Part shown: positions 1 to 64,000 of the stretch, one piece after another
Numbering within the stretch: the stretch's first letter is position 1
Layout of the letters: every line of letters starts with the position of its first letter
Origin: Winogradskyella aurantiaca
GTDB taxonomy: Bacteria > Bacteroidota > Bacteroidia > Flavobacteriales > Flavobacteriaceae
Reading direction: 5' to 3'
DNA length: 64,000 nt
NCBI RefSeq assembly: GCF_003362725.1
Contig: NZ_QKTV01000005.1
Coordinates: 1 to 64,000 of the forward strand
The notes under the pieces: generated by a model
What the model was told of the DNA's origin: nothing
What the model saw: the letters and a program-made list of their open reading frames with translations, nothing else
Databases searched by the model: none
Program-made: the position numbers and the translations under genes

Positions 1-228
1 GTTTTTTATTCCTCACAATACTAATCCAAAAAATATTTTACTTTTTTTTCTTAGTACCTCTTCACCACTCAAAGAACTCCCCAAAACAACTACTACCTTC
101 ACCGTTTTGAGCGCGCAAATATAGAACCATTATTCAATCTAACAAGTGGTTTTTAAAATAAGTTTTCAACACTCCAAAGCGATCTGTTCATAAGCTCAGA
201 ATTATTCCTATACATCTTACTGTATTGC

Positions 229-259
229 TTTGGCATTTTAAGGCATAAAACTATCTTTG
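229..259 (+). promoter_or_regulatory. Bacteroidota-type promoter of the thrS operon
   Basis: TTTG at 229-232 and TATCTTTG at 252-259 are separated by exactly 19 bases, matching the Bacteroidota primary sigma consensus (TTTG, N19, TAnnTTTG). Transcription would begin near 266 and leave a leader of about 20 bases before the thrS ATG at 286. The rest of 1-228 is AT-rich and I see no gene or RNA in it. Confidence 0.75.
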
Positions 260-285
260 CGGTCTGTTTTATATACCTATATATA

Positions 286-2226
286 ATGATTACAATAACG
301 TTACCAGACGGTTCTAAACGAACATTTGAAAGTGGAGCAACACCAATGGATGTTGCCAAGGACATTAGCGAAGGGTTTGCACGCAACGTCATATCAGCCC
401 AGTTCAATGACACAACAGTTGAAACCACCACACCCTTAACCACTGATGGTAACCTCACCTTATACACTTGGAGAGACGACAATGGTAAAAAAGCTTTCTG
501 GCATTCATCTGCTCACGTTTTGGCCCAGGCATTGGAGGAGTTATACCCAGGTGTTAAGCTATGGGTAGGCCCAGCTATAGAGAACGGCTTCTATTACGAT
601 GTTGATCTTGGTGATAAGAGTATCTCTGACAAAGATTTTAAGGCTATTGAGGATAAAATGCTGAGTATAGCCAGAGGGAAGCATGATTTTAAAATGCGTG
701 AAGTATCAAAAGCAGATGCACTCTCCTATTATAAGGACACCAACTCATATAAAGTAGACCTTATTGAAGGTTTGGAAGATGGTGATATAACATTCTGTGA
801 CCATTCAACATTTACAGATCTATGCCGCGGTGGACATATTCCTAATACAGGTATTATTAAGGCTGTAAAAATAATGAGTGTTGCGGGCGCCTATTATAAA
901 GGTGATGAAAACGAAAAACAACTAACTCGTGTGTATGGAATATCTTTCCCAAAACAAAAAGAGTTAACCGAATACCTCCATTTGTTAGAAGAAGCTAAAA
1001 AGCGTGATCATAGAAAATTAGGTAAAGAACTAGAACTTTTTACTTTTTCAAAAAGAGTTGGTCAAGGACTTCCACTTTGGCTTCCTAAAGGTGCTGCATT
1101 ACGAGAACGTCTAGAGAATTTTTTAAAGAAAGCTCAAAAGAAGGCAGGTTATGAAATGGTAGTAACCCCTCATATTGGACAAAAGGAACTCTATGTGACT
1201 TCTGGACATTATGCAAAGTATGGTGAGGATTCATTTCAACCCATACACACACCAGCTGAAAATGAAGAGTTTTTATTAAAACCCATGAACTGTCCACACC
1301 ATTGTGAGATCTTCAATGCGCGTCCATATTCATACAGAGACTTACCTAAACGTTATGCTGAATTTGGAACAGTTTACAGGTACGAGCAAAGTGGCGAATT
1401 ACACGGTTTAACAAGAGTACGTGGCTTCACACAAGATGATGCACACATTTTCTGTACACCAGATCAGTTAGATGAGGAATTTAAAAATGTAATTGATCTT
1501 GTTCTTTATGTGTTTAGTTCATTAGGTTTCGAAGATTTTGTTTCACAAGTTTCTGTGAGAGATTCTAAGAAACCAGAAAAGTACATTGGTGAACCTGAGA
1601 ATTGGGATAAAGCTGAACAGGCAATTATTAATGCTGCAAAAGATAAAGGATTAAATTATACTGTCGTTGAAGGTGAAGCAGCCTTTTATGGTCCTAAGCT
1701 AGACTTCATGGTTAAAGATGCCCTTGGACGTCAATGGCAATTAGGAACTATCCAGGTTGATTATAGTTTACCAGAACGATTTGATCTTCAGTATAAAGGA
1801 CAGGACAATGAAATGCATCGTCCTGTTATGATTCATAGAGCTCCTTTTGGAAGTATGGAACGTTTTGTGGCGATATTATTAGAACACACTGGAGGGAACT
1901 TCCCATTATGGCTTGTTCCAGAGCAAGTTATGATTCTATCAGTAAGCGAGAAATATGAAAAATACGCTGAAAAAGTTTTAAATTTGTTAGAAAATAGCGA
2001 AATTCGCGCCCTCGTTGATAATAGAAACGAAACTGTAGGTAAGAAAATTAGAGAAGCTGAGCTCAATAAAATACCATTTATGATCGTGGTTGGTGAGCAA
2101 GAAGCCAAAGACCAAACAGTTACAGTTCGCGCCCATGGTGGTGAGGATTTGGGTACTATTGCCATCGAAGATTTTATTGAATTAATTGAGTCAAAAACAA
2201 ACGAAAGTTTAAAACAATTTAAATAA
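286..2226 (+). CDS. thrS: Threonine--tRNA ligase
   Basis: Cytoplasmic class II aminoacyl-tRNA synthetase that charges tRNA-Thr. The 646-residue length is normal. Domains in order: TGS domain (about 1-61), second additional (editing) domain beginning with the zinc-type HSSAH motif near residue 70, class II catalytic core with motif 1-3 signatures (MNCPHHCEIF, the RYEQSGELHGLTRVRGFTQDDAH block, HRAPFGSMERF), and a C-terminal anticodon-binding domain ending near 640. It is the first gene of thrS-infC-rpmI-rplT, a widely conserved translation operon, and is preceded by a consensus promoter. The ATG at 286 gives the expected MITITLPDG start. Confidence 0.98.
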   Translation: MITITLPDGSKRTFESGATPMDVAKDISEGFARNVISAQFNDTTVETTTPLTTDGNLTLYTWRDDNGKKAFWHSSAHVLAQALEELYPGVKLWVGPAIENGFYYDVDLGDKSISDKDFKAIEDKMLSIARGKHDFKMREVSKADALSYYKDTNSYKVDLIEGLEDGDITFCDHSTFTDLCRGGHIPNTGIIKAVKIMSVAGAYYKGDENEKQLTRVYGISFPKQKELTEYLHLLEEAKKRDHRKLGKELELFTFSKRVGQGLPLWLPKGAALRERLENFLKKAQKKAGYEMVVTPHIGQKELYVTSGHYAKYGEDSFQPIHTPAENEEFLLKPMNCPHHCEIFNARPYSYRDLPKRYAEFGTVYRYEQSGELHGLTRVRGFTQDDAHIFCTPDQLDEEFKNVIDLVLYVFSSLGFEDFVSQVSVRDSKKPEKYIGEPENWDKAEQAIINAAKDKGLNYTVVEGEAAFYGPKLDFMVKDALGRQWQLGTIQVDYSLPERFDLQYKGQDNEMHRPVMIHRAPFGSMERFVAILLEHTGGNFPLWLVPEQVMILSVSEKYEKYAEKVLNLLENSEIRALVDNRNETVGKKIREAELNKIPFMIVVGEQEAKDQTVTVRAHGGEDLGTIAIEDFIELIESKTNESLKQFK

Positions 2227-2250
2227 GTATAATTAAAAAGTTACTAAGCC

Positions 2251-2808
2251 ATAGCAATACGTAGAAACAGAAGAAATAGAGGTAGCAGGGTCATAAAAGA
2301 AGACAAGCACCGAATTAATGCAAAAATTACTTCCCCTGAGGTAAGAGTTGTTGGTGACAATGTGGAAGTTGGTGTATACCCAATTAGAGCAGCACTGGCA
2401 ATTGCAGATGAACAAGGGTTAGATTTAGTTGAAATTTCGCCAAATGCTAATCCACCAGTTTGTAAAGTAATGGATTATAAGAAATTCCTTTACGAACAGA
2501 AGAAAAGAGAAAAAGCGCTTAAAGCTAAGGCAACTAAAGTAGTTATTAAAGAGATTAGATTCGGGCCACAAACGGATGAGCACGATTATAATTTCAAAAA
2601 GAAACACGCCGAAAAATTCCTTAAGGATGGTGCTAAACTAAAGGCGTTTGTGTTTTTTAAAGGTCGTTCTATTGTATTTAAGGAGCAAGGGCAAATTTTG
2701 CTGCTAAAACTGGCTCAAGATCTTGAGGAGTTTGGGAAGGTAGAACAGATGCCAAAATTAGAAGGGAAACGAATGACCATGTTTATTGCACCAAAAAAAC
2801 CAAAATAA
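2251..2808 (+). CDS. infC: Translation initiation factor IF-3, non-canonical ATA start
   Basis: IF-3 binds the 30S subunit, prevents 50S joining and proofreads initiation. The first in-frame ATG (2362) would remove the conserved N-terminal part. Upstream of it the frame is open back to a TAA at 2245-2247, and reading from ATA at 2251 gives [11 protein letters not shown] then [13 protein letters not shown], the expected basic IF-3 start. The protein is then 185 residues, the usual length. No ATG, GTG or TTG start in this interval restores the N-terminus. The C-terminal domain ([24 protein letters not shown]) is intact. infC genes commonly use AUU-like starts for IF-3 autoregulation (known from E. 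coli); use of ATA here is inferred from the reading frame. Confidence 0.93.
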
Positions 2809-2861
2809 GACAGCTTAATTGCTGATTTAAGATAATAAGCGAAACGTAAAAATTAGGAAGA

Positions 2862-3059
2862 ATGCCTAAAATGAAAACCAAATCAAGTGCTAAGAAACGT
2901 TTCAAACTAACTGGCACTGGTAAGATCAAAAGAAAGCACGCTTTTAAAAGTCATATTTTGACTAAAAAATCAAAAAAGCGTAAGCTCGCGTTGACTCATG
3001 ACACATTAGTGCATAAGTCTGACGAGAACAACGTTAAAACCATGTTACGTTTAAAGTAA
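2862..3059 (+). CDS. rpmI: 50S ribosomal protein L35
   Basis: Small basic 65-residue protein of the large ribosomal subunit, with the L35 signature [14 protein letters not shown] at the N-terminus and KSKKRKLAL in the middle. It lies 53 bases after infC and before rplT, the classical IF-3/L35/L20 order. Full length and ATG start agree with the family. Confidence 0.97.
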
Positions 3060-3159
3060 TCTGTTTTTAACCGGTTAGAATTATTGTTAAACCCTGGAGT
3101 TAGGCAAAATTATTTAGCAAGTACCGTTTAGGTCGCCTACTACAAAAAAATTTAAAGAA

Positions 3160-3504
3160 ATGCCAAGATCAGTAAATTCAGTTGCGAAGAGAGCTAGAAG
3201 AAAAAGAGTTCTTAAGCAAGCCAAAGGTTACTGGGGAAGACGTAAAAATGTCTGGACAGTAGCGAAAAATGCGGTCGATAAAGCGATGCAATACTCGTAT
3301 AGAGATCGTAGAAATAAAAAGAGAACATTCCGTGCTCTATGGATTATGCGTATTAACGCAGGTGCAAGACAACATGGAATGTCATATTCAAAGTTTATGG
3401 GTAAATTAAAAGCTAATAACATCGACTTAAACCGTAAGGTCTTAGCCGATTTAGCAATGAACCATCCAGAAGCTTTTGAAGCAATTATAAACAAAGTAAA
3501 ATAG
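3160..3504 (+). CDS. rplT: 50S ribosomal protein L20
   Basis: 114-residue rRNA-binding protein needed early in 50S assembly. The basic N-terminal extension ([20 protein letters not shown]) and the globular part ([21 protein letters not shown]) are clear. L20 is the feedback regulator of the infC operon in other bacteria. Here a 100-base spacer separates it from rpmI, and a strong terminator follows, so it closes the operon. Confidence 0.98.
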
Positions 3505-3541
3505 GGCTGACAGCCTATTTAATAACAACATTTCGCTTATA

Positions 3542-3574
3542 AAAAATCCGATTCTTATGAATCGGATTTTTTTA
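3542..3574. terminator. Bidirectional intrinsic terminator after rplT
   Basis: Perfect 13-base stem (AAAAATCCGATTC / GAATCGGATTTTT) with a TTAT loop, flanked by A and T runs so it can work in both directions. It separates the rplT operon from the convergent yjbQ gene, whose stop lies at 3572. Confidence 0.9.
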
Positions 3575-3994
3575 TTTACCTAAGGCTGTAATTACAATAC
3601 GTCTTCCTGAAGCATTATACCTATGTTCGCACAAATAGATCCCCTGCCAAATACCTAAATTAAGCCTTCCATTGGTAATTGGAATCTGTAATGAAGTTCC
3701 CATCAACGAAGCTTTTATGTGAGCTGGCATATCATCGGACCCCTCATAAGTGTGTTTATAATACTCCTGATCCTCAGGCACCATTTGATTCAAATGACTT
3801 TCAAAGTCTTGTCTAACTGAAGGATCCGCATTTTCATTGATGGTTAAACTGGCCGAAGTATGTTTTATAAAAAGCTGCAATTGACCAACCGAAATCTCTC
3901 GAATCTCCGGTATTATTTGTAATACTTCAGAAGTAATTAGATGAAATCCTCTTGATCTAGGGCCTAATGTGATTTCTTTCTGAAAATAGTGCAT
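3572..3994 (-). CDS. YjbQ/UPF0047 family protein
   Basis: 140-residue single-domain protein of the UPF0047 (YjbQ) family, which has weak thiamine-phosphate synthase activity in E. coli and an otherwise unsettled role. Visible family signatures are HTSASLTINENADPSV (about residues 65-80), the HTYEGSDDMPAHIKASL block, and the C-terminal GIYLCEHR. Its ATG shares the A of the upstream TGA stop (TGATG at 3996-3992), suggesting translational coupling with the exported gene before it. The identification is firm; the function is not. Confidence 0.9.
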   Translation of the reverse strand: MHYFQKEITLGPRSRGFHLITSEVLQIIPEIREISVGQLQLFIKHTSASLTINENADPSVRQDFESHLNQMVPEDQEYYKHTYEGSDDMPAHIKASLMGTSLQIPITNGRLNLGIWQGIYLCEHRYNASGRRIVITALGK

Positions 3995-5259
3995 CAGGTT
4001 TTCTGCTTTTTCTTTTTCGCAGCCGGGAACAAGACATTGTTTAGAATTAAGCGGTACCCTGGAGATGTTGGGTGCAAATCCAGCTCAGTCTTTGGGTCCC
4101 CTACCCTATGGGTATAATCTTCAGGATCATGGCCGCCATAAAACGTGAAGAATCCCTTTCCTTTTATGCCATGTATGTATTTGGCCTCTCCATTGGTTTT
4201 GTTTTCTCCCATTACCAGTACATTAGATTTAATCTGGTCCCTGGTAAACGAGGTTGTTTGCCCCATAAACCCTTTAACTAAGGCCGTATGATTTTGGGTT
4301 AGCATTGTTGGAATGGGGTCCCATTTAGCAGAATACTCCATCAACGAAAAATAATCTGTTGCTTTGGGGATACTTCTTCTGCTAGTCATATCTATTGATG
4401 AGAACTCATAAACATTTGGGCTTCTTTCCAAAATGAAATCCTTAAAGGCAAAGGTTTTTGAAAAACTTACTTTGTTTTGATAACCTGGATCACTTCCATC
4501 TCCATCAAACATGGGTTCACAAATATCAACGCCTTCAGCAGATAAGGCAATATCAAAACTATCCGTTGCAGAACACATAGCAAACATAAACCCACCACCT
4601 ACTACATAATCACGAATTTTTAATGCTACAGCTAGCTTTTCTTCAGATACCTTATCATATCCCAAGCTTGCGGCTAAGGCCTCTGCGTTTTTCTTCTCCT
4701 CAATATACCAGGACGCAGCGCGGTATGTACGATAAAATTTCCCATATTGTCCTGTAAAATCTTCATGATGTAAATGCAACCAATCATACAGCAATAATTC
4801 ATCATTTAAGACTTCTTCATCATATACAGTCTCATAAGGTATTTCTGCATAGGTTAGTACCATGGTAACAGCATCATCCCATGGCTGCTTGCCCTTTGGT
4901 GTGTAGACGGCTATTTTAGGTGCCTTCTCTAAAACTACAGCCTCCTGATTCATGGATGGGCTGCTGATGGACTGAAGAATTTCTTCCGTTTTGGAATCTG
5001 AAAGGATTTCAAACGAAACTCCTCTTATTTGACACTCTCGTCTTATAATTTCGGCATCGGGTAATAGAAAGGAACCGCCTCTATAATTGAGTAACCACTT
5101 AACTTTTAATTGCCTTTCAAGTGTCCAGTAGGTGACGCCATAAGCCTTTAAGTGATTGGCCTGACTTTCGGCATCCATGGGCACTAATATATAAGAGGCA
5201 TGCAACTGAAAAGACAGCATTAATCCAACAAGAGCCACTATGTATGTCTTCCAAGTCAT
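3994..5259 (-). CDS. Exported Bacteroidota protein often named asparagine synthetase B
   Basis: 421 residues from the ATG at 5259, chosen because it gives a clean signal peptide (MTWKTYIVALVGLMLSFQLHA). An ATG nine codons upstream (5286) is possible. The mature protein begins SYILVPMDAESQANHLKAYG, a pattern I associate with a Bacteroidota family labelled asparagine synthetase B in databases. I see none of the real AsnB features: no N-terminal Cys nucleophile and no SGGLDS ATP-binding loop. A region containing GGGFMFAMCSATDSFDIAL, followed by FYGGHDPED near the end, resembles a glutamine-amidotransferase-like or lasso fold. The usual name is probably wrong; the protein is periplasmic or secreted and of unknown function. 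Confidence 0.75.
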   Translation of the reverse strand: MTWKTYIVALVGLMLSFQLHASYILVPMDAESQANHLKAYGVTYWTLERQLKVKWLLNYRGGSFLLPDAEIIRRECQIRGVSFEILSDSKTEEILQSISSPSMNQEAVVLEKAPKIAVYTPKGKQPWDDAVTMVLTYAEIPYETVYDEEVLNDELLLYDWLHLHHEDFTGQYGKFYRTYRAASWYIEEKKNAEALAASLGYDKVSEEKLAVALKIRDYVVGGGFMFAMCSATDSFDIALSAEGVDICEPMFDGDGSDPGYQNKVSFSKTFAFKDFILERSPNVYEFSSIDMTSRRSIPKATDYFSLMEYSAKWDPIPTMLTQNHTALVKGFMGQTTSFTRDQIKSNVLVMGENKTNGEAKYIHGIKGKGFFTFYGGHDPEDYTHRVGDPKTELDLHPTSPGYRLILNNVLFPAAKKKKQKT

Positions 5260-5340
5260 ATTAGAAGTGAAGATACACATTATCAACTTGTAATTGATAG
5301 GTGTTATTATACTTTTAAGACTATTGCTTAAACAATAAGC

Positions 5341-6873
5341 TTAGAACGGTACATCGTCGTCAGGGCTATCAAAAGCATCTGAGGGAGATGGGAAACTATC
5401 CGGCCTGAAGGTATCATCGTTAGCTGCAGCATTCATTTTTGAATGGAATTCACTAGCAAATGGTGAATCGTGATCATCCAAATTATCAAACTTACCTAGA
5501 TGACCAATGAAACGTAATCTAATGTTTTCTAGACCCCCGTTTCTGTGCTTAGCAACGATGAATTCTGCCTGACCCTCAGTTGGTGAACGTTCTTCATCAT
5601 CCCACTCGTCAATCTTATAATATTCGGGTCTATAAATAAAAGATACAATATCGGCATCCTGCTCAATAGCTCCAGATTCCCTAAGATCGGACAATAACGG
5701 ACGTTTTGATCCACCACGTGTTTCAACGGCTCGAGACAGCTGTGATAACGCAATTACTGGTACATCAAGTTCCTTGGCAAGAGCCTTTAAATTCCTTGAA
5801 ATAGTAGATATTTCCTGCTCACGATTACCACCTTTTTGAGATCCACCAGCCGTCATTAACTGTAAGTAATCTATAACAATAAGCTTAATCCCGTATTGCG
5901 ATGATAAACGTCTGGCCTTTGCTCTTAAATCAAAAATGGAAAGTGAAGGTGTATCGTCAATAAAAAGTGGGGCTTTTTCAAGGCCCTTTACTTTAACGTT
6001 TAACTGTTCCCATTCATGTTTCTCTAATTTACCAGTTCTTAATTTTTCTGAAGACAGGCCAGTTTCACTAGATATTAAACGGGTAATTAACTGAACCGAA
6101 GACATTTCTAAAGAAAAGAAAGCTACTGGAATATTACTATTTACAGCAATATTTTTAGCCATAGACAGTGTCAAGGCTGTCTTTCCCATTCCTGGTCTAG
6201 CAGCTACAATAATTAGATCACTTGGTTGCCAGCCAGAGGTTAGTTTATCAACTTTTTCAAACCCTGATGGTATACCACTTAATCCTTCCTTATTGGATAT
6301 CTCTTCAATTTTCTTTTTGGCTTGGATTACAAGACTTTGCGCACTTTCAGTAGATTTCTTTACATTCCCCTGAGTAACCTCATACAATTTGGCTTCAGCG
6401 TTATCTAATAAATCAAATACATCTTTGGTTTCATCATATGCCTCTTCAATTATTTCATTCGAAATCTTGATTAAACTTCGTTGGATATATTTTTGCAGAA
6501 TAATTCTGGCGTGAAACTCAATGTGTGCAGATGATGAAACCCGTTGTGTCAAAGAAATAAGGTAAAAATCCCCTCCAATTACATCGAGCTTCTCATCCTT
6601 ACGTAACTGACTTGAAACAGTTAATAAGTCAATAGGCTCACTGTTTTCAAACAATTTGAAAATCGCTTCAAAAATGAACTTGTGCGCATCTTTATAGAAA
6701 GCATCAGGGCTAAGAATATCAATCACCTCATCGACACCTTTTTTATCTATCATCATGGCACCAAGCACAACCTCCTCTAAATCAAGTGCTTGTGGAGGCA
6801 GCTTGCCTTTTTCAAGGCTAATTAAGTTACTTTTATCAATGGAATATCCTTTAACAGGATTAGGTTGCTTCAT
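5341..6873 (-). CDS. dnaB: Replicative DNA helicase DnaB
   Basis: Hexameric helicase that unwinds DNA ahead of the replisome. The N-terminal domain (about 25-165) is followed by a RecA-like ATPase with Walker A ARPGMGKT at 225-232, Walker B LIVIDYLQLM, and the ALSQLSRAVETR/SDLRESGAIEQDAD motifs typical of DnaB. The C-terminus ends in an acidic, disordered tail (DDDVPF). The 510 residues are normal for the phylum. It is transcribed alone, with the accA terminator upstream of it. Confidence 0.98.
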   Translation of the reverse strand: MKQPNPVKGYSIDKSNLISLEKGKLPPQALDLEEVVLGAMMIDKKGVDEVIDILSPDAFYKDAHKFIFEAIFKLFENSEPIDLLTVSSQLRKDEKLDVIGGDFYLISLTQRVSSSAHIEFHARIILQKYIQRSLIKISNEIIEEAYDETKDVFDLLDNAEAKLYEVTQGNVKKSTESAQSLVIQAKKKIEEISNKEGLSGIPSGFEKVDKLTSGWQPSDLIIVAARPGMGKTALTLSMAKNIAVNSNIPVAFFSLEMSSVQLITRLISSETGLSSEKLRTGKLEKHEWEQLNVKVKGLEKAPLFIDDTPSLSIFDLRAKARRLSSQYGIKLIVIDYLQLMTAGGSQKGGNREQEISTISRNLKALAKELDVPVIALSQLSRAVETRGGSKRPLLSDLRESGAIEQDADIVSFIYRPEYYKIDEWDDEERSPTEGQAEFIVAKHRNGGLENIRLRFIGHLGKFDNLDDHDSPFASEFHSKMNAAANDDTFRPDSFPSPSDAFDSPDDDVPF

Positions 6874-6983
6874 AGCATACGAAATTATAAAAACAAAGAA
6901 GATATTCTTCTTGTTTTATGATTTTCAATCTCAACAAGTCATTAACAATTGAACTGTTGATAATTATGATTTATTGTTAATAT

Positions 6984-7015
6984 CAAAAAAAAACTGAAGT
7001 TGGCTACTTCAGTTT
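6984..7015 (-). terminator. Intrinsic terminator after accA
   Basis: On the minus strand AAACTGAAG / CTTCAGTTT forms a perfect 9-base stem with a 7-base loop, followed directly by a run of Ts. It lies just past the accA stop. Confidence 0.85.
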
Positions 7016-7041
7016 ATATCATCTACTTGGAATTTAAAGGG

Positions 7042-7995
7042 TTAGTCTTTATAAACTCCCATTTGAGCATATTTGTTCATACGCTGATCAACAAGATCTG
7101 ATGGTGATAAGTTTTTTAATTCCTCGTAATTTTTTTCAATAGCATTTTTAACGGCCTCGTAAGCTTTCTCCTTATTAGCATGCGCACCACCAACCGGCTC
7201 TTTAACAATTTGATCAACCAGTTTCAACCGCTTCATATCTTTAGCAGTCAATTTTAAGGCTTCAGCGGCCTGCTCTTTATATTCCCAACTCCTCCATAGT
7301 ATTGACGAACAGGATTCTGGTGAAATAACAGAGTACCAGGTGTTTTCTAACATTAATACTCGGTCACCGACTCCAATTCCTAAGGCTCCACCAGAGGCCC
7401 CTTCACCTATAATTACCGTAATTATTGGTACCTTTAATCTGGTCATTTCTAGAATGTTTCTTGCTATGGCTTCGCCCTGTCCTCTTTCTTCTGCTTCAAG
7501 ACCCGGATAGGCACCTGGTGTATCCACAAGCGTAACCACAGGTATGCCAAACTTTTCAGCCGACTTCATTAACCTAAGGGCTTTTCTATATCCTTCTGGG
7601 TTAGACATACCAAAGTTCCGGTATTGTCTAGTTTTGGTATTAAACCCTTTTTGTTGACCCACAAACATATAGGTTTGATCACCTATCTTTCCTAAACCAC
7701 CAATCATAGCCTTGTCATCTTTTACATTTCTATCTCCGTGCAATTCTAAAAATGATTCGCTACAAATAGCTTTAATGTAATCTAAGGTATATGGTCTGTT
7801 AGGATGTCTTGACAATTGAACGCGTTGCCAGGCAGTGAGATTCTTGTAAATATCTTTTTTTGTCTCCGCGAGCTTTTCTTCAATTTGTTTACATGTTTCA
7901 GTAACATCAATTTCACTCTCATCACCAATTAATTTGCATTTTTGCAATTGATCTTCAAGCTCTTTGATTGGCAACTCAAACTCTAAATACTCCAT
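7042..7995 (-). CDS. accA: Acetyl-CoA carboxylase carboxyltransferase subunit alpha
   Basis: 317-residue alpha subunit of the cytoplasmic carboxyltransferase that, with AccD, transfers the carboxyl group from biotin to acetyl-CoA for fatty acid synthesis. It has the coiled N-terminal segment ([14 protein letters not shown]), the AccA block [12 protein letters not shown], and the crotonase-fold oxyanion sequences [17 protein letters not shown] and [12 protein letters not shown]. Length is standard. A CAAAGTTA (TAACTTTG on the coding strand) at 8065-8072 may be its -7 element, although no good -33 box is visible. Confidence 0.97.
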
Positions 7996-8089
7996 TTTAT
8001 TCTTTTAGTTAGTTAGCTTCGACGCCTGATGAAATTCTAGTGATTTCATTCTAAAACATCTGGTCAAAGTTACAATTAAATTTAAAAAT

Positions 8090-8983
8090 TTACGACCTCA
8101 ATCCTTTGGCTCTTTTTTGTTTGACTAGAGCATCAAAAACCACTACAATTAATATAAGTAAAGCACCTATATAAAATTCGGTGCTCATTTGTTCTTTATC
8201 AGGAAAGAGAAGGATGGCCAAAATAATTCCATATACTGGCTCTAAATTATAACTTAGAATGACTGTAAATGGTGAAATATTCTTCATAACGTCCACTGCA
8301 GCAATAAAGGCATAGGCGGTGCAAACAGAGGCCAAAATTATAATGTATAGCCAGTCTGATTTTGAGAGCATAAAAAAATCAGAATTAATTCCAGAATTTT
8401 TAATCAAAACAAACACACTTAAAAAGACTACACCACTTACAAACTCATAAAAGGAAATAACCGAAGCCTTATGTGATTTGATATACTTCCCATTTATAAC
8501 TGCAAATAGGGTTGAAAACAGTGCTGAAAAAAGCCCTAGGATAATTCCGTTGATGTAATGTAATTCACTTTTAGTAATTAATAAAACTCCAATTATTACC
8601 AGAATACCGCAGACAATTTCATAAGCTCTTATTCGTCTTTTAAAAAAAATTGGTTCAATGAAAGAGGCAAAAAATGCCCCTGAAGAAAACATCGATAGCG
8701 CAATGGAAATATTAGACTGATTAATGGATTCAAAAAAAGTCACCCAATGCAAAGCAATAATTACCCCAGCGGCTAAAAACCCTATCAGGGTGCGTTTATC
8801 AATGTTTAAATTTTTATTGGTTAATCTGATAAAAACAAACATTAGTCCTCCGGCAATACTCATTCTATACCAAACCAGGTCAATTGAACTGATGGTTATC
8901 AACTCTCCTAAAATAGCGGTAAATCCTGCTATAAATACCAGAAAGTGGAGATGCAAATAGTCCTTTAGCTTATCGTTTGGCAT
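8090..8983 (-). CDS. EamA (DMT) family inner-membrane transporter
   Basis: About 297 residues with ten predicted membrane segments in two repeated five-helix halves, the layout of EamA drug/metabolite transporters. The second half contains the family-typical PFTVILSYNLEPVYGIILAILLF. I chose the ATG at 8983 (MPNDKLKDYLHLH); an ATG ten codons upstream adds a cysteine-rich stretch that does not look natural. The gene overlaps the end of the LptF/LptG gene by 14 bases, so it is probably the last gene of tgt-lptFG-eamA. Substrate unknown. Confidence 0.88.
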   Translation of the reverse strand: MPNDKLKDYLHLHFLVFIAGFTAILGELITISSIDLVWYRMSIAGGLMFVFIRLTNKNLNIDKRTLIGFLAAGVIIALHWVTFFESINQSNISIALSMFSSGAFFASFIEPIFFKRRIRAYEIVCGILVIIGVLLITKSELHYINGIILGLFSALFSTLFAVINGKYIKSHKASVISFYEFVSGVVFLSVFVLIKNSGINSDFFMLSKSDWLYIIILASVCTAYAFIAAVDVMKNISPFTVILSYNLEPVYGIILAILLFPDKEQMSTEFYIGALLILIVVVFDALVKQKRAKGLRS

Positions 8984-10046
8984 TGAACAAGAGGTAAATG
9001 GACAGAATTCCAAAAATTACATTTGGAAACCATACAGCCACTAAAGGTGGGAAATCGGATTGCTCGGCCATAACACCAAAAACCTTATCAAAGAATACAT
9101 ATATCATTGCAATACCAATCCCAAAAGCAAGATTCACTCCCATACCACCACGTCGTTTAATAGAAGAAACAGAAACTGCTATAATGGTAAGAATAAAGAC
9201 TGAAACCGGTAAGCTCCATTTTCTGTATAAGACTACCTCATAACGGCCAATATTCGATGACCCTCTACTCTTTTCTTTATCTATAAAGTTTGACAACTGG
9301 ATATATGGTAAGGTTTCCGCAATGTATTCCACAGGTGTTAAATCCTCTAAATCAAATGCGAATAAGGTATCTTTGCGACGTTCTGTTTGAAAATAATCAC
9401 CATCTTCAGTATAGGTTCTCTTGAAATAATTTGTCAACAAGTAGCTAGTATCCTTTTCTATATAGCGGATATTATTTGAAAAAATCTTGTACTCCAATCG
9501 ATTACCATTGAAGTGCTCAAATGTGAAATTTTGACCCACTTTGGTTCTAGGATTAAAAGCACTTACGTAAATGATGTCATTACTATTAATCTGCCGAAAG
9601 ACATTTTGCGTTTGTTGTACCTTGACCCCTTTCTTAAGATAAGTGTATTTAAACTCGTTAAACCCCTTACTCGCATTTGGGGCAAGATACATCCCTAGTA
9701 CTAGTGCCAATAAGCTTACAATTGAAGCACCAATAAAATAGGGTCTCAAAAATCTGTAAAACGAAACACCCGAACTGAGAAATGCAACAATTTCAGTATT
9801 ATTGGCCAACTTGGATGTAAACCAAATAACAGACAAGAAAAGAAACAACGGGAACAGCAGATTCGCAAAATATATGGTAAAATCCAGATAATACTTAGCC
9901 ACTGCAGGAAATGGTACATTATTCTCAAGTATTTTACCAATTTTCTCAGCAAGATTGACAACAATACCAATGGGAATAAACAATAGCAACATCATAAAAA
10001 ATGTTGCGAGGTATCGCTTTAATATGTACCAATCTAAAATTTTCAC
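8970..10046 (-). CDS. LptF/LptG family lipopolysaccharide export permease
   Basis: 358-residue YjgP/YjgQ family protein with three N-terminal membrane helices (from KILDWYILKRYLATFFMML), a periplasmic beta-jellyroll of about 180 residues, and three C-terminal helices. This is the architecture of the LptF and LptG subunits of the LptB2FG ABC exporter, which extracts LPS from the inner membrane. Sequence alone does not separate F from G; LDWYILKRYL resembles LptG starts. It begins three bases after the tgt stop and overlaps the EamA gene, so the three are co-transcribed. Confidence 0.9.
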   Translation of the reverse strand: MKILDWYILKRYLATFFMMLLLFIPIGIVVNLAEKIGKILENNVPFPAVAKYYLDFTIYFANLLFPLFLFLSVIWFTSKLANNTEIVAFLSSGVSFYRFLRPYFIGASIVSLLALVLGMYLAPNASKGFNEFKYTYLKKGVKVQQTQNVFRQINSNDIIYVSAFNPRTKVGQNFTFEHFNGNRLEYKIFSNNIRYIEKDTSYLLTNYFKRTYTEDGDYFQTERRKDTLFAFDLEDLTPVEYIAETLPYIQLSNFIDKEKSRGSSNIGRYEVVLYRKWSLPVSVFILTIIAVSVSSIKRRGGMGVNLAFGIGIAMIYVFFDKVFGVMAEQSDFPPLVAVWFPNVIFGILSIYLLFNAKR

Positions 10047-10048
10047 AA

Positions 10049-11179
10049 TTACAAGCGCTTATCCATTTGCTTAACCATTTTGTTCTTCCAAGGTCCAAAA
10101 TCGCCTTCAATGATATGCTTCCTTGCTTCACGTACTAACCAAAGATAAAACCCAAGGTTATGGATTGTAGCGATTTGTTTTCCCAACATTTCATTTACTG
10201 AGAACAAGTGTTTTAGGTAGGCCTTAGAATATTCTAAATCAACAAAAGTGAGTCCCATTTCATCGATTGGTGAAAAGTCATCAGCCCATTTTCTATTCTT
10301 GATATTAATTGTTCCGTGTGCCGTGAATAACATCCCGTTACGAGCATTTCTAGTAGGCATGACACAATCAAACATATCTACACCCAAAGCTATGTTCTCC
10401 AAAATATTAATTGGTGTCCCAACTCCCATAAGATAACGCGGCTTATTTTCTGGTAGTATATCACAAACAATCTCCGCCATGGCATACATTTCTTCAGCTG
10501 GTTCACCAACAGACAATCCCCCAATAGCATTACCCTCGGCCTCTCGACTGGCAATATATTCTGCTGATTGTTTTCTAAGATCCTTATAGGTACTGCCCTG
10601 AATAATGGGAAAAAATGACTGCGAATAATCATATTCAAATGGCAATTTCTCGAGCTCATTAATGCATCGATCCAGCCATCTATGGGTCATATGCATCGAC
10701 CGTTTAGCATAATTGTAATCACATGGATAGGGTGTACACTCGTCAAAAGCCATAATAATATCTGCACCAATCACTCTTTGAATTTTCATGACACTTTCTG
10801 GAGTGAAAAAATGTGTACTACCATCAATGTGGGACTTAAACTTCACCCCTTCTTCTTTTATTTTTCTATTGGCAGACAGAGAATATACCTGATAACCACC
10901 AGAGTCAGTTAAGATATTTCGATCCCAATTTATGAATCGATGAAGTCCTCCAGCTTGTTTTAAGATCTCAGTTTGAGGCCTTAAATATAAATGATAGGTA
11001 TTTCCTAATATTATGTCTGGGTTAATATCATTCTTTAGCTCTCGCTGATGCACTCCTTTAACCGTTCCCAGTGTTCCCACTGGCATGAAAATAGGTGTTT
11101 CAATTTGACCGTGATCAGTCTCAAGCAAAGCCGCTCTGGCCTTGGTATGTGGATCGTTTGACAGAAGTCTAAAATTCAT
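10049..11179 (-). CDS. tgt: Queuine tRNA-ribosyltransferase, zinc cysteines replaced
   Basis: 376-residue TIM-barrel enzyme that exchanges guanine-34 for the queuosine precursor in tRNAs with GUN anticodons. Substrate and catalytic blocks are intact: ILTDSGGYQVYSL, FIMAFDECTPYP, GGLSVGEPAEEMY, and the nucleophile region GVDMFDCVMPTRNARNG. The structural zinc site (Cys-x-Cys-x2-Cys plus His) is degenerate: the cysteines align with G309, T311 and D314, while H340 remains 26 residues after the third position, as in the standard motif. The fold may therefore be stabilised without zinc. It is first in an operon with lptFG and an EamA transporter. A CAAATATA at 11201-11208 could be the -7 box on this strand. 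Confidence 0.96.
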   Translation of the reverse strand: MNFRLLSNDPHTKARAALLETDHGQIETPIFMPVGTLGTVKGVHQRELKNDINPDIILGNTYHLYLRPQTEILKQAGGLHRFINWDRNILTDSGGYQVYSLSANRKIKEEGVKFKSHIDGSTHFFTPESVMKIQRVIGADIIMAFDECTPYPCDYNYAKRSMHMTHRWLDRCINELEKLPFEYDYSQSFFPIIQGSTYKDLRKQSAEYIASREAEGNAIGGLSVGEPAEEMYAMAEIVCDILPENKPRYLMGVGTPINILENIALGVDMFDCVMPTRNARNGMLFTAHGTINIKNRKWADDFSPIDEMGLTFVDLEYSKAYLKHLFSVNEMLGKQIATIHNLGFYLWLVREARKHIIEGDFGPWKNKMVKQMDKRL

Positions 11180-11292
11180 AAAAGCTTATGGCTTTGTGGG
11201 CAAATATAAAGAACTCATAATCTATAATTCTATATATAAATATAAATTGTTAGTAATTGCGGTTAATCGTTGATAAATGGGGGTTACGAAGC

Positions 11293-11323
11293 TTTGTTAC
11301 ACTCATTAAATAATCTATTTTTG
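11293..11323 (+). promoter_or_regulatory. Bacteroidota-type promoter of the transketolase genes
   Basis: TTTG at 11293-11296 and TATTTTTG at 11316-11323 are separated by 19 bases, a full consensus match. The -7 box ends 25 bases before the ATG at 11349, much the same distance as at thrS. Confidence 0.78.
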
Positions 11324-11348
11324 TGGCTTTAAAAATGTAAACATAAAC

Positions 11349-12194
11349 ATGTTGGAAACTAAAGAACTAAAAGACATCACCACCCAGGTAAGAAGGGATA
11401 TTTTACGGATGGTACATAAGGTAAATTCTGGGCATCCCGGAGGATCACTAGGCTGTGCCGAATTTTTTGTGACTTTATATCACAATTTTTTACACCGAAA
11501 CGACGCATTTGATATGGACGGTAAAGGTGAAGATCTGTTCTTTTTATCCAACGGACATATTTCGCCCGTATATTACAGTGTTTTGGCGAGGACTGGGCAT
11601 TTTCCAGTGGAAGAACTTAATACTTTTAGACTTATTGATTCCAGACTTCAAGGTCATCCGACAACACATGAAGGACTACCAGGAGTGAGAATTGCGTCGG
11701 GTTCTTTAGGCCAAGGAATGTCTGTTGCTTTGGGAGCAGCACTTTCCAAAAAACTTAATAATGACGAGCGGCTGGTTTTTAGTTTGCACGGTGATGGTGA
11801 GCTTCAAGAAGGTCAGAATTGGGAAGCTATTATGTATGCGTCAGGAAATAATGTAGATAACATCATTGCAACAATAGATTTAAATGAGCAGCAAATTGAC
11901 GGTTCAACAGATGACGTCCTTCCAATGGGAGATGTTGCTGCCAAATTCGAAGCGTTTGGTTGGGATGTCATAGAGATTGCTAATGGAAATGATATTGATG
12001 CGATTAACGACGGATTAAGTACGGCCATATCCAGAACAGGAAAAGGAAAGCCCGTATGTGTTTTATTAAGAACTGTCATGGGCAATGGTGTTGATTTTAT
12101 GATGCACACACATGCCTGGCATGGAAAAGCTCCAAATGATGAACAACTTGCCATAGGTCTAGAGCAAAATCCTGAAACTATTGGAGATTACTAA
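11349..12194 (+). CDS. Transketolase, N-terminal (thiamine diphosphate-binding) subunit
   Basis: 281-residue pyrophosphate-binding half of a two-subunit transketolase, which moves two-carbon units between sugar phosphates in the pentose phosphate pathway. Key sites are visible: SGHPGGSLG near residue 27, GSLGQGMSVALGAAL, and the thiamine diphosphate motif GDGELQEGQNWEA...NNVDNIIATIDLNEQQ. It ends after about one third of a full-length transketolase, and the remaining domains are encoded by the next gene 38 bases downstream. Such a split is normal in Bacteroidota and many other bacteria, so this is not a frameshift. Confidence 0.95.
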   Translation: MLETKELKDITTQVRRDILRMVHKVNSGHPGGSLGCAEFFVTLYHNFLHRNDAFDMDGKGEDLFFLSNGHISPVYYSVLARTGHFPVEELNTFRLIDSRLQGHPTTHEGLPGVRIASGSLGQGMSVALGAALSKKLNNDERLVFSLHGDGELQEGQNWEAIMYASGNNVDNIIATIDLNEQQIDGSTDDVLPMGDVAAKFEAFGWDVIEIANGNDIDAINDGLSTAISRTGKGKPVCVLLRTVMGNGVDFMMHTHAWHGKAPNDEQLAIGLEQNPETIGDY

Positions 12195-12232
12195 TAACTA
12201 ATAAATACTTACTGCGACTCGCGGTTCTAAAT

Positions 12233-13186
12233 ATGAAAACATACACAAATACAGGAAGTAAGGATACAAGATCAGGCTTTGGTGCAGGGTTGACCGAACT
12301 TGGAAAACAAAACAACAATGTAGTTGCCCTTTGTGCTGATCTTACAGGATCGCTAAAAATGGATGAATTTAAAGCCAACCATCCAGAACGGTTCTTTCAG
12401 GTTGGTATTGCAGAGGCTAACATGATGGGGATTGCCGCAGGGCTTACTATTGGAGGAAAAATTCCATTTACAGGAACCTTTGCTAATTTTTCTACAGGTC
12501 GTGTTTACGATCAAATCCGTCAAAGTATTGCTTACTCTGGAAAAAATGTAAAAATATGTGCTTCTCATGCAGGGGTAACTTTAGGTGAAGATGGAGCCAC
12601 GCATCAAATTCTAGAAGATCTCGGTCTGATGAAAATGTTACCTGGTATGACTGTTATTAATACTTGTGACTTTAATCAGACCAAAGCAGCAACAATAGCT
12701 ATTGCTGAACACGAGGGTCCCGTGTATTTGAGATTTGGAAGACCTAAAGTCCCAAATTTCACAAGTGATTCTGAACCCTTTGTAATTGGTAAGGCATTAC
12801 ATCTCACAGTAGGAACTGATGTTACCATCGTTGCAACCGGACATTTGGTATGGGAAGCTTTAGAAGCTGCTAAAGCACTTGAAGAACAAGGAGTATCTGC
12901 TGAGGTAATAAATATTCACACAATTAAACCCCTTGATGATGAAGCGATTCTTAATTCAGTTAAGAAAACAGGATGTATTGTCACAGCGGAAGAACATAAT
13001 TTTTTAGGTGGTCTTGGAGAAAGTGTTGCAAGGGTTTTAACACTTCACCATCCTACCCCTCAAGAATTTGTTGCTACCAATGATACCTTTGGAGAATCAG
13101 GAACTCCTGCACAATTAATGGCCAAATACGGTTTAAATAGTGAGGCCATTGCTAAAGCTGCGACTAAAGTCATTGCCAGAAAATAA
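12233..13186 (+). CDS. Transketolase, C-terminal subunit
   Basis: 317-residue partner of the preceding subunit. It contains the pyrimidine-binding domain (SGFGAGLTELGKQNNNVVALCADL, with RFFQVGIAEANMMGIAAGL carrying the catalytic Glu that activates thiamine diphosphate) and the C-terminal domain (INIHTIKPLDDEAI, TAEEHNFLGGLGESVA). An independent ATG and normal length support a genuine two-gene enzyme. It must pair with the product of the gene before it. Confidence 0.95.
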   Translation: MKTYTNTGSKDTRSGFGAGLTELGKQNNNVVALCADLTGSLKMDEFKANHPERFFQVGIAEANMMGIAAGLTIGGKIPFTGTFANFSTGRVYDQIRQSIAYSGKNVKICASHAGVTLGEDGATHQILEDLGLMKMLPGMTVINTCDFNQTKAATIAIAEHEGPVYLRFGRPKVPNFTSDSEPFVIGKALHLTVGTDVTIVATGHLVWEALEAAKALEEQGVSAEVINIHTIKPLDDEAILNSVKKTGCIVTAEEHNFLGGLGESVARVLTLHHPTPQEFVATNDTFGESGTPAQLMAKYGLNSEAIAKAATKVIARK

Positions 13187-13234
13187 GTTTGACAAAGATT
13201 CGTTAATCTTAACGTAACCTTTAAATAGCTCCAA

Positions 13235-13837
13235 ATGGTAAAATCATGTTTTATTGCAGTCCTATTACTTTTATCACTAAGTAGTATCAACGCCCAATCC
13301 AGCAGTGGCTGGGGAATAAAGGGTGGCTTAAATTATGGTGGTTCTGGAAACCTTGTTGACAATATTACCCAATCTATTAATAACCCTGATAGCAATTTAG
13401 GATGGCACTTAGGGGTATTTGGCAAATTTGGCAATAGGTTTTACCTACGACCAGAATTAATATATACCAATTTAAATTCTAAGTACAACTCCAGTAAATT
13501 TAAAATGCAGAAACTGGATCTCCCTGTTCTGGGTGGACTAAGAGTAATTGGTCCATTACATGCGTTTATAGGTCCGGCTTTTCAATACGTTATTAATACA
13601 GACCTACAGGATTTTAATCTAACTGATGTTGAAAACAACTTCTCTGTTGGATTTAATGTAGGTGTTGGAGTAAATCTTGGTAATCTCGGAATTGATTTAA
13701 GGTATGAACGGGGATTTACCGCCAATGAAGTTGGTATTATTGGATCCGTGTTTGATGATTTAGTTCAAGAAGTTGTAGGCACAATTGACACCAGGCCAGA
13801 ACAATTAATACTTTCGGTATCATTTATAATAAACTAA
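13235..13837 (+). CDS. PorT-like outer-membrane beta-barrel protein
   Basis: 200 residues with a signal peptide (VKSCFIAVLLLLSLSSINAQ) followed by alternating amphipathic strands such as GWGIKGGLNYGGSG, GNRFYLRPELIYTN, LGNLGIDLRYERG and a final LILSVSFIIN ending in an aliphatic/Asn terminus. This matches the eight-stranded outer_membrane_beta-barrel (PorT/OMP_b-brl_2) families common in Bacteroidota. No specific function can be assigned. It lies 48 bases after the transketolase genes and is followed by a strong terminator. Confidence 0.82.
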   Translation: MVKSCFIAVLLLLSLSSINAQSSSGWGIKGGLNYGGSGNLVDNITQSINNPDSNLGWHLGVFGKFGNRFYLRPELIYTNLNSKYNSSKFKMQKLDLPVLGGLRVIGPLHAFIGPAFQYVINTDLQDFNLTDVENNFSVGFNVGVGVNLGNLGIDLRYERGFTANEVGIIGSVFDDLVQEVVGTIDTRPEQLILSVSFIIN

Positions 13838-13867
13838 AAAAAGCCGCTTTAAAAGCGGCTTTTTTTT
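13836..13867. terminator. Bidirectional intrinsic terminator
   Basis: A-run, then AGCCGCTTTTAAAGCGGCT-type hairpin (AAAGCCGCTTT / AAAGCGGCTTT), then T-run, between convergent genes. A near-identical hairpin occurs at 56395-56428. Confidence 0.9.
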
Positions 13868-14942
13868 ATGCGTTTGGATCGTTTGATTCTGTTTCCGTTG
13901 GGTCCAAATATTTAGGGATCCCGTTGGCACCAATATCATTCGTTGGATCACCATCCCCATCAATATCTTCGTTCGCAGTTGGAACACCATCACCATCATC
14001 ATCATCATCCAAATAATTAGGAATTCCATCACCATCTGTATCATCATTTAGTGGATTCCCGTCCCCATCAATATCTTCATCAATCGTTTCAACCAAATCA
14101 TTTTCGTCATCCACATCAAAAGCATTCGGAATCCCATCTTCGTCCGTGTCATCATCCAATAAGTCATAATTATTATTTAGATCCTCTAAGGTTGACCCAA
14201 TAGAATCGCTATCATCATCATTCTCTCTCCCTGTCATTAAACCAAATTTAAATATAAGGTTAGAATATGGTGAAATAAACTCACCTTGTTGACGGGAGAA
14301 ATAGCCTAATCCTGAGGGAATAAACATTACCCCTGTACCATAGTTTTTATAAAACGTAAAGCCATCAACATTTTCAAAATCTTCGGCTGTATTAAAGAGA
14401 GGTATAATTCTTTTCCAACCTTCTATAAGTCCTGTTAAAGTAAATACAGGACTTAAGATGTACTGCGAATCAAATACCTGACCATCCATCAATGAACCCT
14501 CGTATACCAACTGTATAGAATCAGCAAAACCCGGCTGAAAATCACCACCACCTTGATTTAAATTGAGTACATAATATGTATACTCCGTATCTTCAAATCG
14601 TACTGGATCTTCGATGGTTAGAAGTTTTCCACCATCTACCATTTCATCAACAAGGAGCTTGTAGCCTGCAGGCACTATTGGATTTCCATTTCCATCTATG
14701 GAAGCTTCAATTATTTCAATATCGAGGATATCAATATTCTCTTGTGAGTCCAAAAAATCGGCATTGTAATAATGTGTTTCAAAGAATCCTAATAGAGAAT
14801 CGTTATCAATCATCTGTTGCTCTGTACGATCATTTTCACTGAATTCTGTATCACCAGAATTATCGTCATCACTACATGCAACTACTGCTAAAATCGTTAA
14901 CAGACAAAGAATCAAATTCTTGTACTTCATAGTCATATTCAT
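13866..14942 (-). CDS. FKBP-type prolyl isomerase lipoprotein with thrombospondin type 3-like repeats
   Basis: 358 residues. A lipoprotein signal ([13 protein letters not shown]) places it in the envelope. Residues of about 135-245 form an FKBP-like domain ([50 protein letters not shown]), the architecture of periplasmic FKBP isomerases. The last 100 residues are acidic calcium-binding repeats ([38 protein letters not shown]) of the thrombospondin type 3/OmpA-linker kind. Three start ATGs lie close together (14942, 14936, 14930), and the last gives the most compact signal peptide. The repeat tail also makes the DNA internally repetitive at 13900-14160. Confidence 0.87.
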
Positions 14943-15043
14943 TGATTTATTTAATGTATTAAATTACACTAAAATTTAAGGGCGCAAGATACAATAATAT
15001 CTATTTTTGCCCTTATGATTTAAGCCAGTTTTAGGTAATTAGC

Positions 15044-15418
15044 ATGAGGGTTGATAAGTTTTTATGGTGTGTTAGATATTTTAAAACCAGAAATCAAGCT
15101 ACTGAAGCTTGTAAGAAAGGGCAAGTACGTATTAATGACACCATTGCCAAACCAGGTAAAGAGGTATACATATCTGATCACCTTATAGTTCGTAAGAACC
15201 AAATCAACTACCAACTAAAAGTTCTTGATATTCCTAAAAGTAGATTGGGGGCCAAATTGGTTGATATTTACAGGCAAGACGTTACTCCTTCAGAAGAATT
15301 GGAAACAAAGAACCTTCTGAAACTAGCCAAAGATCACTACAGAAAGAAAGGACTTGGTAGACCGACCAAAAAAGATCGACGAGATATTACAGATTTTACA
15401 GACTGGGATGACAAATGA
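15044..15418 (+). CDS. S4-domain RNA-binding protein (Hsp15-like)
   Basis: 124-residue protein starting with an S4 fold (MRVDKFLWCVRYFKTRNQATEACKKGQVRIN) followed by a basic C-terminal tail, as in HslR/Hsp15, which recycles stalled 50S subunits carrying nascent tRNA. A possible -7 box TATTTTTG lies at 15002-15009, but no matching -33 box was found. The next gene overlaps its 3' end by 11 bases. Confidence 0.9.
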   Translation: MRVDKFLWCVRYFKTRNQATEACKKGQVRINDTIAKPGKEVYISDHLIVRKNQINYQLKVLDIPKSRLGAKLVDIYRQDVTPSEELETKNLLKLAKDHYRKKGLGRPTKKDRRDITDFTDWDDK

Positions 15419-15992
15419 TTTAGAAAATTACTGGAATAACCGATATCTCAACAATCATATTGGTTGGGATCTTGGCAAACCGTCTCAGCCGCTTACCACC
15501 TATATTGATGGATTAAAGGATTATTCTTTGAGAATCCTTATTCCAGGTGCCGGAAATAGTTATGAAGTTGACTATTTGTGGTCTAAAGGGTTTAGAAATT
15601 TGAATGTTGTTGACGTTGCAGAATTTCCGTTGCAGCAATTAAAAAAAAGGCTTCCAGAATTCAGTAGTGACCATTTATTGCGTATGGATTTTTTTAATCA
15701 TACTGGTCAATACGATTTAATTCTTGAACAAACCTTTTTCTGTGCTATTAATCCCAAATTAAGAGAAGATTATAGAGATCATGTTTATCGTCTCCTTAAA
15801 CCAGGCGGTAAACTAGTAGGTTTGCTCTTTGACTTCCCACTAAGTTCATCTGGTCCTCCCTTTGGAGGAGATTCAAAATCTTATACGACATTGTTTATAC
15901 CAAAATTCAAGGTAAAAACTCTTGAAAGAGCTTATAATTCTGAACCTTCAAGGGCGGGTAAAGAACTGTTTTTTATATTTGATAAAAATTAA
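15408..15992 (+). CDS. TPMT-like SAM-dependent methyltransferase
   Basis: 194 residues from the ATG at 15408 (MTNDLENYWNNRYLNNHIGWD); a TTG 18 codons upstream would run deeper into the S4 gene and is unlikely. It has the thiopurine S-methyltransferase family layout: WNNRY...GWDLGKPSQPL, SAM-binding loop ILIPGAGNSYEVDYL, acidic residue in NLNVVDVAEFP, then DLILEQTFFCAINP and LKPGGKLVGLLFD. Members methylate thiols, selenium or small metabolites; the substrate is unknown. It overlaps the upstream S4 gene by 11 bases, indicating coupling. Confidence 0.88.
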   Translation: MTNDLENYWNNRYLNNHIGWDLGKPSQPLTTYIDGLKDYSLRILIPGAGNSYEVDYLWSKGFRNLNVVDVAEFPLQQLKKRLPEFSSDHLLRMDFFNHTGQYDLILEQTFFCAINPKLREDYRDHVYRLLKPGGKLVGLLFDFPLSSSGPPFGGDSKSYTTLFIPKFKVKTLERAYNSEPSRAGKELFFIFDKN

Positions 15993-15997
15993 AAGTC

Positions 15998-16492
15998 TTG
16001 AAAAACACCATACTCAATCATCAGGAAATTGAACATCGTATTAAGCGTATTGCCTATCAGATTTACGAGTCAAATGTTAATGAATCAGAATTAATAATTG
16101 CTGGTATTGAATCAAATGGCTATTTGCTGGCACGCAGATTAAAAAAAGAACTCGACAAAATTTCTGATATAGAAAGTACGCTTTGCAAAGTACAAGTGAA
16201 TAAATCGAATCCGATTGATTCGGTATCCACCAGTTTGGACTCGGAATCCTATAAAGAGAAAGCCATAATTTTAGTCGATGATGTTCTTAATTCCGGTAGT
16301 ACGCTAATTTATGGAATCAAGCATTTTTTAGAAGTCCCCCTTAAACGCTTTAAAACTGCTGTACTAGTCAACAGGAATCACAAGAAATATCCAGTAAAAG
16401 CAGATTTCAAAGGAATTTCGTTATCTACGTCCTTGAATGAACATGTTCATGTAAACCTATCTAAACAACCATATGAGGCTTACCTGAGTTAA
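15998..16492 (+). CDS. PyrR-like phosphoribosyltransferase, TTG start
   Basis: 164-residue type I phosphoribosyltransferase with the PRPP-binding loop AIILVDDVLNSGSTLIYG near residues 88-105 and the family-like opening HQEIEHRIKRIAYQIYE. There is no Met codon in the first 70 residues, so TTG at 15998, five bases after the preceding stop, is the likely start. It resembles PyrR, the pyrimidine regulator/uracil phosphoribosyltransferase, but a regulatory role cannot be shown from sequence. The last four bases overlap the end of the convergent aroK gene. Confidence 0.85.
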   Translation: MKNTILNHQEIEHRIKRIAYQIYESNVNESELIIAGIESNGYLLARRLKKELDKISDIESTLCKVQVNKSNPIDSVSTSLDSESYKEKAIILVDDVLNSGSTLIYGIKHFLEVPLKRFKTAVLVNRNHKKYPVKADFKGISLSTSLNEHVHVNLSKQPYEAYLS

Positions 16493-17007
16493 GTAAGCTT
16501 ATTAAGGAGCATTTGCAATACTTCTTCTTGTGATTTACCATCCGTCGACACAATAACATTTGATTGATTGTAATAATATTGTCTTTCAAACAAATGTTTG
16601 CCAATAAACTCAGTTAATTCTTCGTCAGTTGCCAGATGACTAATCAGTGGCCTGTTATCTTTTTCTATTGATAAACGAGAAACCAAACTTGGGATAGAAG
16701 CCTTTAAATAAATCGAATATGTGGTGTATTCAGTTATTTGATCCATATTGGCTCCATAACAAGGAGTCCCTCCGCCTAACGCAAGAACAAAGTTTTCATT
16801 GCCATCTAAAGTTTCTCTTAGGGCATCAGCCTCCAGTTTGCGAAAAAAAATCTCACCTTTCTTATTAAAAATGTCCGGTATAGACATATTCGCCTTGTGC
16901 TCTATAATACGGTCTAAATCTAAAAATTGGAGTCCTAAAGAGTCCGAAAGTAGTTGACCAACAGAGGTCTTCCCAGAACCCATATATCCAATTAAAACAA
17001 CCTTCAT
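16489..17007 (-). CDS. aroK: Shikimate kinase
   Basis: 172-residue cytoplasmic kinase that phosphorylates shikimate in aromatic amino acid synthesis. Walker A GYMGSGKTSVG (residues 7-17), shikimate-binding DLD and RKLEADAL, the GGGTPC loop, and the lid region with DNRPLI are all present. It is monocistronic, convergent with the phosphoribosyltransferase gene (four-base overlap), and divergent from the tRNA-Lys gene. Confidence 0.97.
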   Translation of the reverse strand: MKVVLIGYMGSGKTSVGQLLSDSLGLQFLDLDRIIEHKANMSIPDIFNKKGEIFFRKLEADALRETLDGNENFVLALGGGTPCYGANMDQITEYTTYSIYLKASIPSLVSRLSIEKDNRPLISHLATDEELTEFIGKHLFERQYYYNQSNVIVSTDGKSQEEVLQMLLNKLT

Positions 17008-17105
17008 ATCAACGTCAAATAAAAAGTAATTCTGCTCAACTTTAAGCAGGGCAAAAAAACAAAAATTAAATTTAAAAAATGTATGGGATTATTAATTAAA
17101 CATTT

Positions 17106-17113
17106 TATATTTG
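17106..17113 (+). promoter_or_regulatory. Probable -7 box for tRNA-Lys
   Basis: TATATTTG matches TAnnTTTG and lies 26 bases upstream of the tRNA-Lys 5' end. No TTTG is found at the expected distance upstream, so the -33 element is weak or different. Confidence 0.5.
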
Positions 17114-17138
17114 CACCCTCATTAGAGCAACGCTCTAT

Positions 17139-17211
17139 GACCGGGTAGCTCAGTTGGTAGAGCATCTCCCTTTTAAGGAGAGGGTCCTGGGTTCGAGCCC
17201 CAGCCCGGTCA
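17139..17211 (+). tRNA. tRNA-Lys (anticodon TTT)
   Basis: 73-base cloverleaf. Acceptor GACCGGG pairs with CCCGGTC. D arm GCTC/GAGC encloses AGTTGGTA. Anticodon stem TCTCC/GGAGA encloses the loop CTTTTAA, giving anticodon TTT. T arm CTGGG/CCCAG encloses TTCGAGC. The discriminator is A and CCA is not encoded. Confidence 0.97.
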
Positions 17212-17212
17212 C

Positions 17213-17245
17213 AAAAGTTAGGTCTTAGCGCTTAACTTTTTTTTT
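17213..17245 (+). terminator. Probable terminator after tRNA-Lys
   Basis: AAAAGTTAGG pairs with CTTAACTTTT (one G-T wobble) around a short loop, followed by a long T run directly after the tRNA gene. Confidence 0.7.
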
Positions 17246-17281
17246 GGACTTATTTCTGCAGGAACCCATCCTTTTTTAATT

Positions 17282-18367
17282 CTATTTCTTTATAAATTTT
17301 AGTGGATTACCTGTTTCTAGCTGTAAGAAGTAAACACCGTTACTTAATTGAGATACATTGATGGCATCCTTGAATACCAATCCATCTTTTACTTGGCGCC
17401 CAGTAACTGCATAAATGACATAATTTTGGGCTTTATTTAATCCTGATATTGAAATGTTTTGGGTGGTAGGGTTAGGAAATAATTTTATGCTTGGTAAAGA
17501 TACTTCATCTGTTGAAAGACTATTTAAATCGAGCCTTACAACTTTATTATTGTCTCCTGACAAGGTTGTGACAAACAAGAAATCGTTATAATATTCGATG
17601 TCATAGGTTTGTAAAAATCCTTCAATATCAAAAATTTTGATGTATTCCTGAGTGTCTATTTTGAGCTCGTATATAGCTCCAAACTCATTTTGATCGTCAC
17701 TAAAAGTCATATAAAAGGTATTTTCATCCTTTATTGCGATGCCCCACCCGTCATAAGTAGAAATATATTCTGAGGAAAATGATTCGTCATCTAAATCAAT
17801 TCTTGAGATTCCGTTGTCATCAATGACATATAGGTAATTACCAAATACTTTTAAAGCAAGAGTTCCCACCCCGAAGGTATATTCAAAAATGCTAGAGCTG
17901 ACAACAGTTAATTCAGGGTCAGATGCTGAAATATCCACTTTGTAAATGCTATTACCCCCATTTACGTAGAGTTCCTGAGATCTTGATGCCAAACCATAAG
18001 CGTCGTTTAACTCAAGGTATAATTGAAAAAAGGAATTCTCTTCATTTAAATCCATTCGGTAGATGCCAGGGGTTCCATTACTTGAACTTCCATGCTTTGT
18101 TACAAAGAGGTAATTATCGATTTTACAGATATCCCGATAATTATAAAAGCCAGGTCCAACTAAGGCCAAATTAAAGGTTGAATAGTCTGAATCTTCGGAT
18201 AGAACAGATTTAACATGAGCTCTGTCTGCCGACGATACTACATAAAGGGAGTCAGAATCTATAAATAACCCACCCAATGTATTAGCTTCACTAACAATAA
18301 AATCTGTTTGACCATAATTGACGTAACTAATTGCTATTGCGATCAATACATTTATCCACGATCTCAT
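17282..18367 (-). CDS. Secreted protein with type IX secretion sorting domain
   Basis: 361 residues: signal peptide (SWINVLIAIAISYVNYGQT), then about 260 residues of repeated beta-blade-like units (GIYRMDLNEENSF, SIYKVDIS, GISRIDLDDESF, VVRLDLNSLS), and a C-terminal Por secretion/T9SS type A sorting domain from about 290 (LFPNPTTQNISISGL, GVYFLQLETGNPLKFIKK). The repeats suggest a beta-propeller, but I cannot name a substrate. The sorting domain indicates export across the outer membrane by the gliding-associated type IX system. It lies alone between two tRNA genes. Confidence 0.85.
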   Translation of the reverse strand: MRSWINVLIAIAISYVNYGQTDFIVSEANTLGGLFIDSDSLYVVSSADRAHVKSVLSEDSDYSTFNLALVGPGFYNYRDICKIDNYLFVTKHGSSSNGTPGIYRMDLNEENSFFQLYLELNDAYGLASRSQELYVNGGNSIYKVDISASDPELTVVSSSIFEYTFGVGTLALKVFGNYLYVIDDNGISRIDLDDESFSSEYISTYDGWGIAIKDENTFYMTFSDDQNEFGAIYELKIDTQEYIKIFDIEGFLQTYDIEYYNDFLFVTTLSGDNNKVVRLDLNSLSTDEVSLPSIKLFPNPTTQNISISGLNKAQNYVIYAVTGRQVKDGLVFKDAINVSQLSNGVYFLQLETGNPLKFIKK

Positions 18368-18561
18368 TTTCGGTCGATTTTGGTGACAGCTACAAATCTA
18401 AATGAAAATGGTGATTTTAACAGAGAAGACATGACTAACGGCAAATTATTCAGTTATGAAACCATCAAAATTGCAAAAATGATCTTCGATTCTATAAAAT
18501 TCACGAATTACTTTAATAAGTAAATCAGTTTCCAATTCATAAAATTACTAATGCACTAAGG

Positions 18562-18591
18562 ATTGGAAAATGATCTTTTTTTTTACCTTTG
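18562..18591 (+). promoter_or_regulatory. Probable promoter of tRNA-Leu
   Basis: ATTG at 18562-18565 (three of four matches to TTTG) and TACCTTTG at 18584-18591 are separated by 18 bases. The -7 box ends 11 bases before the mature tRNA. Confidence 0.6.
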
Positions 18592-18602
18592 ACGCTCTTT
18601 TT

Positions 18603-18687
18603 GCGCACGTGGCGGAATTGGTAGACGCGCTGGCTTGAGGGGCCAGTGACCGTTTAGGTCGTGGAAGTTCGAGTCTTCTCGTGCGCA
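18603..18687 (+). tRNA. tRNA-Leu (anticodon GAG)
   Basis: 85-base class II tRNA. Acceptor GCGCACG pairs with CGTGCGC. The anticodon arm CTGGC/GCCAG encloses TTGAGGG, giving anticodon GAG. A long variable arm (TGACCGTTTAGGTCGT) follows, then a T arm with GTTCGAGTC. The discriminator is A and CCA is not encoded. Confidence 0.95.
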
Positions 18688-18736
18688 CTTTCTCAATTTT
18701 CTACATAATTTTTTGATAGTAGGTATCCTGGCCAGA

Positions 18737-18766
18737 CTTCAGCTAGCCAAGCTGAGGTATTTAAAT
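18737..18766 (+). terminator. Possible terminator after tRNA-Leu
   Basis: CTTCAGCT and AGCTGAGG form an eight-pair hairpin with one G-T wobble and loop AGCCA, followed by an AT-rich stretch rather than a clean T run. It lies between tRNA-Leu and the carotenoid regulator operator, so another regulatory role is possible. Confidence 0.4.
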
Positions 18767-18769
18767 TTT

Positions 18770-18809
18770 GTTAATTATAACGCACTTCTCACTATTATAA
18801 TTAACTTTG
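18770..18809 (+). promoter_or_regulatory. Likely operator and -7 box of the carotenoid operon
   Basis: A perfect inverted repeat GTTAATTATAA (18770-18780) / TTATAATTAAC (18795-18805) with a 14-base spacer overlaps TAACTTTG (18802-18809), a match to the TAnnTTTG -7 box 21 bases before the regulator start codon. The -33 region at 18779-18782 has no TTTG, as may be expected for a regulated promoter. The repeat is a natural candidate for binding by the adjacent MerR-family protein (inference). Confidence 0.6.
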
Positions 18810-18830
18810 TTTAACCATTTATCGAAATAA

Positions 18831-19730
18831 ATGAACAACATAAAAAATAAGTTTAGCATTAAAGACCTTGAAAACCTTACAGGTATAAAGGCACATACCA
18901 TAAGAATTTGGGAGAAACGCTATAACCTATTGACCCCAAAGAGAACAGATACCAACATTCGTTATTACGACCTTTCTAACTTTCAAAAACTATTGAATGT
19001 CAGCTACCTAAATAGTAACGGTTACAAAATATCTAAAATAGCCACGTTGGATGAACATCGTATTCCTGTTTTAGTTCGAGAAATTGCCGCTCAGACGAAC
19101 ATTGAGTCACACGCATTGAATTCATTTAAACTGTCAATGCTAAATTTCGATCAGGTACTGTTTTACAACACCTATGAGGCCTTACTAAAAGAACGCAGTT
19201 TTGCCGAGATTTTCAGGGATGTTTTTATTCCATTACTAACTGAAATAGGACTGCTTTGGCAAACTAATACGATTACACCTGCACACGAGCATTTTATCAC
19301 CACATTTATTAGGCAAAAAATTCTAATTAATACCGAAAGGATTCAGGCTAAGGCCGCTCAAAGTTCACATAAAACTTTTGTCCTGTATTTGCCAGACAAT
19401 GAAATCCATGAATTGGGGTTGTTATTTATAAATTACATGGTAATCAAAGGTGGGAATCACTCCATCTTTTTAGGTCAAAGTGTACCTATAGATAGTCTTA
19501 AAGACTTGTTGAATTATTACGATAATTTAGTGTTTATATCCTATTTCACCATTCAACCGGATAAAGAGTCCATAAATGGTTATATTAAAGAATTTCATAA
19601 AGAAATTCTTAATAATAAAAACGCTGAATTCTGGATTCTTGGAAGAATGCTAAACAGCTTGAATTTAGATGTCTTACCTAAGCAAATAAAAACCTTCAAT
19701 TCAATTGATTCGCTCCTAGAAAATTTATAA
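18831..19730 (+). CDS. CarH-like MerR-family regulator with B12-binding domain
   Basis: 299 residues. The N-terminal MerR helix-turn-helix (about 8-75: FSIKDLENLTGIKAHTIRIWEKRY) binds DNA, and the rest matches the helical-bundle plus Rossmann B12-binding region of CarH/LitR photoreceptors. Diagnostic motifs are present: W143-x9-E153-H154 (adenosyl-group pocket) and E191-I-H193-E-L-G196 (ExHxxG, with His as lower cobalt ligand). The residue after the Trp, His in Thermus CarH where it ligates cobalt after light exposure, is Gln144 here. In known systems the dark adenosylcobalamin tetramer represses carotenoid genes and light disrupts it. The stop codon abuts the crtI ATG, so it heads the crt operon. 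Confidence 0.9.
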   Translation: MNNIKNKFSIKDLENLTGIKAHTIRIWEKRYNLLTPKRTDTNIRYYDLSNFQKLLNVSYLNSNGYKISKIATLDEHRIPVLVREIAAQTNIESHALNSFKLSMLNFDQVLFYNTYEALLKERSFAEIFRDVFIPLLTEIGLLWQTNTITPAHEHFITTFIRQKILINTERIQAKAAQSSHKTFVLYLPDNEIHELGLLFINYMVIKGGNHSIFLGQSVPIDSLKDLLNYYDNLVFISYFTIQPDKESINGYIKEFHKEILNNKNAEFWILGRMLNSLNLDVLPKQIKTFNSIDSLLENL

Positions 19731-21185
19731 ATGACCAAAAGTATTTCTATAATTGGATCTGGTTTTTCCTCGCTGTCCGCAGCATGCTATTTAGCAAATA
19801 CAGGCAATAACGTAACTATATTTGAAAAGAACGAAACAATTGGAGGGCGAGCGCGTCAATTAATCAAAGACGGTTTCACGTTTGATATTGGGCCTAGTTG
19901 GTATTGGATGCCTGATATTTTTGAAAAGTTTTTTAACGATTTTGGTAAATCAACAAAGGACTACTATCAGTTAGACAAATTAAGTCCGGCCTATAAAATC
20001 TTCTTTAAAGATGAGGTGATTACAATTGGTGATCATATGGATCAAATTTGCGAGGAATTTGAGCGTATTGAATCTGGTAGCTCCAGGCCTCTGCGACAAT
20101 TTATTGCTAAAGCTCAGGAAAATTATAATATAGCTATCAATAAAATAGTACTTAAACCTGGTATTTCACCTTTTGAATTAGTTACCAAAGAAACGGTTAC
20201 CCGCGTAGATCAGTTTTTTAAAACTATAAGTTCAGAAGTTAGAAAGAATTTCAAAAATCCAAAGCTCATTTCTACTCTTGAATTTCCAGTCTTATTCTTA
20301 GGGGCTAAACCTTCAAATACACCCTCTTTTTACAGCTTCATGAATTTTGCTGATTTTGGCCTTGGTACATGGCACCCTAAAGGCGGAATGTACGAAATTG
20401 TAAAAGCTATGGGAAGCTTAGCGAAAGAGTTGGGAGTAACTATTAAAACCAACGCCAACGTGGAAGAAATCTTGGTTGAAGATGGCATAGCCAAAGGATT
20501 AAAGGTTAACGGGGAAGTAATAACATCGGATATTGTATTAAGTGGTGCAGATTACCACCACACTGAAACATTATTGAAAGAAAGCGATAGACAGTATTCA
20601 GAGGAGTATTGGCAAAAAAGAACCTTCGCTCCTTCCTCATTATTATTCTATGTAGGTTTTAATAAAAAAATTACTGGCGTAGAGCACCATAATTTGTTTT
20701 TCGATACCGACTTTGAATTGCATGCCGAAGAAATTTATGATCATCCCAGATGGCCTAAGGAACCCTTATTCTATGTGAATTTTCCCTCTGTTACAGATGC
20801 AAGCATGGCACCTGATGGTTGTGAAGCCGGTTTCTTTTTAATCCCAATAGCTCCAGGACTAGAAGACACAGAAGCCTTAAGAGCCCAATACTTTGATATT
20901 ATAATTGACAGATTGGAAGCAAGAATCGGTGAGAGTGTAAAAGATGCAATCCTATTTAAAGAATCCTTTTGTGTCAATGATTTTATCGAAGCCTATAATT
21001 CTTATAAAGGTAATGCCTATGGTATGGCAAACACACTTAGACAAACTGCTTTTTTAAGACCTAAATTAAAAAGCAGTAAAGTGAGAGATTTATTTTTCAC
21101 GGGGCAATTAACGGTTCCAGGACCTGGAGTTCCACCTTCATTAATTTCAGGAAAATTAGTGGCAAAATTGATAGATAACAATTAA
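19731..21185 (+). CDS. crtI: Phytoene desaturase
   Basis: 484-residue FAD-dependent CrtI-type desaturase/isomerase that converts phytoene to lycopene at the membrane. The dinucleotide-binding fold SIIGSGFSSLSAACYLANTGN with FEKNETIGGRA, the CrtI-typical GPSWYWMPDIFEKFF, and the C-terminal FTGQLTVPGPGVPPSLISGK are diagnostic. It begins immediately after the regulator stop (TAA then ATG) and precedes crtB by 17 bases. It is distinct from the second, CrtD-like member at 35605-37098. Confidence 0.95.
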   Translation: MTKSISIIGSGFSSLSAACYLANTGNNVTIFEKNETIGGRARQLIKDGFTFDIGPSWYWMPDIFEKFFNDFGKSTKDYYQLDKLSPAYKIFFKDEVITIGDHMDQICEEFERIESGSSRPLRQFIAKAQENYNIAINKIVLKPGISPFELVTKETVTRVDQFFKTISSEVRKNFKNPKLISTLEFPVLFLGAKPSNTPSFYSFMNFADFGLGTWHPKGGMYEIVKAMGSLAKELGVTIKTNANVEEILVEDGIAKGLKVNGEVITSDIVLSGADYHHTETLLKESDRQYSEEYWQKRTFAPSSLLFYVGFNKKITGVEHHNLFFDTDFELHAEEIYDHPRWPKEPLFYVNFPSVTDASMAPDGCEAGFFLIPIAPGLEDTEALRAQYFDIIIDRLEARIGESVKDAILFKESFCVNDFIEAYNSYKGNAYGMANTLRQTAFLRPKLKSSKVRDLFFTGQLTVPGPGVPPSLISGKLVAKLIDNN

Positions 21186-21202
21186 AATCATAACTTCATA
21201 CA

Positions 21203-22042
21203 ATGAAATCCATATTTGACAATGTTTCTAAGGCCTGTAGTAAGTTGGTAACCACCTCTTACAGCACCTCTTTTTCTATGGCTACAAAAATGCTTGCAGA
21301 TAGTATTCGCCAAGATATTTATAACATTTATGGATTTGTGCGCTTTGCTGATGAGATTGTGGATACCTTCCATGATTACGATAAAGAATTTTTATTCGAG
21401 AAATTTGAACAAGACCTAAGCGATGCCCTTGAGCATAAAATAAGTTTGAACCCAATTTTAAATTCATTTCAAGAAACCTATCATAAGTATCAGATAGATA
21501 AGCATTTAGTTGATGCTTTTATGAATAGTATGCGCTTAGATTTACACAAAAAAGACTACCTAACTGAGGAAGAGTATAAAAATTACATTTATGGTTCTGC
21601 AGACGTAGTTGGGTTAATGTGCTTAAAAGTGTTTGTCAAAGGTGATCAACAAAAATATAACACATTAAAAGACAGTGCCATGAGTCTTGGCTCTGCCTTC
21701 CAGAAAGTCAATTTCCTAAGAGATCTTAAAGCAGACTATGAAGATTTGAGTCGTACGTATTTTCCAAATACAGATTTATCTCAATTAGATGAAAGGTCTA
21801 AACAAGCCATCATAAAAGATATAGAATCTGATTTTGAAAAAGGCCTTCAAGGAATTAAGCAACTACCACTTGAAGCAAGGTTTGGGGTATTTATGGCCTA
21901 CAGATATTACAATAAGCTTTTAGAAAAACTAAAGAGAACTCCAGCACTGGAAATCAAATCTACGCGTATTCGTGTTCCTAACTACAAGAAAGTGGAACTA
22001 TTGACGCGTAGTTATGTGAAATATCAATTAAATTTGCTCTAG
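21203..22042 (+). CDS. crtB: Phytoene synthase
   Basis: 279-residue squalene/phytoene synthase that joins two geranylgeranyl diphosphates. The two Asp-rich magnesium-diphosphate sites are DEIVDTF (about residue 51) and DLKADYEDL (about 175). YSTSFSMAT and GSAFQKVNFLRDL are further family signatures. GGPP synthase is not in this window and must lie elsewhere. It sits between crtI and crtZ. Confidence 0.95.
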   Translation: MKSIFDNVSKACSKLVTTSYSTSFSMATKMLADSIRQDIYNIYGFVRFADEIVDTFHDYDKEFLFEKFEQDLSDALEHKISLNPILNSFQETYHKYQIDKHLVDAFMNSMRLDLHKKDYLTEEEYKNYIYGSADVVGLMCLKVFVKGDQQKYNTLKDSAMSLGSAFQKVNFLRDLKADYEDLSRTYFPNTDLSQLDERSKQAIIKDIESDFEKGLQGIKQLPLEARFGVFMAYRYYNKLLEKLKRTPALEIKSTRIRVPNYKKVELLTRSYVKYQLNLL

Positions 22043-22055
22043 AAATTTTTATCGG

Positions 22056-22502
22056 ATGCAAACTCTACTTTGGATTCTTATATTCCTGGTAACTTTTTTT
22101 ATAATGGAATTTAATGCGTGGTTCACACATAAATATATCATGCATGGATTTTTATGGAATGTTCATCGCGATCATCATCACAAGGACCATGATAGTTGGT
22201 TCGAGAGAAATGATCTCTTTTTCATTTTTTATGCCGTAGTTAGTATGTTTTGTTGGTACTTATGGGGTGAGCATAATATTTGGTTCTGCTTGCCTATTGG
22301 AATTGGTATCATGGCCTATGGTGCCGCCTATTTTATCGTACATGATATCTTTATCCACCAAAGATTCAAATTCTTAAGGAATATTGATAATAAATATGCT
22401 AGAGGAGTCCGACGCGCTCATAAAATACACCATAAGCATCTTGGTAAGGATAAAGGTGAGAACTTTGGAATGCTCATCGTTCCCTTTAAATATTTTAAAT
22501 AG
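22056..22502 (+). CDS. crtZ: Beta-carotene 3-hydroxylase
   Basis: 148-residue membrane di-iron hydroxylase of the fatty-acid-hydroxylase superfamily that adds 3-OH to beta-ionone rings. All His clusters are visible: HKYIMH, HRDHHH, HDIFIH and HKIHHKH, set between four hydrophobic segments. It is the last gene of block one, 13 bases after crtB, and its final eight bases overlap the end of the convergent thioredoxin-like gene. Confidence 0.95.
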   Translation: MQTLLWILIFLVTFFIMEFNAWFTHKYIMHGFLWNVHRDHHHKDHDSWFERNDLFFIFYAVVSMFCWYLWGEHNIWFCLPIGIGIMAYGAAYFIVHDIFIHQRFKFLRNIDNKYARGVRRAHKIHHKHLGKDKGENFGMLIVPFKYFK

Positions 22503-23064
22503 GCTCATCAAGTAGTTCATCCAATAAGGCTCTAATCTTTTTAGAATTCCAATCAACAGCACCAGTTTTTTCAACCTTTATATTTCCCTTAGAATCTATA
22601 ATTAGGGTTTTTGGAATGGACTTACCGTATATTGGTTTGGGAATTGACTTTGGTCTGTACACTAAAAAATCAAACCCCTTTGCTTCTTTAAACCTGTTGG
22701 TCTTTTCAAAGGGTTCATTGCTGACCATCAAAAATATAACCTCATCCTTATAATTGGAATGAAGTTTTTGAATACTGGGCATTTCGGCAATACAAGGAGG
22801 GCACCAAGTTGCCCATAGATTTATAAAAATGACTTTATTCTTTAATTCGCTACCTCTAATTTCAGTTCCGTCTTCAGCAATAAGAACCATTTCATCGAGG
22901 TTAGCAGCCTTAACATCATTTTCTATTGTCACCCAATTAATTAGACTAAATGTCTGATTTAAATGAATTTGAATAGGCAATCTTAACTGAGGCACAAGAA
23001 GAATAACCACAAGTGCTACCCAAAGCCCATATTTCTTAATTAACTGAAGAAGTTTAGGCAACAT
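22495..23064 (-). CDS. TlpA-like membrane-anchored thioredoxin-family protein
   Basis: 189 residues with one N-terminal membrane anchor (LWVALVVILLVPQLRLPI) and a periplasmic TlpA/ResA-type thioredoxin domain with the redox motif WCPPC (near residue 94) and cis-Pro region KSIPKTLIIDSKG. It probably reduces disulfides or helps cytochrome c maturation in the periplasm. Its ATG lies within the last 11 bases of the upstream Crp-family gene, so the pair is co-translated. Confidence 0.9.
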   Translation of the reverse strand: MLPKLLQLIKKYGLWVALVVILLVPQLRLPIQIHLNQTFSLINWVTIENDVKAANLDEMVLIAEDGTEIRGSELKNKVIFINLWATWCPPCIAEMPSIQKLHSNYKDEVIFLMVSNEPFEKTNRFKEAKGFDFLVYRPKSIPKPIYGKSIPKTLIIDSKGNIKVEKTGAVDWNSKKIRALLDELLDEPI

Positions 23065-23731
23065 TCGTTTGTAATAAGCGTATTTCTTTACGATTAAAGG
23101 TAATTAAATTTTCTGCCTTCAGTTCATTTAAAAGGACGTTCAATGTAGGACGTGAAACACCAATTAAGGACGCAATATCTTTTTGCGTATAAGGATGCTG
23201 TATCACATGGTCTCCAGTTTTATGGCAATCATAACCATACTCTTTACACAATTCGTCTAAAAATTCGAGCAAACGGGTCTTGGAATCTTTAAACAAAAGT
23301 ATTTGAAGTCGTCTCTCCAGACGTCTCAATTTAAGCCCAATAAACTTGTAAATTTTAATACTCAAGGATTGATTATCACGCATTAAGTCTTGAAGTGTTT
23401 CAACACCAACCGGACAAATAGATGTTTTATTATCAATTGACTGAGCAAACTCGTCTCTAGTTTTACTACCAAGAATGGCATGCTCACCAAAAATCTCACC
23501 TCGCTTAAGAATGGCTTTTACAACTTCGGTACCATCTTCGTTATAATAACCAATCTTAACTTTACCCTTCTCGATAAGGTATACTTTATTGGCTGCATCT
23601 TCTGTAAAGTAAATGTACTCTTGCTTTGGATAAGCATTGAATTCATGCTCAGTTTTATATGTCTTAAACTTGTGCGGACACAAGAGTTTGAAGAGATTTA
23701 CCTCTTCAAATACCCAAATTTTATTCATCAT
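23054..23731 (-). CDS. Crp/Fnr-family transcriptional regulator
   Basis: 225 residues from ATG 23731 (a second ATG follows at 23728). A start further upstream at 23812 is open but would cross the aconitase terminator, so I reject it. It has a cyclic-nucleotide-binding-like beta roll (about 20-140; GKVKIGYYNEDGTEVVKAILKRGEIFGE) and a C-terminal winged helix with recognition helix TQKDIASLIGVSRPTLNVLLNEL. No Fnr-type cysteine cluster is visible, and the ligand is unknown. It overlaps the TlpA-like gene, which may be its target or partner. Confidence 0.9.
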   Translation of the reverse strand: MMNKIWVFEEVNLFKLLCPHKFKTYKTEHEFNAYPKQEYIYFTEDAANKVYLIEKGKVKIGYYNEDGTEVVKAILKRGEIFGEHAILGSKTRDEFAQSIDNKTSICPVGVETLQDLMRDNQSLSIKIYKFIGLKLRRLERRLQILLFKDSKTRLLEFLDELCKEYGYDCHKTGDHVIQHPYTQKDIASLIGVSRPTLNVLLNELKAENLITFNRKEIRLLQTNVA

Positions 23732-23779
23732 TGCATTGATTAGTTGTCTTTGGGTCGTAATTCCAATACAATTCCTTAC

Positions 23780-23810
23780 AAAAAAACTCCTGGTGTCTGC
23801 CAGGAGTTTC
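23780..23810 (-). terminator. Intrinsic terminator after aconitase
   Basis: On the minus strand AAACTCCTGG / CCAGGAGTTT pairs perfectly over 10 bases with loop CAGACA, followed by a T run. It separates acn from the Crp-family gene. Confidence 0.9.
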
Positions 23811-23836
23811 AATAAAATATGCGATTAAAGTCTTAC

Positions 23837-26104
23837 TTATACATTCTGCTTTTTTATAAGATTTAATGCAGAACCTTCTGTAAACCACTCGATTTGAGCG
23901 TCATTATATGTGTGATTCAACGCAATGGTATCTTTTGTTCCATCTGAATGAACCACTTCTAAATGCAGCGGCTTATTAGGAGTAAACTCGTTAAGGTCTA
24001 AAAAGTTGAATGTATCATCTTCCTGGATTAAATCGTAGTCATGCTCATTTGCAAATGTCAATCCAAGCATACCTTGTTTCTTCAAATTAGTTTCATGAAT
24101 ACGAGCAAAAGATTTTACAATAACAGCAGCTACACCAAGATGACGCGGCTGCATGGCAGCATGCTCTCTCGATGATCCCTCTCCATAATTATGATCCCCA
24201 ACTACAACAGACCATATACCATTCTTTTTATACTCTCTTTGTACATCAGGAACACCTCCGTACTCACCAGTTAATTGATTCTTAACAAAGTTAGTTTTTT
24301 GATTGAAAGCATTCACCGCACCAATTAAAGTATTATTGGCAATGTTATCAAGATGCCCTCTAAATCTCAACCAAGGACCTGCCATTGAAATATGATCTGT
24401 GGTGCATTTTCCAAAGGCTTTAATGAGAAGTTTTGCTCCAGTCACTGAATCACCTATAGGTGTAAATGGTGTTAATAATTGCAGTCTTTCCGAAGAAGGA
24501 CTAACAACAACATCTACCCCACTTCCATCAACCACAGGTTCTAGATAACCATTCTCTTTCACCTCAAATCCTTTTGGAGGCAACTCCCATCCTGTTGGTT
24601 CATCTAACATAACCTCTTCACCATTTTCATTGATCAATGCATCGGTCATCGGGTTAAAATCCAATCGTCCAGCTATTGCAATTGCTGCCGTAATCTCAGG
24701 TGATGCCACAAAGGCATGGGTGTTAGGATTACCGTCTGCACGCTTAGCAAAATTTCTATTGAATGAATGTACAATGCTGTTTTTTGGAGCATTTTTAGGG
24801 TCGCTGTATCGTGCCCATTGTCCAATACAAGGACCGCAGGCATTGGTAAATATCTTAGCGTCTAATTTTTCAAAAACCTCCAAAATACCATCACGTTCTG
24901 CTGTATATCTAACCTGCTCAGAACCTGGATTGATTCCGAATTCTGCTTTTGTTTTTAATCCTTTATCTAAAGCTTGCTGTGCAATAGAAGAAGCTCTTGA
25001 TAAATCCTCATAACTAGAGTTAGTACATGATCCTATTAGCCCCCATTCGACTTGCATTGGCCATTCGTTATCCTGGGCTTTTGTGGTCATTTCTGACCCA
25101 ACTGTTGTAGACAAATCTGGTGTAAAAGGACCATTTAATAATGGATTTAATTCAGAGAGATTGATGTCAATAACTTGATCAAAATATTGTTCTGGATTAG
25201 CATATACTTCAGGATCTGCAGTTAAGTAAGACTTAATCTCATTGGCTGCATCAGCAACATCAGCTCTGTCAGTAGCTCTAAGGTAGCGCTCCATGGACTC
25301 ATCATATCCAAAGGTCGATGTAGTTGCACCAATCTCAGCCCCCATATTACAAATAGTACCTTTTCCAGTACATGACATAGATGTAGCTCCAGGACCAAAA
25401 TATTCAACAATGGCACCTGTTCCACCTTTTACTGTTAGTATCTCGGCTACCTTCAAAATAACATCTTTCGGTGCTGTCCAACCAGATAATTTTCCAGTCA
25501 ATCGGACACCAATTAATTTTGGAAATTTAAGTTCCCATGCCATACCTGCCATAACATCAACGGCGTCAGCACCACCAACACCAATTGCCACCATACCAAG
25601 ACCACCCGCATTCACTGTATGTGAATCCGTACCAATCATCATACCACCAGGGAATGCATAATTTTCTAAAACAACTTGATGGATGATTCCTGCACCAGGT
25701 TTCCAAAAACCAATACCGTATTTATTTGATACCGACTCTAAGAAATTAAAGACCTCACTACTTGTATCGTTAGCTCTCTTTAAATCTACTTCGGCACCAC
25801 TTTTAGCCTGAATCAAATGATCACAGTGAACCGTAGTGGGAACAGCCACCTTAGGCTTACCAGCCTGCATAAATTGAAGAAGTGCCATTTGAGCAGTGGC
25901 GTCTTGACAAGCCACCCTGTCAGGGGCAAAATCTACGTAATCCTTGCCACGTTCAAATGCAGTGGTTGGATTACCATCCCACAAATGAGAATAGAGGATT
26001 TTCTCTGCAAGAGTCAAGGGTTTTCCTACAATATTTTTAGCTGCATCTACACGTTCTGCCATGTTAGAATACACCTTCTTAATCATATCAATATCAAAAG
26101 CCAT
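23837..26104 (-). CDS. acn: Aconitate hydratase (mitochondrial-type)
   Basis: 755-residue 4Fe-4S enzyme interconverting citrate and isocitrate in the TCA cycle. The length and sequence resemble the mitochondrial aconitase branch rather than AcnB. Visible features are [27 protein letters not shown], the cluster cysteines (one in [13 protein letters not shown], two in [11 protein letters not shown]), and the C-terminal swivel domain with [24 protein letters not shown] at 26141-26148 (TAAATTTG on the coding strand) is a likely -7 box 36 bases before the ATG. Confidence 0.96.
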
Positions 26105-26461
26105 AATGATGTTTTAAATGTTGAAGAATTTTTTCGTGCCCAAATTTACAACATTCTAAAGGTTTTTAAAAATATGTAACAAAATGAAGGTTTTGTTAGA
26201 AATAATTCACAGCATGCGGGATTTATTAAGAGTATTATGAATAATTAACATTAAAATCATCTCTTAATCAATAATTTAACAAATATGATTATTTAGAATT
26301 ATGATAAATTGTTTGCCAAATTCTTAATTCCATCTTAAAAAACGAAAACGTTATAGTAACGGAATAAACTTCCGTTAAGACACGATCAACTTTTCTCAAA
26401 AAATACACAACTTAAAATATAAGTTAAATACTGCTTTTTAGTACTCCATATGAGTTACATT
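26105..26461. other. Intergenic region upstream of aconitase
   Basis: About 357 very AT-rich bases between the aconitase start and the end of the acyltransferase gene. Apart from the acn -7 box at 26141-26148 I see no ORF with coding character, RNA gene or clear hairpin. Confidence 0.6.
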
Positions 26462-27562
26462 CTAAACTCTTCTTGGGACCACTTTCTCCCTAATATTTAA
26501 GAAGTATGTTTCTATAGATCGATAGAGTATTTCAGCCAGAAGAAAAGAAAGTAGCCAGTATATAATTATTAAACCTTTAGTATTAATATCATGCTCTTTT
26601 ATCACTAATAGAACTAACGAATAGTTCACTAAATACAATGCATAAGACCGCTTGCTTATATATGTTATTATCTGTTTAATGGCTTGTTTTGCTTTTAACT
26701 CTAAAAGGAATGGAAATGCACAAGCGATACTTGCGCTGGTTAAACTCAAATACCCTAAATAAAAAAATAGTTTATGGTTAATCGGATTTAAACTAAAAAT
26801 TACAATAGCGATATTAATGGTAATAAATATCCCTACTGATATGGCCAAGAAGATTTTCTTATAACGGAAGAAGTTGGTATTGTGCCATCGTAAATATGCT
26901 AAAACAAAGCCAATATAAATAGCATCTAGCCTGTAAAGAACTACTTTTCTAAATAATTGAGACCACTCATGAAATGTATTTGAAACTGCATTCAGACCAT
27001 GGATATACTTAATTAGAGCAAGTAGAAGGATGATTAAAATAGTTGTATTTATAAAAACCCTGTGTTTTAATCTCATTTTGAACAAACTAATCAGTAAAAA
27101 TATTAGAAGTGGTAATATTATGTATGCATACTCCTCAATAGACAAACTCCAGGCTTCTGAAAAAAAATCAGGATGTGTTTGGATGAAATTCTGAATAAAA
27201 ACAAAATACATCCATATCTGGTCTGGAATAGCACCATGCAAAATGAGATATACGCAAATGTTCACGATTAATACAACTAAATAATTAGGCAATGTCCTTA
27301 ACCAACGTCGTTTCCAAAAAAAATATAAATCATTAAAGGAAGTATGGTTATTGGATAGAAGCTTAAGGATAATACCTCCTACCAAAAAGCCACTTAGCAC
27401 AAAAAATATGTCCACCCCTGTAGCACCCAATAACCTAAGTGCATCAATCACTATTCCAGATTGTCTAGGTAAAAGAAATGTGGTGTGGGAAACCATGACC
27501 AGAAGGATAGCCACGGCTCTTATAAAATCCAAACCAAAATTCCTCTTTAAATCTTGTTCCAC
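26462..27562 (-). CDS. Acyltransferase 3 family membrane protein
   Basis: 366 residues with about ten membrane helices. The acyltransferase-3 signatures are clear: RNFGLDFIRAVAILLVMVSH at the N-terminus with the conserved His, GATGVDIFFVLSGFLVGGI, and RRWLRTLPNYLV; SEAWSLSIEEYAYIILPLL follows. Such proteins (OafA/NodX/YrhL) transfer acetyl or other acyl groups to surface sugars or exported small molecules. There is no glycan gene nearby, so the substrate is open. It is isolated by long AT-rich gaps on both sides (357 and 161 bases), unlike its tightly packed neighbours, which hints at a separate insertion. Confidence 0.9.
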   Translation of the reverse strand: MEQDLKRNFGLDFIRAVAILLVMVSHTTFLLPRQSGIVIDALRLLGATGVDIFFVLSGFLVGGIILKLLSNNHTSFNDLYFFWKRRWLRTLPNYLVVLIVNICVYLILHGAIPDQIWMYFVFIQNFIQTHPDFFSEAWSLSIEEYAYIILPLLIFLLISLFKMRLKHRVFINTTILIILLLALIKYIHGLNAVSNTFHEWSQLFRKVVLYRLDAIYIGFVLAYLRWHNTNFFRYKKIFLAISVGIFITINIAIVIFSLNPINHKLFFYLGYLSLTSASIACAFPFLLELKAKQAIKQIITYISKRSYALYLVNYSLVLLVIKEHDINTKGLIIIYWLLSFLLAEILYRSIETYFLNIREKVVPRRV

Positions 27563-27723
27563 ACTCGGATTTACAGCATAAACTAAATTAATACGTCATA
27601 AACTTCTACCATAGTAGATATTACCCGAGGGTATGAGGTTAAAAGGGACTCATACAAGGCAATTACCATCTAATATTCCCGATAAAATCGAGCTACTAAA
27701 GTGGGATATTTGGAAATAACCCA

Positions 27724-28677
27724 CTAAAATAAGCTGCTGATGATGCCCTCATCAGTTATACCTTCAGCCTCTGCCTTGTAATTTTTAATAATTCTATGCT
27801 TCAAAATTCCTGTAGCAATGGCCTGAACATCCTCAATATCAGGTGAAAACTTGCCGTTAATTGCAGCATGTGTTTTAGCGGCTAAAATTAAGTTTTGAGA
27901 AGCTCTCGGCCCTGCTCCCCAATCCACAAACTCTTTCACAATACTGGCTGCTGTGCTTGCCTTAGGTCTTGTTTTTGCTACCAACGAAACGGCATACTCA
28001 ACAACATTGTCAGCCACTGGAATTCGTCTTATCACGTTCTGGTAATTTATGATCTCTTGAGCGGTTAACAGAGCATTAACTTCCACCGTTAAATCAGTTG
28101 TTGTTGCCTTTACAACTTGGACCTCTTCCTGAAAAGAAGGATATTCTAATCGTATGGCAAACATAAAACGATCTAGCTGTGCCTCTGGTAATGGATAGGT
28201 TCCCTCCTGTTCAATTGGGTTTTGTGTTGCAAGAACAAAATACGGCAAATCCAAATTATAACGGTGCCCAGCTACTGTTACGGCTCGCTCTTGCATAGCC
28301 TCAAGTAATGCAGCCTGAGTTTTTGGCGGTGTTCTGTTAATCTCATCCGCTAAAATGATATTGGCGAAAATAGGTCCTTTTATAAACTTAAAATGGCGTT
28401 CTTCGTCTAATATCTCACTTCCTAGAATATCGCTTGGCATCAAATCGGGAGTAAACTGAATACGTTTAAAATCCAGTCCCAAAGCTTGTGCAATGGTATT
28501 TACCATTAGTGTTTTTGCCAGACCGGGAACGCCAACTAATAGAGAGTGCCCGCCTGAAAAAATAGAAATTAATATTTGGTTTATTACATCTTCCTGACCA
28601 ACAATGACCTTGGCAATCTCAGCCTGAAGCGCTTTATATTTATCTACAAAGGCCTCAATAGTTTGAACATCTGACAT
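27724..28677 (-). CDS. MoxR-family AAA+ ATPase
   Basis: 317 residues from the ATG at 28677, whose A is shared with the preceding stop (TAATG). MoxR signatures: IVGQEDVINQILI, Walker A GVPGLAKT, Walker B ILADEINR, sensor TQNPIEQEGTYPLPEAQLDRFM. These ATPases act as chaperones in maturation of complexes, usually beside DUF58 and von Willebrand proteins; here the partners are prolyl isomerases instead. Coupling to the SurA-like gene suggests a role in envelope protein folding (inference). Confidence 0.95.
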   Translation of the reverse strand: MSDVQTIEAFVDKYKALQAEIAKVIVGQEDVINQILISIFSGGHSLLVGVPGLAKTLMVNTIAQALGLDFKRIQFTPDLMPSDILGSEILDEERHFKFIKGPIFANIILADEINRTPPKTQAALLEAMQERAVTVAGHRYNLDLPYFVLATQNPIEQEGTYPLPEAQLDRFMFAIRLEYPSFQEEVQVVKATTTDLTVEVNALLTAQEIINYQNVIRRIPVADNVVEYAVSLVAKTRPKASTAASIVKEFVDWGAGPRASQNLILAAKTHAAINGKFSPDIEDVQAIATGILKHRIIKNYKAEAEGITDEGIISSLF

Positions 28678-30098
28678 TACTTCGTTTTCTTTAACCAATT
28701 ACCATTAAAATCACAATTTCTAAAATCCCCATTAATTTTAATATAGGTCTCCATAATTGCATCTTCTTGCCATTCGCCGATAGCCTTAAATTGTTTGTCT
28801 TGCAATGCAAGATCCTTAATTTTCACATAATCTCTTGCATAATCAGCCTCATGTTCATCTAACCTATCAGTTACTGTTAGAATCTTAAATTTTATGCGAT
28901 TAATTCTATCCTCATCTTGAAGAACAGGACTAACTTCACCATCACCTAAATTTTGAATTTGCGCATATAATTCAGGATCCATTTTAGTCAATTCAAAATT
29001 AAAATCTTGAGTAGTTGGATTCATTAGTTGCCCACCTTCGTATTTGGTTTCTTCCTCATCACTGAATTCTAAGGCTGCTTCCTGAAAAGTGACAACGCCT
29101 TCTACAATCTTAGATCTCGCTAAATCAATTTTATCTTTGGCATCTTGAATAGCTTCTTGAGTAATTTCTGGTCTAATTAGAATATGACGTACCTCATACT
29201 CCTGCCCTCTTACTTTCTCCAGGAAAATGATATGATATCCAAATTCAGTTTCAAAAGGATCGGAGATTTCCCCTTCTTGAAGTGAAAATGCAACATCTCT
29301 GAATTCTTTAACCATCCTTGGGCGTTTTCTATTAAGAGTGTACTTTCCTCCGTTACGTTTAGAGGCGGTATCATCTGAGTATAGTAAAACTTTTGTAGTA
29401 AAGCTCGCTCCATTATCCTCAATATCTGACTTAAAACTTTCCAATTTTTTAATAGTCTCTTGCCTAGATTCTTCTGAGACTTCTGGAATCACTACAATTT
29501 GGGCCACTTTTAATTCTGTTCCAAATGTAGGTTTATCATCTCCGAGGCTATTGAAAAATAAACGAACCTCCTCAGGAGTTATTTCTATATCACCAACTAT
29601 CTTTCGCTGCATTTCAGTCGCCAAATAATTCATAGAATTAATTTCAAACATTTCTTCTCTCAGGGCTTCCTCAGATTCTTTGTTATAGAGTTTGAGAATG
29701 TAATCCAAATCCCCATTGGTTTGAGCTAAAAACATTTCAAGTTGTTGATCAACATTAGAACGGATTTGAAGTTCATTAACCATAATACTATCCTGAACTG
29801 CACCATGCGCATAAAGTTTTTCCTCTAACATACTACCAAATAACTCACACCTGGTCAAATCTCCCATATCGCCACCTTCAGCCTTTATTTGTTGAATCCG
29901 TCTATCTAAATCCGAATCCAATAAAATATAATCTCCAACCACTGCAGCTACACCATCAGCTTTAATTCTTCCTGAGGTAATGATTTCTTTCTTTTCTTCC
30001 TTTTGTTCCTCCTTCTCCTCTTCTACAATGATTTCTTGAGCCAATGTAAATTGACCAAATGCCAGAATCATTAGCAGATATAACATGGACTTATTCAT
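28677..30098 (-). CDS. SurA-like periplasmic peptidylprolyl isomerase
   Basis: 473 residues from ATG 30098, which gives a clean signal peptide (MNKSMLYLLMILAFGQFTLAQ). The longer form from 30128 overlaps the upstream gene more. After a Lys/Glu-rich linker comes a SurA N-terminal-like chaperone region (about 35-160), then two parvulin domains (about 165-275 and 280-385) with EFGYHIIFLEKVRGQEYEVRHILIRPE at the junction. It resembles SurA, which escorts outer-membrane proteins. Middle of a three-isomerase array, coupled to the MoxR gene by TAATG. Confidence 0.92.
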   Translation of the reverse strand: MNKSMLYLLMILAFGQFTLAQEIIVEEEKEEQKEEKKEIITSGRIKADGVAAVVGDYILLDSDLDRRIQQIKAEGGDMGDLTRCELFGSMLEEKLYAHGAVQDSIMVNELQIRSNVDQQLEMFLAQTNGDLDYILKLYNKESEEALREEMFEINSMNYLATEMQRKIVGDIEITPEEVRLFFNSLGDDKPTFGTELKVAQIVVIPEVSEESRQETIKKLESFKSDIEDNGASFTTKVLLYSDDTASKRNGGKYTLNRKRPRMVKEFRDVAFSLQEGEISDPFETEFGYHIIFLEKVRGQEYEVRHILIRPEITQEAIQDAKDKIDLARSKIVEGVVTFQEAALEFSDEEETKYEGGQLMNPTTQDFNFELTKMDPELYAQIQNLGDGEVSPVLQDEDRINRIKFKILTVTDRLDEHEADYARDYVKIKDLALQDKQFKAIGEWQEDAIMETYIKINGDFRNCDFNGNWLKKTK

Positions 30099-30939
30099 AA
30101 ATTTCAAATTCGTTTGTCTTAATAGCATCTTTTATAATATCGTTCTCGAGTTCTTTCGTAAGTTCTAATTTGCGCTTATTTAGGACCAATTGCTGAATGG
30201 TAGGCAAAACATACGACAAAGGGGCATAATCGTAGAGTCTTTTTTTGTCAACCACCTTAATCAAATATAGGTTGATAGAATCTTTAAGTTGCATAAAATT
30301 AGAGATTTTTAACACTTCGTCCTTTGTGTTTACATCTATTATCGGAATCTTCTTTAGCACCTCATTTTCATCAACCCAAACGGAATCATTTAATGCATAA
30401 GAATTAAATTGAAGTTTTATAGAATCTAAAAATACACGGTCCGTGCTATCATATGTACGTAGCCGTTCCGCCACTTCCTTAAGGTTCAATGCACTTAAAG
30501 AAATGTTGATATAACGGAGTTTGATAATATTTTCATTCAGCTTGAAAGATTCTCTATTGGCCAGATAGAACTCCTCAGCCTCCTTAAAAGTGATAATGGT
30601 ATCTATATTCTTAAGCACTAATCCATCCAGATAAGCTTTAGTAAACAAGTCATTTTTATACTGAATAACAAGAGCTTCAAAATCAGATTGCTGCGACTCT
30701 GTTAAGTTTCTCTGTGCACCATCCATCAGTAAATGTTGCCTTGCCCATCTATTTATATAAGAATTGACAACAAGTATACTATCAGGTTTAGAAATCCCAT
30801 CAGGAACCAAGTCCTCAATCTCATTCATGTAGAGGTATTTATCCTTGACACGGGCAATTACCTGCTCTTCTTCTACCTTATTAAAATACCCACAACTAAC
30901 AACAACCCCAATTAGGATGATATAAACCCCTCTTCTCAA
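30091..30939 (-). CDS. Lipoprotein related to the SurA/PpiC N-terminal region
   Basis: 282 residues with a lipoprotein signal (YIILIGVVVSCGYFN). The mature part is mostly helical with VARVKDKYLYMNEIEDL-like opening (IARVKDKYLYMNEIE), matching the start of SurA-type chaperone domains, but I see no complete parvulin domain. It lies between two bona fide parvulin genes (four-base gap upstream, eight-base overlap downstream). A chaperone-only accessory lipoprotein is my reading; confidence in the function is low. Confidence 0.75.
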   Translation of the reverse strand: MRRGVYIILIGVVVSCGYFNKVEEEQVIARVKDKYLYMNEIEDLVPDGISKPDSILVVNSYINRWARQHLLMDGAQRNLTESQQSDFEALVIQYKNDLFTKAYLDGLVLKNIDTIITFKEAEEFYLANRESFKLNENIIKLRYINISLSALNLKEVAERLRTYDSTDRVFLDSIKLQFNSYALNDSVWVDENEVLKKIPIIDVNTKDEVLKISNFMQLKDSINLYLIKVVDKKRLYDYAPLSYVLPTIQQLVLNKRKLELTKELENDIIKDAIKTNEFEIYE

Positions 30940-30943
30940 TACT

Positions 30944-32875
30944 TCAATAATTACGCTTTAGATCATTAAATACTTCCTGATTTACCCAAACAGGATAAGT
31001 CTGCTTTAACTCTGCCAACCATTCTGCCTCTAGTGACTGCTGGTAATCACCTGTTAACTGTCCTCTCGCCTCTTCAAATGTTTTAGGTCCTGAAGGAATG
31101 GTTCTAATAACTTTTATTAAATGAAACGATCCATTGTGCTCATAAATAACAGCCTTATTCTCTTGCAGATCTAATTCTTCCGGAAGTTTTGCTGAACCAA
31201 CATCAAAAATTCCCAATGTATATATAACATCGGAGCCAGTTTCAGATTGTTCCTTTCGCAATAGTTCAATACCCTCTAGGTTAAACATTTCCGTTTCTAT
31301 GTTAAGCTCTTTTTTATTTGAAGAGCTTGCCATAATCACTTCAACACGTTTATTCCATTGATACTCCCCCGCATGATTCTTGTGGTAGGTTTTTAGTCCA
31401 ATTGAATCCTTGACCGCCCTATTCCATACTTGGGTCTCCATTAATTCAAAAAGTAGTAACCCATCTTGGTATTCTTTTAGAATAGCCGCAAACTCTGGAT
31501 TTTCATTAACTAAGTTCTCCTCTCTAAACTTTATAATAGACGCGTTAAAAAAGTTATTATAAGACCTATCATAAATTAGGTCATAATCTTCCTTTTTGTT
31601 GAAGTAATTCCTTTGTAATCCTAAGAGGAATTTACCAAAATCTTGATAAGTAAAGTGCTTTTCGTTAATTGAAAAAATAGGTTTGTCTGTTGGAAACCCT
31701 TCTGGTAGTTTCCATTGGCGTTTAAAAAAATCATCATTCATAATAGACACGAAATAAGTCTTTGCCATATCATCCTCTTTAACCATGTATTTTGATCTTA
31801 GTTCCTCAACTAGCGCGGCGTTTATAATTTTAGATCTTGAATCTCGTTTCACCCTATTTTGAAGTGTTGTCTTTAAAGATTCAAAGTCAGCTAAAGGTTC
31901 CAGTTTTAATCGTTTAACTATATGCCAGCCAAACTTAGTTTCAAATGGTTTGGAAATATCTCCATCCGCTTTCAATGAATAAACTGCTTCTTCAAATTCT
32001 AGCGAACTCAATTCTCCACTCTTAAACGGACGCAATTCTCCACCTTTAGCAGCAGAACCTTTATCATCTGAAAATTGCTTGGCCAAATTTTCAAAGGAGT
32101 CTCCTGATTCCAGTTTCATATAGATGGTCTTAATGCGCTCTTCAGGAATAATAGTTGAATCTTTTTGCTGATTTGCCACCATGATATGTGCTGCGGTCAT
32201 AGTACCTCTAGATGACCTTTTGTCCAAAACTTTAACTACGTGATATCCAAATTTGGTTCTAAATGGTCTTGATACTGTTCCTACTTCAGTTTTATAGGCC
32301 ATAGTTTCAAAACTATATACCATTCTGAAGGCAGAGAAATACCCTAAATCTTCAACAAACATAGACTTGCCATCATGAAGCTCTTCTTTTAGTGATTCTA
32401 AATCCTCATTTTGAAGACGTTCTTTTAACAAAAGTGCCTTATTATAGGCGGCCAGTGTATCTGTTTCATTTTCTTCTAATCGCACCAATATATGAGCCGC
32501 CTTAACATCTAACTTCATTCGATCATAAGCTTCCTTAACCAACGCTTCGGTCACTTTACTTTCGGCTATATATGATCTGGTGAGCTGACGTTTATAATTT
32601 TCAAACTCTTTAATATAATTTTGATCTTTATCCAAACCTAATCGCTTAGCCTCATTAAGTTTCAACTGGTATTCGATAAATAATTCTAAATAGTTATCAA
32701 GATCCTTCTGATCCTCGTCTTTGACAAGATCTAGATTCTTTGAATAAACTTTTAAAAATTCTTCCGATGTGATCGAATCGTTATTGACCACCAAAAGGAC
32801 ACTGTTGTTTTGAGTACTAGCAAAAAAAGATACCAGAAAAAAACAGCTAAAAGACAATATGGATTTATAATTCAT
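30944..32875 (-). CDS. Periplasmic peptidylprolyl isomerase with two parvulin domains
   Basis: 643 residues from ATG 32875, giving a signal peptide (MNYKSILSFSCFFLVSFFAST). A SurA_N-like part is followed by two parvulin domains (about 125-230, KAAHILVRLEENET...KFGYHVVKVLDKR; and 233-335, TAAHIMVANQQ...KFGWHIVKRLKLE) and a long C-terminal region (340-640) without a clear family. First gene of the isomerase/MoxR operon. Probably assists outer-membrane or type IX cargo folding (inference). No consensus promoter was found in the 280-base gap upstream (32876-33155), where I see nothing else. Confidence 0.92.
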   Translation of the reverse strand: MNYKSILSFSCFFLVSFFASTQNNSVLLVVNNDSITSEEFLKVYSKNLDLVKDEDQKDLDNYLELFIEYQLKLNEAKRLGLDKDQNYIKEFENYKRQLTRSYIAESKVTEALVKEAYDRMKLDVKAAHILVRLEENETDTLAAYNKALLLKERLQNEDLESLKEELHDGKSMFVEDLGYFSAFRMVYSFETMAYKTEVGTVSRPFRTKFGYHVVKVLDKRSSRGTMTAAHIMVANQQKDSTIIPEERIKTIYMKLESGDSFENLAKQFSDDKGSAAKGGELRPFKSGELSSLEFEEAVYSLKADGDISKPFETKFGWHIVKRLKLEPLADFESLKTTLQNRVKRDSRSKIINAALVEELRSKYMVKEDDMAKTYFVSIMNDDFFKRQWKLPEGFPTDKPIFSINEKHFTYQDFGKFLLGLQRNYFNKKEDYDLIYDRSYNNFFNASIIKFREENLVNENPEFAAILKEYQDGLLLFELMETQVWNRAVKDSIGLKTYHKNHAGEYQWNKRVEVIMASSSNKKELNIETEMFNLEGIELLRKEQSETGSDVIYTLGIFDVGSAKLPEELDLQENKAVIYEHNGSFHLIKVIRTIPSGPKTFEEARGQLTGDYQQSLEAEWLAELKQTYPVWVNQEVFNDLKRNY

Positions 32876-33155
32876 AGTGAACACTTGGGGGATGTAAATC
32901 CCGAAATTTTAATACAAACTTGAAGGCCGTAAATATCTTAAATCAGCTGGTAAAATTAAAACAAATGCCTGTTTAATCAACTTTTTATGATGCATTTAAC
33001 CGTGACTAAATGCAGTTTTTAACGACAAAGAGTTCGGGTCAAAAATTATAACAAGTATTTCGTTATTTTTTGGTCCATTCCTTTTGAATAAATAGCATTA
33101 GTTTGTTTCTTTAATCTCTGTATAATAGTTCAACAATTAATTCTTTTCAACAGAC

Positions 33156-33611
33156 ATGACCTATTCATGTGAGATCGTCATTGATAGACCTGTTAATGAA
33201 GTTATTTCTAAACTCGACTCAGTACAAAATTTAAAACATTGGCAGTCTGGTCTGGTGTCTACAGAACACTTGTCTGGAACGCCAGGAGAATTGGGTGCTA
33301 AAATGCGTTTAAAATACCGATTTGGAAAGCGCGAAATGGAAATGGTTGAAACCATACTTAAACGTGCCTTTCCAACAGAGTTTCATGCATCCTACACTAC
33401 CAAGGGGATGAGAAATATTCAAAAAAACTACTTCACCTCAACTAAACAAGGCTTTACCCAATGGGTATCTGAATCTGAATTTCAACCCACAAACTTAAGA
33501 ATGCGGGCCATGCTTTTTTTAATGCCAAGTGCCTTTAAAAAACAATCCTTTCGATATATGTCGGACTTCAAAAGATTTGTTGAGGAAGGGACCTCCGTTT
33601 CTAATGCGTAA
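33156..33611 (+). CDS. SRPBCC (START-like) family protein
   Basis: 151-residue protein of the Bet v1-like superfamily: it opens MTYSCEIVIDRPVNEVISKLDSVQNLKHWQ (the typical first strand, helix and W), with hydrophobic-pocket strands after. Such proteins bind small hydrophobic ligands, and no more specific function is visible. It overlaps the next small gene by eight bases and is convergent with the carotenoid genes. Confidence 0.85.
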   Translation: MTYSCEIVIDRPVNEVISKLDSVQNLKHWQSGLVSTEHLSGTPGELGAKMRLKYRFGKREMEMVETILKRAFPTEFHASYTTKGMRNIQKNYFTSTKQGFTQWVSESEFQPTNLRMRAMLFLMPSAFKKQSFRYMSDFKRFVEEGTSVSNA

Positions 33612-33840
33612 CCTAAAACTCATCTGGGATTTCCGAGGGCCGGCTGCAGAAAAAACAGCCGAACATCATCTTATTCATTTGAAGCAGTATGTGTCTATGA
33701 ATAACCTGAATATTAACATCTTCGGAACTGAGTCTTTAAATGAGATGCACCACATAGCATTTTTAGTATGTGCTGAAAAGAACATGCCACCCATCCGCGA
33801 TGCATTGAAACCGCACAGAGGTCAAGTCTATACTGGCTAA
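33604..33840 (+). CDS. Conserved small protein of unknown function
   Basis: 78 residues from ATG 33604 (MRNLKLIWDFRGPAAEKTAEHHLIHL). An in-frame start upstream at 33529 would lie fully inside the SRPBCC gene and is unlikely. I do not recognise a domain. His-rich helix (EHHLIHLKQYV) and alternating strand MHHIAFLVCAEKNMPPIRDALKPH suggest a small alpha/beta fold. It overlaps the SRPBCC gene by eight bases and the end of the convergent crtY gene by four. Confidence 0.75.
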   Translation: MRNLKLIWDFRGPAAEKTAEHHLIHLKQYVSMNNLNINIFGTESLNEMHHIAFLVCAEKNMPPIRDALKPHRGQVYTG

Positions 33841-34976
33841 AAAACCCGTTTTATAAGGGCTGAGACAAACTGACCTGATGGGACCGAAGTTATAATTTTT
33901 AGATCCTCGAGTAAACTCGATTCCTCATCCAGAAATCTGAAGATGGTCTTTAGGTTTGTTTTCTTAAATAAACTAGTAAATAATTTAGACCCCACCCCAT
34001 TATGTTTACTTAAGACATCTAACAACAGTAAATCATAATACCAGAATTTAGTGGTCCTATGAAACTTAGCGAGATTTGATTCTACTTTTAGAAAATTGAT
34101 AAGTGCTTTTGTCTTTTTTGTAGTGCTCATGAAGGTATAACCAGTGCTAGCTTTAGTCCACCCGCCTGCAGTACCTATGTGCAATAAGTTGGTCGAATTA
34201 TTATTGTGAAATTTAAAAGAAGTCATAGGTATAGACCCATATTCTGTTTCTTTAACTTCATATTCTTTGAAGCCTTTCTGTTTTAGATACTCCACAATTG
34301 CATTTTCATACTCCTTTTTATCAAGGAGGTCTTTAGAAAATAAGGTGTATTCAAATAAGGCTTCTGTTTTACTTAATGGTAGTACATACATGAATCTGGT
34401 ATTCCCACTTTGGGCTAAATCAAAGTCCATAAATGTTGCTACAGAATCATCAAAGCTACCTGAATTAAGTTTTATAAACCACCCCAAAAAATGCTGTTTC
34501 AATACGGGATATCTGTCCTGATTCTCATACGAAATTCCAATTTGAGTACTATTGAATACCTTATTCGCTTCATAGGTATCCGAAGCACCTTCAATTATGA
34601 CTTGCTCACCTTGATCATTAAATCCGATAATCGTATCCGATACAAACTTTATGTTGGATTGCTTCTTAATACTTTCCCACAAAAAGTCATAAAAGTTAGC
34701 ACTTCTAATCATTTTATAGCTGTAAGGATCCGCTTCATACTCTTTTGAAAATACTGAACTTCCGAAATAGATTTTATGCCAAGATTTGGTTAAAATAGAA
34801 TCCCATTCGCCTTCAGAGTCTTCCCAATAGCACCAGGTTCTATCATTACCCTTATTTTCTTCTTTATCGAGAATAACTATTGACTTGCTACTAAAAAAGG
34901 AATCATTAGCCATCCGATAAGCCAACATTAAACCGGATGCTCCTGCACCTAATATGATGTAATCAGCTTTGGTCAT
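33837..34976 (-). CDS. crtY: Lycopene beta-cyclase
   Basis: 379-residue FAD/NAD-dependent cyclase of the CrtY/CrtL family: nucleotide-binding motif YIILGAGASGLMLAYRM, then the cyclase signature DRTWCYWED near residue 45 and a conserved Gly-rich block IGTAGGWTKASTGYTF. It forms beta rings on lycopene. Its ATG overlaps the cruF stop (ATGA), so crtD-cruF-crtY are translated together. Confidence 0.93.
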   Translation of the reverse strand: MTKADYIILGAGASGLMLAYRMANDSFFSSKSIVILDKEENKGNDRTWCYWEDSEGEWDSILTKSWHKIYFGSSVFSKEYEADPYSYKMIRSANFYDFLWESIKKQSNIKFVSDTIIGFNDQGEQVIIEGASDTYEANKVFNSTQIGISYENQDRYPVLKQHFLGWFIKLNSGSFDDSVATFMDFDLAQSGNTRFMYVLPLSKTEALFEYTLFSKDLLDKKEYENAIVEYLKQKGFKEYEVKETEYGSIPMTSFKFHNNNSTNLLHIGTAGGWTKASTGYTFMSTTKKTKALINFLKVESNLAKFHRTTKFWYYDLLLLDVLSKHNGVGSKLFTSLFKKTNLKTIFRFLDEESSLLEDLKIITSVPSGQFVSALIKRVF

Positions 34977-35608
34977 ACAAACAAGAAAACGCTAAAGAAG
35001 ATTAACATGGATATAAACAAATGCAATGATATTTTTTGATTACTCTCAACCTTATAATACTGATACCCTAAGTGTGCCAAAAAGGCAATACTTAACCAAC
35101 CAAGGTAGTTTTGTATGGGTACCACTCCCCCTTCAAATTCCCAAAAATCAAACCTTGGAGCAGACACCTCAATAATCACATCCAAACCGGTCATTAAAGC
35201 AGCACCTATAAAAGCTCTCACCCAAACAGACCTACTAACAAAAGATGCAATATCCGCAGTAATAGCTGTCAATAACGCCCAATTAAAACAAATCATTACA
35301 GGGACCCCCCAGACCTTATATCCCAGGTTATTACCATATTCATAGCTTCCAAAAATAAGCCCGTAATTAACACCTAAAGCTTCAGTAATAAAGCCAAGTG
35401 CAAAGGGAATTAAAAAGCCTATGATATAGGATTTTTTAAAAGATTTTAAGTTGATAATCAGAATCAAAAAACTAAGAAGCAAGTTTAAAGGAGTAGCAGA
35501 TAAAAACCAATCGGTATAGCCCTCTGACTGAATTCCAAAAATACCGGAAATGGAAAAGAGCCAAATTAAAAATATTGAAAAATAGAGCTTGAATTTTGGA
35601 TCTATCAT
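34973..35608 (-). CDS. cruF: CruF-like carotenoid 1',2'-hydratase
   Basis: 211-residue integral membrane protein of the CruF/DUF422 carotenoid family with six or seven helices. Conserved acidic/aromatic patches include FALGFITEALGVNYGLIFGSYEYGNNLG, GVPVMICFNWALL, and DVIIEVSAPRFDFWEFE. CruF adds water across the terminal double bond of an acyclic carotenoid end (for example gamma-carotene to a 1'-hydroxy product). ATGA overlaps at both ends tie it to crtD and crtY. Confidence 0.88.
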   Translation of the reverse strand: MIDPKFKLYFSIFLIWLFSISGIFGIQSEGYTDWFLSATPLNLLLSFLILIINLKSFKKSYIIGFLIPFALGFITEALGVNYGLIFGSYEYGNNLGYKVWGVPVMICFNWALLTAITADIASFVSRSVWVRAFIGAALMTGLDVIIEVSAPRFDFWEFEGGVVPIQNYLGWLSIAFLAHLGYQYYKVESNQKISLHLFISMLIFFSVFLFV

Positions 35609-37098
35609 TTCACACCTCTTTTATCAATTAAGTCGGCAACAATCTTACCTGAAAGCAGGCAAAGCGGAATTCCACCACCAGGATGAACTGAACCCCCACA
35701 AAAATATAGATTCGAAATACCTTGTTTAAAGTTTGGATGTCTAAGAAAGGCTGCAAACTTGTTATTACTCGAAGCACCGTATAACGACCCTTGATAACTT
35801 TGAGTTCGAGATTCAATACTTCTTGGATCCAAGATGGATTCATATTCTATTAGTTGCCCTAAATCTACATTGAGTAAACGGCTTAATTTTTTAATGATAT
35901 TCTCTCTAGTAGCTTTGATGATCTCATCCCAATCCTGACCAGTGTTACCCGGAACATTAACCATAGTAAACCAATTTTCACAGCCCTTCGGTGCATCACT
36001 ACTTTCTTCCTTCGAGGTAATATTGACATAAACGGTTGGGTCATGGTAAACGTCTTTTTTCTGGAATATAAAGTCAAATTCAGTCTCATAATCCTGAGTG
36101 AAAAAGATATTGTGTAAATCTAATTCTGGGAATTCTCTCTTAACTCCCCAATAAAATATCAGTGCCGAACTACTCCTCGGTTGTGATAAGGTTTTTTCGG
36201 GAGCTTTATGATAATTAAGTAACTTTCTGTAGGTGGGTACAACATCTGAATTAGTAACCACAATATCTGCATCAATAACTGTCTCCCCAATTCGTATACC
36301 TATTGCTTTACCTTTTGAAGTCTCAATTCTATCTACCAAGGTGTTAAAGTTAAATTCCACCTCAAGATCTTTAGCTAGCTGAAACAAACTCATACTAATA
36401 CTATGCATACCCCCTTTAGGAAAATAGGTCCCAAAATGTTGTTCTAAATGTGGAATCATGGACATGATACCTGGAGTTAGATAGGGAGATGATCCATTAT
36501 AAGTGGCAAACCTATTATAAAACTGTGCTAACCGTCCATCTTTAAATCGTTTAGCATTATAATCTGCCAAGGTGCTATTTATACCTAATCCTCCTATTTG
36601 AAAAATAGCTTTAAGTGTGTCTATATTCAAATAAGTGCTCAACTGATGTAATGACTTTTCTAAAAATAAAGATGCTGTTAAATCGTACTTCTTTTTACTT
36701 TCGTTGAGATAGTCAGTAACTGCTTTGGCATCAACATTAAAGGTTGCAGCGGCATCGTGAGTAAATTTCTCGGTATCAGCTGCAGCCGAAAAAGTTGTAC
36801 CATCCTCAAAGAAATAATTACAAACCACCTCCTTCTGCTCATAATGAAAGTATTCTGTAATAGGTTTATTGGCTAATACAAATAACTCCTCAATGTATTG
36901 GGGCATAGTAAACAAGGAGGGCCCCATATCAAATCGGTAGCCATCCTCTGAAAAGGCTGTAAGCTTACCTCCTGGATAACTGTTAGCCTCATAAACAGTT
37001 ACCTTAAACCCTTGAACCTTCAATCGGATTGAAGCAGCGAGACCGGCTATTCCTGCTCCGATAATAACAACTTGCTTAGAACTGTTGGTTAGTTTCAT
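35605..37098 (-). CDS. crtD: CrtD-like carotenoid 3,4-desaturase
   Basis: 497-residue CrtI-superfamily flavoprotein: VVIIGAGIAGLAASIRLKVQG, YEANSYPGGKL, DMGPSLFTMPQYIEELF, and the C-terminal FCGGSVHPGGGIPLCLLSGK. Its position ahead of cruF and crtY, and the presence of a separate CrtI at 19731-21185, favour a 1'-hydroxycarotenoid 3',4'-desaturase over a second phytoene desaturase. That assignment rests on context as much as sequence. TATCTTTA at 37107-37114 (minus strand) is a near-match -7 box very close to the ATG. Confidence 0.87.
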   Translation of the reverse strand: MKLTNSSKQVVIIGAGIAGLAASIRLKVQGFKVTVYEANSYPGGKLTAFSEDGYRFDMGPSLFTMPQYIEELFVLANKPITEYFHYEQKEVVCNYFFEDGTTFSAAADTEKFTHDAAATFNVDAKAVTDYLNESKKKYDLTASLFLEKSLHQLSTYLNIDTLKAIFQIGGLGINSTLADYNAKRFKDGRLAQFYNRFATYNGSSPYLTPGIMSMIPHLEQHFGTYFPKGGMHSISMSLFQLAKDLEVEFNFNTLVDRIETSKGKAIGIRIGETVIDADIVVTNSDVVPTYRKLLNYHKAPEKTLSQPRSSSALIFYWGVKREFPELDLHNIFFTQDYETEFDFIFQKKDVYHDPTVYVNITSKEESSDAPKGCENWFTMVNVPGNTGQDWDEIIKATRENIIKKLSRLLNVDLGQLIEYESILDPRSIESRTQSYQGSLYGASSNNKFAAFLRHPNFKQGISNLYFCGGSVHPGGGIPLCLLSGKIVADLIDKRGVK

Positions 37099-37179
37099 TC
37101 TCTTTGTAAAGATACTACTTCAACCGTTGTAGACTTTGTTAAGAGCCTCGTAAATTTTTACGATCTTTAAAAAAAAACA

Positions 37180-38460
37180 ATGGCTATGTATCCCTACAAA
37201 AGACGTGATTTTTTTAAGAAACTAAGTCTCGGCGTCACTGGAACAGTGCTGTTTCCTCATTTAATCAGTGAGACACAAGCTCAGAAAATGAAGCATTCAT
37301 CTCCACTGTCTTTCAAAAATTCAGAAAGTTTTTGGGAAGAGGTTAAATCGCAATTTAAGTTTGAAGACGGGCTTCATTACTTTAATAATGCTTCTTTAGG
37401 ATCATCACCCATCCCAGTGCAAACCGCCACGAATGCTTATCGCGCTACTCTTGACGGGTTTCCATCTAAATATATGTGGTCCGACTGGTATGACGATAAG
37501 GAGGTGGTTAGAAAATTGGTGGCTAATTTTTTCTATGTATCCAAAGAAGAAATAGCTATTATTCATAATACGACTGAAGGCATGAATCTTATCGCAAGAA
37601 GTTTTGACTTAGAGTCAGGTGATGAGGTTATATTAATTGATCATGAACATGCCAGTGGCACCATACCCTGGGAATTTTGGCAAGAGACCAAGGGCATCAA
37701 ACTTGTTCGCCCCAAAATCCCACTAATTCCTACTTCTAAAGAAGAGCTTTTAGATGTTTATAAAAATGCGATCACCTCTAAAACTAAGGTTATTTCCATG
37801 TGTCATATGGTTAATACCAATGGCATGATTCTGCCGGTAAAGGAAGTGTCTCAATTAGCACATAAAAATGGAATTAAAGTGGCTGTTGATGGAGCACAAA
37901 GTGCTGGCATGTTTAAAATTGATTTACATGATTTAGAGTGTGATTATTTTGCAGCTAGCGCCCATAAGTGGTTGTTTGCCCCAAAGGGTATTGGGGTGTT
38001 CTATGCTAAAAAGCATAGTCAAAAAGACCTGAAACCATTGATCGTAGCAAGAGGCCATAAGGACAATAGCATCAGAAGACTCGAGAATTACAACACCCGA
38101 AATCTACCGGAATATTTGGGTCTTGGTGAATCAATTAACTTCCTTAATCAAATAGGAATTGATAATATCAATAATAGATCTTATGAACTAAAGTCCTATT
38201 TCAGATCTCAAATTGCTGATAACCCAAAATTTATTATCAAAACACCAGAATCAGACGATTTATCCTGTGCTATTCAAACTCTAGAGGTCAAAGGAATGAA
38301 TGTGAAAACAGTAAAAACAGAGCTTTATGAAACTTATGGTATAGACACGCGGCCAATGTCTACCTTCGGATTAAATGGTTGTAGGATTTCCTTTGGAATC
38401 TATATAACAAAAAAGGACATTGATTATTTAATCAATGCCCTTAATACTATAGCTTCTTAA
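37180..38460 (+). CDS. Tat-exported class V PLP-dependent aminotransferase
   Basis: 426 residues. The N-terminus carries a twin-arginine signal (KRRDFFKKLSLG, residues 7-18, then a hydrophobic stretch to about 35), so this fold-type I enzyme should be exported folded with its cofactor. The class V core has the PLP-binding Asp in AVDGAQSAG (D237) and Schiff-base Lys in SAHKWLFAPKG (K263), resembling isopenicillin N epimerase and cysteine-desulfurase-like proteins. It lacks a recognisable desulfurase active-site loop. Substrate unknown. It is divergent from crtD (81-base gap) and convergent with guaB. Confidence 0.9.
   Translation: MAMYPYKRRDFFKKLSLGVTGTVLFPHLISETQAQKMKHSSPLSFKNSESFWEEVKSQFKFEDGLHYFNNASLGSSPIPVQTATNAYRATLDGFPSKYMWSDWYDDKEVVRKLVANFFYVSKEEIAIIHNTTEGMNLIARSFDLESGDEVILIDHEHASGTIPWEFWQETKGIKLVRPKIPLIPTSKEELLDVYKNAITSKTKVISMCHMVNTNGMILPVKEVSQLAHKNGIKVAVDGAQSAGMFKIDLHDLECDYFAASAHKWLFAPKGIGVFYAKKHSQKDLKPLIVARGHKDNSIRRLENYNTRNLPEYLGLGESINFLNQIGIDNINNRSYELKSYFRSQIADNPKFIIKTPESDDLSCAIQTLEVKGMNVKTVKTELYETYGIDTRPMSTFGLNGCRISFGIYITKKDIDYLINALNTIAS
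38411..38440 (-). terminator. guaB terminator inside the neighbouring coding region
   Basis: On the minus strand GGGCATTGAT / ATCAATGTCC (one mismatch) with loop TAAATA is followed by TTTTTT. It begins 26 bases after the guaB stop, within the last codons of the convergent aminotransferase gene. Confidence 0.75.
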
Positions 38461-38465
38461 AGTAC

Positions 38466-39938
38466 TTATCTCGAATAATTTGGTGCTTCCTTAGTAATTG
38501 TCACATCGTGAGGGTGACTTTCATTGATACCGCTTGCTGTAATCTTAACGAAACGTCCAGTCTCTTTGAGGGTTTCTATGTCCTTAGCCCCGCAATAGCC
38601 CATTCCTGCTCTTAAGCCACCAACAAATTGGTGGATACTTTCAACCAGTTCTCCTTTATATGGTACACGACCAACAATTCCTTCAGGAACAAGTTTCTTA
38701 ATATCATCCTCCACGTCTTGAAAATAGCGATCTTTACTACCTTGCTTCATAGCCTCAACAGATCCCATACCTCGGTAAGACTTAAACTTTCTTCCTTCGT
38801 AGATAATGGTTTCACCAGGGCTCTCTTTAGTACCTGCTAATAACGACCCAAGCATTACGGTATCTGCTCCAGCAGCAATGGCTTTTGGGATATCCCCTGT
38901 ATATCTAATTCCTCCATCAGCAATTACTGGCACCCCTGATCCTTTAATGGCTGCAGCCACCTCTAATACCGCTGAAAATTGCGGGAATCCAACACCCGCC
39001 ACAACGCGTGTTGTACAAATTGACCCAGGTCCAATCCCCACCTTAACCGCATCAGCACCAGCATCAACCAAATACTTAGCCGCCTCTCCTGTAGCTATGT
39101 TTCCAACAATAACTTCTAGATTCGGAAACTTATTTTTGATGTCTTTTAATACCATGACCACGCCTTTAGTATGACCATGAGCTGTATCAATTACAATAGC
39201 ATCTACACCAGCATTTACCAATGCTTCAGCTCTTTCAACCGCATCACCTGTAACCCCAATGGCGGCTGCTACACGCAATCTTCCATACTCGTCTTTATTC
39301 GCAATTGGTTTTTGGGTAAGCTTAGTAATATCTCTGAAGGTGATAAGACCTGCAAGGGTATCATCCTCTTCAACAATTAGTAATTTTTCAATTTTATTAG
39401 CCTGCAAAATAGCCTCCGCATCTTTCAACGATGTTCCAACAGGAGCAGTAACTAGATTTTCGGAAGTCATTACCTCAACTATTGGTCTATTATTATTGCG
39501 CTCGAAACGTAAATCACGATTTGTAACAATACCCTTTAACTTACCATGATCATCAACAATTGGAATACCCCCAATACTATGTTCTGCCATATTTTGTTCA
39601 GCGTCACCAACCACAGCTGTCAAGGGTAGCGTTACTGGATCTATAATCATACCACTTTCAGCACGCTTAACCTTCCTCACCTTGGCCGCTTGTTGCTCGG
39701 CAGTCATATTTTTATGCAACACACCTATACCTCCTTCTCTTGCCATAGCAATGGCCATTTTACTTTCAGTTACCGTATCCATAGCAGCTGAAATTACAGG
39801 AATATTGATGGAAATATTTCTAGTAAACTTAGTTTGAATATTGACTTCGCGTGGTAGAACCTGAGAGTAAGCTGGAACTAAAAGGACGTCATCGTAGGTG
39901 AGACCTTCACCTAAGATTTTGTTTTCGTGTGCAGTCAT
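38466..39938 (-). CDS. guaB: IMP dehydrogenase
   Basis: 490-residue TIM-barrel enzyme that oxidises IMP to XMP, the committed step of GMP synthesis. Features: N-terminal [15 protein letters not shown], tandem CBS regulatory domains (about 95-210), the catalytic Cys loop [11 protein letters not shown], the flap RGMGSVEAM, and [11 protein letters not shown]. Length is normal. A perfect palindrome at 39940-39958 fills the short leader, and CAAATTTA at 39962-39969 (TAAATTTG on the coding strand) is the likely -7 box. Confidence 0.98.
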
Positions 39939-39939
39939 T

Positions 39940-39969
39940 GCAATTAAAATTTAATTGCGTGCAAATTTA
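39940..39969 (-). promoter_or_regulatory. guaB leader palindrome and -7 box
   Basis: GCAATTAAA-A-TTTAATTGC (39940-39958) is a perfect 9-base inverted repeat one base before the guaB ATG. TAAATTTG on the minus strand (39969-39962) matches TAnnTTTG. The repeat would cover the transcription start and the whole leader, fitting either an operator or an RNA hairpin at the start codon. Confidence 0.6.
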
Positions 39970-40036
39970 CGGATTTTATTTGACTTAATGCGTTAATTGA
40001 ACAAGGCTTATCCAACAAGATATACAAATATCATCA

Positions 40037-42466
40037 TTAGAACTTAAGCTGAAGTGTTCCATAGAAATTTCTTGGTGGAGAAGGGATGATTCCAGGTCCT
40101 GGATAACCGGTTGCTCGTCTTGTAAAATAGGCTTTATTCAAAAGATTATTGACTCCTGCTTCTATTCTAAACATCTTGTAGGTATACGACAAAGAAAAAT
40201 CAAGAATCTCGTAAGCTGGAATTTGACCTATGACCCCACTTATATTGGAGTCCACAGCATTAGTAGCATCTGTAAACTGACGATCTACGTAGGTTAATTG
40301 AAGATTTGACATGATATTTTTATAGCCAAAGCGGATCCCAGTCTTAATATTAACTTTAGGTACAAACTCAACTTCATTCCCTTCAATTCCTGGCTGCTCA
40401 GAGCGCACATATTCGGATGTTATGAAAGCTGCATTTAAAAAGGTATTGAACCAATATTCAGAGCCCATTCCGATAACTTGCTTCAAATTGAAATCCAGTA
40501 ACGATTCAAGACCTAGCATCACGGCATCTCCCACATTACCGCGCTCGGCTACAACCCGTCCATCATCTAACTGCTTTTGTACAAGCCCTATTCTATTATT
40601 ATAAAAAACCGAAAACACATTAACATCATAATTCAAGACTCGGTTGTAGTTGCCCCTAATCCCCAAGTCAACCGTATAACCGTCTTCATCCTTAATATTG
40701 GGATTTACAGCAAATGCAGGGTTATTGATGTTAATGTCAGAAAAGGTTACCGAACGGTAGTTTTGTGATATGTTACCATAAACTTCTAAGGCCTCATTTG
40801 CTTTATAACTTAAGCCCACGCCCAGTAAAACAAAGGCACGTTCGAGACTTCTATTTTCTTCAACAATTTCATCAAAGATGACATTACCCGCATTATCGGT
40901 CCTAATCTCTCTATAGAAACCGTCACTTTGCGTCTTAATGTATTCAAAACGAACCCCTGGGGTCACTGAGAACTTATTACTCAGATAAAATATATTTTCG
41001 CCAAATAAGGCCACATTAAGATTTGGAAAATCAAAATCTGACTGATTGGGGTAGGTTGGAAAATCGTCAAAATAAAAATTGAAATCTGGCCCCGAACCAT
41101 CTGATCCTGGCCCCTGAGTTTGGCTATTTGAGGCATTGTAATACTTAGCACCAACCAAAAATGTTGAGTTCTTAGCACCAATTTTATAACTACTCACCAA
41201 ACGAGTTTCGAATCCAAAATTTCCAAATGACCCTTTTATTAAATCCCTTTCAGTTCCTGGATCCACTTGGTCTACTCTATTCGTCCTAAAACCTAAGGCA
41301 TTGCGTTTAGCATTAAGACCAAAAAAATTAAATGTAAAGGTTGTTTTATCTGAGAAATTATGCGCCAACTTAATATTGTATAAAAACCAATCTACTTCAA
41401 ACCAGTTTCTAGACCTGTTACTCTGATACGGGTTTTCAGCAAACATCTCATCTGTAAGCCCCCCGGCCTGTTGGGCCAAATAATTCATGTAGGTTACCTC
41501 AGCTGTGATTTTAGTGTCAAGTGATATTTGGTAGCCGATATGGCCAAACAAATTAATGGATTCAAACCCTGAATTAGGACGAAATCCATCACCGCGCTTA
41601 TAATTGACAAAAGTGTAATAACTCCATTTTTCTGATGTTCCGCTTAAACTGGTGAAATTAGTGAAAAGCCCAAAACTACCTCCTGTATTCCTCGTAATTA
41701 CCTCTATTGGTTTTGAAGGATTAGGAGATTTCATTTTAAAGTTAATAAGCCCACCAAATTGGGTTCCATACTGCAGCGAAGCGGCCCCTCTAACAACTTG
41801 TATCTCGCTCAACCCCTCGGCTGGAGGTGAGTAATAGCTTTCTGGATATCCTAAGACATCAGCACTTATATCGTATCCGTTCTGTCGTGTATTAAAATTG
41901 GAGGTACGGTTTGGGTCTAAGCCACGCCCACCTATATTTAATTGTAAACCAGCATCGTCATTTTGGTATATGTTAAGTCCAGCAACCTGACTGTAAAGTT
42001 GTCGCGCATTGTTGGTAGCTAAATTGGCCATCGAGGTTTCAACTTGAACCACCTCTGTTTTTTTTCCAGCATATATGGCCGTCTCTTCCACGTCTTTTAG
42101 TCTACTAAGCTCAAACACCTTAGCTTTTCTCGCAATTATTTCTACTTCGTTAAGTTCTTCAGAAATGGGAGTTAAATCCACATTTATCGCGGAATTACTA
42201 GAAGTATCAAAATCAAATTCTTTGAGATTAAACTCATAGGAGAAAAATATGAGTGTTCCTGAAGCTTTGTTTGTTTTAATAGCAAAAAACCCCTCTTCAT
42301 TGGATACACCTAGCAGACCAAAGGACTTTTCATAGATTTCAACACCTTGTAACACCTGTCCTGTAGAGGCATCCTTAATACTCCCGGAAAATTGTTGCTG
42401 CGCTACAAGTGTTTGAATGAAGCATAGAGCGAAAACTATAATGTTATAAACCTTTAATTTCATCAT
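40037..42466 (-). CDS. TonB-dependent outer-membrane receptor
   Basis: 809 residues: signal peptide (VYNIIVFALCFIQTLVAQ), a carboxypeptidase-D-like N-terminal beta domain (about 25-105, GSIKDASTGQVLQGVEIYEKSFGLLGVSNEEG), plug domain (about 140-250, with GLNIYQNDDAGLQLNIGGRGLDP), and a 22-strand barrel ending in YGTLQLKF. The plug and FecA-like layout fit siderophore or ferric-chelate import. It is the last gene of the DUF4856-imelysin-HTTM operon and overlaps the HTTM gene by 23 bases, or 20 if the second of its paired ATGs (42463) is used. Substrate is inferred from that context. Confidence 0.93.
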   Translation of the reverse strand: MMKLKVYNIIVFALCFIQTLVAQQQFSGSIKDASTGQVLQGVEIYEKSFGLLGVSNEEGFFAIKTNKASGTLIFFSYEFNLKEFDFDTSSNSAINVDLTPISEELNEVEIIARKAKVFELSRLKDVEETAIYAGKKTEVVQVETSMANLATNNARQLYSQVAGLNIYQNDDAGLQLNIGGRGLDPNRTSNFNTRQNGYDISADVLGYPESYYSPPAEGLSEIQVVRGAASLQYGTQFGGLINFKMKSPNPSKPIEVITRNTGGSFGLFTNFTSLSGTSEKWSYYTFVNYKRGDGFRPNSGFESINLFGHIGYQISLDTKITAEVTYMNYLAQQAGGLTDEMFAENPYQSNRSRNWFEVDWFLYNIKLAHNFSDKTTFTFNFFGLNAKRNALGFRTNRVDQVDPGTERDLIKGSFGNFGFETRLVSSYKIGAKNSTFLVGAKYYNASNSQTQGPGSDGSGPDFNFYFDDFPTYPNQSDFDFPNLNVALFGENIFYLSNKFSVTPGVRFEYIKTQSDGFYREIRTDNAGNVIFDEIVEENRSLERAFVLLGVGLSYKANEALEVYGNISQNYRSVTFSDININNPAFAVNPNIKDEDGYTVDLGIRGNYNRVLNYDVNVFSVFYNNRIGLVQKQLDDGRVVAERGNVGDAVMLGLESLLDFNLKQVIGMGSEYWFNTFLNAAFITSEYVRSEQPGIEGNEVEFVPKVNIKTGIRFGYKNIMSNLQLTYVDRQFTDATNAVDSNISGVIGQIPAYEILDFSLSYTYKMFRIEAGVNNLLNKAYFTRRATGYPGPGIIPSPPRNFYGTLQLKF

Positions 42467-43802
42467 TAAATGCTAGTATCCAGGTTTTATGTTTAAATGA
42501 CTCTTTTTCTTTAAGCAGATTTATAGATGGGTCAATAAATCTCTGACTTGGCCTTCCATTTAGAGCTACATAACAATCCACATATATTTCTATGTGCTTA
42601 TGACCTTGTGATTTAAAATGATCGCCCAGATAATGGGCATATTCCAAAATAAAATCTGGTTGAAAACTCATTTGCTTTTCTTGGAAAGTGCTGAGAAAAT
42701 CCGAATTATCAATAAAAAAATACTCCTTGGTTTCTGAATTGACTACTTTAAAATTGGCTATACCTGCTTTTTCCATAAGCATTACGCGCCATGAGAAGCG
42801 ATATCCTTCCTCGGTCCAAAAGAGTTCCCCCGGATATAATAAATAGCGCCATGGAAATAAGAGTTGCAGAAACAAAAATAAGGTGATCATTAGAAGGGCC
42901 CAGCGTTCATGCTTCATCTTGTATAATTCCAATTGTTTAGTTGGTTTTAATTTAAACCATCCTTGACCAATGGACTTCAGGAATGAAATGATTCTTAAGT
43001 GAAAATTGGTCTCAAAGAAAATGAGGCAACTAACAATCATAATGTAAGGAAACATTCCAATGGGGAAAAGTGCTCTTGTAAACACATGGAAGAACACTAC
43101 CAAAGCAAAGGCTAAAATGCGTGTACGCTTATAAAACAATAAAAAGGGGATTGCAATGTCATAAATCATCCCTCCCCAACTCATGGCATAATGAAACCAT
43201 TCCTGTTGCATTAATGTATCTCCAATAAATGGGAAATTAAACTTTGAAGGCAACCAGATCTTTAAAGGGGTGGCCTTTAGCAACCAATCACTATTAAGCT
43301 TAGCCACTCCAGCATAAAAGTAAACTATAGCTAAAAGCACCTTAATCGAATCAATAGTCCAACCGGGGATCTTTGTATAAGTTCGGTTCTTTCTAAAATT
43401 ATCACATGAGAAGTAGGCATTTGCTGGTAACCAAATCATGAGAAAACTTAAAAGGCTGATAAAATAGTAATGGTTTAAATAGGTGGTTTTATCTAATAAC
43501 TCGATATAGGTAAAACTCAGAAAAAAAAGAATGATAGCTACCCTATAATAAAGCCCTATAGCCACAAGAAATGCCGCCGTACCACATGATAAAAATAGTA
43601 TATAGGTTACATTACCTGGTACACTTACCCATTCAAACCCAAAATATTTAAAATGAAATGTAGGCTCTAAATACAGCTTTTCAATCCACCCATTGACCCA
43701 GAATCTAATCATACTAATCAGCATCATAAAGCCGAATAGAACTCTAAAAACAGCTAACGGAGCTGCATGGCTTGTTGATTGTAGGTAGTGCTTAGTTGTC
43801 AT
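42444..43802 (-). CDS. HTTM domain membrane protein
   Basis: 452 residues beginning APLAVFRVLFGFMMLISMIRFW, the mark of HTTM (vitamin K-dependent gamma-carboxylase-like horizontally transferred transmembrane) proteins. Several membrane helices fill residues 15-310 (ILLFYKRTRILAFALVVFFHVFTRALFPIGMFP), followed by a soluble C-terminal part (RWRYLLYPGELFWTEEGYRFSWR-like). Bacterial members have no established reaction. It lies between imelysin and TonB receptor genes, suggesting an iron- or metal-linked role. Confidence 0.9.
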   Translation of the reverse strand: MTTKHYLQSTSHAAPLAVFRVLFGFMMLISMIRFWVNGWIEKLYLEPTFHFKYFGFEWVSVPGNVTYILFLSCGTAAFLVAIGLYYRVAIILFFLSFTYIELLDKTTYLNHYYFISLLSFLMIWLPANAYFSCDNFRKNRTYTKIPGWTIDSIKVLLAIVYFYAGVAKLNSDWLLKATPLKIWLPSKFNFPFIGDTLMQQEWFHYAMSWGGMIYDIAIPFLLFYKRTRILAFALVVFFHVFTRALFPIGMFPYIMIVSCLIFFETNFHLRIISFLKSIGQGWFKLKPTKQLELYKMKHERWALLMITLFLFLQLLFPWRYLLYPGELFWTEEGYRFSWRVMLMEKAGIANFKVVNSETKEYFFIDNSDFLSTFQEKQMSFQPDFILEYAHYLGDHFKSQGHKHIEIYVDCYVALNGRPSQRFIDPSINLLKEKESFKHKTWILAFNDEIKGL

Positions 43803-43864
43803 ATGTGATTAAGCAAAAAAGATTCCCAATGAGAACCTATTTGCTTACGCTTTTTTAATATAGT

Positions 43865-44968
43865 TTAATCCCCATCGGCGTCAACATAATCAATTGACAC
43901 ACTAAATGCAGAGACCATATCCACTTTTAGTAAAACAACAGCTGCCTGCAATGCATCATAAGCTTCTGTCATCTTGGTATTATCGTCTTGAACCTGCTGA
44001 TAAAAATTCAGGTTCAAACCTTGAATTTTAGTTCTTGCTTCGGCAAACTGATTTTGAATATCGATTTTTAAGTCACTTCTATCTAAAAAATCCAAATAAT
44101 CAGCAAACCCTGAACCATTACTCCCATTAAATACCTCAATGACCGCATCCAATGCTTCCAAGGCAAAGGTTCTTGAAAGATCTTGTTTGTAGTATGCCTC
44201 AACTTTTTCGGGCAATGGGGTATTTGAAAAATTACCTGCAGGGATGCCAATCTTAGCTGCACGAAGTCCTTTTTCGTAGTAATAGATGTAATCGTTGACA
44301 ATTTTATTAAAAGAACTTGTAGCAGTAGATCCCATATTGGAAACAAAAGCGTCACGATATGTACTTGTCCAACTATTGATAATAGCATTGTTTTTAGCCA
44401 TCATTTGAGAAGTTACATTAGTTAAGAATTCAATATACCCTTCAAAATTTTCGTTGCTAGTAAACTTGTCTAAAGGTGTTGTGTCACCCTCTGCAATACC
44501 ATGAATTAAATAATCCAGAGCCGGAAAACCTTGAGCATCATGATAAAAAGATGAATTAAGGTCATAACTATTGCCCTCTGCGGCACTTTTAATATCGGAA
44601 ACTGTAACAGGGTAAATATTAAAAAAGCTCACAAATCCTGTTGGATTGCCGGCTTGCAATTCTGCTTCACCAATATTGAACATTTCCACATGCTGCCATG
44701 CCATGTAAGCCTCCTGCCATGCTGAACTTAATGCGTTTAAATTCTCTTGTGTTCTGTCATTGATAAAGCCAGCTCTAGCAACATCAAATGCAGATAATTG
44801 GGTTTGCAGTTGATTAAATGAAGGAATAATAAGGTTGTCGGCCAGATTGCTTAACAGAACCACTTGATCGAATGAAGGATTCTCATTGCCACCACCATAA
44901 CCTTCATCTGAAGAACTACAGGCAACAATTAGAATTGCCATGATTAGAATGCTACTTAACTTTTTCAT
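43865..44968 (-). CDS. Imelysin-family lipoprotein
   Basis: 367 residues from ATG 44968, which gives a lipoprotein signal (SSILIMAILIVACSSSDE). An upstream start at 45007 would add a basic stretch and spoil it. The mature part is the two-repeat helical imelysin/IrpA fold: ALSSAWQEAYMAWQHVEMFNIGEA, then ALDYLIHGIAEGDT and GLRAAKIGIPAG. Imelysins are surface or periplasmic proteins tied to iron acquisition in several bacteria. It follows DUF4856 by 78 bases containing a strong hairpin. Confidence 0.92.
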   Translation of the reverse strand: MKKLSSILIMAILIVACSSSDEGYGGGNENPSFDQVVLLSNLADNLIIPSFNQLQTQLSAFDVARAGFINDRTQENLNALSSAWQEAYMAWQHVEMFNIGEAELQAGNPTGFVSFFNIYPVTVSDIKSAAEGNSYDLNSSFYHDAQGFPALDYLIHGIAEGDTTPLDKFTSNENFEGYIEFLTNVTSQMMAKNNAIINSWTSTYRDAFVSNMGSTATSSFNKIVNDYIYYYEKGLRAAKIGIPAGNFSNTPLPEKVEAYYKQDLSRTFALEALDAVIEVFNGSNGSGFADYLDFLDRSDLKIDIQNQFAEARTKIQGLNLNFYQQVQDDNTKMTEAYDALQAAVVLLKVDMVSAFSVSIDYVDADGD

Positions 44969-45003
44969 TGTTGTTTTTCTTTTTTTTGCAAAAATACTAC
45001 AAA

Positions 45004-45038
45004 ACAAAAATGCCTCATTTACTATGAAGCATTTTTGT
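45004..45038 (-). promoter_or_regulatory. Intercistronic hairpin between DUF4856 and imelysin genes
   Basis: 15-base arms ACAAAAATGCCTCAT / ATGAAGCATTTTTGT with one mismatch and a TTACT loop, followed on the minus strand by T-rich sequence. It looks like a partial terminator or RNA-processing stem inside the operon. A TATTTTTG -7-like box lies just downstream (44996-44989 on the minus strand). Confidence 0.6.
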
Positions 45039-45046
45039 TAGTACTT

Positions 45047-46243
45047 TTAATTAGCGGCCTCGGCGACCGTGAAATCAAATCTGGAAGCTATAATTTCGGA
45101 CATGGTGTCTAACTCATCTTCTGTTATATCCCAGAATCCATTACCTTCTAATAAAGTAGCCAAGAACCCGTCCACCTCCGATTTAGTGAAATAGGGCGTG
45201 TTTGTACCTGGACGTCTCGTGAATTGTAAGCTGTAGATAAATCCAAATCCTTCAGATAGGTCATGAAAGGCAGCTCCTTTATCACCAGATAAGAATTGTT
45301 TACCTTGTTGAAGGTAGTAAACAGATCGAATTGCAATAATTTCTGAAACGGCTTCTCTAATTATATCAGCTTGTGGGTCTCTAACATTATAATCACCGGC
45401 AACAATTGCTGCTCTACCAAGCTTAAAAGCGTCATAAATCTCATCAGCAATTCCCGTGAAATCGGCATCATTATCCACTCTTGACAAGTACTTATTCAAG
45501 AAACTATCTACATTTAACTCGGGATCCATGGCATCAGCCTCATTTCCATACAAATAACCAAAAGCTTCATCCCATTTATGCTCCATGGTAGTGTAGTTTT
45601 TACCTTCTACAACAATTCCGCTATTATTGTTTGAAACGTTGTCTCCTTCATCCAATACAGACGTACTTAAATAATTGTTAAGCATCTGGTCGGTCATTAA
45701 TGCTCCAATCAATCCTTTCACAATAGCCTGATCATATTCCAATCCTTTAGCGCTTACGTAACGGATAGAACCACCGCCACCTTCTTGTAATTGACCCGGT
45801 ACGCCAGCAGAGGCATTCGTATTCCATGCCGGGAAAACTTCTGCGACCTGAGCATTAATCCAAAATTCAAAATCCGCTTTTATTTGATTTGAAATTGTAG
45901 TATTTGCAGAATAATAATCGCGGGACGCTGCTGTCTTACTTCTTATGTTTTTATCTGAACCATTTAAGGTCGCATTGGAAAAGTTAGATTCACCCTCTTC
46001 GTGGGCATACATACTTAAAAGCTGATCAGCTGATTTTGAGGTATCCTTTAGGGCACTGCCAAATTGATTACCCATTTGAATTCTCGTCGTTTGGCCACTA
46101 TAACTAACGGTTGTATTACCTTCTCTGGTAAAACTATAAGTAGCGGGCGCTTGTAATTCCTCTCCACCTCCAGATATATCGTCGTCGGAACAAGAAACTG
46201 CTAAGGAGCAGGATATTAAGGAAATAGCAATAATTTTTTTCAT
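45047..46243 (-). CDS. DUF4856 domain lipoprotein
   Basis: 398 residues with lipobox (LISCSLAVSCSDDD) and a mature region matching the DUF4856 family: YSFTREGNTTVSYSGQTTRIQM at the start, then GKNYTTMEHKWDEAFGYLYG and a C-terminal helical region. Function unknown. In my recollection it occurs beside imelysins in Bacteroidota and some Proteobacteria, and here it heads the four-gene operon behind a full-consensus promoter. Confidence 0.88.
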   Translation of the reverse strand: MKKIIAISLISCSLAVSCSDDDISGGGEELQAPATYSFTREGNTTVSYSGQTTRIQMGNQFGSALKDTSKSADQLLSMYAHEEGESNFSNATLNGSDKNIRSKTAASRDYYSANTTISNQIKADFEFWINAQVAEVFPAWNTNASAGVPGQLQEGGGGSIRYVSAKGLEYDQAIVKGLIGALMTDQMLNNYLSTSVLDEGDNVSNNNSGIVVEGKNYTTMEHKWDEAFGYLYGNEADAMDPELNVDSFLNKYLSRVDNDADFTGIADEIYDAFKLGRAAIVAGDYNVRDPQADIIREAVSEIIAIRSVYYLQQGKQFLSGDKGAAFHDLSEGFGFIYSLQFTRRPGTNTPYFTKSEVDGFLATLLEGNGFWDITEDELDTMSEIIASRFDFTVAEAAN

Positions 46244-46288
46244 AGATAGGTTGCTTGTATTTATTAAGATTTAATATAAATAACGTTG

Positions 46289-46319
46289 CAAAAATAACAA
46301 GGAACTCCTAACTCACAAA
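46289..46319 (-). promoter_or_regulatory. Promoter of the DUF4856/imelysin/HTTM/TonB operon
   Basis: On the minus strand TTTG (46319-46316) and TATTTTTG (46296-46289) are separated by 19 bases, a full consensus match. No obvious Fur-box palindrome was seen between it and the ATG. Confidence 0.75.
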
Positions 46320-46379
46320 CTTTATTTAGATTAATTTTAAATAAAAATTAAAGATCTAACACAGTCAACAAATTACCTT

Positions 46380-47243
46380 TTAATGATAGATTGAAAATAT
46401 TTTGGTTGCCTCATTATAGGCACTTTCAAAGCTCATAGCATTGAGGTCATGGGCTTTTTTTTGAGTGAAATAGGAGAGCATTTTTTCGGTTGGCATATTA
46501 CCAGTCAATTGGTCCTTGGCCATTGGGCATCCACCAAAACCTTGAATAGCTCCATCAAACCTTTGGCACCCGGCTTTATAGGCGGCATCAATTTTTTCAA
46601 ACCAGGTGGTTGGTGTTGTATGCAGATGGGCCCCAAACTCAACATGAGGGTATTCTGGAATCAAATTTGAAAACAAATACGAGATATTATCGGGATTAGA
46701 AGACCCGATGGTATCACTTAAGGACAAGATACGGACTCCCATTTCAGATAGCATCTGTGTCCACTCCCCTACTATATCCACATTCCATGGATCACCATAA
46801 GGGTTTCCAAAGCCCATTGATATATATACAACCAATTCTTTTTGAGCCTTATCAGTAATATCTATGATCTGATGCAGAGTTTCAACAGATTGTGCAATGG
46901 TTTTATGGGTGTTACGCATTTGAAAGTTCTCCGAAATTGAAAAGGGGAATCCCAAATAGTCTATTGCTTCATGACTAGCTGCATCCTGAGCTCCGCGCAC
47001 GTTAGCCACAATTGCTAATAATTTGCTTGATGTTTGACTAAGATCTAGGCATGATAATACTTCGGAGGTATCAACCATTTGAGGAATGGCTTTAGGAGAC
47101 ACAAAACTTCCAAAATCAATTGTGTCAAACCCCACTCGTAGTAATGATTGAATGTACTGAACCTTCTTTTCAGTCGGTATAAAGGTTTTGATGCCCTGCA
47201 TAGCATCTCGCGGGCATTCTATAAGCTTTATGGGTTTGTTCAT
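46380..47243 (-). CDS. Hydroxymethylglutaryl-CoA lyase
   Basis: 287-residue TIM-barrel HMG-CoA lyase that cleaves HMG-CoA to acetyl-CoA and acetoacetate in leucine/ketone catabolism. The catalytic Arg-Asp lies in ECPRDAMQG, the metal-binding His-x-His in GAHLHTT, and the active-site Cys in GFGGCPMA, all conserved. It is followed by the imelysin operon and preceded by a LysE-type gene. A leucine dehydrogenase lies 12 kb away in this window, consistent with branched-chain amino acid breakdown. Confidence 0.93.
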   Translation of the reverse strand: MNKPIKLIECPRDAMQGIKTFIPTEKKVQYIQSLLRVGFDTIDFGSFVSPKAIPQMVDTSEVLSCLDLSQTSSKLLAIVANVRGAQDAASHEAIDYLGFPFSISENFQMRNTHKTIAQSVETLHQIIDITDKAQKELVVYISMGFGNPYGDPWNVDIVGEWTQMLSEMGVRILSLSDTIGSSNPDNISYLFSNLIPEYPHVEFGAHLHTTPTTWFEKIDAAYKAGCQRFDGAIQGFGGCPMAKDQLTGNMPTEKMLSYFTQKKAHDLNAMSFESAYNEATKIFSIYH

Positions 47244-47288
47244 GGTGGTAAAGATAGGTGTTACTTAAGCGTTTTCATAACCCAGAAA

Positions 47289-47906
47289 TTAGAGAAGAAT
47301 AAACACCGCAATACCGACAAATACAGTGATTTGCAACCATTTAAAAACGAAGGCTGATTTTGGATGAGACATGGTGTACTGCTTGATTGTTCCTGCGAAA
47401 AATGCGATCAAAGAAAATATAATGAAAGAAGTAGCCATAAACAGTCCACCTAGAATAAAGAACTGAATTTCATTACTGAGTTTATTTGAAAATAAAAACG
47501 CTGGGAAAAAAGCCAAAAAGAAAATTGTCACCTTTGGGTTTAAGACATTCATTAAAAACCCTTGTCCAAATAGCTCCATGAGATTCTTCTGTTGAGTAAC
47601 GTTGGCATCAAATTTCACTTCTGCCTTGGATCGAAATATTTTATAGGCGAGGAATAGTAAATACAAAGCCCCAAATATCTTAATCCCTAAATAAAGATTG
47701 TCATTCTTTCGAATAACTGCGGAAATACCAAAGGCTAGTAGTGAGGTGTGAACAATACATCCAGAAATTAGACCTGACACAGTAGCCATTCCGGCATTTT
47801 TGCCATTAACAATACTCTGCACTAACACATAAATATTGTCTGGTCCAGGTGAAATAGCCAGTAATGATGTAGCCCCTACAAAAGATACTAATATATCCCA
47901 ATTCAT
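47289..47906 (-). CDS. LysE-family amino acid exporter
   Basis: 205 residues with six membrane helices and the LysE/RhtB signatures AISPGPDNIYVLVQSIVNGKNAGMATVSGLISGC and FLMNVLNPKVTIFFLAFFP. Exports amino acids or related compounds across the inner membrane; substrate not predictable. It lies 45 bases upstream of the HMG-CoA lyase gene and may be co-transcribed. Confidence 0.92.
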   Translation of the reverse strand: MNWDILVSFVGATSLLAISPGPDNIYVLVQSIVNGKNAGMATVSGLISGCIVHTSLLAFGISAVIRKNDNLYLGIKIFGALYLLFLAYKIFRSKAEVKFDANVTQQKNLMELFGQGFLMNVLNPKVTIFFLAFFPAFLFSNKLSNEIQFFILGGLFMATSFIIFSLIAFFAGTIKQYTMSHPKSAFVFKWLQITVFVGIAVFILL

Positions 47907-48069
47907 TTTTTATTCACAAAAAAATCCAAACAAATTAAATGACCGTATATAGGCTTTAACGAAATTACTAATTAATATTTTTCTTACTTTATTTTGCAGT
48001 TTATCGTATTTATTTGCAATTTAAACCTATTTGAACTTATATTTACAGCCCAAATCTAAATAAATTGAA

Positions 48070-49818
48070 ATGAACTTAATAAGTACCTACAGGATATGTG
48101 TTGTAACGCTATGTACTTTATTATGCGTTAATTTTTCATTCAGCCAAGATGATGAATGCGGAAACCACACCAATGAACAAGAGTACCTTCAATATTACAA
48201 AAGTATTCAACGTAAAAGTCGAGCTATTGAGGAAGAATTTTTGAGAAGTTATAATCCTAACGCTAGAGTGTTTAATGCGCTTACATCGTTACCTATAAAG
48301 GTACACATCGTTAGAAATAATAATGGAAGTGGAGGATTATCTGAGTCTCAATTATACGACGCCATTGAAATCATGAATGATTACTACGAGAACGCCGGTC
48401 TCGAATTCTTTATTTGTGATGGTATCAACTACATCAATAATTCAAACTTCTATTCCTTACAATCCAACGAAGAAAGTTCATTAACCTCCAATAATGTCAA
48501 TAATACCATTAACATCTATTTTGTTGATGAAGTATTTAACTCATCCGGAAGTAGTTTATGTGGTTATGCCTACTACCCTGGAGGACCAGAAACTATAATA
48601 ATGGCCAACGCATGTGCCACAAACGGCAGTACTCTATCACATGAAATGGGTCATTTTTTTGGTCTTTTCCATACGCATGGAAATAGTAACACTACCGCTT
48701 CAACAAATGAACTTGTTAACGGTTCTAATTGTGATAGTTCTGGAGATTATGTATGTGATACCCCAGCTGATCCCAAGCTTGGCAACAGCAATGTCAATTC
48801 AAGTTGTAACTACACTGGTACGTACCGAGATGCTAATAACGACCTTTACGATCCTCAGGAGCAAAATATCATGTCATATTCGCGTAAATCCTGTCGAACC
48901 ATGTTCTCAGCAGAGCAATATGCCAGAATAAATTCTACCTATCAACTGTCAAGAACTAATTTAAGATGTCCTTCTTTAAATGCTGATTTCACGGCTGATA
49001 TAACAGAGAGTTGTGACGCTAACCTCACCGTTGCTTTTACAGAATCTAGCGTAGGTGCTGTTGGCTGGTCATGGGATATAAATGGTGATGGCGTTGAAGA
49101 TTATAATCAGAGAAATATCACCCATACCTATAATTCTGCGGGGGATTTTGACGTCTCTTTAACAGTTACAGATGGTGACATGTCCGTTTCAACAGTAAAG
49201 TATAACTATATAGACGTTGGTGCAGATGAGATCGATACATCCGAAATAACATTGATTTTAACCTTAGATAATTGGCCATCAGAAACAACATGGGAATTCA
49301 AAGACTCAAATAATCAGGTCATTGCAAGTGGAGGTCCATACCAAGAAGGTCAGGATGACAATGCTACAAAAACAGAGACCTTTACAATAAACCAAGATTT
49401 ATGCTACAGTTTCGAAATCTACGATGCTTATGGAGATGGCATTTGCTGTAGTTCAGGAAATGGTAGTTATGAATTAAGAGCCGCTGACAATACTCTTTTA
49501 GCCTCTGGTGGAGATTTTGGTGATGTGTCTTCTAATAATTTCTTTAATGGAAACCTATTGGGCATTAACGAACTTAGTAAAGAAGATGTTACTGTTTATC
49601 CTAACCCGTCAACAACAGAACTAAACGTTAACATGAACAATGGAACCTTACCAGAGTCCATTATTATATACAATGCTCTTGGACAGCAATTATTACAGCG
49701 TAAAGTTAATTCACAATCAGATCTGAAAGTCAGTACCGTAGATTTTGATGCAGGACTTTACATTTTAAAAATCTCAAATGAATCGGGTGAATTAAGTTTA
49801 CCATTCATAAAACAATAA
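48070..49818 (+). CDS. Secreted M43-type zinc metalloprotease with PKD and T9SS domains
   Basis: 582 residues. Signal peptide ends near FSQ (residue 26). A pappalysin/M43-type catalytic domain (about 70-295) carries the zinc motif H191-E192-x2-H195-x5-H201 and the Met-turn QNIMSYS. A PKD domain follows (about 305-385, DINGDGVEDY...HTYNSAGDFDVSLTVTDG), then a C-terminal jelly-roll-like module (about 390-495, TLDNWPSETTWEF...YDAYGDGICC), and a type IX sorting domain from about 505 (VYPNPSTTELNVN, AGLYILKISNESGE). It should be released or surface-anchored by the type IX system to degrade proteins. Confidence 0.93.
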   Translation: MNLISTYRICVVTLCTLLCVNFSFSQDDECGNHTNEQEYLQYYKSIQRKSRAIEEEFLRSYNPNARVFNALTSLPIKVHIVRNNNGSGGLSESQLYDAIEIMNDYYENAGLEFFICDGINYINNSNFYSLQSNEESSLTSNNVNNTINIYFVDEVFNSSGSSLCGYAYYPGGPETIIMANACATNGSTLSHEMGHFFGLFHTHGNSNTTASTNELVNGSNCDSSGDYVCDTPADPKLGNSNVNSSCNYTGTYRDANNDLYDPQEQNIMSYSRKSCRTMFSAEQYARINSTYQLSRTNLRCPSLNADFTADITESCDANLTVAFTESSVGAVGWSWDINGDGVEDYNQRNITHTYNSAGDFDVSLTVTDGDMSVSTVKYNYIDVGADEIDTSEITLILTLDNWPSETTWEFKDSNNQVIASGGPYQEGQDDNATKTETFTINQDLCYSFEIYDAYGDGICCSSGNGSYELRAADNTLLASGGDFGDVSSNNFFNGNLLGINELSKEDVTVYPNPSTTELNVNMNNGTLPESIIIYNALGQQLLQRKVNSQSDLKVSTVDFDAGLYILKISNESGELSLPFIKQ

Positions 49819-49838
49819 TAATAAACTATAACCCCTTT

Positions 49839-49871
49839 AAAAGGTCATGTAAAATCTACATGGCCTTTTTT
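49839..49871. terminator. Terminator between the metalloprotease and pyrD genes
   Basis: AAAAGGTCATGTA / TACATGGCCTTTTT pair with one wobble around a short loop, ending in a T run. The A/T flanks allow it to serve both convergent genes. Confidence 0.8.
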
Positions 49872-50878
49872 ATTATGGCTCTGTTAATTCTTTTGATCAG
49901 ACCTGGTCCTTCATAAATAAAACCTGTGTAGAGTTGTAATAAATCTGCACCCGCTTCTAGTTTTTCTATGGCATCCTCAGCAGAGTGGATGCCCCCTACC
50001 CCTATGATAGGAAACGCTTTATTGCTTTTCTCAGCAAGGAACCTAATAACCTCCGTAGAACGATTGGTAAGTGGTTTACCACTAAGACCTCCAATTTCAG
50101 ATTTAGCCGGGCTATTGAGCCCCTCTCTACTTATGGTAGTATTAGTGGCGATAACTCCAGCTATCTGAGTTTCTTTCACAATCTCTATAATATCAAGTAA
50201 TTGATCATCAGTTAAGTCAGGTGCGATTTTTAGCAATATGGGTTTCTCCTGAGGTTTAGTCTTGTTGAGCTTCATAAGACCTTGTAGTAATTTGGTCAAT
50301 GGTGCCTTATCTTGAAGCTCCCTTAGATTTGGAGTATTAGGGGAACTCACATTAACCACAAAATAATCCACATAATCATACAGTCCATTAAAACACGTAT
50401 TGTAATCCTCAAACGCCTTTTCATTGGGGGTTACCTTATTTTTCCCAATATTTCCTCCAATTAAAACATTAGTGTTTGATTTTAGACGCTTAATGGCCTC
50501 ACTAAGACCTCCATTATTAAATCCCATACGGTTAATAATGGCACTGTCCGATTTTAATCTGAATAAGCGCTTTTTTGGATTCCCAGGTTGCGGTTTTGGG
50601 GTTATGGTTCCTATCTCAATAAATCCAAAACCAAACCCTGAGAGTTCTTTGTATAACTTAGCATCCTTATCAAATCCAGCGGCAAGACCTATGGGGTTCT
50701 TAAATGTCAAGCCAAACAACTCTCTTTCCAACGACCGATTATTAGTCTTGTACAATTGACTTTGAACCCAGTATGCACCTGGGATTTTACACAATAGTCT
50801 TATGGCATTGAATGAAAAATGGTGGACCTTTTCAGGGTCAAAACAAAATAAGATCGGACGTATGAGTAATTTATACAT
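49856..50878 (-). CDS. pyrD: Dihydroorotate dehydrogenase (quinone)
   Basis: 340-residue class 2 enzyme, membrane-associated, that oxidises dihydroorotate using quinones in pyrimidine synthesis. The N-terminal amphipathic region ([25 protein letters not shown]), [34 protein letters not shown], the active-site Ser region [16 protein letters not shown], and [28 protein letters not shown] are all present. Confidence 0.97.
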
Positions 50879-50983
50879 GACTTTAAAATCAGCTGCAATA
50901 TTAGAAAATATTCTTGGGTAAGTGAGTTATCTAGCTTACTAATTACCTGAATTTTTCGATACATTTGTGAGTAAAAACACCAT

Positions 50984-52000
50984 ATGAAGAAACTTATACT
51001 TGTTTTAGTCTCCTTGACTATCATTCAAAACCTCCATTCACAGGATCTATCAGAATTATATGCTGAAGTAAACCCAGCTGTAGTTGTTCTTTTTACCTCT
51101 GAAAAAAAGGTTTTAAAGGTAAAAGGACAGGCCTCACAGACTGTAAGAGAAAACGGCTTGGGTTCAGGCTTTATGATATCAGACCGGCTGTTAATTACTG
51201 CCGCACATGTTGTTTCAGTTTCAGAGACTATAAACGTTAGGTTTGCTGACGGGGAAGTCATCCCTGCATCCGTTGTCCGGTCATACAGCGAGGCAGACAT
51301 CGCTCTTGTCAAACTGTTAAGACCTCGTATGAACGCTAAAACCGTTAAACTGGGGAATTCTAACGATTTAAAGATTGGTCAACGCATTTTTGTTGTTGGA
51401 GCACCTTTTGGATTATTCTCCTCACTATCATCAGGATATGTTAGCGGATTTAGAAGAAGTGCGCTTAGCGGTAATCCTTTTAATACCACTGAATATATTC
51501 AAACGGATGCAGCAATTAACCAAGGAAATTCAGGAGGGCCAATGTTTAATCTTAATGGAGAAGTTGTAGGTATTGTGAGTCATATCACCACGCAGTCTGG
51601 TGGATTTGAAGGTATTGGATATGCATCAAGTTCCAACTTAGCACAGAAATTATTAATAGACACAAACATTCCCTGGTTTGGGGCTGACATTCATACCTTG
51701 ACACCTCTACAGGCCAAGCTCTTAAATGTTCCTCAAGAACACGGTTTGCTAATTCAACGTGTTGCTTCTAACTCTGTTTTTGGTAAAATGGGAGTACTCG
51801 GTGGGGATACGGAAGTTGAATTAGGAAATGAAACGTTATTAATTGGAGGTGATATTATTTTGAAAATCAATGACATTCAAATCCAATTGACTCAGGCTTC
51901 CCTTGATAAACTAGCTAAGTTCGCTGAAGGACTCTCAAGCAATCCTAAATTTGAAATGACTGTTTTAAGAGGTGGAAAACTTGTTGTGTTAAAGAATTAG
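50984..52000 (+). CDS. DegP-like periplasmic serine protease with PDZ domain
   Basis: 338 residues with signal peptide (LILVLVSLTIIQNLHSQ). The S1C trypsin-like domain shows the full triad: H75 in ITAAHVVS, D105 in SEADIALVKL, S183 in QGNSGGPM. A single PDZ-like domain follows (about 215-335, HGLLIQRVASNSVFGKMG). One PDZ rather than two is like DegS. TACATTTG at 50960-50967 is a probable -7 box. It would degrade or sense misfolded envelope proteins. Confidence 0.92.
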   Translation: MKKLILVLVSLTIIQNLHSQDLSELYAEVNPAVVVLFTSEKKVLKVKGQASQTVRENGLGSGFMISDRLLITAAHVVSVSETINVRFADGEVIPASVVRSYSEADIALVKLLRPRMNAKTVKLGNSNDLKIGQRIFVVGAPFGLFSSLSSGYVSGFRRSALSGNPFNTTEYIQTDAAINQGNSGGPMFNLNGEVVGIVSHITTQSGGFEGIGYASSSNLAQKLLIDTNIPWFGADIHTLTPLQAKLLNVPQEHGLLIQRVASNSVFGKMGVLGGDTEVELGNETLLIGGDIILKINDIQIQLTQASLDKLAKFAEGLSSNPKFEMTVLRGGKLVVLKN

Positions 52001-52076
52001 CATTTTTTATGTCATTTGTCATAATTTTTTTTAAGATTTATAGCTAATTTTCGATAATTCTTTAAACCCTTCTATC

Positions 52077-52907
52077 ATGAAAAAGATTATTATTCCCGTA
52101 GATTTCTCTAAGTATTCTGAATATGCTCTTAAGTCAGCTGCGTCACTAGCCCGCAAATATGGCGCCGAATTGACAGTAATGCATATGCTAGAATTATCCG
52201 ATTCCATATTTTCTTCGTCGTATAACGAAAAAGGCGAGGAAATGGCTTTTATGCTGATGTTGGCGAATCAAAAATTTGATAATTTTTTAGATAAAGACTA
52301 TCTGGAGGGATTAACAGTTACTCCTGTTATAAAAAAACATAAAGTCCTCAAGGAGGTTAATGATTTCGCCGCCTCTATTCAAGCGGATCTGATTGTTATG
52401 GGATCCAAAGGGCATAGCGATCAAGACGGTGTCTTTACAGGTTCAAATACTGAAAAAGTTGTGAGACATAGTGATATTCCTGTTCTTGTTATTAAGGAAG
52501 AATTGGATCACACAGAATTAAAGGCTATTGTACTAGCTACTGATTTTGATAGTGATAGTGTTCCAGCTACAAAGAATGCAGTTACTTTGCTAGAAAGCCT
52601 GGGAATTGAAGTTTCATTTTTGCACGTCAACCTGCCAAATATCGGATTTATGAGCACCGATGAGATTCAAGATCGTAGAAATTCGTTTCTCGAGGTAGCC
52701 GGTCATCCAGAGTGGTCTGATCGCATAAATTATGTAGCAGATTACTCAGTGGAAGATGGTGTATTAAAATTTGCCAATAATAACAATGCTGATGCTATTG
52801 CTGTTATTTCTCACGGTCGAACAGGCTTAAATCTGTTCTTTGGAGGCAGCATCTCTGAAGATGTAGTTAACCATGCCAGACTGCCGGTTATAACTTTTAA
52901 GCAATAA
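52077..52907 (+). CDS. Universal stress protein, tandem Usp domains
   Basis: 276 residues with two UspA-like domains (1-140 and 150-276). The first begins MKKIIIPVDFSKYSEYALKSAASLA and has the ATP-binding pattern MGSKGHSD...GSNTEKVVRHSDIPVLVI. The second has SHGRTGLNLFFGGSISEDVVNHARLPVITF. Cytoplasmic stress or energy sensor; no specific partner is apparent. Single gene closed by a terminator. Confidence 0.94.
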   Translation: MKKIIIPVDFSKYSEYALKSAASLARKYGAELTVMHMLELSDSIFSSSYNEKGEEMAFMLMLANQKFDNFLDKDYLEGLTVTPVIKKHKVLKEVNDFAASIQADLIVMGSKGHSDQDGVFTGSNTEKVVRHSDIPVLVIKEELDHTELKAIVLATDFDSDSVPATKNAVTLLESLGIEVSFLHVNLPNIGFMSTDEIQDRRNSFLEVAGHPEWSDRINYVADYSVEDGVLKFANNNNADAIAVISHGRTGLNLFFGGSISEDVVNHARLPVITFKQ

Positions 52908-52922
52908 GATTTTACAATACAT

Positions 52923-52957
52923 AAAAAAACACCTCCAAAATCAGGGGTGTTTTTTTG
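52923..52957. terminator. Intrinsic terminator after the Usp gene
   Basis: AAAAAACACCTC and AGGGGTGTTTTTTT form a stable hairpin (one mismatch) with flanking A and T runs, between convergent genes. Confidence 0.85.
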
Positions 52958-52973
52958 TTCTATTAATAAGCTC

Positions 52974-53678
52974 TTATTTATCGAGTTTTTTTAGTTCTTT
53001 CGAGAAGATTCCAATAACACTCTCTAAAATTTCAAATGGAGTCGCAGGTTCCTGTACTTCAATTTCATAGACCGCCACCAACTGATCCTGATAGTTTTCT
53101 TTTAAATCGTAAAGTAAGCCTTCTATAATATAGGTGTTGTACTTTTCAATGTTTGGGATTTCAACTTCATCGTCTGGCCCTCTTTTGCTTGGACCTTGAG
53201 AAATATATTCAATTGAATTTACACTGTAACTATCTGTAAAACTTATGCCTTTTCTATTAGGACTTATTTGATAATTTGAGCTCCCTTCCTTTCTATTATC
53301 TCGAACGTAATTAACGCGTGTATCCTTCAAAAACATGACAAAAGCACGATCAAAACCCCTATCCATTATTGTCTTTACTAAGACCTTACCTTCTTCTTCT
53401 GTCATGTTTTCTTTTTCCTTCAGATCCTTAAACACAACATTTGCTGCTTTTGAACTCACTTTACCTTTGGTAAGGTTACTTACCAAGTTATTTTCGTACT
53501 GTTGTCTTATGTCTATATTCTCTGATCTGGCATAAACCAACAGGTCTGCTTGTGTATTATAGGCATATCCCTCCTTATTCCAGGAACCAGACAACTTTGT
53601 AGATGAACATGAGGTCAAAACAACAGTTAAAACTAATAGTAATAAGGTTTTTAAATAGGCATTCTTAGTCTTAATCAT
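52974..53678 (-). CDS. Lipoprotein of unknown function
   Basis: 234 residues from ATG 53678, chosen because it gives a lipoprotein signal (LLLLVLTVVLTSCSSTKLSG). A longer reading from 53744 would add 22 residues ahead of the signal. The mature protein opens with SGSWNKEGY and contains the segments ADLLVYARSENIDIRQQYENNL and DRAFVMFLKDTRVNYV. I recognise this only as a Bacteroidota-type lipoprotein without a named domain. It lies just downstream of a K+ channel gene on the same strand. Confidence 0.82.
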   Translation of the reverse strand: MIKTKNAYLKTLLLLVLTVVLTSCSSTKLSGSWNKEGYAYNTQADLLVYARSENIDIRQQYENNLVSNLTKGKVSSKAANVVFKDLKEKENMTEEEGKVLVKTIMDRGFDRAFVMFLKDTRVNYVRDNRKEGSSNYQISPNRKGISFTDSYSVNSIEYISQGPSKRGPDDEVEIPNIEKYNTYIIEGLLYDLKENYQDQLVAVYEIEVQEPATPFEILESVIGIFSKELKKLDK

Positions 53679-53743
53679 GGGTGTATTTTTGGAAAAATGA
53701 AGATATAAAAATGCAAGGTAATACCGAATACTAATTCGACTCA

Positions 53744-54427
53744 TTAGTCCTCTTCAGACAAATGTGCCTGGTTTATAAACTTACCAACTACAATGGCAGT
53801 TAGAATAGCGATGTAAAATTGTCCCATTAGGGCTACTAAAATAGCTCCCTTTTGTGCCACTTCAGACAAAGGCACAATTTCACCATAACCAATTGTGAGC
53901 AAAGTAACATAACTAAAATACATCAACTGTTCCTTTGCTGCCTCAATAGAGTCTGGCGAGAAAACAATATTACTATACGAATTCGGCTCAAAGTACTCAA
54001 TGATATAAAATAAGAAAAAAGACAGGAGCCCAAGAGAGAGGTACCCACAGATAATGCCTAAAATTACATCACCTGTAACCTTCTTGGATAAAAAGACGTA
54101 ATTCATTATTTGGTAAGTTACCAATCCATAAAACACAAAATAAGATAAGAGTTTTATAAAGGTAATACCGTCGGTAAAATGGAGGTTAAAAGTAACATCG
54201 AAAAATATGATGCTGTTAATAACAACGAGCACAATTAGAAAACGCATGACGCCACGCTTTTCTGAAGTTAGAACAATTCCTGCCATCAAATTCATTATAA
54301 GTAAAACCGGTGACACCCAATACTCAAAGATATTTCCTGGCATAACCAAAGAGCCAAACAGAATAAGTAACAATGAGATGAGAAACAGTTTATACCTGTA
54401 CGGATGTAGGTATGAAATGAGCTTCAT
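53744..54427 (-). CDS. Two-pore-helix potassium channel family protein
   Basis: 227 residues with several N-terminal membrane helices (about 10-100) and a C-terminal ion-channel module (about 125-220) with the selectivity filter TIGYGE and a following pore-lining helix GAILVALMGQFYIAILTAIVVGKFI. Ion_trans_2 class; no RCK ligand domain is attached. It probably conducts K+ across the inner membrane. Confidence 0.9.
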   Translation of the reverse strand: MKLISYLHPYRYKLFLISLLLILFGSLVMPGNIFEYWVSPVLLIMNLMAGIVLTSEKRGVMRFLIVLVVINSIIFFDVTFNLHFTDGITFIKLLSYFVFYGLVTYQIMNYVFLSKKVTGDVILGIICGYLSLGLLSFFLFYIIEYFEPNSYSNIVFSPDSIEAAKEQLMYFSYVTLLTIGYGEIVPLSEVAQKGAILVALMGQFYIAILTAIVVGKFINQAHLSEED

Positions 54428-54560
54428 GTATTTGATTTGTTAGTGTTTGTTAGTACTTGATAATTCCCAATTTAGTTTAAATTCTCAATAATAAAAAAGT
54501 TTAAGTTATAGATTAAAGTTCCTAGTTTCACATTTTTTAAATTTGGATAAAAACATATTC

Positions 54561-55796
54561 ATGCAACATATTATCGATCGTTTTATAAGTTATGTAACTA
54601 TAGATACGGAATCGGATCCAAATTCCACATCAACCCCGAGTACCAAAAAGCAATGGGACTTGGCCAATAAGTTGTTTTCTGAATTAAAAGAGATTGGCAT
54701 GACAGACGTAAGTATTGACGATAATGCCTATGTCATGGCAACACTGCCAAGTAATGTATCTCATGCCGTTCCAACCATTGGATTTATATCTCATTTTGAC
54801 ACCTCACCTGATTTTACAGGAAAAAATGTAAATCCCCAGATAATAAGTGACTACAATGGGCAAGACATAGTTCTTAATTCTGAAAATGGTATTGTTCTAT
54901 CACCAGAGTATTTTGAAGATTTACTACTATACAAAGGTCAAACGCTCATTACAACAGATGGCACCACCTTATTAGGAGCTGACGACAAAGCTGGTATTAC
55001 CGAGATTGTTTCGGCGATGGAATATTTAATTCAACATCCAGAAATAAAACATGGTCCCATTAGAGTTGGATTCACACCTGATGAAGAAATTGGTCGAGGC
55101 GCTCATAAATTTGATGTTGAAAAATTTGGTGCGGATTGGGCCTACACCATGGACGGTAGTCAAATCGGTGAATTAGAATATGAGAACTTTAATGCTGCTG
55201 GAGCAGTGGTGACTGTTAAAGGAAAAATTGTCCATCCAGGTTATGCAAAAGCAAAGATGATCAACTCCATGTATTTTGCTGCCGAGTTCATACAGGCCTT
55301 ACCAAAGGATGAAACTCCTGAAACCACAGAAGGATACGAAGGCTTTTATCATCTTTATGCCAACGAAGGGAAGGTGGAAGAAACAACCCTCAGATACATT
55401 ATTAGAGATCACGACAAAACCAAATTTGATGAACGTAAGTCTCATTTTGAATCCCTTATAAAAGAGTTCAACTCAAAATACGGCTCCGAGATTTTTTCTG
55501 TCGAAATCAAGGATCAATACTACAATATGAAAGAGATGGTAGAACCAGTGATCCATGTTGTGGACTTAGCTGAAAAGGCAATGAAATCCTTAGGAATTAA
55601 ACCTCTAATAAAACCAATAAGAGGAGGAACAGATGGCTCTCAGTTGTCCTATATGGGACTACCCTGCCCCAACATATTTGCGGGAGGTCACAACTTTCAT
55701 GGAAGGTATGAGTATGTACCTGTTGAAAGTATGGTTAAGGCCACTGAAGTTATTTGTAAAATTGCAGAATTAACCGCTGAGAAATATCAAAACTAA
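54561..55796 (+). CDS. pepT: Peptidase T (tripeptidase)
   Basis: 411 residues from ATG 54561 ([21 protein letters not shown], the usual start); a TTG six codons upstream is less likely. M20B zinc aminotripeptidase: metal site residues lie in [18 protein letters not shown] and [10 protein letters not shown], and the lid domain spans about 205-320. Cytoplasmic. The next gene begins immediately after its stop. Confidence 0.97.
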
Positions 55797-56396
55797 ATGG
55801 GAAAAATAACTAGCACTGAAGAATATATTGCCCAACATCCAGCCTGGGCAAAAGAACTAACCTTGATTGCATCAATTTTTGAAGAAACTGAGCTAGAAGG
55901 AACAATTAAATGGAGTGCCCCTGTATATACCCTAAATGGTAAAAATGTTGCTGGACTTGGAGCTTTTAAAAACCACTATGGCATTTGGTTTTTCAATGGA
56001 GTCTTTCTTTCAGACCCTAAAAATCTGCTTATTAACGCTCAAGAAGATAAAACAAAAGCATTAAGGCAAATGCGCTTTTCAAAAGGTGACCTCATAAATA
56101 AAATCCTAATTAAGTCTTACCTTATTGAAGCTATTGAAAATGAAAAACTCGGTAAAAGAATTACCCCTGAACGAGGGCAATCTAAATCAGTTGTCATTCC
56201 AGAACACTTAGCTATTCTTCTGAAAAAAGACGCAGAATTAAACAGATGTTTTATGGAATTGAGTCCTTTTAAACAAAAAGAGTTTTGCGAGCACATTGCA
56301 AGTGCGAAACGCGAAGCAACCAAATTATCACGACTGGAAAAAATAAAACCAATGATCCTGAGCGGTATTGGTTTGAATGATAAGTATAGGAAATAA
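55797..56396 (+). CDS. DUF1801/YdeI (OmdA)-like protein
   Basis: 199 residues. The N-terminal part (about 15-115) matches DUF1801: EGTIKWSAPVYTLNGKNVAGLGAFKNHYGIWFFNG. The C-terminal part (about 140-195) is an OmdA/YdeI-like helical segment (IPEHLAILLKKDAELNRCFMELSPFKQKEFCEHI). Function unsettled. Its ATG follows the pepT stop with no gap, so the two share a transcript. Confidence 0.88.
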   Translation: MGKITSTEEYIAQHPAWAKELTLIASIFEETELEGTIKWSAPVYTLNGKNVAGLGAFKNHYGIWFFNGVFLSDPKNLLINAQEDKTKALRQMRFSKGDLINKILIKSYLIEAIENEKLGKRITPERGQSKSVVIPEHLAILLKKDAELNRCFMELSPFKQKEFCEHIASAKREATKLSRLEKIKPMILSGIGLNDKYRK

Positions 56397-56428
56397 AAAA
56401 AAGCCGCTTAAAAAGCGGCTTTTTTTTA
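56395..56428. terminator. Bidirectional terminator between the YdeI-like and yajC genes
   Basis: A run, AGCCGCTT / AAGCGGCT hairpin, T run. It is nearly identical to the hairpin at 13836-13867. Confidence 0.9.
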
Positions 56429-56716
56429 TTTTTTAGCTGGTGCAGTATTGAATTTTTTACTCATTTCCATCGAGATCGCTGACCGGTCAAATTTTATTTT
56501 CCCCGCCATGGTTTCGATTACACAGCTGCTGTCTTTATCGTTTAAATCTACCACCTTACCATGCATACCGCTTTTTGTAATAACACGGTCGCCCTTTTTT
56601 AGGGCTGCTGCAAACTGTTTTTCTTGTTTTGCTCTTTTCATTTGAGGAGCAATCATAAAAAAATAGACCACAGCAAACATAGCTATGAATGGTAAAAACG
56701 TACTTAGTTGATCCAT
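56426..56716 (-). CDS. yajC: Preprotein translocase subunit YajC
   Basis: 96-residue single-pass membrane protein of the SecDF-YajC complex: LPFIAMFAVVYFFMIAPQMKRAKQEKQF is the classic membrane/basic junction, followed by a small beta domain (KKGDRVITKSGMHGKVVDL). It lies 29 bases after the DUF1573 gene on the same strand. Confidence 0.96.
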   Translation of the reverse strand: MDQLSTFLPFIAMFAVVYFFMIAPQMKRAKQEKQFAAALKKGDRVITKSGMHGKVVDLNDKDSSCVIETMAGKIKFDRSAISMEMSKKFNTAPAKK

Positions 56717-56745
56717 TTAACTTTTTTCAGTTCTTAATACTTTGA

Positions 56746-57267
56746 TTACTGAACTACTGGTCCGCCTTGAGCTGAAGTAGAGGCCGGAGTGGCAGTAGCA
56801 CCTTTTCTAGCCGCAGCATTTGGGTCCTTTTCAACAAATGCGGTAATCTTTACAGTCTCTTTACCTTTTTCAGTGTTGGTGGTTAAAGTCACGGTTTTGG
56901 ATACTTTATTACCGTTTCCTTTACCATTGAACTTTACAGTAAACTTACCTGTTTCACCTGGGGCTACTTCTTTGGTCCAATTAGAAGGTACAGTACATCC
57001 ACAGGTACTTTTGATATTGCTTACTACTAACATAGAATCTCCAGTGTTTGTATACTCAAACGTTGTTTCTACCGGAGTTCCGTTTTCGATGGTTCCAAAA
57101 TCATGAACCTCTTTATTAAATGCTATAGATGGAAAATCCCCAGCATTTGCATCTCTTTCAGCAGCCACTGCTACATTTTCAGCTTTTACTTTACTTGCCG
57201 CATTGTCCTTACAAGAGGTAAAGGCAATCATACATAAGGCGCCAAGTCCTAGAATAACTTTTTTCAT
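56746..57267 (-). CDS. DUF1573 lipoprotein
   Basis: 173 residues with lipobox (GALCMIAFTSCKDN). DUF1573 immunoglobulin-like domain at about 50-145: FNKEVHDFGTIENGTPVETTFEYTNTGDSMLVVSNIKSTCGCTVP and GETGKFTVKFNGKG. Widespread in Bacteroidota, of unknown function. Adjacent to yajC and nusB, a common order in this phylum. Confidence 0.92.
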   Translation of the reverse strand: MKKVILGLGALCMIAFTSCKDNAASKVKAENVAVAAERDANAGDFPSIAFNKEVHDFGTIENGTPVETTFEYTNTGDSMLVVSNIKSTCGCTVPSNWTKEVAPGETGKFTVKFNGKGNGNKVSKTVTLTTNTEKGKETVKITAFVEKDPNAAARKGATATPASTSAQGGPVVQ

Positions 57268-57401
57268 TGTTATCGTTTTAAATTAATAAGTAGATTTCGT
57301 TTTCGGGTCTAAATGTACTAATAATTTCAGGGATTAAAAACTTTTAGCCCTTTCTTAACATGGCCTAGTGTCTGAATTTTAAAGGGATTAGAGCTTAAAA
57401 G

Positions 57402-58346
57402 CTACAACAAACCTCTTCCAGATTTGGGGTATAAATTCTCTTCCTTATATTCTTTCACCAACTTATCAAGTATCCCATTTATAAAGATGCTACTTTTAGG
57501 CGTAGAGTATTCTTTAGCAATTTCAAGATATTCGTTGATAGTCACCTTTTGAGGAATGGAGGGGAATTTTTGTAATTCACAAATTGCCATTTGAAGCAGA
57601 ATACCATCTATTGATGCCAAGCGATCCGCATCCCAATTTTTAGTGCGTCTTGCCACCTCTTCATACAAAGCAACCTGGTTCAGCACTGTTTTCCTGAAAA
57701 GTTGCTTCCCAAATTCAAGATCCTCATCATCTTTAAACAAATCTGGCAAAAAATAGGTTTCTGGTTTGCTTTCCTTAAACTTTTTAAACAGCCTGACTAA
57801 AAACGTATTAACTACCGATATATCATCTACCCATGTTAGCTTTTTATCCTCGAAATACTCATAAAGCTTATCATTTGGAGCAATGATTTCGGTAAATAGA
57901 TCGATTAATAAATATTTATCCTCTTGCACACTAGAAGTTCTAGTGGCCATATAATTTTCATATAAGTCACTATCAAGAATCGCTTTAAAAAGAATTTCAA
58001 CATACTCAAAATCCAGTTCCCATGAATCTAACTTCTTCTTCGTAATAGTTTCGTTAAGCAACTTATTACTTCTTAAACTTTTGAGGATAGCATTATTAAT
58101 AAACTTATAACTAGGGTTCTTGTCTCCCTCTGAAGCTAATTTTTTTTGCTGTGTTTTTTCAAGATGTTCTTCCGCTTTTTTATGTACCGCTATGAGTAAG
58201 GCTAAAACATTTAAATAGAGATCATACATGCCGTTCATACTGTGCAATAAAAACGACTCGGACTTTGCTAAGTCATCCCCTTCACCACCTTCATAAGAAA
58301 AGATAGCCTGCATTACTTTGATGCGAATATGCCTGCGGTTTAACAT
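57402..58346 (-). CDS. nusB: Transcription antitermination factor NusB, long form
   Basis: 314 residues, about twice the usual NusB of 140. It opens NRRHIRIKVMQAIFSYEGG and ends with the RNA-binding NusB helices (SIPQKVTINEYLEIAKEYSTPKSSIFINGILDKL). The extra length is an insertion of about 150 helical residues between the first and later helices, which I believe is normal for Bacteroidota. It acts in rRNA antitermination with NusE. A TATTTTTG box at 58412-58405 (minus strand) is a candidate -7 element. Confidence 0.93.
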   Translation of the reverse strand: MLNRRHIRIKVMQAIFSYEGGEGDDLAKSESFLLHSMNGMYDLYLNVLALLIAVHKKAEEHLEKTQQKKLASEGDKNPSYKFINNAILKSLRSNKLLNETITKKKLDSWELDFEYVEILFKAILDSDLYENYMATRTSSVQEDKYLLIDLFTEIIAPNDKLYEYFEDKKLTWVDDISVVNTFLVRLFKKFKESKPETYFLPDLFKDDEDLEFGKQLFRKTVLNQVALYEEVARRTKNWDADRLASIDGILLQMAICELQKFPSIPQKVTINEYLEIAKEYSTPKSSIFINGILDKLVKEYKEENLYPKSGRGLL

Positions 58347-58374
58347 GTTTAAGAACTTGTTTTAAGTATGTTAC

Positions 58375-58401
58375 AAAAAAAAGGTGAAATCAACTTTCAC
58401 C
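58375..58401 (-). terminator. Terminator after the leucine dehydrogenase gene
   Basis: On the minus strand GGTGAAA / TTTCACC pairs over 7 bases with a 5-base loop, followed by a run of eight Ts. Confidence 0.85.
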
Positions 58402-58435
58402 CTGCAAAAATAATATTTTTAGTATCTGAAAAAAA

Positions 58436-59515
58436 CTATTGAAGGTTTTCCTTTTTACGATTTTCAATGCGCTCAGTTGCAATTCTCATGGCTGCATCAT
58501 TAGTAGTGATTTGATTGGCTTTAGCACGATCTAATATCTCCAAGGTGGTATTGTAAATATTCTCTGTTTTTCTCATAATTTCCTGACGACCATAATCTTC
58601 TAATTCCGCATATACATTTATGATTCCACCAGCGTTAATTAAGAAATCAGGAGCATATACAATATTTCTTTCTTGCAGAATTAAACCATGCTTGTCCTCA
58701 TCTGCCAACTGATTGTTAGCAGCACCAGCAATAACTTGAGCTTTGATTTTGTCTATCGTATTATCATTAATTGTAGCACCAAGAGCACAAGGTGCATATA
58801 TATCCATCTCTTCAGAATACAAATCATGACCGTCATAGATTTTGACATCGTACTTATCGCGTATCATTTCTAGCCGCTCTCTGTTAATATCTGATATAGT
58901 TACGTTGGCACCCTCATTAACCAAATGCTCCACCAATGCTTCACCAACATTTCCAATTCCCTCAACATAAACAACTTTGTCCTCGAGAATGTCTGAACCA
59001 AACTTATACTGAGCGGCTGCCTTCATCCCCATAAATACCCCATAGGCTGTTATTGGTGAAGGATTACCAGCACCACCTTTACTCTCAGATATGCCTGTCA
59101 CATAAGGTGTAACCTCACGCACCAAATCCATATCCTCAGTTTCCATACCAACATCCTCAGCCGTAATGTAGCGACCGCTTAATGAATGCACAAACTCACC
59201 GAAACGCTTCATTAACTCTGGTGTTTTTTGCGTTTTAGCATCCCCAATAATAACAGCTTTACCACCACCTAAATTTAATCCAGTAATCGCTGATTTAAAG
59301 GTCATTCCACGCGAAAGCCTTAAAACATCATTTAAAGCTTCCCATTCGTTGGAATAATTCCACATGCGAGTTCCTCCTAGTGCTGGTCCAAGTACGGTGT
59401 TATGAATTCCAATGATTGCCTTTAAACCTGTATCTTTGTCGTTGCAAAAAACAATCTGTTCGTGATTGTCAAATGAAAGTTGACCAAAAACAGGGTCTTG
59501 TTTAGTATTGTTCAT
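58436..59515 (-). CDS. Leucine/Glu-Phe-Val dehydrogenase family enzyme
   Basis: 359 residues from ATG 59515 (MNNTKQDPVFGQLSFDNHEQIVFCND); an ATG eight codons upstream is possible. NAD-dependent amino acid dehydrogenase: substrate-binding PALGGTRMW, the catalytic Lys in TGLNLGGGKAVI, the nucleotide fold VVYVEGIGNVGEALVEHL, and APCALGATIND. The compact 360-residue size fits leucine dehydrogenase rather than glutamate dehydrogenase. It would feed branched-chain keto acids into catabolism. Confidence 0.92.
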   Translation of the reverse strand: MNNTKQDPVFGQLSFDNHEQIVFCNDKDTGLKAIIGIHNTVLGPALGGTRMWNYSNEWEALNDVLRLSRGMTFKSAITGLNLGGGKAVIIGDAKTQKTPELMKRFGEFVHSLSGRYITAEDVGMETEDMDLVREVTPYVTGISESKGGAGNPSPITAYGVFMGMKAAAQYKFGSDILEDKVVYVEGIGNVGEALVEHLVNEGANVTISDINRERLEMIRDKYDVKIYDGHDLYSEEMDIYAPCALGATINDNTIDKIKAQVIAGAANNQLADEDKHGLILQERNIVYAPDFLINAGGIINVYAELEDYGRQEIMRKTENIYNTTLEILDRAKANQITTNDAAMRIATERIENRKKENLQ

Positions 59516-59586
59516 TGTGCTTATTACGTCTGATAACATGAAAGATAAATAACAGGGCTGTTTGAATTATTTTTAAAAGCAGCGCG

Positions 59587-59618
59587 CAAAAATAAACCTT
59601 TACTAGAGGATTAGCAAA
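59587..59618 (-). promoter_or_regulatory. Promoter of the leucine dehydrogenase gene
   Basis: On the minus strand TTTG (59618-59615) and TATTTTTG (59594-59587) are separated by 20 bases, one more than the ideal spacing. Confidence 0.65.
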
Positions 59619-59671
59619 ATATTAACGATTTAATAGGTTTATGACAATATTTTTGTCCAAGCCTTATTTCA

Positions 59672-61423
59672 ATGAAATCCCTTCAGCACCTTAATAAATA
59701 CTTTTTCAAATACCGCTACAGACTCTTGCTCGGAATCTTTATAACGGTAGTTGCTAAGATTTTTGCATTATTTACCCCAAGATTAATTGGAATGTCTATA
59801 AATGTTGTTTCTGAACGGTTGGAGGGCAATATAAGCGAAGAAATATTTCAGCAGCAATTAGTACTTAATATACTCTACGTGATAGGAGCTGCTGTTTTGG
59901 CTGGTGGATTCACTTTTTTAATGAGACAAACCATTATTAATGTATCCAGATATATCGAATATGATTTAAAGAACGAGGTCTATGCCCATTATCAAAAACT
60001 TTCACTGAGTTTTTATAAGGCCAACAGAACTGGTGACTTAATGAATCGAATTACTGAAGATGTTAGTAAGGTTAGAGAATTTGCTGGTCCCGCAATCATG
60101 TACAGTATTAATACAGTAACCCTTTTCGTTGTTGCTCTAATCTATATGTATCAAAGATCCCCGGAATTGACATTATATACCGTATTACCACTCCCAATTT
60201 TATCCATCTTCATTTATAAAATAAGCCAGATTATCAATAAAAGGAGTCGCATTGTTCAGGAATCATTATCTACGCTTTCGGCTTTCACTCAGGAACGCTT
60301 TAGCGGAATTTCAGTGATCAAGTCCTACGGAATTGAACCCCTTACCAATACTCGCTTTGAAGTTTTGTCTAACGATAACCGCGCCAAGCAAATAAATCTT
60401 TCAAAAATTCAAGCACTGTTTTTTCCTTTAATGATATTAATTATCGGATTGAGTAATATTATTGTTGCCTATGTTGGTGGGTTATTATTCATGAATGGTG
60501 AGATTAAAGAAATTGGTACAATTGCTGAGTTTCTTATTTATGTTAATATGCTAACATGGCCTGTCGCTGTTATCGGTTGGGTGACTAATTTGGTACAGCA
60601 GGCCGAAGCTTCACAAAAACGCATCAATGAATTTTTGAAACAGGAACCAGAGATAACTAATACAGTAACAGACCGTTTTATAATTAATGGCGAAATCGAG
60701 TTTAAAGATGTTTCATATACCTATCCAGACACTAATATCCAGGCTATAAAATCTCTAAGTTTTAAAATCCCAAAAGGAAAAACACTGGCCATCCTTGGCA
60801 AAACAGGTGCAGGGAAATCAACAATTTTAGACTTAATTGGTCGACTTTATGATGTTAACAAGGGTACGATACTAATCGATGGTCAACCGATTGATAAGGT
60901 TAATCTTTTGGATCTACGAGAGAATATTGGATATGTACCTCAGGATGCCTTTTTATTTTCAGACACCATACGTACCAATATCAAGTTTGGTGACGAAACA
61001 GCGAGTGATGAGGCAGTTATCGAAGCAGCTAAAAATGCCAAAGTTCACAAGAATATTGTTGGTTTTAAAGACGGTTATGAAACGGTCTTAGGAGAGCGGG
61101 GTATTACATTATCTGGAGGTCAGAAACAGCGAATTAGTATTGCACGAGCCATTATAAAAAACCCACAAATCTTGTTATTTGACGACTGCCTATCTGCCGT
61201 GGACACAGAGACTGAGGAACAGATTCTTAGAAATCTAAATAAGTTATCTTCAGACAGGACTACAGTGATTGTGAGCCATCGTGTATCCTCAGCTAAAAAT
61301 GCCGATCAAATTATTGTTTTAGATGATGGTCAGATTATTCAATCTGGAAATCACCAAGAATTGATAAATTCTGATGGGTACTATAAAGATCTCTATCTTA
61401 AACAACTCTCTGAAAAAGACTAA
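59672..61423 (+). CDS. ABC exporter half-transporter with Asp in place of the catalytic Glu
   Basis: 583 residues: six-helix membrane domain (about 15-315) and ATP-binding domain (about 340-575) with Walker A LGKTGAGKST, signature LSGGQKQR, Walker B ILLFDDCLSAVD (D504, D505) and H-loop SHR. The residue after Walker B is Asp, not the usual Glu, as in MdlA/BmrC-type halves that form heterodimers with an asymmetric second site. No partner half lies in this window. A probable -7 box TATTTTTG is at 59648-59655. Likely exports a lipid or small hydrophobic compound. Confidence 0.94.
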   Translation: MKSLQHLNKYFFKYRYRLLLGIFITVVAKIFALFTPRLIGMSINVVSERLEGNISEEIFQQQLVLNILYVIGAAVLAGGFTFLMRQTIINVSRYIEYDLKNEVYAHYQKLSLSFYKANRTGDLMNRITEDVSKVREFAGPAIMYSINTVTLFVVALIYMYQRSPELTLYTVLPLPILSIFIYKISQIINKRSRIVQESLSTLSAFTQERFSGISVIKSYGIEPLTNTRFEVLSNDNRAKQINLSKIQALFFPLMILIIGLSNIIVAYVGGLLFMNGEIKEIGTIAEFLIYVNMLTWPVAVIGWVTNLVQQAEASQKRINEFLKQEPEITNTVTDRFIINGEIEFKDVSYTYPDTNIQAIKSLSFKIPKGKTLAILGKTGAGKSTILDLIGRLYDVNKGTILIDGQPIDKVNLLDLRENIGYVPQDAFLFSDTIRTNIKFGDETASDEAVIEAAKNAKVHKNIVGFKDGYETVLGERGITLSGGQKQRISIARAIIKNPQILLFDDCLSAVDTETEEQILRNLNKLSSDRTTVIVSHRVSSAKNADQIIVLDDGQIIQSGNHQELINSDGYYKDLYLKQLSEKD

Positions 61424-61492
61424 TCTTCGTTTGGTGGCGTTAGTTTTTTTTTACATTTTTGGATGATAATTACAAATTGAACGCAGAGAATT

Positions 61493-61873
61493 ATGAGCGA
61501 CTACAGCATGAGTGATAAAGAGGAAATATATTCGAAAGTTCTAAGAGCTGGACGACGAACCTATTTTTTTGATGTAAGAAGCACCAAAGCAGGAGATTAT
61601 TACCTAACTATCACAGAGAGTAAAAAGTTTACTAACGAAGACGGATCTTTCCATTACAAAAAACATAAGATTTACTTGTACAAAGAAGATTTTGTTGAGT
61701 TTAGAGATATTTTGTCTGAAATGACTCAATACATCATTGACGAAAAAGGTGAAGAAGTCATAAGTGAGAAGCACCAAAAAGATTACCAGAAGGAGTCTGA
61801 TTATAATGGAGCAGCAGTTGAAACTTCAAATTCATCAGATAGTTTTACGGATATCAATTTTGAAGATATCTAA
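61493..61873 (+). CDS. DUF3276 (PUR-alpha-like) nucleic-acid-binding protein
   Basis: 126 residues with a PUR-like beta-beta-beta-beta-alpha unit: EEIYSKVLRAGRRTYFFDVRSTKAGDYYLTITESKKF, then HKIYLYKEDFVEFRDILSEM. The acidic C-terminal tail is disordered. Bacterial PUR-type proteins bind single-stranded DNA or RNA; the family is highly conserved in Bacteroidota. It is closed by a terminator. Confidence 0.9.
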   Translation: MSDYSMSDKEEIYSKVLRAGRRTYFFDVRSTKAGDYYLTITESKKFTNEDGSFHYKKHKIYLYKEDFVEFRDILSEMTQYIIDEKGEEVISEKHQKDYQKESDYNGAAVETSNSSDSFTDINFEDI

Positions 61874-61898
61874 ATCTTTTAGTGTTAAATAAACATCA

Positions 61899-61932
61899 AA
61901 TCCACTACCCCTAAGTAGTGGATTTTTTATTT
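61899..61932 (+). terminator. Terminator after the DUF3276 gene
   Basis: AATCCACTAC / GTAGTGGATT is a perfect 10-base stem with a short loop (CCCTAA), followed by a T run. Confidence 0.9.
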
Positions 61933-61957
61933 TTAGCGACCAACCAAAATTTAGACC

Positions 61958-64000
61958 ATGCGCTACATTAAAGCTTTTACCTTACTTCTGTCCATCTTAA
62001 GTTTTGGACAAGAAACAGTTTCTTTAGATTACTATTTACCACAAGGAATTACTTATGACCAAAGTATTCCCACTCCTAAAAGTGTTATTGGACATGAGGT
62101 TGGTGAATGGCACATAACTCACGATAAGTTGGTGCAGTACATGTATGCTCTTGCAAAAGTCTCGGATCGTATTTCCATAGAAAACAGAGGAAGTACTTTT
62201 GAAGGTCGTCCATTACTGTTACTCACAATAACATCACCTGATAATCATACAAATATTGCTCAAATTCAAAAGGATCACATAGCGGCCACAAATGGAGAAT
62301 TAACAAACTTTGAAGATCGCCCAAGTGTGGTATATCAAGGATTTTCAATACATGGCAATGAACCTAGTGGTGCCAATGCTGGATTAGCAGTAGCCTATTA
62401 TTTAGCTGCTGCTGAAGGACCTGAGATAGAAGAACTGCTGAATAATATGGTTATTCTATTTGATCCATGCTATAACCCGGACGGCTTACAGCGTTTTGCT
62501 TATTGGGCCAATACCAATAGAAGCATGAATCTCAATCCAGATCCCAATGATCGTGAATACAGTGAAGTTTGGCCTGGAGGAAGAACCAATCACTATTGGT
62601 TCGATATGAATCGAGATTGGCTTCCTGTGCAACTTCCCGAGTCCAGAGCACGAATTAAATCCTTCCATAGTTGGCTACCCAACATTCTTACCGATCACCA
62701 TGAGATGGGCACTAATTCAACGTTCTTTTTTCAACCTGGAATTCCATCAAGGACACATCCATTAACGCCAAAAATGAATCAGGAACTAACCAAGGCAATT
62801 GGCCAGTACCATGTAAAGGCCTTAGATAAGATTGGATCGCTTTATTACAGTGAAGAAAGTTTTGATGATTTTTATTATGGTAAAGGATCAACCTTTCCTG
62901 ATATTAATGGAAGTATTGGTATTTTATTTGAACAAGGAAGCTCTAGAGGTCATATTCAGGAAAGTATTAATGGCTTACTTACCTTTCCGTTTACCATACG
63001 AAATCAATTTACCACTGCCTTATCCACTCTAGAAGCTGGTCTTAGGTTAAAATCAGATCTTTTAGAATACCAGTTTAACTTCTACGAGAATGCAAGAAGT
63101 GAGGCAAATAAGGCTGGAAATAAGGCCTTGATCTTTGGTGATGAAAAAGATGCGGCAAAAACCTATCACCTTGCCGAAATTCTCAATCGACATCAAATAA
63201 AAATTCATGAGTTAAAGCAAGAAACCACCATTAATGGTAAAACCTACAAACCAAACTACAGTTATGTAGTGCCCAAAAATCAAAAGAACACAAGGTTAAT
63301 AAACGCTATGTTTGAAAAACGTACGACCTTTCAGGACAGTTTGTTTTATGATATCTCAGCATGGACCTTTCCACTAGCTTTTAATCTTGATTATTCCGAA
63401 ACCACTACCTCTGTAGCTGGTTCAGAAATAAAGGAATTGAGCAGAAAAACAAGTTCTGTATCTAGTAAAAGTAATTATGCCTATTTAATGGAATGGCATG
63501 AATACTACTCGCCTAAAGCAGTGTATGCTATTCTAAAAAAAGGTCTTAGAGCAAAGGTGAGCATGAAACAGTTCAAGTCTGGAGAGCTTACTTTTGATTA
63601 CGGAACCATCATGATTCCTGTTCAAAATCAAAAATTAAACTCTAATGACATTTTTACCGAACTCAATTCTATTGCTGAGGAAACTGGGGTGAAATTTAAT
63701 CCTGTTGGTACTGGCTATAATGAGGGTATTGATCTTGGCAGCAATAACTTTAGACCATTAGAGCTCCCTAAAATAGCCTTATTGGTAGGAAATGGCATTA
63801 CTTCCTACGATGCGGGTGAAATATGGCATCTCTTAGACACACGTTATGATATTCCAGTAACCAAATTGGATGTAAAAAACTTTAATCGAGCCGATCTGGA
63901 CAGGTATAATACCATAATCATGGTCAATAATTATTCGGCCTTATCAAAAAATCAATCCAAAAAACTAAAAGAATGGGTTGAAAACGGTGGAAGCTTAATT
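61958..64000 (+). CDS. M14 zinc carboxypeptidase family protein, 3' end outside window
   Basis: Open from ATG 61958 to the last base (681 codons). Signal peptide about residues 1-17 (ending SFGQ). The M14 domain spans about 45-350: zinc ligands H132 and E135 in FSIHGNEPSG, the FDPCYNPDGLQRF and MNRDW substrate blocks, the third His in TDHHEMG (247 or 248), and the Glu-containing FEQGSSRGH. A long C-terminal region follows, and the last segment (VGNGITSYDAGEIWHLLDTRY) resembles a GATase-like domain seen in large Bacteroidota M14 proteins. Extracellular or periplasmic peptidase; the C-terminus, and any sorting domain, is not visible. Confidence 0.92.
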   Translation, partial: MRYIKAFTLLLSILSFGQETVSLDYYLPQGITYDQSIPTPKSVIGHEVGEWHITHDKLVQYMYALAKVSDRISIENRGSTFEGRPLLLLTITSPDNHTNIAQIQKDHIAATNGELTNFEDRPSVVYQGFSIHGNEPSGANAGLAVAYYLAAAEGPEIEELLNNMVILFDPCYNPDGLQRFAYWANTNRSMNLNPDPNDREYSEVWPGGRTNHYWFDMNRDWLPVQLPESRARIKSFHSWLPNILTDHHEMGTNSTFFFQPGIPSRTHPLTPKMNQELTKAIGQYHVKALDKIGSLYYSEESFDDFYYGKGSTFPDINGSIGILFEQGSSRGHIQESINGLLTFPFTIRNQFTTALSTLEAGLRLKSDLLEYQFNFYENARSEANKAGNKALIFGDEKDAAKTYHLAEILNRHQIKIHELKQETTINGKTYKPNYSYVVPKNQKNTRLINAMFEKRTTFQDSLFYDISAWTFPLAFNLDYSETTTSVAGSEIKELSRKTSSVSSKSNYAYLMEWHEYYSPKAVYAILKKGLRAKVSMKQFKSGELTFDYGTIMIPVQNQKLNSNDIFTELNSIAEETGVKFNPVGTGYNEGIDLGSNNFRPLELPKIALLVGNGITSYDAGEIWHLLDTRYDIPVTKLDVKNFNRADLDRYNTIIMVNNYSALSKNQSKKLKEWVENGGSLI

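Follow-up and report, generated by a model that had tools for sequence, protein, structure and literature searches.

A CarH-like regulator with glutamine at the cobalt-ligand position and a predicted inverted operator at the carotenoid operon of Winogradskyella aurantiaca

Among the described systems nearest to the regulator analyzed here is CarH/LitR of Thermus thermophilus (TtCarH), with which it shares a MerR domain carrying an RxWE(K/R)RY helix, a four-helix bundle with a Wx9EH motif, a cobalamin Rossmann domain with an ExHxxG motif and a crt gene neighbourhood. The published CarH operator repeat reads nAnnTnnACAn (PMC8156234), and residues of the TtCarH pocket are numbered W131, H132, E141 and H177 (PMC10442372). 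The H132A variant of TtCarH ends in a hydroxylated Co(III) state (352 nm) and is mostly tetrameric in light, where an earlier report instead had disassembly (PMC10442372).

The His132 position is variable among described proteins, being Gln in SasPcob, Arg in CtMerR and Tyr in AbDPcob. Four signature-bearing proteins that were assayed all bind adenosylcobalamin (AdoCbl) and photoconvert, and a survey ties the Trp/Glu-His adenosyl pocket to photoactive domains (PMC11796333). The CBD of the photocobilin SasPcob resembles the W. aurantiaca protein in its Gln and differs in being joined to a biliverdin-binding domain and in lacking a MerR domain. Without biliverdin SasPcob is a monomer in dark and light, while with biliverdin it passes from dimer to monomer (PMC11796333), and its light structure has a water/hydroxide ligand and no large CarH-like domain shift (PMC10979010). 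CtMerR of Chloracidobacterium likewise combines a MerR domain with a CBD lacking His132, although with Arg rather than Gln, and its tetramer dissociates to monomers on illumination (PMC11796333). CarA of Myxococcus xanthus is also a MerR-B12 repressor of crt genes and has palindromic operator elements; unlike the protein described here it is without the Wx9EH Trp and is B12-independent (PMC9304148, from which the distinction between CarH and CarA used here was taken).

A 'MerR' gene occupies the same place ahead of crtI in the flavobacteria Nonlabens and Sediminicola, where the available portions of the reports merely list it, with cobalamin, light and operator undiscussed (PMC11855829, PMC4732338). 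Carotenoids are light-induced in Chryseobacterium, for which car or lit genes were reported as not found (PMC7064467, available text). Proteorhodopsin, retinal-synthesis, cryptochrome and photolyase genes of Dokdonia respond to light, as summarized in PMC9040609, whose available text names no photoreceptor, and strain PRO95 is described without a regulator in that of PMC3587595.

The regulator gene and its predicted cobalamin pocket

The window, that is the whole stretch of 64,000 nucleotides that was analyzed, holds the regulator gene and the carotenoid genes as follows.

18831–19730 (+): CarH-like MerR/cobalamin-domain regulator, 299 aa, ORF from ATG to stop; Pfam, alignment and fold
19257–19262 (+): codons of W143 (19257–19259) and Q144 (19260–19262), the latter at the Thermus CarH His132 position by alignment
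19287–19292 (+): codons of E153-H154, adenosyl contact motif; sequence and alignment
19401–19418 (+): codons of E191-x-H193-x-x-G196, H193 being the predicted lower axial ligand; sequence and alignment
19731–21185 (+): crtI, CrtID-type phytoene desaturase, starting at the base right after the regulator stop; NCBIfam
21203–22042 (+): crtB, phytoene/squalene synthase family; Pfam
22056–22502 (+): crtZ-like ORF, no family match above cut-off

The regulator matched MerR_1 (E 2.2e-15) and B12-binding_2 (E 1.1e-9) in Pfam. The crtI and crtB proteins exceeded the cut-offs of NCBIfam CrtID and Pfam SQS_PSY, respectively, while nothing in Pfam or NCBIfam scored above cut-off for the crtZ-like protein, whose name rests on gene place and on an earlier, sequence-only reading of this DNA. 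That reading had placed the regulator at the head of a crtI-crtB-crtZ operon and was right in this, as all four genes lie on the plus strand. The carotenoid-gene neighbourhood by which a CarH is recognized is accordingly present, and 140 loci, 135 of them Gln-type, have crtI immediately behind the carH-like gene and in the same orientation. Behind the operon lies a CRP/FNR-family regulator ORF (cNMP_binding and HTH_Crp_2; 23054–23812, minus strand). In Thermus the ldrP regulator gene follows carH, and ldrP belongs to the CRP/FNR family according to the reference list of PMC7064467. A tRNA-Leu (gag) gene lies immediately 5' of the regulator gene (18603–18688, plus strand), and a tRNA-like sequence, recognized by shared strings, precedes the gene in roughly 16 of 131 upstream stretches of relatives.

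A phmmer search of solved structures returned T. thermophilus CarH/LitR (3whp, 5c8d; E ~4e-13). In the alignment W143, Q144, E153-H154 and E191xH193xxG196 stand opposite Trp, His, Glu-His and ExHxxG in CarH, which we take to be residues 131, 132, 141/142 and 175–180 of the Thermus protein, and the CarH-like pocket residues proposed from the sequence were thereby borne out. Across 209 homologues (this protein included) the pocket is nearly invariant, with Trp at 143 in 206, Glu at 153 in all 209, His at 154 in 201, Glu at 191 in 196 and His at 193 in 201, so the match is more than chance. The protein has the MerR DNA-binding domain, four-helix bundle and cobalamin Rossmann domain of a CarH, the bundle motif Wx9EH (W143, E153-H154) and the lower axial ligand motif (D/E)xHxxG (E191xH193xxG196), and the Trp loss that marks CarA was not found, W143 being kept.

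In other respects the protein departs from TtCarH. Besides Gln144 for His132, it has Ile192/Ser217 where TtCarH has its Arg-Asp dimer pair, and it lacks both the GxxH signature of the literature and the complete classical motif with GG, Asn190 taking the place of the GxxH Gly (N190xxH193) and Leu270-Gly271 that of GG. The Asn190 and Leu270-Gly271 changes went unmentioned in the sequence-only reading. Pfam PF02310 gave no match to this protein or to any of 50 clade members at E 0.01, and the score against the NCBIfam CarH equivalog was 68 bits, below its cut-off of 400. As 127 of 154 Gln-type members also carry Asn at the GxxH Gly, published mining based on IPR006158 and GxxH may, we infer, have overlooked this clade.

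An AlphaFold model built with 50 sequences (mean pLDDT 89.2, pTM 0.81) matched the dark TtCarH domain 5c8e_F with Z 17.5 and an rmsd of 2.7 over 196 residues, followed by SasPcob (8j2w, Z 16.5), CtMerR (8jbs, Z 16.1) and light-exposed TtCarH (5c8f, Z 14.7); rows within 1 Z unit were regarded as tied. The top row, 5c8d_D, had Z 17.9 and an rmsd of 20.6 because its two domains are turned. A PduO-type adenosyltransferase is encoded in the organism's own genome and in 40 of the 41 homologue-bearing genomes compared to 13 of the 19 without a homologue (p 0.003), a contrast inflated by small genomes among the negatives; one genome (G008) has the regulator and lacks the enzyme. Two CarH-like proteins (L059 and L207) have Asn and Ser, respectively, for the lower-ligand His with Trp and Glu-His kept, and are candidate B12-independent members on these residues.

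Residue 144 among the homologues

Three sets supplied the homologues: 60 relatives including the organism's own genome, 41 of which matched at E 1e-10; 395 phylum genomes, of which 89 matched at 1e-20 (10 weaker match rows being left out); and the best 80 of 593 named relatives, a set that leans to close kin and has no Dokdonia record in it. Two contigs titled as Bifidobacterium breve and Klebsiella pneumoniae MAGs (L130, L132) carry the flavobacterial regulator at 56–57% identity and are probably mislabelled or mixed bins.

Alignment with Thermus CarH confirmed that Gln144 occupies the position of the cobalt-ligating His132, as the sequence-only reading had it. That reading had named another His in the role of His132 as a finding that would speak against it; such a residue was looked for and not found. 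Within the cobalamin domain of 150 distinct Gln-type homologues His exceeds 95% at H154 and H193 alone, with H152 at 84% and H94 at 69%. The His after the Trp that characterizes the bis-His photocycle of TtCarH is thus lacking, and no other bundle His is invariant. H152 was considered as a replacement ligand and judged no stand-in, being His in 126 of the 150, Gln in 13 and Asn in 11. In non-Gln homologues position 152 is mostly Gln (37/55), and the joint change at 144 and 152 is confounded by ancestry.

The ligand position had been described as changed. The Gln is real, but it is no deviation of this one protein, its clade having Gln almost throughout. When a tree was built with residue 144 masked, the protein fell in a clade of 72 rows (SH-aLRT 99), 70 of which have Gln and the exceptions His (L053) and Leu (L136); this was a quick tree of 138 rows thinned from 209 plus outgroups, with SH-aLRT support only and long-branch warnings. 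Among 205 distinct proteins (this one included) 150 have Gln144 and 55 another residue, His in 2 of these. In the even phylum sample Gln144 was observed in 47 of 88, comprising 36/36 in the organism's own family and 11/52 in other families, the remainder having Leu, Met, Arg, Ile or others, with His in 1 of 88. The named set (best 80 of 593 relatives) has Gln in 79 of 80, and as it consists of nearest kin the even phylum sample is fairer for frequencies. Six plasmid-borne homologues have His (Thermus brockianus), Gln (Allorhizobium), Arg (Caballeronia), Glu (Azoarcus and Eleftheria) and, in Persicobacter, His in a protein without the EH and ExH motifs. With its 70 Gln, one His and one Leu the clade forms a natural series for the role of His132. 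As natural Gln and Arg variants are photoactive without bis-His ligation, a light adduct different from that of TtCarH, which the sequence-only reading had suggested, is plausible by analogy and has precedent; for the Gln144 protein we would predict an aquo/hydroxo light state.

A predicted operator and its occurrence in the family

Two conserved elements were located at the carH promoter.

18802–18809 (+): TAACTTTG, matching TAnnTTTG, which we take to be the Bacteroidetes −7 box consensus; box and extension conserved in 108 of 134 loci at 17 nt 5' of the start
18807–18838 (+): predicted operator TTGTTTA-N18-TGAACAA, right half over the start codon; conserved in relatives

The inverted site TTGTTYA-N18-TRAACAA thus overlaps both promoter and start codon. 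Upstream of Gln-type carH genes with adjoining crtI (134 loci, the window excluded) TAnnTTTGTTYA was found in 112, in 108 of them at exactly 17 nt from the nominal start, as compared to 4 of the 19 remaining Gln-type loci and 1 of the 55 non-Gln loci. The window itself has 96 TAnnTTTG strings, two of which continue with TTTA or TTCA. The right half is constrained inside the coding sequence: all 121 loci with Asn2 encode it as AAC, while AAC accounts for 1132 of 3143 Asn codons gene-wide and for 15 of the 40 Asn codons in second position of other ORFs in the same loci. Sixteen loci have a nominal ATA start directly preceded by an ATG codon, and 15 of these retain TAAACAA. The two-sided site was present in 108 of 135 Gln-type loci with adjoining crtI (104 with N18, 4 with N19), 5 of 19 other Gln-type loci and 3 of 55 non-Gln loci, its spacer core being near random (pairwise identity 47% versus 40% shuffled). 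The core of its right half, TnnACA, is that of the CarH repeat nAnnTnnACAn. The arrangement, inverted with an 18-bp spacer, is unlike the tandem 11-bp repeats of the TtCarH operator, and no peak at multiples of 11 was seen around the conserved element.

Two other candidates were set aside. The window has a perfect 11-bp inverted repeat, GTTAATTATAA-N14-TTATAATTAAC, at 18770–18805, just 5' of the −7-like box; as an operator it was dropped since it was the best repeat in none of the 60 relatives listed. The one-sided motif TAnnTTTGTTYAAC gave 7 genome matches against 4 for the reversed control, several of them in genes, and the two-sided site was preferred. In 22 gapped Bacteroidota loci outside the flavobacterial clade an ECF-sigma-like ORF, identified by eye, lies between carH and crtI (L054, L056, L059, L189–L195, L197, L201, L203, L205, L208, L209, L211, L213–L215, L219, L220); the 5 of 22 checked by Pfam all had sigma-70 regions 2 and 4. 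The adjoining of carH and crtI without a sigma gene, together with a site over the −7-like box, suggests direct crt control in place of such a cascade.

The 3.1-Mb genome of W. aurantiaca has five exact sites and none of the reversed pattern.

Site 1: before carH-crt
Site 2: between a fasciclin-repeat gene and a divergent gene with a product MORN-like by eye
Site 3: one base before a DUF3050 gene
Site 4: before a small membrane-protein ORF
Site 5: before an aldehyde dehydrogenase gene

In 37 genomes of the family 86 sites were found against 12 for the control. These divide into 75 (control 7) in 24 genomes with the regulator of the clade, 8 (control 1) in 5 genomes with other carH-like proteins and 3 (control 4) in 8 genomes without any homologue, 2 of which have sites. 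One genome (G009) has the regulator and no exact site, and one with sites (G024) has a Thr144 homologue belonging to another clade. By coordinates, a second site lies right behind carH toward crtI in at least 10 genomes (G008, G011, G012, G016, G018, G023, G026, G032, G033, G035).

Neighbours of the sites were surveyed in 40 fetched stretches and at four own sites, the listed sites of G010 (C14), G015, G019, G022, G027 and G036 (C12) being left out. Fasciclin genes adjoin sites in at least 12 of the genomes so covered, 10 with a PF02469 match there and two (G007, G024) by eye. Other neighbours were a photolyase (G017), an epimerase-family gene (G018), and in G033 a fatty-acid-desaturase-family (crtW-like) gene, a GHMP kinase and a divergent proteorhodopsin/blh pair. 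A gene TetR-like by eye recurred (L285, L298, L318, L322), some sites stood beside genes without light connection or of no assigned function (L284, L300, L306) and one lay inside a longer ORF (L308). A short conserved protein starting MILDTTxT or similar is encoded behind the site in L305, L310 and L316.

Of 199 family genomes 52 have a match to blh (PF15461), 50 of them scoring above cut-off, and 30 blh promoters from these, including that of W. aurantiaca (G000), were scored for the site. Ten had it exactly, 8 with one mismatch and 12 with 2 to 4 mismatches, versus 0.1 in shuffles. At most one mismatch was seen in 18 of 26 genomes with a regulator homologue and 0 of 4 without (p 0.018, relatedness ignored). 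A null set of 669 other promoters, drawn from 103 loci, gave 4 that reached the same threshold, one of these four genes being fasciclin-like by eye. Comparing spacings 8–30, 18 loci were found at spacing 18 and 0–5 at any other. These values come from fixed stretches of up to 400 bp (30/30 loci, spacing 18 only), which are quoted because some predicted gene starts were misassigned; scoring from predicted starts covered 28 of 30 loci, 17 of which had no more than one mismatch when spacings of 18 and 19 were both allowed. The G033 site was already known before the test. In W. aurantiaca the proteorhodopsin gene is divergent to blh and the site between them is degenerate, with 3 mismatches, so judged from the site control of proteorhodopsin by the regulator is doubtful in this organism. 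Fasciclin promoters had the site in 9 of 25 genomes with the regulator and 0 of 5 without, shuffles giving none, a contrast that is not significant (p 0.29) and not independent, as the pattern search had previously turned up the sites of G008, G036, G033, G035 and G016. Since the genomes are related, Fisher and binomial values are optimistic throughout.

Proposed mechanism, alternatives and meaning

The computed fold, pocket, conservation, DNA site and co-occurrence of site and regulator are best explained by an AdoCbl-dependent repressor, relieved by light via a water-ligated state, that controls a photoprotection and phototrophy regulon. We assign this a probability of roughly 0.6; binding of AdoCbl, binding of DNA by this protein, repression, relief by light and the light-state ligand are what we infer. 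In the dark H193 would serve as the lower ligand of bound AdoCbl, whose adenosyl group would be held by W143 and E153-H154, and the loaded protein would oligomerize and sit on TTGTTYA-N18-TRAACAA sites, covering the −7 box and the beginning of its targets, foremost its own carH-crtI-crtB-crtZ operon. Light would break the Co-C bond and, because residue 144 is Gln, leave aquo/hydroxo-Co(III) with H193 retained rather than a bis-His state. Loss of the adenosyl group would loosen the oligomer and free the promoters, among which the fasciclin genes and the proteorhodopsin/blh promoter would also be counted in many relatives. The regulator would thereby probably turn on carotenoid genes in daylight, plus proteorhodopsin in many relatives. 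As TtCarH H132A is mostly tetrameric in light, release without His132 needs another route. Against this explanation speak the changed dimer pair, NxxH and LG, the PF02310 miss and the low CarH equivalog score, as well as the lack of tandem repeats, the degenerate blh site of W. aurantiaca, the regulator-bearing genome that has no exact site, the sites in some genomes without the regulator, those beside genes of no light connection or inside an ORF, and the non-significant fasciclin contrast.

The changes at the dimer interface and in the signatures (Ile192/Ser217, NxxH, LG) would also suit a light-independent cobalamin sensor that binds AdoCbl and represses crt according to B12 supply, with light no signal in vivo, a purely cobalamin-sensing variant having been raised in the sequence-only reading too, and any B12 photoreceptor is in principle also a B12 sensor. 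This is unlikely given that the Trp/Glu-His adenosyl pocket tied to photoactive domains (PMC11796333) is retained, that the Gln-type SasPcob is photoactive (PMC10979010) and that the predicted targets include fasciclin, proteorhodopsin/blh and one photolyase gene. That the site belongs to some other regulator, the carH-like gene being merely a target, is rather improbable: sites do occur in two of the eight homologue-free genomes and in the one with an other-clade homologue, but their numbers track presence of the regulator, the blh promoters follow it (18/26 vs 0/4, p 0.018, relatedness ignored), the half-site core is that of the CarH family and the regulator's own promoter bears the site in 108 of 135 loci. 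We regard as very improbable a B12-independent repressor of the CarA kind, using its cobalamin domain just for dimerization or for partner proteins. The inverted site is nearer to the palindromic elements of CarA than to CarH tandem repeats (PMC9304148), while CarA has lost the very Trp that is kept in 206 of 209 homologues here, alongside H193 in 201 of 209.

CarH itself, its non-His variants (PMC11796333) and a 'MerR' gene before flavobacterial crtI (PMC11855829, PMC4732338) are already in print. New here is the DNA side, namely the inverted operator site; operator and regulon also go beyond the sequence-only reading. Among the open-access papers listed by literature searches, no title or abstract beginning dealt with a CarH-type regulator of flavobacterial proteorhodopsin or with a TTGTTYA-N18-TRAACAA operator. 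More tentatively than the light-relieved repressor itself, and at somewhat less than even odds, a B12 photoreceptor fixed across the Flavobacteriaceae, with a Gln-type light state lacking bis-His ligation and an inverted operator of its own, may join proteorhodopsin phototrophy, retinal synthesis and carotenoid synthesis in marine flavobacteria and explain the reported light-responsive expression of proteorhodopsin in strains such as Dokdonia. The sites point to a candidate regulator for light-responsive genes, to the DNA it would recognize and to a set of possible targets. If the proposal is true, abundant marine bacteria would have their use of light coupled to the supply of B12.
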